NCBI GenBank assembly: GCA_030040795.1 | Contig: JASHTA010000315.1 | Span: 1-35,677 of the forward strand | Direction: 5' to 3' | DNA length: 35,677 nt | Source: Gammaproteobacteria bacterium | GTDB taxonomy: Bacteria > Pseudomonadota > Gammaproteobacteria > Steroidobacterales > Steroidobacteraceae | Shown: one piece after another, positions 1-35,677 of the stretch | How the letters are laid out: every line of letters begins with the position of its first letter | Numbering within the stretch: position 1 is the first letter of the stretch | Position numbers and translations under genes: made by a program | Notes under the pieces: model-generated | Databases searched by the model: none | The model's input: only the letters and a program-made list of their open reading frames with translations | Told to the model about the DNA's origin: nothing

Positions 1-1425
1 CATTCGGTCGGCGGGGCGGCCGAGCCGAATTGGGCCGTCGAGAGCGTGTCCGCGCCGGGCGAGGTGTGGAACCCCCGGGACGCGCGCGTTCAGGCGGTGA
101 TCGCGGGCTACGGCGCGCCGGCGGCATCGCGCACCGTCTCGCTCGTGGTGAATGGCCAGACCGTCGCGACGCGGCGCGTGGACGTGCCCGCATCGGGGCG
201 CGCCGTCGTCGAGTTCGATACGCTCGAGGTGCCGCACGGATTCAGCCGCTGCGCGGTGCGGATCGATTCTGCGGATGCGCTGCCGCAGGACGACGAGTAC
301 AGCTTTACGGTCGAGCGGTCGGACCCGAAGCGGGGCCTGTTCATTCACGAGGCCACCGATACGCGCTCGCCCCTTTATTTCGGTACGGCGCTGAGCTCCG
401 GGGCGCAAGCGGCGTTCAGGGTCGACACGGTCACGGCGGAGCAGGCCGCGCAAGCGGACCCCTCGCTCTATGCCTTCGTCGTGTTGTCGGATGTCGCCTC
501 GCTCCCCGCCGCCTTCACCGATCGGCTCGTCGAGTACGTGCGGCGGGGCGGAAGCGTGCTCATCGCGGTCGGGACGGCGGCGGCTCAGCAGGGGAGCATC
601 CCGGTCTTCGGCGGAGCGCTCGAGACCTCTCACCTCTACTCGCGGGAGCCGGAGCGATTCCTTTCGGTGGGGGAGGCCGACGCCACGTACCCGGCCGTTG
701 GGCAGCCGGTCGAGTGGGAGAGTGTAAAATTCTTTTACGCCGCAGGCGTGCAGGGGACGGGCTCGAGGGTCGCACTGCGGCTCTCGGACGGAACGCCGCT
801 GCTGCTCGAGAAGACGCTGGGGGAGGGGCGGGTTCTCGTTTTCGCATCGGGGCTCGACAATCTGACCAACGATCTGCCGCTGCATCCGGTCTTCGTCGCC
901 TTCATCGACCGCACCATCCGCTACCTGACCGGCACCGAGGGGCGCAGCAGCTCCCAGGTCGTGGGTGACTTCGTCGCGCTTCATGCGGCGAGGGACCGCG
1001 GAGTCGGCGTCGAGGTGGTGGATCCGCAGGGACGGCAACCGCTTTCCCTTGAGGCCGCCGCCTCGGCCCAGTGGCTGCAGCTCACGCAGGCCGGGTTCTA
1101 CCAGCTCAATTTCGCGAACGGCCGCGAGGATCTGATCGCCGCCAACCCGGACCGCCGCGAGTCCGATCTTGCCCCGATCCCGGGCAACGTATTGGCGCTG
1201 TGGAGCGGGAACACGAGGTCGGCCGCGGGGTCGGCCGCGGGTTCGGCCGCTGGGGCGGCTGCGGCAGGGCAAACTGCCGCAGGGCCGGCCGCCGCAGCGC
1301 TGCAGCAGGACACCCCGGCGGCGCACAGCCTCTGGTGGTACGCTATGTTGGTGCTCTTGTTGGCGGCGCTCGCGGAATCCGCCGTGGGCAGCCGGTACGT
1401 CGGCACTCTTCGGGAGGGGCCGTGA
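1..1425 (+). CDS. BatA/VWA-type membrane protein, C-terminal part (5' truncated by window edge)
   Basis: Frame 1 is open from base 1 (HSVGGAAEPNWAVESVSAPGEVWNPRDA...). Contains a YVRRGGSVLIAVG segment, a C-terminal TM (SLWWYAMLVLLLAALAESAVG) and a low-complexity SAAGSAAG linker. Followed by a DUF4175-like gene, as in MoxR/DUF58/BatA-type clusters. Confidence 0.65.
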   Translation, partial: HSVGGAAEPNWAVESVSAPGEVWNPRDARVQAVIAGYGAPAASRTVSLVVNGQTVATRRVDVPASGRAVVEFDTLEVPHGFSRCAVRIDSADALPQDDEYSFTVERSDPKRGLFIHEATDTRSPLYFGTALSSGAQAAFRVDTVTAEQAAQADPSLYAFVVLSDVASLPAAFTDRLVEYVRRGGSVLIAVGTAAAQQGSIPVFGGALETSHLYSREPERFLSVGEADATYPAVGQPVEWESVKFFYAAGVQGTGSRVALRLSDGTPLLLEKTLGEGRVLVFASGLDNLTNDLPLHPVFVAFIDRTIRYLTGTEGRSSSQVVGDFVALHAARDRGVGVEVVDPQGRQPLSLEAAASAQWLQLTQAGFYQLNFANGREDLIAANPDRRESDLAPIPGNVLALWSGNTRSAAGSAAGSAAGAAAAGQTAAGPAAAALQQDTPAAHSLWWYAMLVLLLAALAESAVGSRYVGTLREGP

Positions 1426-4400
1426 GCGCGAGTGCGAAGCTGCGTTCTTATGTCGAGCGGCTGCAGCGCAGGCTGCGGCTCGTTGCGGTGCTGCGCGGCG
1501 CCGCCGTTCTCGCGGCATCCGCCCTGATCGCCACCCTTCTCCTCACGGCGATCATCAACCGGCTCGCGTTCTCCCCGGCGAGCCTCTGGAGCGCTCGAGG
1601 CGTCCTGTGGCTGATTCTCGCGGCGGGCGCCGCGCTGGCGCTTGCCGTGCCGCTCTGGCGGCTGACTCTGCGGTGGTCGGCCAAGCGCGCGGAGCGCATC
1701 TTTCCGGACTTCCAGCAGCGCTTGCTCACGTTCACCGAGCGCGATCGCGCCGGTGATCCCTTCCTCGAGCTGCTTGCCGCGGACACCCTGCGGATGGCGG
1801 ATGCGGCGAGCCCCAAGCTCATCGTTCCGGATGCGGCGCTCACGGCGTTCGCCGGGGCGGCGGTCGCCTGTCTTGCCGCGCTGATCTGGCTCATTCGCTT
1901 TGGTCCCGGCTACTGGGGATACGGCGCGGCCGCGCTCTGGACGGGTCCGCCGGCGGGCCCGCTCTACGCCATTCGCGTGAGTCCGGGCGATGCCGCCGTG
2001 CGCCGCAATGGAGACCAGCTCGTCGTCGCCCGGCCGTTCGGGATTCAGGCGGATCGTGTGCGCATGTACGTGCGATACGGAGAGACCTCGCGGTGGGACC
2101 ACGTCGCCATGCAACCCCAGCCGCAGGGGTCGGGCTTCGAGTTTCTTCTCGCGGGCATTCCGGCGGATGTCGAGTACTACGTCGAGGCCGGCTCGCTCGA
2201 TTCGCCTCACTACCATCTGCGCGTCGTCGATGTGCCGGTCGTGAAGCAGGTTCGCGTCAAGTATCACTATCCCGCATGGACGAAGCTCGCCGATGCAGTG
2301 GACGAGCATGGCGGAGATCTTCGCGCCGTAACGGGCACGCAGGCCGAGCTCGAAGTGCGGACGGACCGGCCGATGCGCGACGGCGCGCTCGTGCTGGATA
2401 ACGGGCAGCAGATTCCGCTCGTGCCGCTCGCCGCCGGAACGGGCCCGGCCGCCGACACTTATCGAGCGACAGTGCCGATCGAGCACGACGGGGCCTATCA
2501 CGTCGCCGCGCGCGCCCAGGGCGAGACGCTTCGCATCTCGGAGGACTATTTCATCGAGGCGGGAGAGGTGCGTCCGCCCGAGGTTGCGATCATCCGGCCG
2601 GCCGGGGATTACCGCGCGAGCCCCATCGAGGAAGTCAACGTTGGGGCGAGGGGCTCGGATGCCTTCGGGCTGGCGGACCTGACGCTCCACTACTCCGTGA
2701 ACGGCGGGGCGGAGAAGACGGTTTCTCTTTTGAAAGAGGCGGGAGCGAAGCAGGCGAGCGGCTCGACCGTGATCAGCCTGGAGTCCCTGAAGCTCGTGCC
2801 GGGTGATGTCGTGAGCTACTACGCCACGGCGAAGGACGCGCGCGCGGAATCGCATACGGACATCGAATTCATCCAGGTCGATCCCTTCGAGCGCGATTTC
2901 TCTCAATCCCAGCAGGCAGGCGGGGGTGGGGGAGGGTTCGGGAACGGACAGGCGCAGATCGCGGAACGCGAGAAGGAGGTCATCGAGGAGACCTGGAAGC
3001 AGGCCGGCCTCAAGGGCGAGGCGTCCCAGCAAGCGGCGGAGCAGGCGAAGTTCCTCTCGGACGTGCAGGGCACGCTGCGCTCGCAGTCTCTCGCGCTCGC
3101 AGGGCGGGTAGAGCTGCGGGACCTCTCGATCGGCAACGAGGCGATCGGCAGCTTCCAGCAGGAAATGAGCGCGGCGGCGGAGGCCATGAGCCCGGCCGTG
3201 GAAAGCCTCGGTGGACAGAAGTGGAGCGAGGCGATCCCCGCGGAACAAAAGGCTCTTCAGCATCTGCTGCGCGCACAGGCGACGTTCCGTCAGATCGAGG
3301 TGGCATTCGGCAGGCTTGGCGCGGGCAGTGGCGCCGTGAATTCGGCCGGGCGCGACCTCGCAAGCCTGTTCGATCTCGAGCTCGACTTGCAGAAAAATCA
3401 GTACGAGACGCGTCCGGACGCTTCCGCGTCCGCGGGCCAGAGCTCCGGCCAGGTCGACGATGCACTCCGCAAGCTGGATGAGCTCGCGCAGCGGCAGGAC
3501 GCGCTCGCTGCGCAGCGTCAGGCCGCGGGCGATCAGACGGCCGAGCAGCGGTGGCAGCAGGAAGAGCTGAGGCGGCAAGCGGATGCGCTGCGCCGCCAGC
3601 TGGAGCAGCTCGCGCGCAACGAGCAGAACGGACAGGGCGCGCAGGGCATGCAGGGCGAACAAGGTGCCCAGGGCGAGCAGGGTGCGCAAGGCGAGCAGGA
3701 CGGACAGGGCCAGCAGAGTGGGCAGGATGCTGCGGATTCACAGGGCACGCAGGCTGGACAAAGCGGCAGCGGCGGTCGGTCCGGTGCTGCGAGCCGGCGC
3801 ATCGCCCAGGCGCTCGATGAGCTGCGCCAAGCCGAGGACGACATGCGTCGCGCGGTCGATCAGGGCGACGCCGCGGGCGCGCGTCGCGCCGCTGCGCGGC
3901 TGCGCGGCGCCATGCAGGCGCTCGGCGGTGTCCAGCAGCAAGAAGCGCAATCGCAGCTCGCAGCGCTGCAGCGGGAAGCGGACCGGCTCGCGGGGGAGGA
4001 GCGCAGTCAGGCGGCTCGCCTGCAAGAGCTGGAGCGCGGATCGCCTCCCGGGCTCAGTGCCTTTCGCGGAGGGCCATCGGATCTGCCACCCGTCCCGGGA
4101 TTGAGAGGCGGACCCGGCGATGTGCAGTCGATGATCGACGATCGCCAGAAGCTCGCGGACGAGCTCGGTCAGCTGGAGGGTCGAATGCGGGATGCCGAGC
4201 GCGGCGCTTTGCCTCGCAGCCGCACGGCGGCCTCGAAGATCCGGGATGCGCTGAGCGACCTCGATGAGTCGGAGACGCAGATGCTCCTGCAGCGAAGCGC
4301 CGATCAGATGCGGCGCGGCTACATTGCGCAGGCCGACTCGACGGAAGGGGACATCCAGGCGTCGCTGCAGCAATTGAGCCGCCAGCTCGCCGAGGCGGGC

Positions 4401-5135
4401 GATGCGCTCGCGCAGGGCCAGCCGCCGGCGCAAGACGCACTGGACGACGTGGAGCGGCTGCGTGATCGGCTTGCGGCGCTCGATCCGCAACTTCGCAACT
4501 CGGCGGAAGGACGCCCCGGGGGCCGCGAGGGTCAGCCCGGTCAGCCCGGTCAGTCCGGCCGGCTCAGTCGGTCGGGACAAGCGGGACAACCTGGGCAGGC
4601 GGGACAGGCCGGACAAGCGGGACAGGCTGGACGAGGCGGCGAGGCCGGCGTGGACGGCGGACTCGTCGGACCCGTGACGGCGGGGGGTGGCGGTCGCGGC
4701 GGATTCGTGAACGGCGGGTGGAATTCGGGGAACAACGGGCCCTATGGCGGCCGTGCGGCGGCACCCGACACCTCAACGCCGCCCCCGATATCTCCGGCGG
4801 ATGCCGAGCGGAGCTACCGGCAGGGCATGAGCGAGCTCGGCCAGCTGCGGCGCGCCGTCGGCAACGATGAGGCGCGGCGCCGCGAGGTCGATGAGCTCAT
4901 CCGCTCCATGCAGCATCTCGATCCGCGGCGCTTCCCGGGCAATCCGGCGATGGTCGAGGAGCTGTACGGGCGTGTGCTGACCGACGTCGACCAGCTCGAG
5001 CTGCAACTCCGTCATCAAACAGGTGAGGAGCAGGGGGCCGATGTGCGAAGCGATCGCCCTCAGACGGTGCCGTCGGGCTACCAGGATGCCGTCGCGGAGT
5101 ACTATCGGCGGCTCAGCAAGAATCAGACTCCTTGA
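1422..5135 (+). CDS. DUF4175-like large membrane-anchored coiled-coil protein
   Basis: The 1071..5135 ORF is better started at GTG 1422 (VSASAKLRSYVERLQRRLRLVAVLRGAAVLAASALIATLLL), which overlaps the upstream TGA as GTGA. Two N-terminal TMs, a central beta-rich region and a long Q/R/E-rich helical region. Confidence 0.7.
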   Translation: MSASAKLRSYVERLQRRLRLVAVLRGAAVLAASALIATLLLTAIINRLAFSPASLWSARGVLWLILAAGAALALAVPLWRLTLRWSAKRAERIFPDFQQRLLTFTERDRAGDPFLELLAADTLRMADAASPKLIVPDAALTAFAGAAVACLAALIWLIRFGPGYWGYGAAALWTGPPAGPLYAIRVSPGDAAVRRNGDQLVVARPFGIQADRVRMYVRYGETSRWDHVAMQPQPQGSGFEFLLAGIPADVEYYVEAGSLDSPHYHLRVVDVPVVKQVRVKYHYPAWTKLADAVDEHGGDLRAVTGTQAELEVRTDRPMRDGALVLDNGQQIPLVPLAAGTGPAADTYRATVPIEHDGAYHVAARAQGETLRISEDYFIEAGEVRPPEVAIIRPAGDYRASPIEEVNVGARGSDAFGLADLTLHYSVNGGAEKTVSLLKEAGAKQASGSTVISLESLKLVPGDVVSYYATAKDARAESHTDIEFIQVDPFERDFSQSQQAGGGGGGFGNGQAQIAEREKEVIEETWKQAGLKGEASQQAAEQAKFLSDVQGTLRSQSLALAGRVELRDLSIGNEAIGSFQQEMSAAAEAMSPAVESLGGQKWSEAIPAEQKALQHLLRAQATFRQIEVAFGRLGAGSGAVNSAGRDLASLFDLELDLQKNQYETRPDASASAGQSSGQVDDALRKLDELAQRQDALAAQRQAAGDQTAEQRWQQEELRRQADALRRQLEQLARNEQNGQGAQGMQGEQGAQGEQGAQGEQDGQGQQSGQDAADSQGTQAGQSGSGGRSGAASRRIAQALDELRQAEDDMRRAVDQGDAAGARRAAARLRGAMQALGGVQQQEAQSQLAALQREADRLAGEERSQAARLQELERGSPPGLSAFRGGPSDLPPVPGLRGGPGDVQSMIDDRQKLADELGQLEGRMRDAERGALPRSRTAASKIRDALSDLDESETQMLLQRSADQMRRGYIAQADSTEGDIQASLQQLSRQLAEAGDALAQGQPPAQDALDDVERLRDRLAALDPQLRNSAEGRPGGREGQPGQPGQSGRLSRSGQAGQPGQAGQAGQAGQAGRGGEAGVDGGLVGPVTAGGGGRGGFVNGGWNSGNNGPYGGRAAAPDTSTPPPISPADAERSYRQGMSELGQLRRAVGNDEARRREVDELIRSMQHLDPRRFPGNPAMVEELYGRVLTDVDQLELQLRHQTGEEQGADVRSDRPQTVPSGYQDAVAEYYRRLSKNQTP
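3625..3786 (+). repeat. Coding low-complexity collagen-like G-Q/A-Q repeat tract
   Basis: Translates as GQGAQGMQGEQGAQGEQGAQGEQDGQGQQSGQDAADSQGTQAGQSGSGG. Confidence 0.85.
4531..4640 (+). repeat. Second coding collagen-like tract
   Basis: Translates as GQPGQPGQSGRLSRSGQAGQPGQAGQAGQAGQAGRGG; tandem 9-bp (GGACAGGCN-type) units. Confidence 0.85.
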
Positions 5136-6034
5136 GGCGCCGCAGATCGGTGCTGGCTTGGAAGACGGCTGTCGCGGCAGCACTCGTGCTCTGCGTGTCG
5201 CTGCCGGCCTGGAGCGGCGAACCTCACACCGATCATCACGTCTTCTGGGTCGTTCACGGGCGGCACAATACGGTCTACCTGCTCGGTTCGGTGCACGTCC
5301 TGAAGCCCTCCGAGAGTGAGCTGCCGCCGGAGGTGCTGCGTGCGTACGCGCATGCACATGCCCTCGTCATGGAGGTTCCGCTCAGCGACTTGTCGTTCGA
5401 CAAGCTGGTGGGTCTGACGCTCACCCTCGGAACTCTGCCGCAGGGCAAGACGCTCGTGGCGGCGCTCGGGCCGACTCTCTATGCGAACTTGTCCGCCCAC
5501 GCGAAACCTCTCGGGCTCGATCCCGCCTACCTCAGCCACTTTCAGCCCTGGCTGGCGGCGCTGACGATCGAGCAGCTCGCGCTGGCCCAGGCGGGCTTCG
5601 ACTTCAATTCCGGTGCCGATATGCAGCTCGCGCGGCGCGCCAGCGCCGATCACAAGCCGATCATCGGCCTCGAGACCGCCCGCGATCAGCTGAGCCTGTT
5701 CGCGCATCTCACCGAGGCGCAGCAGCGGGAGTTCGTGCAGTACACCCTCGAGGACACCGATCATGCGCCGCGCGAGGTGGAGACCTTGATCCGGGCCTGG
5801 CGCAACGGCGACACTCGCGCGCTGGAGCAAGCCTTGCACGAGGGCTTCGACCAGTTCCCGGACCTTTACCAGGCGCTCACGACGGATCGCAATCGCAAGT
5901 GGCTCGCCGAGATTTTGCCTCTGCTGCGCGATGATCAGGATTACCTGATCGTCGTCGGCGCGCTGCACCTGGTGGGCGGCGACGGCTTGATTGCATTGCT
6001 CAGGCGGCACGGCTACGTGCCGATACAACACTGA
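5132..6034 (+). CDS. TraB/GumN family protein, exported
   Basis: TTG start overlaps upstream TGA (TTGA). N-terminal signal-like segment, then HVFWVVHGRHNTVYLLGSVHVLKPSESELPPEV and a late GALHLVGGDGLIALLRRHGY motif, typical of TraB/GumN. Confidence 0.85.
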   Translation: MRRRRSVLAWKTAVAAALVLCVSLPAWSGEPHTDHHVFWVVHGRHNTVYLLGSVHVLKPSESELPPEVLRAYAHAHALVMEVPLSDLSFDKLVGLTLTLGTLPQGKTLVAALGPTLYANLSAHAKPLGLDPAYLSHFQPWLAALTIEQLALAQAGFDFNSGADMQLARRASADHKPIIGLETARDQLSLFAHLTEAQQREFVQYTLEDTDHAPREVETLIRAWRNGDTRALEQALHEGFDQFPDLYQALTTDRNRKWLAEILPLLRDDQDYLIVVGALHLVGGDGLIALLRRHGYVPIQH

Positions 6035-6058
6035 TCGGAGAGGGGAGACGAGGGGCCT

Positions 6059-6718
6059 ATGAGATGGAAAATCTGCGCGGCGCTCGCCGCGACGGTCGCG
6101 ATTGCCTGGAGTGCGCATGCGGCCGACTTGCGGCAGCTGGTCCAGGAAACCCAACACATATCGGGCGACAGCGGCCAAATCACGATGGTCTGGTGGATGC
6201 CGCAGGCGTTCTGGGACCAGAATCTGACCGCGAGCGGAGTCTCGCCCGAGGAGAAGGCGCAGGTGCTGAAAGTTCTGCAGGATTACACGCTCTTTGCGCT
6301 GCTGCGCGCCAAGGTCGGAGCCTCGGGCCTGACGAACGTGAGCTCGAAAGAGGACCTGCTCAAGAACGCAAGGTTCGAGATCGACGGGCAAACCGTCGCG
6401 CCTTTCACATCGGCGAGCCTCCCTCCGGTCGCTGCCAAGCTGCTCGGAGAGCTCGAGCCGGGCCTGGCGCGGAGCATGGGACAGGTCGGTGAGAGCATGC
6501 AGATCGTGGCCTACCCGTCGATGAAGGACGGCCGGCCGTTGCTCGATCCGAAAGGCCACGGCCTGTTGCAATATACGCTGTACGGCAAGACGTACTTCTG
6601 GCGCCTGCCGCTCGCGACACTGCTGCCGCCGAAAGTCGACCGCGCGACACATGAGGAGTTTCCGGGCAACTTCGAATTCAATCCGTACACGGGAGCGAGA
6701 CTCAGCTCGGGGCGCTAG
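6059..6718 (+). CDS. Hypothetical exported protein
   Basis: Signal peptide MRWKICAALAATVAIAWSAHAA; 219 aa with no recognised domain. Confidence 0.7.
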   Translation: MRWKICAALAATVAIAWSAHAADLRQLVQETQHISGDSGQITMVWWMPQAFWDQNLTASGVSPEEKAQVLKVLQDYTLFALLRAKVGASGLTNVSSKEDLLKNARFEIDGQTVAPFTSASLPPVAAKLLGELEPGLARSMGQVGESMQIVAYPSMKDGRPLLDPKGHGLLQYTLYGKTYFWRLPLATLLPPKVDRATHEEFPGNFEFNPYTGARLSSGR

Positions 6719-6724
6719 CGCCAT

Positions 6725-7432
6725 TCAGGGCACGCTTGGCGTGCGATCACTTCGGTCGGCGTTCAAATCGTCGCCGGTGAATGGAGGCGAGAGGGCCGGT
6801 GGCGGCTTGCATACCGGGTGCGGCAGTGGCCGCGGAATGCCTGTGATGAACACCGGCAAGTGCGCCGGGTCGCGATTGGTGTAATAGCAACGATCGCTGA
6901 TCCAGGTGATGGTCTCGCCGTCGTCGAAGCGCCACGACTCCCCCCGCCGATGTCGCCGATTCTCCGGCCGTGGTAGGTCCAGTCCTTTGGGGATAGACCC
7001 GAAGGCGCGAAGTAACGCCTTCCGGTCTTCACGCGCGAGCACATCGCGTGCGGCACGCTCGGCTTCCGCCGTCCAGTCGATCGGAGGTGTCGCGGGAGTG
7101 ACGGTGATGGGTGACTCTCGAGAGTTCGGCGGCAAGAGCGGCAAAACGGAGGGGAGCGCAAGGCGCGGCGCCAGCAGGCGCAGAAGTGAGACCGCAGAGT
7201 GTGGGCGACCTGGGTTCGTGGGGCGCTCGGAACGCTCGGACGAATGCGATGGCTCATCGATGAACGCCAGGATCATCGCCCGTTGCGCGACCGATGAATT
7301 GGGCTCAGGACTGTGGTCCATGCCCACCGACAGCAATGCGAGGAAGGCGATCTGGACCAGGGCGGCCCCGCCCAGCGCGACCCAGTGGACACGTCGATCG
7401 GTCAAGCCCGGCTCGGAGTGCATCGCAATCAA
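6725..7432 (-). CDS. Hypothetical membrane-anchored Pro-rich periplasmic protein (TonB-like architecture)
   Basis: N-terminal TM (VHWVALGGAALVQIAFLALLSVG), Pro-rich middle, DWTAEAERAARDVLARE motif. Directly downstream of the permease on the same strand. An ATG (MHSEPG...) at 7423 is an alternative start. Confidence 0.65.
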   Translation of the reverse strand: MIAMHSEPGLTDRRVHWVALGGAALVQIAFLALLSVGMDHSPEPNSSVAQRAMILAFIDEPSHSSERSERPTNPGRPHSAVSLLRLLAPRLALPSVLPLLPPNSRESPITVTPATPPIDWTAEAERAARDVLAREDRKALLRAFGSIPKGLDLPRPENRRHRRGESWRFDDGETITWISDRCYYTNRDPAHLPVFITGIPRPLPHPVCKPPPALSPPFTGDDLNADRSDRTPSVP

Positions 7433-7466
7433 TTTGCGCGATCGAAGTGATCGGGCGCGGCGCGCT

Positions 7467-9863
7467 TCATTCGTAGCGGAGCGCCGCGACCGGCCTGGCG
7501 CGAGCGACGCGGAGCGCGTGCCCCAGAACGGTCGCCCAGGAGATCGCGATCACGGCGGCGCCCGCCGCCAGGAAGCTCGCGGCGCCGAGCTCGATGTGAT
7601 AGGCGAAGCCTGCCAGCCAGCGGTCCATCACGACGTAGCACACCGGCCACGCGAGCAGCTGTGCCCAGAGCACCGGCAGCGTCAGCTGCCTCAGCAGGAG
7701 GCGCAGCACATCGGCTCGTCCCGCGCCCATCGCCTTGCGGATGCCCATCTCCTTGGTGCGCCGCTCGGCGATGGACGAGGCAAGGCCGTACATCCCGGCG
7801 CACGCAAGCAGCAGCGCGATCGCGGAGCAGGCGGAGAAGACAGCGCCATCGGCCTCGAGGTCCGCATAGAGCTCACGGAGCATCTGCGCCACGGGGAAGC
7901 GGCTCACCGGTCGGGAGGGGTCGAGCTGCGCCCAGCGCGCGTCGATCGCCGCGAGCGCCTGGGCTTCCTGCGGCGCGCTCACCTTCACGCTCAGGAGATC
8001 GAACTGCTTGGGGTCGACGTAGAAGACCGTCGCGTCGATCGGAGAGCGGATGGAGCGGGTGGGGAAGTCGGGCACGACGCCGATGATCTCGGACGGTGGG
8101 CCAAATACGTTGACCAGCTCTCCGACGGCCGCTCGGGCCGATGAGAAGCCGAACTTGCGGACTGCCGTCTCGTTGATGACGATCGGCGCGCCGCGCGTCG
8201 AGCTCGTTCCGCCGGGTGCCGCGTCGCCGCCTCGATCTCTCGAGAAGAAGCGCCCCGCGACGGGCTTCAGGCCGTAGAGCTCGAAGAAGTCGAAGTCGAC
8301 GGCCTCGTCGGTGAAGAAGGTCTTCACGCCGCGGCGCACCGTCCCGAAGCTTTTCGTATAGATGTAGCCGAGCGGAGCGCTCGCCGAGCACGCCGCTGAA
8401 ACGACTCCGGGAAGCGTCCGGAACGTGTCGGCGTCCGTCCGTCCGCACGCGCCGTTCACCGCGAAGATCCTCGTGGTATCCAAGCGGCCGACCATTCTCT
8501 CGGCATAAGAGGTCTGATCGAAGACGACGACGATCGCGATGGCGAGGCCGGTGAGCACGGCAAACTGTACGGTGACGAGAGCGCTCCGCACGGCTTCGCC
8601 ACCGGCGCGGGTGGCCCCTCCGCGGAGCGCCGTGACCGGCCGAAAGGACGACAGGATGACGGCTGGATACAATCCAGCCAGCACGCCGACCACGGAGGCG
8701 AAGCCGACGGCCGCCGGAAGGATCGAGGAATCGTGGAGGTAGTCGAATGTCAGACGCGATTGCGAGAGGCGGTTGAACACGGGAAGCAGCAGCTCGGCGA
8801 TACCGAGGGCGACGAGTAAGGCGAGCCCGGTACGGAGCAGGGCCTCGCCGATGAACTGGACGATGAGCGTCCGGCGCGTGGCGCCCACCGCCTTGCGTAT
8901 GCCCACCTCGACATGACGGGCCGCGGCACGAGCGGTCGATAGATTGACGAAGTTGATCGCGGCCGCGAGCAGGATGAGCAGTCCCACCGCCGCGATGGCA
9001 TAGAGGAGGGCCGGGCTGCCGCGAGCCTTCATGGCGCCCTCGGCCGGCGGCAGCCTGTGAATGGCCGCGATCGGCACCACGGAAAAGGAGAATCGCAAGC
9101 CTCCCGCCATTTTGGGCTTGTAGAGCGCCGCGATGAAGTCGTGCAGCGACGCTCGAACCTGGTCGAGCGTGGCCGCCTGCGGCAGCCGGAAGTAGGTATA
9201 AGCGTCCACACTCTTTCCGAACGCCAGCGGCTGGGCGTCGAGCGGGGTAAACGAGGAGAACGAGGCGAGGCTCGAGGCGACGATACCGAAGTTGAGGTGA
9301 GTGTTCGGCGGCAAGTCCTCGATGACGGCTGCGACACGCAGCAGGTGCTTGTCGTCGAGCAGGAGCGTCTGGCCGACCGGATCGTCGCGGCCGAAAAGCT
9401 GCCGCGCGAGCGTGCGGGTGAGGACGATGTCATCGGGTCTGCGCAGCGCTCGAGCGAGATCTCCCGCGACGACCGGGAACCGGAAGATGTCGAAGAACTC
9501 CGGGTCCGCCCAGGACAGCCGCTCGAGCGAGCTCACGGTGCCGACGCGGATACCGTGCCGACTGCCTACGTCGATCCGCGCGATCTGCCGAATCGGCAGG
9601 CGCACCGCGAGCCAGCGCGCAACGTCCGGCGGCGTGACATCGATGGGAACCGGCGCTCCCGCCGGGTCGGCGTACGATGAGGAGATGCGGTAGATGCGCG
9701 CATAGCCGGGGAGGAAATGCTCGTACGTCAAGTCGTTGCGCACGTACAGCGCGGCAATGAGCGCGGCGGCGAGCCCCACCGCGAGCCCGCAAATGCCGAT
9801 GGCCGCATGCAGCTTGTTGCGCGCGAGATTGCGCAGCGCGGCCATGAGGTAGTTGCGAAGCAT
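7467..9863 (-). CDS. ABC transporter permease, MacB-PCD/double FtsX type (798 aa)
   Basis: MLRNYLMAALRNLARNKLHAAIGICGLAVGLAAALIAALYVRNDL; MacB-type periplasmic region; two FtsX-like modules, each followed by (RTKE)MGIRKAMGAGR / VEVGIRKAVGATR signatures. Confidence 0.9.
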   Translation of the reverse strand: MLRNYLMAALRNLARNKLHAAIGICGLAVGLAAALIAALYVRNDLTYEHFLPGYARIYRISSSYADPAGAPVPIDVTPPDVARWLAVRLPIRQIARIDVGSRHGIRVGTVSSLERLSWADPEFFDIFRFPVVAGDLARALRRPDDIVLTRTLARQLFGRDDPVGQTLLLDDKHLLRVAAVIEDLPPNTHLNFGIVASSLASFSSFTPLDAQPLAFGKSVDAYTYFRLPQAATLDQVRASLHDFIAALYKPKMAGGLRFSFSVVPIAAIHRLPPAEGAMKARGSPALLYAIAAVGLLILLAAAINFVNLSTARAAARHVEVGIRKAVGATRRTLIVQFIGEALLRTGLALLVALGIAELLLPVFNRLSQSRLTFDYLHDSSILPAAVGFASVVGVLAGLYPAVILSSFRPVTALRGGATRAGGEAVRSALVTVQFAVLTGLAIAIVVVFDQTSYAERMVGRLDTTRIFAVNGACGRTDADTFRTLPGVVSAACSASAPLGYIYTKSFGTVRRGVKTFFTDEAVDFDFFELYGLKPVAGRFFSRDRGGDAAPGGTSSTRGAPIVINETAVRKFGFSSARAAVGELVNVFGPPSEIIGVVPDFPTRSIRSPIDATVFYVDPKQFDLLSVKVSAPQEAQALAAIDARWAQLDPSRPVSRFPVAQMLRELYADLEADGAVFSACSAIALLLACAGMYGLASSIAERRTKEMGIRKAMGAGRADVLRLLLRQLTLPVLWAQLLAWPVCYVVMDRWLAGFAYHIELGAASFLAAGAAVIAISWATVLGHALRVARARPVAALRYE

Positions 9864-9888
9864 CGCGGCTCGGATTCTTGAGCGCGCG

Positions 9889-10569
9889 CTACGCCGCGAG
9901 CAGCGTCTCGCTCACGACGCGTCCGTCGAGCAGCTTCACGGTGCGCTTGGCGCGCGCGGCGTGCACGAGGGAGTGGGTCACCATCACGACCGTCGTGCCC
10001 GCGGCATTGAGGCCCGCGAGCAGATCCATCACGGCGGCGCCGTTTTCCGTATCGAGGTTGCCCGTCGGCTCGTCGGCCAGGATCAGCTTCGGCTCCGCAA
10101 CCAGGGCACGGGCGATGGCCACGCGCTGCTGTTGGCCTCCGGAGAGCTGCTGCGGCAGGTGGCGAGCGCGATGCGCAATGCCCACCCGTTCGAGGGCCGC
10201 AGCGATACGCCGCTTGCGGTCGCCGCGGGAGACGTGGCGGTAGAGCAGGGCGACCTCAACGTTCTCGGCGACATTGAGATCGTCGATGAGATTGAAGCTC
10301 TGGAAGATGAATCCCACACCCGTACGCCGCAGTGCGGTGAGCCTCTGCTCGGAATACTTCGAGACCTCCTCGCCGAAGAACCAGTAGGCCCCGCCGTCGG
10401 GGCTGTCGAGGAGCCCGAGAATGTTGAGCAGCGTCGACTTGCCGCAGCCGGAGGGTCCCATGATCGCGACGAACTCGCCGGCGGCCACCTCGAGCGATAC
10501 GTCATCGAGCGCGCGGGTCTCGACCTCGGTGGTGCGATAGGTCTTGCGGATGCTTTCGAGCCTCAGCAT
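9889..10569 (-). CDS. ABC transporter ATP-binding protein, MacB/LolD type
   Basis: Walker A GPSGCGKST, signature LSGGQQQRVAIARAL, Walker B LILADEPTGNLD. Confidence 0.95.
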   Translation of the reverse strand: MLRLESIRKTYRTTEVETRALDDVSLEVAAGEFVAIMGPSGCGKSTLLNILGLLDSPDGGAYWFFGEEVSKYSEQRLTALRRTGVGFIFQSFNLIDDLNVAENVEVALLYRHVSRGDRKRRIAAALERVGIAHRARHLPQQLSGGQQQRVAIARALVAEPKLILADEPTGNLDTENGAAVMDLLAGLNAAGTTVVMVTHSLVHAARAKRTVKLLDGRVVSETLLAA

Positions 10570-10587
10570 GTCGTGCTCCTGCCGTTC

Positions 10588-11856
10588 TTACTTCTCAAGA
10601 TCGATCCGATCGATGCGCTCCAGGCCGGAATAGTCGGAGATGATGACCCGGTCGCCGACCGCAAGACCCCCGAGGATCTCGACTTGCTCGGCGTTGCGGC
10701 GACCGAGCTTGATTCGGCGCCGCCGCGCCGAGCGGCCGTCCCGGGTCAGCACGAATGCCCAGTCGCCGCCGGTACGCTCGAGGAAGGCGCCTGCGGGAAG
10801 GACCGTCCCCACCTGGTCGGCGCCGAGCGATAGTCGGCCCTGCACAGTCTGTCCGGGCAGCAGCCCCTTCGGCTCGGCGCCCTGGAACGACAAGTCGATC
10901 GTGAACGTACCGTCCTTCACCTCGGGATAGACGCGGGTCACCTGGGCCGAGAAGGTCTGCTCGCCGATATCGACCTGCGCAGTCTGGCCGACCGCGACGC
11001 GCTGCAAGTAGTACTCGTCCACGTCCGCCGAGAGCTTGTAACCGGTCTGCGGGGTGATCTCGGCGAAGCGCTCGCCGCGATTGCGATTCTCGCCGACTTT
11101 CAGGTCCATCGAGGTGAGCCGACCGGTCACGGGCGCCCGCACCGTGAGGTTGTCGAGCTTGCCGTGCGTGATCTTGAGGTCTTGCTGAAGCTTGTCGATC
11201 TGGCTCTCGATCTCCGGCAGCTGGCGCACGCGCAGCTCCTCCTGCCTCTCGTTGCTCTGCTCTTGCAGGGGCCGCAGCTTCAAGTCGTAATTGAGCTCGT
11301 CCTGCACGGAGTCCAGGGCTTCGACCGGCTCGAGCGTCCGCCCGAGCGCCTTGCGCCGAGCGTAGGAGCGCTGCAGCCGGATGATGTTGTAGTCGATCGT
11401 CGCGAGCGCCTTCTGGTTCGATACTCGATTCTGCTCGAGCTGCGTCTGATAGGACTGGAGCTCCGTGATCGACTCGATCATCCTCGCCTCGCGGTCGAGC
11501 ACGTCGAGCTCGAGCTCCGTATTGCTGAGCTCGACGAGCGGCTGGCCCTTCGTCACCATGTCGCCCGCTTGCGCGAGAATGCGCTCCACGCGGCCGCCCT
11601 CCATCGCATCGAGATAGACCGTTTGAAGTGCCTGGACCGTCGCGTGGAGGGGAACGAAGTCGTGAAACGTCCCCCGCGCCACCGTCGCGACGGTGACATT
11701 GGCGAGCGGCATGCGGACGCTGCGCTCCGCCGTTCCGAAAAGCAGAACGACCGTCGTGAATCCGAGAGCGACGACTGCCGCACCGACACCGAGCTGTATC
11801 ACGTGGCGCTTGCGCCACCACGGCAGCGAGATCGGCCGATCCATCGCGAAGCTCAT
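10588..11856 (-). CDS. HlyD/RND-type periplasmic adaptor of the MacB-like exporter
   Basis: Likely ATG 11856 (MSFAMDRPISLPWWRKRHVIQLGVGAAVVALGF) inside the 10588..12048 ORF; lipoyl halves, coiled coil and VRAPVTGRLTSMDLKVGENRNRG. Confidence 0.85.
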   Translation of the reverse strand: MSFAMDRPISLPWWRKRHVIQLGVGAAVVALGFTTVVLLFGTAERSVRMPLANVTVATVARGTFHDFVPLHATVQALQTVYLDAMEGGRVERILAQAGDMVTKGQPLVELSNTELELDVLDREARMIESITELQSYQTQLEQNRVSNQKALATIDYNIIRLQRSYARRKALGRTLEPVEALDSVQDELNYDLKLRPLQEQSNERQEELRVRQLPEIESQIDKLQQDLKITHGKLDNLTVRAPVTGRLTSMDLKVGENRNRGERFAEITPQTGYKLSADVDEYYLQRVAVGQTAQVDIGEQTFSAQVTRVYPEVKDGTFTIDLSFQGAEPKGLLPGQTVQGRLSLGADQVGTVLPAGAFLERTGGDWAFVLTRDGRSARRRRIKLGRRNAEQVEILGGLAVGDRVIISDYSGLERIDRIDLEK

Positions 11857-11876
11857 TGCAGTCTTCCGCGCGCCAT
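11853..11876 (-). other. Candidate 7-codon leader ORF (MARGRLQ*) coupled to the adaptor start
   Basis: Minus strand ATG GCG CGC GGA AGA CTG CAA TGA; its TGA overlaps the adaptor ATG as ATGA; starts 7 nt after a TACACT hexamer. Confidence 0.25.
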
Positions 11877-11880
11877 CCCA

Positions 11881-11894
11881 CGCAGTGTAAGTCA
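11881..11894 (-). promoter_or_regulatory. Shared motif TGACTTACACTGCG, copy 1
   Basis: Exact 14-bp match to 18895..18908 (plus-strand CGCAGTGTAAGTCA), just upstream of the adaptor gene. Confidence 0.4.
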
Positions 11895-11937
11895 CCAAGC
11901 CGTCCGCAAGAACGGTATATAAATCAGTTAGATACGC

Positions 11938-11978
11938 CGATTCGAAGCCTCTCGATGGCCGAGGCTTGTCCGGAATCG
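11938..11978. promoter_or_regulatory. Compound inverted repeat in the divergent intergenic region
   Basis: Outer arms CGATTC/GAATCG (11938-11943/11973-11978) and inner perfect arms AAGCCTC/GAGGCTT (11945-11951/11961-11967). Confidence 0.45.
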
Positions 11979-12077
11979 AACACCCTCTGAGCCCCGCGCA
12001 GCGCAGGCGGCCGCCCCGCAAATGCGAGTGCGTGGTGATGGTTGTCACGCGCTCGGCGGGGGTCGTACGCTCGTCGA

Positions 12078-12620
12078 ATGGACGGCATCGCGGTTCTTGT
12101 CGTGGAGGATGATCCGGATGTTCGCCGCTCCGCGCGCGTCGCGCTCGCTCCTCATACGGAGCGCGTGGAGGAAGTCGAGTCGGCTGCGGAGCTGGAGAGC
12201 GTTCTCGCTGCCGGCGCCTTCAACGTCGTGCTGCTGGATATGAATTTCGTCGCCGGCGAGCGCAGTGGCGCGGCGGGTCTCGATGCGCTCGGCCGCATCC
12301 GGAGCTTCGATCCGACGATCGCCGTCGTGTTGATGACGGCCTACGGCGGTGTCACTCTCGCGGTGGACTCGCTCAAGCGGGGCGCGGCCGACTTCGTTCT
12401 GAAGCCCTGGCGCAACGACAAGCTCGTAGCGGCAATCGGGGCCGCTGCGGAGGTCACCCGCTCGCGGCGTGCGACGGAGACGCTGCAGCTCGCGGCGCTC
12501 GAGCGGAGCGCCATCGAGCGTGCGCTCGCGCGCTTCCAGGGAAACATCTCCTCGGCGGCTTCGGCGCTCGGCTTGAGCCGCGCGGCCCTCTATCGGCGCA
12601 TGGCGAAGCATGGACTCTAG
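12078..12620 (+). CDS. Response regulator: receiver plus Fis-type HTH, lacking AAA+ domain
   Basis: VLVVEDDPDVRRSARV, NVVLLDMNF, VLMTAYG, FVLKPW; C-terminal ALERSAIERALARFQGNISSAASALGLSRAALYRRMAKHGL. ATG 12078 (MDGIAVLVVEDD). Confidence 0.9.
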   Translation: MDGIAVLVVEDDPDVRRSARVALAPHTERVEEVESAAELESVLAAGAFNVVLLDMNFVAGERSGAAGLDALGRIRSFDPTIAVVLMTAYGGVTLAVDSLKRGAADFVLKPWRNDKLVAAIGAAAEVTRSRRATETLQLAALERSAIERALARFQGNISSAASALGLSRAALYRRMAKHGL

Positions 12621-14055
12621 TCTCGCCGGCACGAACCGGCTCGCGCTCGCCGTGGCCTGGCGAGCTCTCCTCATCGGGGCGCTCGCGTTTCTCGTCTTTC
12701 GCATTCTCACCGGCACTCACCTCTACGCCACCGCATTGCTCGTCCTCGTTGTCGCAGGCCTCATCGCCGCGGATCTGTCGCAGGTCATCGGCAGGATCGT
12801 GAGAAGCGCGGAGCGCGACCTGGAGAGGCTGGTGGCTGCGGTCAGCGATTCGCCGGCCGGGACCGGAGCGAGCCCATACCCGGGACAATCGGCTCGCCCC
12901 TTCGATCAGGCTGCAGCCCTTCTCACTGCAGCGCGCATGGAAAGGCAGGTGCAGCTCGAGTACGTCCAGACGTTGCTCGATACCGTCGCGGCGGCATTGA
13001 TCGTCGTCGAGCCGGACGGGCGCGTGACTTTTGCAAACCGCGTTGCCCGTGCTCTGAGCGCCGGACCGGCTCAGCGGCTCGGCGATGTGCCGGCGATCGG
13101 AGACTCCGCCGCCCCCGCTCTGCTCGCCCTTCGCGCGGGAGCTCGGGAGATCATCTCGACGGCTGACGGCCAACGGATGTTCGTCTCGGTCTCGCACTTT
13201 ACGATTCCCGGGCGCGAGCCGCGGCGGCTCATCGCTCTGCAACGTATCGCGGGCGATCTCGATGCCGTGGAGCTGAAAGCCTGGCAAGACATGGCGCATG
13301 TGCTCGCGCACGAGATGATGAACTCGCTCACGCCCATCGCATCTCTGTCCGAGAGTCTGGAGGTCTTGCTCAAGACGGCCGAGCGCGCGGGGCCGGCCGA
13401 TGTCGCGCACACCAATGAGGATCTCGTCACGGCGCTCGAGGCCATCAAGCGGCGCAGTCTCGGTCTCATGGATTTCGTCGAGCGCTATCGGGCCGTCGCG
13501 GAGCTTCCGCGTCCGAGACTGCAACAGGTGCAGATGCACGCGCTGGTGCGTGCAGTGAGCCACCTCATGGGCGCAAGGCTCGACCAAAGCGGTGTCGACT
13601 ACCGCATCCTCGTGGAACCCGAGGATCTCTGCGCGGATGCCGATCCGCAGCTTCTGGAGCAGGCCCTCATCAACTTGCTGCGCAACGCGGCGGACGCGGT
13701 CGCGGGAGTCGAGAAGCCTCGCATAGAGGTCTCCTGCCGCGCGCGCGACGAGCAGGTGGCGATCGAGGTCTCGGACAACGGCATGGGCGTGCCGGAGGAC
13801 CAGCGCGATCAAATCTTCGTGCCGTTCTTCACGACGAAGGCCGGCGGCTCCGGCATCGGATTGAATCTGGCGCGCCAGATCGCGCTGAGCCACGGCGGGC
13901 GGCTCGAGCTCCGCGCGAATCCTCTGCGGGGATGCGTGTTCACGTTGCTGCTGCCGGCCGCGCGGCCGGTGGCGAGGGGAGGGCAGGAGCTGACAGGCAT
14001 GGCGGAGGCGGCTCCAAGGGCAACTGGCGCGGGCATTCTCCCTTCCCCCTTGTAA
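12610..14055 (+). CDS. PAS-containing sensor histidine kinase, NtrB/NtrY-like
   Basis: Two TMs; DTVAAALIVVEPDGRVTFANRVAR (PAS); MAHVLAHEMMNSLTPIASLSESL (H box); INLLRNAADAV (N box); VSDNGMGVP; GGSGIGLNLAR. Overlaps the regulator stop by 11 nt. Confidence 0.93.
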   Translation: MDSSLAGTNRLALAVAWRALLIGALAFLVFRILTGTHLYATALLVLVVAGLIAADLSQVIGRIVRSAERDLERLVAAVSDSPAGTGASPYPGQSARPFDQAAALLTAARMERQVQLEYVQTLLDTVAAALIVVEPDGRVTFANRVARALSAGPAQRLGDVPAIGDSAAPALLALRAGAREIISTADGQRMFVSVSHFTIPGREPRRLIALQRIAGDLDAVELKAWQDMAHVLAHEMMNSLTPIASLSESLEVLLKTAERAGPADVAHTNEDLVTALEAIKRRSLGLMDFVERYRAVAELPRPRLQQVQMHALVRAVSHLMGARLDQSGVDYRILVEPEDLCADADPQLLEQALINLLRNAADAVAGVEKPRIEVSCRARDEQVAIEVSDNGMGVPEDQRDQIFVPFFTTKAGGSGIGLNLARQIALSHGGRLELRANPLRGCVFTLLLPAARPVARGGQELTGMAEAAPRATGAGILPSPL

Positions 14056-14074
14056 AGCGGGTAGGGCGTATGTT

Positions 14075-14088
14075 ATATCTTACGATAT
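14075..14088. promoter_or_regulatory. Inverted repeat ATATC-TTAC-GATAT, candidate PadR autoregulatory operator
   Basis: Perfect 5-bp arms overlapping a candidate -10 and the padR start codon at 14087. Confidence 0.5.
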
Positions 14089-14752
14089 GTTTTACGATAA
14101 TGACTTCTCTCATCGGGACCCCTCCTGGATCTACTGGATGGGGCGGCATCACGGCGGCCGGGGCTTCGGGCATTCCGCGGGCGGATTCATGGGCGGGTTC
14201 GGGTTCGGGCGGGGCGGCATGCACTTTCGCACGGGGCGCAAGCTCGCCGCTGCGGACCTGCAGCTCGTCATCCTGGCGCTGCTCGCGGACAGGCCGAGCC
14301 ACGGCTACGAGCTCATCAAAGCGGTGGAGGAGCGATCTGGCGGCTTCTACAGCCCGAGCCCGGGGGTCATCTATCCGGCCCTCACGTACCTCGAGGAGAT
14401 CGGCCACGTGACCGTGGAGCCCGAAGGCACGAAGAAGCTCTACCACCTCACCGAGGCAGGCCGCGAGCATCTCGCGCAGCATCGCGCGACGGTCGACGCC
14501 ATGCTGGCCGAGCTGGAGCGCATCGGTCGCAAGATGGAGCATGTCCGCCGGGTCTTCACCGGCGAGGCGCGCGCGGGCGAGGAACGGGGGGGCGAGGACG
14601 AGGGTTTCGATCCCCGCCGCTCGAGAGAGCTGCACGCCGCGCGTCATGCTCTGAAGATGGCGCTGTTCGAGAAGCGAGGGAGCTCGCGCGAAGAGGTGAA
14701 GCGGATTGCGGAGATCCTCAAGCGCGCCGCCGAGGAGATCCGCGGCAAGTGA
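14087..14752 (+). CDS. PadR-family transcriptional regulator, YqjI-like
   Basis: Gly/His-rich N-terminus (MGRHHGGRGFGHSAGGFMGGFGFGRGGMHF) then LQLVILALLADRPSHGYELIKAVEERSGGFYSPSPGVIYPALTYLEEIGHVTVEPEGTKKLYHLT. Confidence 0.92.
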   Translation: MFYDNDFSHRDPSWIYWMGRHHGGRGFGHSAGGFMGGFGFGRGGMHFRTGRKLAAADLQLVILALLADRPSHGYELIKAVEERSGGFYSPSPGVIYPALTYLEEIGHVTVEPEGTKKLYHLTEAGREHLAQHRATVDAMLAELERIGRKMEHVRRVFTGEARAGEERGGEDEGFDPRRSRELHAARHALKMALFEKRGSSREEVKRIAEILKRAAEEIRGK

Positions 14753-14805
14753 GCTCGCATCCTCGGCGGCCGATGCAAGCTCACGGTACAGGAGTCGATT
14801 CGAGA

Positions 14806-15447
14806 ATGTCCCAGCCCGCAGGTCCGATCCTCGATTCCCGGGTGAACTCAGTCATCGCCCGGATGCAGGCTGCGCGAAACTATCCGTCGAACGGCGGTCC
14901 GCGCCGCAACCGGGAGGCCCGCGATCCCAATTTGTATGCGGAGTACGGCTTCTCGATCTATCCCGAGCAGGGCGACCTCATCTATCTGCTGTGCCGGGCG
15001 CAGCGCGCCACGCGAGTCGTCGAGTTCGCGACCTCGCTCGGCTTCTCGACCCTGTATTTCGCGGCCGCCGTCAGGGACAATGGCGGCGGAATCGTCATCG
15101 GCTCCGAGCTCGTGCCGCAGAAGGTTCAGGCCGCGCGGCGCAATCTCGCGGACGCCGGGCTTGCGGACTACGCGCAGATCCGTCAAGGAGATGCGCGCGA
15201 GACGCTGCGGGACCTCGGCGGACCGGCTGATTTCGTGCTGATAGACGGGTGGCCTGGCGATGACGGACCGTCGCTTGCGCTTCAGGTGATGAGGATCGTC
15301 GCGCCCCAGGTGCGCACCGGCGGTCTCGTCATGAACGACAACGCGGAGGACGACTACCTGGAATATGTGCGCAATCCCGCGAACGGCTTTCGCTCGCTGT
15401 CGCTGCCGCTCAAGGGCGGGACCGAGCTCTCCGTGAAAGTGGCCTGA
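14806..15447 (+). CDS. Class I SAM-dependent (O-)methyltransferase, copy 1
   Basis: RVVEFATSLGFSTLYFAAAVRDNGGGIVIGSEL...ADFVLIDGW...; ATG 14806 (MSQPAGPIL) preferred over GTG 14749. Confidence 0.8.
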   Translation: MSQPAGPILDSRVNSVIARMQAARNYPSNGGPRRNREARDPNLYAEYGFSIYPEQGDLIYLLCRAQRATRVVEFATSLGFSTLYFAAAVRDNGGGIVIGSELVPQKVQAARRNLADAGLADYAQIRQGDARETLRDLGGPADFVLIDGWPGDDGPSLALQVMRIVAPQVRTGGLVMNDNAEDDYLEYVRNPANGFRSLSLPLKGGTELSVKVA

Positions 15448-15506
15448 GCGCCGGATTGACTGCCGCGGGCCCATTGACCGACCAACGTTACCGCAAGATC
15501 AGATCC

Positions 15507-16166
15507 ATGACATCCCTTCAATCGCCGGCCGTGCGGGCCGTACTCGACCGGCTTTACGCCGAAGCGGAGCGGAACGACGAGGAGGTGCTGCCGCGCGTGC
15601 GGGCGGCGGCCGAGCGCCTCGGGGGCTCCTACGACGACCGCAAGGTTGCGCATCTGCTCGACGATGCCTTCATTCCGGTATGCCCGGAGGTGGGCCAGCT
15701 GCTCTACGTGCTCGTCCGCACGCGAAGGCCGAGGGTCGTCGTGGAGTTCGGAGCCTCGTTCGGGCTCTCGGCGATCCACCTGGCCGCGGCGCTGCGCGAC
15801 AACGGCGAAGGCAGGCTGATCACGACCGAGCTGAATGCATTCAAGGCCGGCCGGGCGATAGAGCACTTTCGCCAGGCCGGCCTTGCCGATCTCATCGACT
15901 TGCGGCAAGGCGATGCGTTCGAGACGCTCGAGGGTGTGCGAGGCATCGACTTCCTGATGCTCGATGGCTGGAAGAGCCTTTATCTGCCGCTGCTGCAGAG
16001 GCTCGAGCCCGCGCTCGGCCCGGGCTGCCTCGTCGCGGCGGACGACATCAACCTGATGCAGGATCTGTTGAAACCCTATCTCGCGTACGTGCGAGACCCC
16101 AAGAACGGGTACACCTCGTGCGAGGTGCCGATCGACGACGGAGTGGAAGTGTCGCTGCGCGGATGA
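15507..16166 (+). CDS. Class I SAM-dependent (O-)methyltransferase, copy 2
   Basis: RVVVEFGASFGLSAIHLAAALRDNGEGRLITTEL...IDFLMLDGW...; paralogous to copy 1. ATG 15507 (MTSLQSPAVRAVL) preferred. Confidence 0.8.
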   Translation: MTSLQSPAVRAVLDRLYAEAERNDEEVLPRVRAAAERLGGSYDDRKVAHLLDDAFIPVCPEVGQLLYVLVRTRRPRVVVEFGASFGLSAIHLAAALRDNGEGRLITTELNAFKAGRAIEHFRQAGLADLIDLRQGDAFETLEGVRGIDFLMLDGWKSLYLPLLQRLEPALGPGCLVAADDINLMQDLLKPYLAYVRDPKNGYTSCEVPIDDGVEVSLRG

Positions 16167-16459
16167 GGCTTTGTCAGAAGGCCCGCGGATTTCGCGCCGG
16201 GAACATCGAATCTCAGCCATCCGCCAAGGCTCACCTCGATCGCCGGATCGTGAGTGGAAGGACCGGCGCGCAGTCTCAATGTGAGAGCGAACCGATAGGT
16301 GTGGGAGAGCCCGGGGAAGGGTAAGTAACTCACGCTCGTCCTCGCGCTCAGGAACGAGACAAGGAGAATGACGGCAGCCGCGAAGACTGCGAGCCGCAGG
16401 CGCGGCCTATTCGTAGTGGAGCGCGGCAATGGGCTTGGCCTGTGCCACTCGGAGCGCAT
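16076..16459 (-). CDS. Possible small membrane-anchored protein downstream of the second permease
   Basis: 127-aa ORF with a basic N-terminus, a TM-like stretch (RLRLAVFAAAVILLVSFL) and a periplasmic-looking tail; overlaps the permease 3' end and the methyltransferase 3' end. Confidence 0.3.
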   Translation of the reverse strand: MRSEWHRPSPLPRSTTNRPRLRLAVFAAAVILLVSFLSARTSVSYLPFPGLSHTYRFALTLRLRAGPSTHDPAIEVSLGGWLRFDVPGAKSAGLLTKPHPRSDTSTPSSIGTSHEVYPFLGSRTYAR

Positions 16460-18890
16460 GTCCCACGACGGTCGCCCACGCGATGAGCAGCGCGATCGCT
16501 CCTGCGGCGAGAAAGGCGGCGGCGCTCAGATCGATGTGATACGCGAATCCCCGCAGCCAGTGGCGCATCGCGAGGAACACGACCGGCCATGCGACGAGGT
16601 TCGCCCACAGCACAGGCTTCGTGAACTGCCAGAGGAGCAGGCGGACGATGTCGCTACGCTCCGCGCCCATCGCCTTGCGCACGCCGATCTCCTTCGTGCG
16701 TCGCTCGGCGGTGAAGGCCGACAAGCCGAAGAGCCCGAGGCAGGCGATCAGCACCGCAATGCCGGAGAAGCCGGTGAACACGTCCCCGCGGCGCGTGATA
16801 TCGAGATAGACGTCCTGCATGTGCTGGTCCACGAAGAATCCTGTCATCGGCTTGGTATTTCCCGTATCTCTCCACAGGCTGCGAATGGCTGCCAGGGTCT
16901 CCGGAATCTCGTGTCCGGCGAGCTTGACGTTGAGAATGTCGAAAGAATTCGAGTAGACGACATAGAAGATCGGCGGAATCTGCTTGGCGACCGAGCTGAA
17001 GGAGAAGTCGCGAACGACGCCGATCACCTCGAGCGGTCGGCCGCCGACGAACAGCTGTTTGCCGATCGCTGCTTCGGGCGATGTGAACCCGGCGCGGTGA
17101 ACGCCTGCCTCGTTGAGCACGATCCGGCCCTCTGGCGGGGACGCCGCATCAGGCAACGCTGAGGGGTGCAGGAGCAGAGTGGCCAGATCGGGCGCCGCGG
17201 CTGCCGGCGCATCCCCGGGATGGCTGCGGGAGAAGAATCGCCCGGCGAGTGGGCGGAGCCCATACAGCTCGAAGAACCCGTAATCGACAGAGATGCCGTC
17301 TATCGGCACGTACGTGCCGTCGCGGAGACGCAGACTCCAATGGGATTCCTCGGCGAGGCTCAGTGCGCCGGACCACGCACACGCCGCCGCTCGCACTCCC
17401 GGCAGAGCGCGAACCCGGTCGGGAAAGGCGCCGTAGCAAGCGCCACGCCGAAGTCCACCGGGCCCGGAAGCGAAGCCGATGGAGACCACGAAGACCTGGT
17501 CCTTGTCGACCCGTAGCCCTTCGTTCAGGGCGTAATGAACCTGCCGATAGATGACCACGGTCGATATGCAGAGGCCGATGAGCACGGCGAACTGCAGCGT
17601 CACCAGAATCGCCCGCACGCGCCCCGATCCCGGCGTGGCGTGGGCGGCGCTCTTGAGGACCGCTGCCGGAGCAAATGCCGACAGGACGAGCGCAGGGTAG
17701 GTGCCCGCAAGCGCTGCCACCAGCAACGTCGCTGCAATCAGCGTGCCGGCGACGGTGGGATCGTGCCAGTACCCAAAGCCGATGTGGCGGCCGAGGAAGG
17801 CGTTGAGCTGCGGCAGCAGCACCTCGACCAGTCCCACTGCGATGAGCATCGAGAGCGCCGCATAGACGGCGGTCTCGCCGATGAACTGGGCGACCAGCTG
17901 CCGGCGCACGGCGCCCGCAGCCTTGCGTATTCCCACCTCGACCGCGCGCCGCGCGGCGCGCGCCGTCATGAGATTGATGAAGTTGAAGCTGGCGACCAGG
18001 ATGACGAGGAGTCCGACGAGCGAGACGGCATAGATCGTGGACCAGTCCCCCGTCGGCTTCATCGACTGCTCCGTGAACGCAGTAACGTGAAGCTCATCGA
18101 CCCGGACGAGTGGGAGCGACAGGTTGTAGTGCCTCGTCATGGCAGGCATGCGATGAGCCAGAAACGCAGGGATTTCTCGCCGCAGGCGCTCGATGGAGAC
18201 GCCTGGCGCAAGGCGCAAGTACGTGTAGACGAGATCGTCCGTGTCGGCGTGATTCGGGTCCTTGTCCAGCTTCGCTAGCGCGGAGAACGAGCCGCGTCCG
18301 GAGGCGATCGCTTGAATGTCGAGATGACTATTCGGCGGTAGATCCTCGAGTACCGCCCTCACCCGCATCGGGTATCGCCGGTCGATCTGGATCACCTCCC
18401 CGATCGGATTGTCGCGACCGAAGTACTTGCGAGCGAGGCTTCGGGTGAGGACGATGCCATCGGGCGCCTGCAACGCCGTTCGCAGGTCACCCGCGACCGC
18501 CCGCAACCGCAGGAGATCGAAGATATTCGGATCGGCCCAGTACAGCTTCTCGTCGGCCTCGACGTTTCCGTGGCGGAGCGTCCGTTGGTCCGGGCAGAGT
18601 CGCGCAACGGCCTCGATCCCGGGAAAATCGAGCTTCAGAAATCCGGCGATCGAAGCATCGATCGTGGGCGTCCAGATGGCGGACTGGCCGGGAATCGTGA
18701 AGAGCTCGGAAGCGAGATATGTGCGCTGGTGATCGGGGAGGAAGCGGTCGTAGCTCAGCTCATCGCGGACGAAGAGCGCGATCAGGATCGCCGCGGCGAA
18801 GCCGGCGGCGAGCCCCGCGACGTTGATGCCGACGTAGAGTCGGTCTCGCATCAGATTGCGCAGCGCCGCGGCCAGATAGTTTCGGAGCAC
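16407..18890 (-). CDS. ABC transporter permease, MacB-PCD/double FtsX type (827 aa), second copy without adjacent ATPase
   Basis: GTG start, MLRNYLAAALRNLMRDRLYVGINVAGLAAGF; VEVGIRKAAGAVRRQLVAQFIGE and RTKEIGVRKAMGAERSDIVRLLLWQF. Confidence 0.92.
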   Translation of the reverse strand: MLRNYLAAALRNLMRDRLYVGINVAGLAAGFAAAILIALFVRDELSYDRFLPDHQRTYLASELFTIPGQSAIWTPTIDASIAGFLKLDFPGIEAVARLCPDQRTLRHGNVEADEKLYWADPNIFDLLRLRAVAGDLRTALQAPDGIVLTRSLARKYFGRDNPIGEVIQIDRRYPMRVRAVLEDLPPNSHLDIQAIASGRGSFSALAKLDKDPNHADTDDLVYTYLRLAPGVSIERLRREIPAFLAHRMPAMTRHYNLSLPLVRVDELHVTAFTEQSMKPTGDWSTIYAVSLVGLLVILVASFNFINLMTARAARRAVEVGIRKAAGAVRRQLVAQFIGETAVYAALSMLIAVGLVEVLLPQLNAFLGRHIGFGYWHDPTVAGTLIAATLLVAALAGTYPALVLSAFAPAAVLKSAAHATPGSGRVRAILVTLQFAVLIGLCISTVVIYRQVHYALNEGLRVDKDQVFVVSIGFASGPGGLRRGACYGAFPDRVRALPGVRAAACAWSGALSLAEESHWSLRLRDGTYVPIDGISVDYGFFELYGLRPLAGRFFSRSHPGDAPAAAAPDLATLLLHPSALPDAASPPEGRIVLNEAGVHRAGFTSPEAAIGKQLFVGGRPLEVIGVVRDFSFSSVAKQIPPIFYVVYSNSFDILNVKLAGHEIPETLAAIRSLWRDTGNTKPMTGFFVDQHMQDVYLDITRRGDVFTGFSGIAVLIACLGLFGLSAFTAERRTKEIGVRKAMGAERSDIVRLLLWQFTKPVLWANLVAWPVVFLAMRHWLRGFAYHIDLSAAAFLAAGAIALLIAWATVVGHALRVAQAKPIAALHYE

Positions 18891-18894
18891 GCCG

Positions 18895-18908
18895 CGCAGT
18901 GTAAGTCA
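18895..18908 (-). promoter_or_regulatory. Shared motif TGACTTACACTGCG, copy 2
   Basis: Exact 14-bp match to 11881..11894, 4 nt upstream of the GTG start of the second permease. Confidence 0.4.
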
Positions 18909-18948
18909 GAGCATCGCGGCGCGTAACGGCGGAGAATTCAAGTACTTA

Positions 18949-18963
18949 GCCTCGTAGCGAGGC
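18949..18963. terminator. GCCTCG-TAG-CGAGGC hairpin, possible terminator of the slyD/NTF2 unit
   Basis: Perfect 6-bp stem with 3-nt loop downstream of the NTF2-like stop; no good U-tract. Confidence 0.3.
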
Positions 18964-19004
18964 GGTGCGGCCGGTGCGGCCGTTCGGAATCGGACAATGG
19001 CACC

Positions 19005-19448
19005 TCAGGCGGGCTGCGGGGCGCTGACCTCGCCGGCACGTCCGACCTTGATGTGCGCGATCTTGCCGTCGCGCAACCTGTAGTACACGAGCACCCGCAC
19101 GCGAACGAACTCCCCCTTGCGCAACGGGGCGACGATGAAATTCGGAGCATCGGCGGCGGCCGTGAACTGCGAGGTGATATCCGCGGCGATCCCGTCGTCG
19201 TCGGCGATGAGATGATGCAGCGTGAGAGACTCGCGCACGGTCTTGAACATCTCGCGATAGAAATCAAGGATGCCTTGCTTGCCGCGCAAGACGAGGGTGC
19301 TGAGCTCGCAGACGACATCGTCGGTGTAGTACTGGCTGAAGCGCTCGAAGTCGGCATTGCTGAAGGCGCGTGTGTAGTCGAGGTAGGCCTGCCGCTGCTC
19401 GAGCGTGCCGCCGAGGCGCGCGGCCGGCTTGGATGCGCCGGCGTTCAT
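19005..19448 (-). CDS. NTF2-like/SnoaL-like family protein
   Basis: RQAYLDYTRAFSNADFERFSQYYTDDVVCEL...GKQGILDFYREMF...; start overlaps the slyD stop (TGATG). Confidence 0.8.
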   Translation of the reverse strand: MNAGASKPAARLGGTLEQRQAYLDYTRAFSNADFERFSQYYTDDVVCELSTLVLRGKQGILDFYREMFKTVRESLTLHHLIADDDGIAADITSQFTAAADAPNFIVAPLRKGEFVRVRVLVYYRLRDGKIAHIKVGRAGEVSAPQPA

Positions 19449-19930
19449 CAGTGAGAGTGGCCGCCCGGTCCGTGCACGTGGCCGTGCGAGAGCTCTTCCT
19501 CCGTGGCGTCTCGCACGCCGGTGATCTCCACCTCGAAGTTCAGGTTCTTGCCGGCGAGCGGGTGATTGGCGTCGAGGGTCACCATATCGCCGACAATGCG
19601 CGTGACGGTGACGGTGCGCGGACCTTGAGGGGTCTGCGCGCGCAGCTGCATGCCCACCTTGATGTTGGCGATACCCTTGAGCGACCGGCGTGGAATCTGC
19701 TCGATGAGGGACTGGTCATACACGCCGTAGCCGTCGGCAGGCGCAACCTTCACGGTCAGCTTGTCGCCCGCGCTTTTTCCCTGAAGCTCCCGCTCGAGGC
19801 CCGGGATCAAATTCCCGCGTCCATGCAGATAGCTCAAAGGATCCCCGGACGCCGAGCTGTCGATCACGTCGCCACCGTCGTCGGTCAACGTGTAATGCAG
19901 CGTGACGACGGAGTCCTGCTTGATGGCCAT
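19448..19930 (-). CDS. slyD: FKBP-type peptidyl-prolyl cis-trans isomerase SlyD
   Basis: MAIKQDSVVTLHYTLTDDGGDVIDSS...PLSYLHGRGNLIPGLERELQGKSAGD...DANHPLAGKNLNFEVEI; His-rich tail HGHVHGPGGHSH. Confidence 0.95.
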   Translation of the reverse strand: MAIKQDSVVTLHYTLTDDGGDVIDSSASGDPLSYLHGRGNLIPGLERELQGKSAGDKLTVKVAPADGYGVYDQSLIEQIPRRSLKGIANIKVGMQLRAQTPQGPRTVTVTRIVGDMVTLDANHPLAGKNLNFEVEITGVRDATEEELSHGHVHGPGGHSH

Positions 19931-20083
19931 GAGAGTTCCCGCGGCGAGCTCGGCAATTGCCCAGTGTGGCCGCTCCGTCCTCGGCCGTCAAATCGCTCGC
20001 GGCGCGCGGAACTCCTACGGCGTTCGCGCTATATTGGTCGTGCGGCGGCCATGGCCCGTGAATTCCGCAGACAGGAGGACGAC

Positions 20084-20611
20084 ATGAGCATCGAAAGCGC
20101 AAAGGCGCGGCGCAAGGCGCTGATCGCGAGCCCCACGGACTTGAGCGCGCAGGCCACACGCGACATCTCGGCGGCGCTCAATGCGCTGCTCGCCGACGTG
20201 TTCACGCTCTACTTGAAGACCAAGAATTTTCACTGGCACATGTGGGGCCCGCATTTCCGCGACTATCATCTGCTGCTCGACGAGCAGTCGCAGCAGATCT
20301 TCGCCATCACGGACGACATCGCCGAGCGGGTACGCAAGATCGGGGGCGGGACGCTGCACTCGATCGGCCAGATCGACCGCCTGCGCAGGATCCGCGACAA
20401 CGACGCGGATTACGTGACGCCGCTCGACATGCTGGCGGAGCTGAGCGAGGACAACAAGCAGCTGACGGCGGCCATGCGCTCGGTACATGCGACGTGCGAC
20501 GAGCACAACGACGTCGCGACGGCAAGCCTGCTCGAGGTGTGGATCGACGAGGCGGAACGGCGCACGTGGTTCCTGTTCGAGAGCTGCCGGAGCGCCGAGC
20601 CGGCGCGTTAG
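20084..20611 (+). CDS. dps: Dps-family ferritin-like protein
   Basis: ATG 20084 after AGGAGG; LLADVFTLYLKTKNFHWHMWGPHFRDYHLLLDEQSQQIFAITDDIAERVRKIGG. Confidence 0.92.
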   Translation: MSIESAKARRKALIASPTDLSAQATRDISAALNALLADVFTLYLKTKNFHWHMWGPHFRDYHLLLDEQSQQIFAITDDIAERVRKIGGGTLHSIGQIDRLRRIRDNDADYVTPLDMLAELSEDNKQLTAAMRSVHATCDEHNDVATASLLEVWIDEAERRTWFLFESCRSAEPAR

Positions 20612-20943
20612 CCGCCGGAGCGCTTGGCGTCGTAGCCGAGCTTGCGCAGCTCCGCGACGAGGCGGTCCCGGTGATCGCCCTGAATCTCGATGGTGCCATT
20701 CTTGACGCTGCCGCCCGCGCCGCACAGCCTCTTCAAGCGGCCGGCGAGCGCTTCCAGGTCGGTTGCGGCGAGGGGCAGCCCCGAGATCACCGACACGCCC
20801 TTGCCGGCGCGGCCTGCGATCTCGCGGCCGACACGAACCCGAGCGGGCGCTGCAGCGCTGCCCGCAGGGCTGCCGGCCGGCCGCTCGATCCGCGGCGGAT
20901 CGCTCCGAATCACCACACCCCGAAAGGTATACTTAGGCCTCAT
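20608..20943 (-). CDS. yciH: SUI1/eIF1-like protein YciH
   Basis: [68 protein letters not shown]. Start is either ATG 20943 or GTG 20916/20913. Confidence 0.9.
20926..20933. promoter_or_regulatory. Candidate symmetric -10 element (GGTATACT / AGTATACC) for divergent yciH and VOC
   Basis: TATACT on plus, 8 nt before ATG 20942; TATACC on minus, 9 nt before GTG 20916; GTATAC is self-complementary. Confidence 0.4.
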
Positions 20944-21376
20944 GTCCCTGACTCCTTTCCACATCGCGATCCAGGTCCGGGATCTCTCGGAGGCACGCTC
21001 GTTCTACAAGGGTATTCTCGGATGCTCCGAGGGACGAAGCAGCTCGCACTGGGTCGACTTCAACCTCTACGGGCATCAGCTCGTCTGCCACTTGAATCCC
21101 GGCCTCGGGAAGGACGGCAAGGTCGGCTCACATTTCAATCCGGTGGATGGCGACGACGTACCGGTTCCGCACTGCGGCGTCGTGCTGGAGATGCCCGAGT
21201 GGCGCGAGCTCGCCGACCGGCTGAGAAGCCGGGGCGTGGCGTTCGTCGTGGAGCCGCACGTGCGCTTCAAAGGCGCGCCGGGCGAGCAGGCCACGATGTT
21301 CTTTCTCGACCCCACCGGCAATGCGCTCGAGTTCAAATCCTTCCGCAACATCGCCGACCAGCTCTTCGCGACGTGA
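20942..21376 (+). CDS. VOC family (glyoxalase-like) protein
   Basis: [51 protein letters not shown]...[14 protein letters not shown]. Confidence 0.92.
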
Positions 21377-21382
21377 GCGTCT

Positions 21383-21408
21383 GCCCGGCGAGCGCACTGC
21401 CGCCGGGC
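21383..21408. terminator. Bidirectional hairpin between convergent VOC and OMF genes
   Basis: GCCCGGCG-N10-CGCCGGGC, 8-bp perfect stem; a second GCCGC/GCGGC hairpin at 21413-21427; no U-tract. Confidence 0.4.
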
Positions 21409-21433
21409 GTGGGCCGCTGCCGGCGGCGCACCG

Positions 21434-22906
21434 CTAGCGAAGCAGCGAGGTGTTCCAGCCGCCGCCCAGCGCTTCCATCAGCGCGATGCTCGCCGTGAAC
21501 CGGTCGAGCTGCACCGTCAACGCCGTCTCCTCGGCGTCGAGCCGGGTGGTTTGAGCGGTGATGACGCTGCTGTACGGCTCCGTGCCCGCCTTGTACTGCT
21601 CGAGCGTCAGCGACTCGTCCTCTCTCGAGGCTTTGACGAGCTGATCCTCCAGCACGGCCTGCTTCTCGAGGACACGCAGCGTCACGAGCTGGTCCTCGAC
21701 CTGCTCGAAGTCCGAGAGGACCGTCTGCCGGTAGTTCGCGACGCTCTCCCGGTAAGACGCCCGCGCCTGTGCGACCTGCGCCAACCGTGCCCCGCCGTTG
21801 AACACGGTCTCGGCGAGAGACGGTCCGAACGACCAGATCTGATTCGACGCCCGAATGAGCTTGCTCAGCGTGGTCCCCTCGTACTCGTCCGAGGCGGAGA
21901 GCGTGAGGCTTGGGAAGAACGCGGCGATGGCGACGCCGATCTGCGCATTGGCGGCAGCGACCTCGCGCTCGGCCTGGGCGATGTCCGGCCGCCGCTGCAG
22001 GAGATCCGAGGGTACCCCGGGGGGCACGGTCGGAATGACGCTCGCCAGCATCGCGGGCTTCAAGGAGAGCTCGCTCGGCTGTTTCCCGATGAGTACGGCG
22101 ATGGCATGCTCGAGAGTCGAGCGCTCGATCTGCGCATTGACCTCCTGCGCCTCGGCGCTGAGCAGCTCCGTTTGGGCGCTCAAGATATCGGCCTTGTAGG
22201 CGACACCGTCCTTGTAGCGGGCCTGGGTGATGTTGAGGGCCTTCTGGTCCGCCGCGACGATGTCGGTCAGCAGGAATTGCAGCTGGTCCTGAGAGCGCAG
22301 CTCGAAGTAGTCGGTGGCGAGGTCGGCTTGAGCGGTCAATTCGGTCGTAGCCAGGGCGGCGGCGCTCGCCTGCGCCGAGGCCTTCTCGCTCTCGACCGTG
22401 CGGCGTGTCTCTCCCCAGATGTCGAGGCTCCAGTTCGCCGTGGCCGACACCGTGTTCAACGTCTGGGTCAACGGGCCGCCCAAGCTGCCGGATGAACCGG
22501 GGACGGTGGTGCCGAAGGTGGAAGACGAGCCGAGATTCTCCACGGAGCGCTCGCGGGATCCGCTCACGGAAATGCTGGGGAAGAAGCTCCCCTCGGCCTC
22601 TCGGACGAGCGCGCGAGCCTCATCCACCGCTTGCGCGGCCGCCTTGACGTTCTCGTTGGAGACGACGACCTGGCTCTCGAGCTGGTTGAGCACGTCGTCG
22701 TTGAACATCTGCCACCAGGGCCCCCGGGTGAGCGCGTCCGCGGGCTGGCTCGGCTTCCAGCCGTCGACCTCCTTGTAGCTCGCCGCGGTCGGCACGACCG
22801 GCCGCTTGTAGTTGGGGCCGACGGCGCACCCTGTCACGACCAGCGCCGTCAGGGCGAGAACGAGCCCTCGGGAGAGCGGAGTGCCGGATCCGACGCAGCC
22901 GCTCAT
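21434..22906 (-). CDS. RND efflux outer membrane factor, NodT/OprM family lipoprotein
   Basis: ATG 22906 ([36 protein letters not shown]) with lipobox; LLQRRPDIAQAEREVAAANAQIGVAIAAFFPSLTLS. ATGA overlap with the mdtC-like stop. Confidence 0.93.
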   Translation of the reverse strand: MSGCVGSGTPLSRGLVLALTALVVTGCAVGPNYKRPVVPTAASYKEVDGWKPSQPADALTRGPWWQMFNDDVLNQLESQVVVSNENVKAAAQAVDEARALVREAEGSFFPSISVSGSRERSVENLGSSSTFGTTVPGSSGSLGGPLTQTLNTVSATANWSLDIWGETRRTVESEKASAQASAAALATTELTAQADLATDYFELRSQDQLQFLLTDIVAADQKALNITQARYKDGVAYKADILSAQTELLSAEAQEVNAQIERSTLEHAIAVLIGKQPSELSLKPAMLASVIPTVPPGVPSDLLQRRPDIAQAEREVAAANAQIGVAIAAFFPSLTLSASDEYEGTTLSKLIRASNQIWSFGPSLAETVFNGGARLAQVAQARASYRESVANYRQTVLSDFEQVEDQLVTLRVLEKQAVLEDQLVKASREDESLTLEQYKAGTEPYSSVITAQTTRLDAEETALTVQLDRFTASIALMEALGGGWNTSLLR

Positions 22907-25900
22907 ACGCCCACCTGCGCGCTCGGCTCGCCGGAGGCAAGCCGTGGAGGTGCCCACTTCGCCCGATTCTTGTGCGAGGCGGGATGGACGCAGAGATAGA
23001 CGACCGGCGTCGTGTAGAGCGTCAGCAGCTGGCTCACGATGAGTCCACCGACGATGGCGACGCCGAGGGGGCGGCGCATCGCAGTGCCTTCTCCATAGGC
23101 GAGAGCGAGCGGCAACGCGCCCGCGATGGCCGCGCAGGTGGTCATCATGATCGGGCGGAAACGCAGCTTGCAGGCGCGGGCGATGGCGGCGACCGGGTCG
23201 AGGCCGAGCTTGCGCTCCCCGTCGAGCCCGAAGTCCACCAGCATGATCGCATTTTTCATGACGATGCCGATCAGCATGATGATGCCGAGGAAAGAGACGA
23301 GGTCGAGCTCCTCGCCCGTCACGATCAGCGCGAGCAGCGCGCCGAGTCCGCCCGAGGGAATCGTCGAGAGGATGATGAGCGGATGCGCGAAGCTCTCATA
23401 CAGCATGCCGAGCACGACGTAGATCGCGAGTATCGCCGCGAGGAGCATGAGCGGCAGCTGGTTCGAGTTTTGCTGGAAGAGGCGCGCCGTGCCGTAGGTG
23501 CTTCCCTGGACGGAGGTTGGAACGTGGATCCGGTTCATGGTTCTTTGGATTGCCGTGAGCGCTTCGCCGAGCGACTCGCCCGCCGGCAGATTGAAGGAGA
23601 AGGAGGTGGAGGCGGAGTTCCCGGTATGGTTGACGCTCACCGGCGTCGTACCGATGTCGAAATGGCTGAAGGCGGAGAATGGAATCACGGTCTCGGCGCT
23701 GATGCTGACCGCCGAGCCGGTAGAGGCGTTGCCCCGTCCGGCATTGGCGAGAGAATTGGCGGCCGCATTGCGCGCCAGGTCGCTCGCGACGGCCGTGCTC
23801 GATAGGCTCGTGGCGCCGGGCGTGTTGAACTTCGTCGTGCCGGCGACCGCCTGCGTGAGCTGGGTGCCGCTCACCGCACCCCCGGCCGTGCTGATGTAGA
23901 GATTCTTCAGCGTGTCCGGGTTCTGCCAGAACTGGGGTGCCACCTCCATCACGACGTGGTACTGCTGGGGACTGTAGGGATTGTAGATGGTCGAGACCTG
24001 TGCCTGGGCGAATGCGTCGTCGAGCGAGCTGTCGATCTGCGCTTCGCTCAGGCCCAGGCGATAGGCCGTGTTGCGGTCGACGATCAGGTTCGCCTCGAGG
24101 CCGCCAGGCTGCAGGTCCGTGTCCACGTCGGTGATTTCAGGCACGTCCTGCAGCGCGAGTTGGAGCTTCTCGGACCAAGTCCTGAGCTCGGTCAGATCGT
24201 CGCCGAGCAGCGTGTACTGGTACTCCGAGTTGGCGGACCGGCCGCCGCCCCCGCCACCGATGTCCTGCTGCGATTGCAGGAACGTGCGCACGCCGCTCAC
24301 TTGAGCCAGCTCGGGCCGCAGGCGATCGATCACCTGGTCGGCCGAGGCGGTCCGCTCGCTCAGCGGTTTGAGCGTCACGTCGACATTCGCGCTGGTTCCA
24401 TTGCCTCCGAAGAAATTGCCCCCGCCCACCGAACCGGTCACGCTCTCCACGGCGGGATCCGCCTGGATGATGCGCGCGACCTCCTGAAGCTTGCCCTTCA
24501 CCAGCTGGAAGGAAGCGGACGGGTCGGCGCGCAGCCCCCCTTGCAGCTGGCCGGTATCCTCCTGCGGAAAGAAGCCCTTGGCCACGGCGACGTACAGATA
24601 GAAGTTGAGAGCGATCACCGTCAGGAGCACGGTGATCGTCAACCGGCGGTGATTGAGAACCCAGACGAGCGTCCTTTCGTATTCTGCGCGCAGCGCGGAG
24701 AAGCTGCGATCGAACAGGCGTGGCCGCGGCGGCGTCCCGGAGGCGGGTTGCGGGTGTCGGCGGTCCCGTCCAAGCAGGCGCGAGCACATCATCGGCGTGG
24801 TCGTGAGCGAGAGGGCGAGCGAGATGAGGATCGCGACCGCGAGGCTGATCGTGAACTCGCCGAACAGGCGGCCGACGATACCGCCGATCAGCTGGAAGGG
24901 AATGAACACGGAGACCAGCGAGAGACTCATCGCGAGCACGGTGAAGCCCACCTCGCGGGCGCCGAACAGCGCGGCCCGCATGCGCGGCATGCCTGCCTCG
25001 ATGTGCCGCGTCGTGTTCTCCATCACGACGATGGCATCGTCCACCACGAACCCGGTCGCGACCGTGAGCGCCATCAGGGAGAAATTGTCGAGCGTGAAGC
25101 CGAACAGGTACATCGCGCCGAAGGTTCCGATGAGCGACACCGGAACCACGACCGCCGGCACATACGCGGCGCGGTGGCTGCCGAGGAAGACGTAGACGAC
25201 CAGCACGACCATCACGACGGAGAGCAGCAGCGTTTCCTCGACCCGGCGCAGGGACTGACGAATTGTGACCGAGCGGTCGGAGGTCACCTTCAGGTCGATC
25301 GGGCCGTTGGTCGCGATGGCCGCCTTGAGCTGCGGCAGTTCCGCCTTGACGGCGTCGACCACGTCGATGACGTTCGCGCCCGGCTGCCTCAATACCTGGA
25401 CGGTGACCGCCGGCTTGCCGTTGTAGATGCCGTACGTTCGGATGTTCGCCGTGGCGCCGTCCTGCATGTCGGTGACCGTCGCGACATCGCCCAGCCTGAC
25501 GTAGGCGCCGTTGCGGCTCGCGATGATGAGGTTTCGATATGCGGTCGCATCGCGCGCGTTGTCGTTTGTGTAGATCTGGTAACGGGTCGGCCCGACATCG
25601 ATGCCGCCCTTCGGCGAATTGGCGTTCGCGTTGGAGATGGCCGCGACGACATCCTGGAGGGCGATGCCGTACTGAGAGAGGGCAAGGGGATTGAGCTCTA
25701 CCCGCACCGCCGGCAACGCGCTGCCGTTGACGTTGACGCCGCCGACACCCTTGATCTGCGCGAGACGCTGGGAGACCACGGCATCCGCGGCGTCGTAGAT
25801 CTGGCCTTGCGTGAGCAAATCGGAGGTCATTGCGATGGTCATGACCGGGAAGTTCGATGTGTTGATCTGGCGGTAGCTCGGGTTCTGCGTGAGGCCGGTC

Positions 25901-26259
25901 GGCAGGTCGGCGTGCGCCGCCTCGATCGCCGCCTCCACGTCGCGCGCGGCGCCGTTGATGTCCCGGTCCAGCCCGAACGTCAGCTGAATGTTCGTCGACC
26001 CCACGGTGCTGGTGGAGGTGATGTCGTTCACGTCGGCGATGGCGCCGAGATGGCGCTCCAGCGGGGTTGCGATACTGCTCGCCATGACCTCCGGACTCGC
26101 CCCGGGGAAGGAATCCGAGACGAAGATGGCCGGAACGTCGATGGGCGGCAGCGAAGCGACCGGCAGCAGGGTAAACGCGGCGGCGCCGGCAGCGGCGATG
26201 CCGAGCGTCAGCAGGATCGTCGCGACAGGCCGCGCGATGAACGGAGCGGAGATGTTCAC
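22903..26259 (-). CDS. mdtC: RND multidrug efflux permease, MdtC-like
   Basis: GTG 26259 ([45 protein letters not shown]), GTGA overlap with the mdtB stop; [50 protein letters not shown]. Confidence 0.92.
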
Positions 26260-29200
26260 GTGGGATCGTCCGCCAGGACGCCAACGTCCGGCTCGGCCTC
26301 GCGGCGCTGCGCGATACGCTTCGCGATGCGGTCGAAGGCGAGATAGATGACCGGCGTGGTGAACAGCGTGAGAACCTGGCTCACCAGCAAGCCGCCCACG
26401 ATGCTGACGCCGAGCGGACGCCGCAGCTCCGAGCCGGTGCCGGCGCCGAACATGAGCGGCAGGGCGCCGAAGATGGCGACGACCGTCGTCATGATGATCG
26501 GACGGAACCGGAGCAGGCACGCCTGGTAGATGGCCTCGGTCGGCGCGAGGCCCTGCGTGCGCTCCGCATCGATCGCGAAGTCGATCATCAGGATCGCGTT
26601 CTTCTTCACGATCCCGATGAGCAGGATGATGCCGATCAGCGCGATGATGGTGAGATCATCGCCGGCCATCATGAGCGCGAGCAGCGCCCCGATGCCGGCG
26701 GAAGGCAGCGTCGAGAGGATCGTCACCGGGTGGATGAAGCTCTCATACAGCACTCCGAGGACGATGTACACGACTCCGACCGCCGCGAGCAGCAGCAGCA
26801 GCTCGTTCGTCAGGTTCTTGCGGAACGCGAGTGCCGCTCCCTGGAACGTCGTGCGGATGCTCTCCGGTATGCCGAGGCTCTGCTCGGTATTCTCGATCGC
26901 GTTCACCGCGGCGCCGAGCGAGACTCCCGGGGCGATGTTGAACGAGATCGTCGCGGCGGGAAACTGCGCGAGATGATTGATGACGAGAGGCCGCTGCTCG
27001 ATGTCTACCTTGACGATCGCCGAGAGCGGCACCTGTCCTCCGCCTGCAGACGGGACGTAGAGCGCCGAGGTGAGCGAATCGATCGAACGGAACGACTCGG
27101 GGTTCGCCTGCAGGATGACGCGGTACTGGTTCGACTGCGTGAAGATCGTCGAGATGATGCGCTGCCCGAACGCGTCGTACAGCGCGTTATCGACCGTGCC
27201 GACGCTGATTCCGAGCCGCGCGGCGCTGTCGCGGTCGATCGTGAGGTAGGCCGCGAGGCCGCTGTCCTCTTGATTGCTCGCCACGTCGGCGAGCTGCGGC
27301 AGCTGGCGAAGGGCCGCAACCAGTTTCGGCGTCCAGGTCGTGAGCGCCGTGCTGTCCGCGCTCTCGAGAATGAACTGGTATTCGGCGCGGCTCACGGTGT
27401 TGTCGAGCGTGAGGTCCTGGGCCGGCTGCATGTAGAGCGTGATGCCGGGGATGCTGGCCGTCTCCGCCTTCAGGCGCTGGATCACCTCGGCGGCCGTCGC
27501 GGCACGCTCGTCGCGCGGCTTGAGGTTGATGAGGAACCGGCCGCTGTTCAGCGTCACGTTGTTGCCATCGACGCCGATGAAGGATGACAGGCTCGCGACG
27601 TCCGGATCCTGCAGGATGGCGGCGGCGAGCGCCTGCTGCCGGTCCGCCATGGCGTTGTAGGAGATCGATTCCGACGCCTCGGAGACGCCCTGAATGAGGC
27701 CGGTGTCCTGCTCGGGAAAGAATCCCTTCGGAATGAGCACGTACAGCCACACCGTGACGACGAGAGTGCCGAGCGCAACCCACAGCGTCAGCGCCTGATG
27801 ATCGAGCACCCACGTGAGGCGCCTGCCGTACCAGCGCAGCACGGCATTGAACCAGTCCCAGCGCGGCTCGTGGCCTTTGTCCGGTCCGCCCTCTCCCGCC
27901 CGCGGATGCGCATGGAGCAGCTTGGCGCACATCATGGGCACGAGGGTGAGCGAGACGACCGCCGAGATGAGGATGGTGACGGCGAGCGTGATGGCGAACT
28001 CGCGGAACAGCCGGCCGACCACATCCTGCATGAAGAGCAGCGGAATGAGCACGGCGATGAGGGAGACCGTGAGGGAGATGATGGTGAAGCCGATCTGCCC
28101 GGCTCCCTTCAGCGCGGCCTCGAGAGGCCGCTCTCCCGCCTCGATGTAGCGCGAGATGTTCTCGATCATCACGATGGCGTCGTCCACCACGAAGCCGGTT
28201 GCGATGGTGAGCGCCATCAGCGAGAGATTGTTGAGGCTGAAGCCGGCGAGGTACATCACGGCGAACGTGCCGACGATCGACAGCGGCACCGAGAGGCTAG
28301 GGATGATCGTCGCCGGCACGTTCCGCAGGAACAGGAAGATGACGAGCACGACCAGCGCGACGGCGAGGGTGAGCTCGAACTGCACGTCCTTGATCGAGGC
28401 CCTGATCGTGACGGTACGGTCGGTGAGAGGCGTGACATCGACGCCCGCGGGCAAGGACGCCTCGAGCGAGGGCAGGAGCTGCTGGATCCGCTTGACCACG
28501 TCCACGACGTTGGCGCCGGGCTGGCGTTGGACGTTGAGGATCAGGGCCGGCGTCGTGTTCATCCAGCCGCCGAGCTCGGTGTTCTCGGCGCTCGAGGCGA
28601 GGGTCGCCACGTCGCGCAGGCGGACAGGCGCGCCGTTGCGGTACGCGATGATGATGTCGCCGTACTCCGCGGTGGACTCGAGCTGGTCGTTGGTGTTGAT
28701 GGTGTACGTGCGCGCGGGCCCATCGAGCGTGCCCGTCGGGCCGTTCTGATTCGCGACGCTGACCGTCGTGCGCAGGTCGTCGAGGTTCAAGCCGTACGCC
28801 GCCAGCGCGAGCGGATTGACGATCACTCTCACCGCCGGCCGCTCGCCGCCGCTGATGCTGACTACTCCGACACCCTTGAGCTGGGAGATCTTCTGCGCGA
28901 TGCGCGTGTCGGCGAGGTCCTCGACCTGCGTGAGCGGCATCACCTTCGAGGTGATGCCGAGGGTCAGCACGGGCACATCTGCGGGGTTGACCTTGGCGTA
29001 GATCGGCGGAGCGGGCAGGTCCTGAGGGAGCAGCACCTGTGCCGCGCTGATGGCCGCCTGCACTTCCTGCTCGGCCACATCGAGCGCGAGCGACAGGTCG
29101 AACTGAAGAGTGATGACGGAGGCGCCGGCCGAGCTCGTCGAGGACATCTGATCGAGCCCCGGCATCTGGCCGAGCTGCTTCTCGAGAGGCGCCGTGATCG

Positions 29201-29384
29201 CGGAGGTCATCACCTCGGGGCTCGCGCCGGGGTAGAAGGTCTGCACCTCGATCGTCGGATAGTCCACCTCCGGAAGCGCCGAGAGCGGCAGCTGCAGGTA
29301 GGCGATGATGCCGACCGTGAGGATCGCGACCATGAGCAGGGTCGTCGCGACCGGACGCAGAATGAAGAGACGTGAAGGATTCAC
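26256..29384 (-). CDS. mdtB: RND multidrug efflux permease, MdtB-like
   Basis: GTG 29384 ([82 protein letters not shown]), closely matching remembered E. coli Mdt[24 protein letters not shown]. Confidence 0.93.
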
Positions 29385-29403
29385 GGCGTAGCCTGCGGCC
29401 TGC

Positions 29404-30801
29404 TCACGAGGACTGGCTGCCCGACTCGGCCGGCGCGTGCGTGCGATTGGGTTGCCCGCCGGGCGCATAGCCGGGCCGCTTGCCCCGCATGAAGCCCGGC
29501 CGCCTTCCCTGGAACGCGGCCGGCCGCCTGGCCGGCGTCTCGCTCGACTGCTCGCCAGGGACTTCCACCCGCGCGCCGTCCCGCAGCCGGTCGGCTCCCT
29601 CCGTGACGACGATGTCGCTCGCGTTGAGGCCGGATTTCACCGCAACGTTGTCGCCGTCGACCTGCCCGAGCGTAATCGGGCGCACGGAGACGGTATCGTT
29701 CGGGTTGACCACGTAGACGAACGTGGACAGCACGCCGTTCGGCGCTCCGTGTCGGACCGCGGCACCGGGGATGACGAGTTGCTGATGCAGGACATCCTCG
29801 ACCAGCTGAACGTTGACGAACTGATTCGGGAACAGCGTGTTCGCTTGGTTATCGAACTGCGCGCGCAGCTTGACGGTGCCCGTCGTGGGGTCGATCTCGT
29901 TGTCGAGCGTCAGGAGCTTGCCCGTGGCGAGCAGCTTGCTGTCGCTGCGATCGTAGGCCGTGACTTCCAGCGTTGCGCCCGACTGAAGCCGCTGCTCGAT
30001 GCCCGGAACGTAGTCCTCGGCGATCGGGAAGATGACGGTGATCGGATGCAGCTGCGTGACGACGACGATGCCGTTGGCGTCGCCCGGGGTCACGTAGTTG
30101 CCGGCGTCGACCTGTCTCAAGCCCACGCGGCCCTCGATGGGGGAGACGATATGGCAGTAAGCGAGATTGACCTCCGCGGCCTCCACGGCCGCTTTGTCGG
30201 ACTCGACCGTCCCTTCGTACTGGGAGACCAGGTACTTCTGCGTATCGAGCTGCTGTCCGGATACGGCGTCCTGTTTGATGAGATCCGCATAGCGCTTCAG
30301 GTCGAGCTGGTCATCCGCAAGCTGTGCCTCGTCGCGGGCGAGATTCCCCTTGGCCTGGTCGAGGGCGGCCTGGTAGGGCCGGGGATCGATCTGCGCGAGG
30401 AAATCGCCCTTGCGCACGAGCTGGCCTTCGGTGAATCCGATCTTCTGCAGGTACCCGCTGATCTGAGTTTTCACCGTCACCGTCGCGAGCGGCGTGACCG
30501 TGCCGAGCGCGGGAATCCGGATGGTGATGTCGCCCAGCGTGGCGCGGGCGACCGCGACGGAGACGGGGCTGTTGTCAGTCTCTGCGAAGCGCGCAAAGCG
30601 CGGGCCACCTCGACCGGGCGGGCCGAAGCCGGATCGCTGCGGCCGGTGATGCAGGCCTCTCACCACCAGGAAGGCGATCACGAGCACGACGACCGCGCCG
30701 ATGATCAGCGCCCACTTGCGCCGTCCGGTGCGGGTCGGCGGCGGCGGCGTCTCGCGCAACGAGGAGGGGGCTTCGCGTTCCTGCTCAGTCAATGCGTCCA
30801 C
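29404..30801 (-). CDS. mdtA: RND periplasmic adaptor, MdtA-like
   Basis: [70 protein letters not shown]...[19 protein letters not shown]. Confidence 0.93.
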
Positions 30802-30809
30802 GGGTTCAC

Positions 30810-31493
30810 CTATAACTCCAGCTTGTAGCCAACGCCGTACACGGACTCGACGAATTCCCGGTCCGGGCTCGCCCGCTGCAGCTTGCGTCGGAGATTCTTC
30901 ACATGACTGTCGACCGTGCGATCGGTCACCACGCGGTGATCGGCGTACAGGTTGTCGAGCAGCTGCGCACGAGAGAACACGCGCCCCGGTGCGGCGGCGA
31001 GCGTTCTCAACAGTCGGAATTCAACGGGCGTCAGATCGAGGGGCTTGCCGTCGAATGCCGCCACGTAATGATGCTCGTCGATCGTCAATCCGAGCGCGCT
31101 CGCCGGCACGGAGCCGCGGCTGGCGCGCCGGAACACCGCCTTGACGCGCGCGACCACCTCGCGCGGGCTGAACGGCTTGCAGATGTAGTCGTCGGCTCCG
31201 AGCTCGAGCCCGAGCAGCCGATCGATCTCCTCCACGCGGGCGGTGACCATCACGAGAGGAACATCCGTGAACGTTCTGAGCTCGCGGCAGACATCCAGTC
31301 CATCGCGGCCCGGCAGCATCAAATCGAGGACGATCAGGTCGGGCGGGTTCGCCTTCACCGCCGGCACCACTTCGCGGCCGTCCGCGATCCAGCTGGCCTC
31401 GTAGCCGGAGGCCCTGAAGTAATCGCCGAGGAGGGCGGCGAGCTTCGGCTCGTCTTCGACGATGAGGATCTTGGCCGCGCTCTCACCGCTCAT
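30810..31493 (-). CDS. baeR: OmpR-family response regulator, BaeR-like
   Basis: [18 protein letters not shown]...[41 protein letters not shown]...[17 protein letters not shown]; strong similarity to remembered E. coli BaeR. Confidence 0.92.
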
Positions 31494-31496
31494 GGC

Positions 31497-32897
31497 TCAC
31501 CTCGCCACCGGCAGCGTGACGGAGACCCACAGTCCCCCGAGCGGGGAGCTTTGCGCGCTGATCGTGCCTCGGTGCGCCTCGACGATGCTCTTGCAGATCG
31601 CGAGCCCGAGACCGACGCCGCCGCTCTCCCGGTTGCGTGAGCCGTCGACGCGGTAGAAGCGGTCGAACAGCCGCGGCACGAGCTCCGCCGGAACGCCGGG
31701 CTCGGAGTCTTGCAGGTCGATCACGACCCGCTCGCGCTCCCCGCGGCAGCACACCCGGAACCGACCGCCCGCATCGGTGTAGCGGATGGAATTCTCGACG
31801 AGATTGGAGAACAGCTGCTGAATGCGGGTCTCATCGCCGCTCACGATGAGCTCATGCTGGGGGACGTCCGACTCGAGCGTAATGCGGCGCTCGCTCAGCC
31901 GGTCCTGAAAGCCCCTGAGCCTCAGCCGCAGGAGCTCCGCCACATCCACATCCGCCATGCGATACGTGAGGGCGCCGATATCCGCGAGCGACAGCTCATA
32001 GAGATCGTTCACCAGCTTGCCGAGGGTCGCCACCTCTCCCTGCAGGGATTTGAGGATCTCCGGCGTGAGGCTGCGTACACCGTCCTCGATGGCTTCGAGC
32101 TCTCCCCGCAGGACGGCAAGCGGCGTGCGCAGCTCGTGCGAGATGTCCGCCATGAACGCGCGGCGCATTTGCTCGTTCTTCTCGAGCGCGAGCGCGAGCC
32201 GGTTGAAGTCGTCCGACAAACGGCCGATCTCATCGGGAGCAGACACCGGGAGCCGTGTCGCGTAGTCGCCCGCGGCGAGGCGATGGGTGGCGGCGGTGAT
32301 GTGCTTGACCGGCCCGAGCAGGCGGTGCGTGAGCAGAACCGCGACGAGCGCGGCGAACAGCACGGCGCCCGCGCCGATGATCCACGTGGAGACGAGCTGC
32401 CGGTCCTGAAGGTGCGCCCCGGCTCCGGGCGTCACCCGCTGGAAGGGCAGAACGGCGAGCCAGCCGACCGTCGTGCCGCGCACGATGATGGGCCGCATGG
32501 GCGCATCCGCGCCGATCACATCGGAGTTGCCGGTCACGAGCCGCCGCTGGGCGTCGAGCAGTGCCACCCGCAGGCTGACGCCTGTGAGGTCGGACTCCGA
32601 GATCCGGTCCCGCGACACCGAGGTCGGATCGACTCCGTGAAGCTCCGCGGATCTCCCGAGCAACAAGCTGAACCACGCGCGCGGATTGTGGCGCAGGAAG
32701 TCCCAGCTGCCGTGCTGCTCGTAGGCGTTGGCGAGCGAGGGCACCAGGCTCTCGATGCGCTCGACGCCCTGCTCGTTGAGGTATCCGAGAAAGCCGCGGA
32801 CGAAGCTGACACGCGCGGCAATGCTCGTCGCGAGCACGGCGAGCATGCTCGTTGCGAGCAGAGCGAAAAACAGCTTTGACGTGATACCGAGTTTCAT
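31497..32897 (-). CDS. baeS: Sensor histidine kinase, BaeS-like
   Basis: GITSKLFFALLATSMLAVLATSIAARVSFVRGFLGYLNEQGVERI...RRAFMADISHELRTPLAVLRGELEAIEDGVRSLTPE...GGVGLGLAICKSIVEAHRG. Confidence 0.92.
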   Translation of the reverse strand: MKLGITSKLFFALLATSMLAVLATSIAARVSFVRGFLGYLNEQGVERIESLVPSLANAYEQHGSWDFLRHNPRAWFSLLLGRSAELHGVDPTSVSRDRISESDLTGVSLRVALLDAQRRLVTGNSDVIGADAPMRPIIVRGTTVGWLAVLPFQRVTPGAGAHLQDRQLVSTWIIGAGAVLFAALVAVLLTHRLLGPVKHITAATHRLAAGDYATRLPVSAPDEIGRLSDDFNRLALALEKNEQMRRAFMADISHELRTPLAVLRGELEAIEDGVRSLTPEILKSLQGEVATLGKLVNDLYELSLADIGALTYRMADVDVAELLRLRLRGFQDRLSERRITLESDVPQHELIVSGDETRIQQLFSNLVENSIRYTDAGGRFRVCCRGERERVVIDLQDSEPGVPAELVPRLFDRFYRVDGSRNRESGGVGLGLAICKSIVEAHRGTISAQSSPLGGLWVSVTLPVAR

Positions 32898-33012
32898 CGC
32901 TTGAGGGTGGATGTGTATTGCCGCCGCCGCGCCCGGGGATGCGGCTGGCCGGCACAGTGCGATCCGCTACATCAAATCCCTGCGCGGCTTGGCAATCAAG
33001 CTCATGCGCGCG

Positions 33013-33056
33013 AATCCACATATTCTCCAAGTTCCCTCCACATTCTGCACCCAATT
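33013..33056. promoter_or_regulatory. Three TCCA-core direct repeats at 11-bp period, candidate BaeR-like binding region
   Basis: Plus strand AATCCACATAT|TCTCCAAGTTC|CCTCCACATTC|TGCACCCAATT; TCCA at 33015, 33026 and 33037. Confidence 0.45.
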
Positions 33057-33105
33057 GTTACCGCCGGTGAGTCGCGGTTTTCGCCGTTGTTACGGATCGC
33101 GGTTT
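33055..33105. repeat. Interleaved short direct repeats TTGTTAC and TCGCGGTTT (two copies each)
   Basis: TTGTTAC at 33055 and 33087; TCGCGGTTT at 33072 and 33097. Confidence 0.5.
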
Positions 33106-33153
33106 ACGCTGTCGTGACGGACCGCCGCCTGCGCCGGGGAGGAGATTTTCGGC

Positions 33154-33957
33154 TCAGCTCGCGCTTTCTGCGCTGTAGCGCGCCAGCAGGCCGGTGCGGA
33201 TCGCGTATCGGTATACGCGTACGAAGAAGCCGCCGCAGAGCAGGATCTCGAGGACGGCCAGCGCGATGCCCCCGAGAAGAGGGCCTGTCGCGAAGGTCCG
33301 TCCCGCGACGATGGCGCGCATGTCCTCGAAGACATAAGACGGCGGCAGGACGCGCGCGACGGCCTGCATCCATGACGGCAGCGTGGAGAGTGGATAAAAC
33401 ACCCCGACGAAGGGAGAGAGCAGGGCGGGGAGTGGCCAGACCATCCACTCCGAAGCCGGCCCGAGCCGCAGCACCACGGCGCTTGCGAAAATGCCGAGGG
33501 CGATGCCGAACAGGAAAAGTACGAGCAGGAAGGGAACGAGCGCGAGTCCGAGAGAGAAGAAGGAGAGCCCGAACACCGCAATGGCGAGCACCAGCATCAC
33601 GGCGAGGCCGAGCAGGCTCATCAGGATGCTGGTTGCGACGAGGGCCGCGACGTATTCCGAGATCGCGAGCGGAGCTGCGAAGAAGTTGAGAAAGTTGTGT
33701 GTCCACACATCCTCGAGGAACGCGGTGGTGACGCCCTGCATGATGCGCGTGAAGAAATCCCACATGAGCACTGCGCCGAGCAGACTCGTGACAACGTTGA
33801 AGCGCGAGCCGACGACGGCGCTCAGATAGCGGGTGATGAAGCCCCAGAGCACGATGTCGATGGCGACCCACGCGAACAGCGGCAGCACGCGGACGGGACT
33901 GCCGCGCATCAGGTAGAACTGGCGCAGCATCACTCCGGCGATCGCCCGCAGCTTCAT
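33154..33957 (-). CDS. ABC-2 type transporter permease
   Basis: Six-TM-like protein with the ABC-2 C-terminal pattern LSPFVGVFYPLSTLPSWMQAVARVLPPSYVFEDMRAIVAG; ATGA overlap with the ATPase gene. Confidence 0.92.
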   Translation of the reverse strand: MKLRAIAGVMLRQFYLMRGSPVRVLPLFAWVAIDIVLWGFITRYLSAVVGSRFNVVTSLLGAVLMWDFFTRIMQGVTTAFLEDVWTHNFLNFFAAPLAISEYVAALVATSILMSLLGLAVMLVLAIAVFGLSFFSLGLALVPFLLVLFLFGIALGIFASAVVLRLGPASEWMVWPLPALLSPFVGVFYPLSTLPSWMQAVARVLPPSYVFEDMRAIVAGRTFATGPLLGGIALAVLEILLCGGFFVRVYRYAIRTGLLARYSAESAS

Positions 33958-34808
33958 CGGGAGTCCCGCTCATCGGGTGGCTCGCGCGCCCCGAGCGGCT
34001 CGCCGGAATCGAGCGACTCGCGGGAATCAGGCGAGTCGCGCACCTCGAGGGGCTCGCGGGCGAAGCGGATGAAAAGCTCCTCCAGGGACCGTGCGCCGTG
34101 CTCGTGCGGCAGCGCCCTCGGGTCGCCCTCGAGCAGGATGCGGCCACGCGAGAGGAACAGCACTCGGTCGCAGACTTCCTCCACCTCGTACATGTTGTGA
34201 GAAGTCCAGAGCACTCCACACGATCCCTCGCGCGCGAGCCGCTTGACCCGGGCGCGCGCGGCCTGCGCGGCGGAGGGATCGAGCGAGGCGGTCGGCTCAT
34301 CGAGCAGGAGCAGCTCGGGACGGTTGAGCATCGCTTTGGCGAGCGCGACGCGCGTCTGCTCTCCGGAGGAGAGCACGCCGCATTTCTTGTCGCGCAAGCG
34401 CTCGAGACCGAACTCGGCGAGCAGCGAGTCGATTCTCGCGGCGAGGCCGCGCACGCCGTAGATCAGCCCGAATACGCGCAGGTTCTGCGCCACGGTGAGA
34501 TTGCCGGGCAGGGCCGCATACACCGCGGCGAAGTTCGCGCGGGCGAGCGCTCGCGCACGTTGCCGCGCGAGATCGAAGCCTGCGACGTGGACGGTGCCCG
34601 ATGAGGGAGCGAGCACGCCGAGGATCATGTTGATGGTCGTCGTCTTGCCGGCACCGTTCGGACCGAGAAGCCCCACGATCTCGCGCCTGCGGACGATGAA
34701 CGAGACCCGATCCACGGCAAGGAGGCTCGCGTAGCGCTTGGAGAGCCCGGTCACCCGCAGCACGTCGTCCGGCGGACGCCCTTCTGCTTCTCGAAGCTGC
34801 GCACTCAT
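33954..34808 (-). CDS. ABC-2 type transporter ATP-binding protein
   Basis: Walker A GPNGAGKTT, signature LSSGEQTRVALAKAM, Walker B LLLLDEPTASLD; charged repetitive C-terminal tail (DSPDSRESLDSGEPLGAREPPDERDSR). Confidence 0.95.
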   Translation of the reverse strand: MSAQLREAEGRPPDDVLRVTGLSKRYASLLAVDRVSFIVRRREIVGLLGPNGAGKTTTINMILGVLAPSSGTVHVAGFDLARQRARALARANFAAVYAALPGNLTVAQNLRVFGLIYGVRGLAARIDSLLAEFGLERLRDKKCGVLSSGEQTRVALAKAMLNRPELLLLDEPTASLDPSAAQAARARVKRLAREGSCGVLWTSHNMYEVEEVCDRVLFLSRGRILLEGDPRALPHEHGARSLEELFIRFAREPLEVRDSPDSRESLDSGEPLGAREPPDERDSR

Positions 34809-34907
34809 GAGCTGATATCATCATTATAGCGTGCGGCGGGACGGCTCCCGGCCGGGACTCGGCCGAGCGGGCGCTCTCGCGTCCGGCTGGAGGCGGAGCG
34901 GCATCCT

Positions 34908-35677
34908 ATGGCGAAAACTTGCGATGTTGTAGCGATCGGCTCGGGACACAACGGCCTCGTAGCGGCCGCCTATCTCGCCGTCGCCGGCAAGAGCGTGCTC
35001 GTCCTCGAGCGCAATGCCTGGTTCGGCGGGGGAGTCGTCACGCGCGAGCTGACCGTCCCCGGCTTTCGTCACGACCAGCACTCGATGGCGCACATCTTCA
35101 TCCAGGGCAACCCGCTCCTGAGGAGCGACGAGCTGCGCCTCAAGTCCCGGTACGGCCTGCGCTACATCGTCCCGGACATGCCGATGATGTCGATCTTCGA
35201 GGATGGCACGACGCTCGCGCTGTATCGCGACCGGGAGCGCACGCGGAGCGAGATCGCGAAGTTCTCGCGGCGTGATGCGGACGCTTACGACCGGCTTGCG
35301 TCCCAGGCCGCTCAATGGCTGCCCATGATCGCCTCGAGTCTTTACGCGGCGCCGGCCCCGATGGGTGCCACCACGGCGCTGATGGACCAGAGCCCGGAGG
35401 GCCGGCTCCTGTGGCGCACGACGCAAATGAGTACGCACGACCTGCTCTCGAGCCTCTTCGAGAGCGACCGCGTGCGCATGCACTTCGCGCGTGTCGCGGG
35501 CGAGAACCTGGTCTCACCGGATGAGAAGGCGACCGCGCTCGGCGTGTACGTCTTCGTCGGCTTCCTGGAGGCATACGGCTTTGGAGTGGCCGTGGGCGGC
35601 AGCGGCGCGCTGACGGAGGCGCTGGTGGCCTGCATCCGCGACCATGGCGGAGAGGTGCTGAGCGGAGTCGACGTGGC
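34908..35677 (+). CDS. FAD-dependent phytoene-desaturase-like oxidoreductase, 3' truncated by window edge
   Basis: Not in the supplied ORF track (no stop in window). ATG 34908: MAKTCDVVAIGSGHNGLVAAAYLAVAGKSVLVLERNAWFGGGVVTRELTVPGFRHDQHSMAHIF; dinucleotide-binding GSGHNG motif. Confidence 0.88.
   Translation, partial: MAKTCDVVAIGSGHNGLVAAAYLAVAGKSVLVLERNAWFGGGVVTRELTVPGFRHDQHSMAHIFIQGNPLLRSDELRLKSRYGLRYIVPDMPMMSIFEDGTTLALYRDRERTRSEIAKFSRRDADAYDRLASQAAQWLPMIASSLYAAPAPMGATTALMDQSPEGRLLWRTTQMSTHDLLSSLFESDRVRMHFARVAGENLVSPDEKATALGVYVFVGFLEAYGFGVAVGGSGALTEALVACIRDHGGEVLSGVDV

Follow-up and report, generated by a model that had tools for sequence, protein, structure and literature searches.

An NtrC-type response regulator without its AAA+ domain, and the probable conversion of a σ54-dependent exporter regulon to σ70-type control

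The regulator gene and its surroundings

The window, by which we mean the whole 35,677-nt stretch of contig JASHTA010000315.1 analysed here (a Gammaproteobacteria bacterium of the family Steroidobacteraceae, assembly GCA_030040795.1), belongs to a genome, referred to below as G000, of which the assembly is fragmented (565 contigs, 77% complete). On its plus strand, an open reading frame at 12078–12620 (ATG at 12078, stop codon at 12618–12620) encodes a response regulator of 180 residues. Pfam searches recognise a receiver domain (Response_reg, residues 6–120, E = 3.8e-19) and a Fis-type helix-turn-helix (HTH_8, residues 138–177, E = 8e-13) but no Sigma54_activat domain, as had been claimed in the initial annotation, and the AAA+ module is cleanly absent in an alignment with full-length proteins. 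The acidic pair, D54, T87 and K109 of the receiver show no variation in 18 relatives. In the AlphaFold model (pLDDT 90), the receiver is predicted to be followed by one unbroken helix (residues 113–152), starting from its helix α5 and running into the HTH. The solved structures nearest to the regulator by sequence are a Bacteroides receiver (2qr3) and the receivers of NtrX and FleR.

The gene of a histidine kinase (12610–14055, plus strand) overlaps the stop codon of the regulator gene, and the proposed pairing of the two holds. Profile searches and sequence motifs identify two transmembrane segments with almost no periplasmic part, together with the landmarks of this family (H-box HEMMN, N and G boxes, HATPase_c); the best matches are AtoS/FixL/ZraS-type models, with no RegB-type model among the matches listed. 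The divergence from an exporter operon also proved correct, as profile searches find on the minus strand an HlyD/MacA-type adaptor as its first gene (10588–11856, alternative start at 11844), a MacB/DarD-like ABC ATPase (9889–10569) and an FtsX/MacB permease (7467–9863). A second FtsX/MacB permease (16407–18890, minus strand) is a predicted second target on account of the promoter element upstream of it.

Other features of the region can be mentioned briefly. A mini-ORF (ATG GCG CGC GGA AGA CTG CAA TGA, 11853–11876, minus strand) begins 7 nt past the −10 hexamer of the exporter promoter described below; its TGA overlaps the ATG of the adaptor gene and an equivalent exists in G001, a related genome, so that a leader peptide with translational coupling is possible. 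Immediately after the kinase gene lies a PadR-family regulator whose N-terminal stretch is rich in Gly and His (14087–14752), also found beside the kinase in G001, and two tandem Methyltransf_24/O-methyltransferase genes (14749–16166) separate both exporter loci. An ORF of 1354 residues at 1071–5135 has no Pfam match. Elsewhere in G000, two σ54 (rpoN) genes are carried by contigs C420 and C411 (L059, L060). The Rfam search gave no match, and the plasmid search nothing close.

Relatives and descent of the short regulators

Our survey covered 148 relatives and three sets of genomes, from the family (217), the class (369) and the order (396); it yielded 18 regulators lacking AAA+ in 16 genomes. 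The short form recurs at 93% identity in G001, a separate assembly, and at 16 further loci. Three groups can be distinguished: group 1 contains 11 such regulators, including that of the window, across several genera of Steroidobacteraceae; group 2 contains four (G084, G210 and second copies in G245 and G246, hereafter G245b and G246b); and group 3 contains three (G661, G707 and G779), in a different family of the same order. The next best matches are nearly all full-length receiver-AAA+-HTH proteins, mostly of 445–483 residues, and their loci display the same divergent arrangement of adaptor, ABC ATPase, FtsX and kinase genes as those of the short forms. A scan of genome contigs returned mostly full-length and unrelated receivers. 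Another receiver-Fis protein without AAA+ (L041 in G036, and G066:C315) has the HTH sequence LYRKKQ; its long branch is not placed by the receiver tree, and it may represent a further independent case.

Length and junction of the short protein are conserved among the 18 genes. The short proteins are functional, as dN/dS is about 0.09 for the G000/G001 pair (dN 0.034, dS 0.38) and 0.08–0.10 for two other species pairs. A deletion created during assembly, against which the initial annotation had warned, is ruled out, the same protein being present in independent assemblies and under purifying selection.

In phylogenetic analyses of the receiver, group 1 forms a clade (support 100/95) whose sister is the full-length protein of G156 (100/97), and which is nested among AAA+ proteins; group 2 stands apart from it with full support (100/100). 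The RegA-like proteins from this order and class make up a clade far from it, and a union of group 1 with that clade is rejected (AU test on the receiver, p = 0.0024). The HTH is 60–64% identical to that of the nearest AAA+ relatives, versus 36–50% to that of RegA-like proteins. The regulator is therefore not a member of the RegA/PrrA family, and the receiver tree, the receiver plus HTH tree and the HTH identities all place it within the NtrC-type activators, bearing out the descent first suspected from its HTH. Both this descent and the loss of the AAA+ domain are established by comparison of sequences.

The loss did not occur only once. When kinase, adaptor and ATPase are combined in one tree, groups 1 and 2 cannot be joined in a single clade (AU p = 5e-53), and when group 3 is included, the well-supported branches of the partner-gene tree require at least three changes; group 3 is nested next to the full-length proteins of G688, G717 and G768. 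A single loss of AAA+ is thus rejected by the partner-gene trees, although a common clade of groups 1 and 2 is not rejected by the receiver alone (AU p = 0.053), nor is a short clade by any partner gene taken singly. As inferred from these trees, at least three independent losses are needed in related bacteria. G156, whose regulator is full-length, groups beside G013, which has a short form, in the kinase and adaptor trees and outside all short forms in the regulator tree, a discordance that suggests either a further loss within group 1 or that the regulator gene was exchanged there by recombination.

Operator, σ54 sites and the exporter promoter

The region between regulator and adaptor starts was scored for matches to TGGCACG-N4-TTGCW, the known consensus of σ54 sites, in which GG and GC were mandatory. 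A −24/−12 match of 10–12/12 directed toward the exporter is found in 39 of 41 AAA+ clusters (the exceptions being G603 and G696); by the same scoring, a site of at least 10/12 before the exporter occurs in 0/17 clusters lacking AAA+. The intergenic DNA of group 3 still aligns by column with that of its full-length relatives, the σ54 site having been mutated in place (TGGCAC..TTGC to TGGTAG..TTGA), and just 3' of the mutated site lies a TCTAAT hexamer, 98–99 bp from the first operator. In about half of the AAA+ relatives (for example L053, L054, L244 and L263), GAFTDA or GAFTNA replaces GAFTGA; this loop is presumably σ54-competent, since such relatives retain σ54 sites of 10–12/12.

A palindrome, TGTYCG-N4-CGNACA, is present in all 17 clusters lacking AAA+ and in 39/41 AAA+ clusters, the same 39 that have a σ54 site. 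In the window it lies at 11967–11982 (TGTCCGGAATCGAACA; minus strand TGTTCGATTCCGGACA), and we regard it as a putative operator from comparison, without binding data. In G000, just two sites match the exact palindrome on both strands: this one and 4004–4019 of contig C202. Two copies, typically 20–31 bp apart, are found in 37/39 AAA+ clusters, with 73–75 or 84–86 bp between the nearer operator and the −12 element, and a single copy in groups 1 and 2. A perfect 7-bp repeat just downstream of the operator (AAGCCTC-N9-GAGGCTT) was considered and rejected as an operator, no repeat of this kind being reported there in the relatives.

All ten group 1 regions with a divergent adaptor carry a TA[CT]ACT hexamer 87–89 bp from the operator (centre to centre), with intergenic lengths of 115–434 bp in nine and 1,638 bp in G192. 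When group 1 is aligned on this hexamer, the conserved islands are the operator, an IHF-like YAA-N4-TTGATW at 46 bp, the −10 itself and, at −23/−22, a TT that is −35-like given a 17-bp spacer. On the minus strand of the window, the corresponding elements are the −10-like TACACT at 11884–11889, 88 bp from the operator centre; the −35-like TTCTTG at 11907–11912, 17 bp before the −10, of which only the TT is conserved in the group; and the IHF-like TATCTAACTGATT at 11922–11934 (7 of 9), centred 46.5 bp from the operator centre. Each IHF-like match in the clusters lacking AAA+, including that of the window, is weak taken singly, with conservation residing in the position. The AAA+ clusters have the same element at set positions between operator and σ54 site, so the IHF-like bend was probably inherited. 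A standard σ70 scan of 11800–12150 found no promoter, the −10 being visible only through comparison, and no convincing −10 was found in group 2 (G084, G210, G245b and G246b) when a clear one was sought. The G192 locus (L198) contains about 1.4 kb of extra DNA between regulator and adaptor, where an ORF resembling a secreted protein or lipoprotein, possibly an outer-membrane factor, begins right after the TACACT promoter.

The motif and its spacing were first spotted by eye in these same sequences, ahead of a genome-wide search in which the composite operator-N75..80-TAYACT was run against the 217 family genomes with a reversed control. Seven exact matches were obtained, every one in a genome with a group 1 regulator, and the reversed composite gave 0 in each genome listed. 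Six of them are expected promoters; the seventh lies on contig C202 of G000, before a lone FtsX permease gene. Allowing two mismatches yields chance matches, so the limit was set at one. At this limit, extra sites appear in group 1 genomes before the second FtsX gene of the window, before FtsX genes of G245 (C3) and G246 (C11), and before the adaptor and the ABC genes of a split exporter in G250, all with a 77-bp gap and most with an IHF-like element at 46 bp. The remaining one-mismatch matches are known regulator-adaptor promoters and one unplaced site in G210, a group 2 genome. Before the second FtsX gene of the window, the putative elements are an operator at 18981–18996 (minus strand TGTCCGATTCCGAACG, 1 mismatch; no binding data), an IHF-like TAAGTACTTGAAT at 18936–18948 (minus strand, 8 of 9), centred 46.5 bp from the operator centre, and TACACT at 18898–18903 (minus strand), 88 bp from it. 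Because these promoters are unlinked, the spacing is not explained by the shared ancestry of one intergenic region. The shared operator, the loss of the σ54 site, the fixed spacing and the extent of the predicted regulon are all read directly from the DNA, and give strong support at that level to the earlier proposal of σ70-type control of the divergent exporter (σ54 site gone, operator kept, −10-like hexamer at fixed spacing), while activation is inferred.

The regulator gene has a putative σ70-type promoter of its own (TTGTCA-N18-TACGCT, 12042–12071, plus strand), read from the sequence without statistics, whose −10 has its last base 7 nt ahead of the ATG. The same distance to the start codon is seen for the −10 hexamers preceding the second FtsX gene (18890–18903) and the C202 FtsX gene (L241, 3913–3926), and leaderless mRNAs are predicted for all three.

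From σ54 to σ70: proposed mechanism, alternatives and known systems

The reading that we favour, with a probability of roughly 0.8, is that a σ54 enhancer-binding protein was converted into a σ70-type activator of the exporter regulon and retained its operator, and probably the bend in the DNA as well; that it activates, and does so with σ70, is an inference. The ancestor would have been a σ54-activating NtrC-type protein controlling a MacB-type exporter. An in-frame loss of the AAA+ module would have let the last helix of the receiver pass directly into the Fis-type HTH. The kinase would phosphorylate D54, as we infer, and a dimer of the regulator would bind the single palindrome, some 97 bp ahead of the predicted start of exporter transcription (at about 11876–11877), and touch RNA polymerase carrying the housekeeping sigma factor at a promoter whose −35 is weak and whose −10 is TACACT, possibly assisted by the bend at the IHF-like element kept from the σ54 ancestor. 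IHF binding is itself inferred, and the choice of activation over repression and of σ70 rests on geometry, not on experiment. The regulon of G000 is predicted to comprise three promoters, all preceding MacB-family exporter genes. The two-transmembrane kinase with almost no periplasmic part, located beside a MacB-type exporter, suggests that the signal could be envelope stress or the state of the transporter, which is conjecture.

The most serious alternative, though an unlikely one, is that the short regulator acts as a repressor or anti-activator on the old enhancer site, silencing the exporter or its own gene without activating any σ70 promoter. Operators are often near or over the start of the regulator gene, making autorepression likely as a side function, and the exporter promoter does have a −10 despite its weak −35. 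That weak −35 nevertheless suggests dependence on an activator, the operator is too distant from the predicted start for simple blocking, and a contact with polymerase accounts better for the strict spacing of 88 bp to the −10, which recurs at promoters that are not linked. It is very improbable that a full-length paralog provides the AAA+ domain in trans, with the short protein joining it at σ54 promoters: two rpoN genes remain in G000, a paralogous regulator C-terminus with a kinase lies on contig C538, and in G001 there is a full-length paralog whose operator is of the same type, so that cross-binding is plausible, but none of the 17 clusters lacking AAA+ has kept a σ54 site, through three independent losses.

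Nor can we give much credence to an ordinary ActR/RegA/PrrA protein that merely happens to lie beside an exporter, in spite of the same domain order and size, a best full-length structural match to a receiver plus HTH regulator (3rqi) and a weak match to NF033791. The latter reaches 55.5 bits against an NCBIfam cut-off of 250, the HTH reads GLSRAALYRRMAKHGL and lacks the GMHRRTLQRKL signature, synteny and operator match those of the AAA+ relatives, and the RegA-like clade is distant, its union with the window's group being rejected as given above. In so fragmented and incomplete a genome, one might suspect an error of assembly or annotation, or a pseudogene in decay, but this can practically be dismissed in view of the 18 short genes from 16 genomes, their conserved length and junction and the low dN/dS in three species pairs.

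Conversion to σ70-type control bears on a broader question. Transcription by σ54 and by σ70 is mechanistically separate, NtrC-type activators normally require their ATP-driven AAA+ domain for transcription to start, and how a regulon passes from one sigma factor to the other is, to our knowledge, mostly a matter of conjecture. In the present case, forms resembling the ancestor occur alongside converted ones, in the same gene cluster and with a shared operator. There are three independent replicates, and in one the change is so recent that the defunct σ54 site aligns base by base; whether promoter or protein changed first, and what conversion minimally requires, are therefore directly testable. 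These gene clusters are a natural record of one transcription mechanism becoming another. We lean, with some reserve, towards regarding the combined loss of AAA+ and of the σ54 promoter as a repeatable route to σ70-type control (taken at least three times in one order), in which the operator is inherited, together with the IHF-like bend in the case of the window's group, and which may yield RegA-like regulators. No report of the loss of a whole AAA+ domain coupled to promoter conversion was found in the open-access literature, the only literature consulted, and this is weak evidence of absence.

Compared with the NtrC-family enhancer-binding proteins of the exporter-cluster clade, the regulator's locus has in common the receiver motifs DMNF and KPW, the HTH, the kinase, the divergent exporter and the palindrome. 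It differs in lacking AAA+ (with its Walker motifs and GAFTGA-type loop) and the σ54 site; groups 1 and 2 are also without the second operator copy. The known receiver-Fis regulators are those of the RegA/PrrA kind, and ActR/RegA/PrrA proteins have the same domain order and about 180 residues; the mode of action at σ70 promoters is probably the same, whereas the descent is separate and the HTH signature, the kinase partner (not of RegB type) and the target differ. NtrC-family proteins without GAFTGA that act at σ70 promoters include the NtrC of Rhodobacter capsulatus and of Caulobacter, and VspR of V. cholerae (PMC10274813). In these too, members of a σ54-activator family have moved to σ70 promoters, but they keep the AAA+ fold, whereas in the clusters described here the entire domain is missing, repeatedly so, and the ancestral promoter can be traced.
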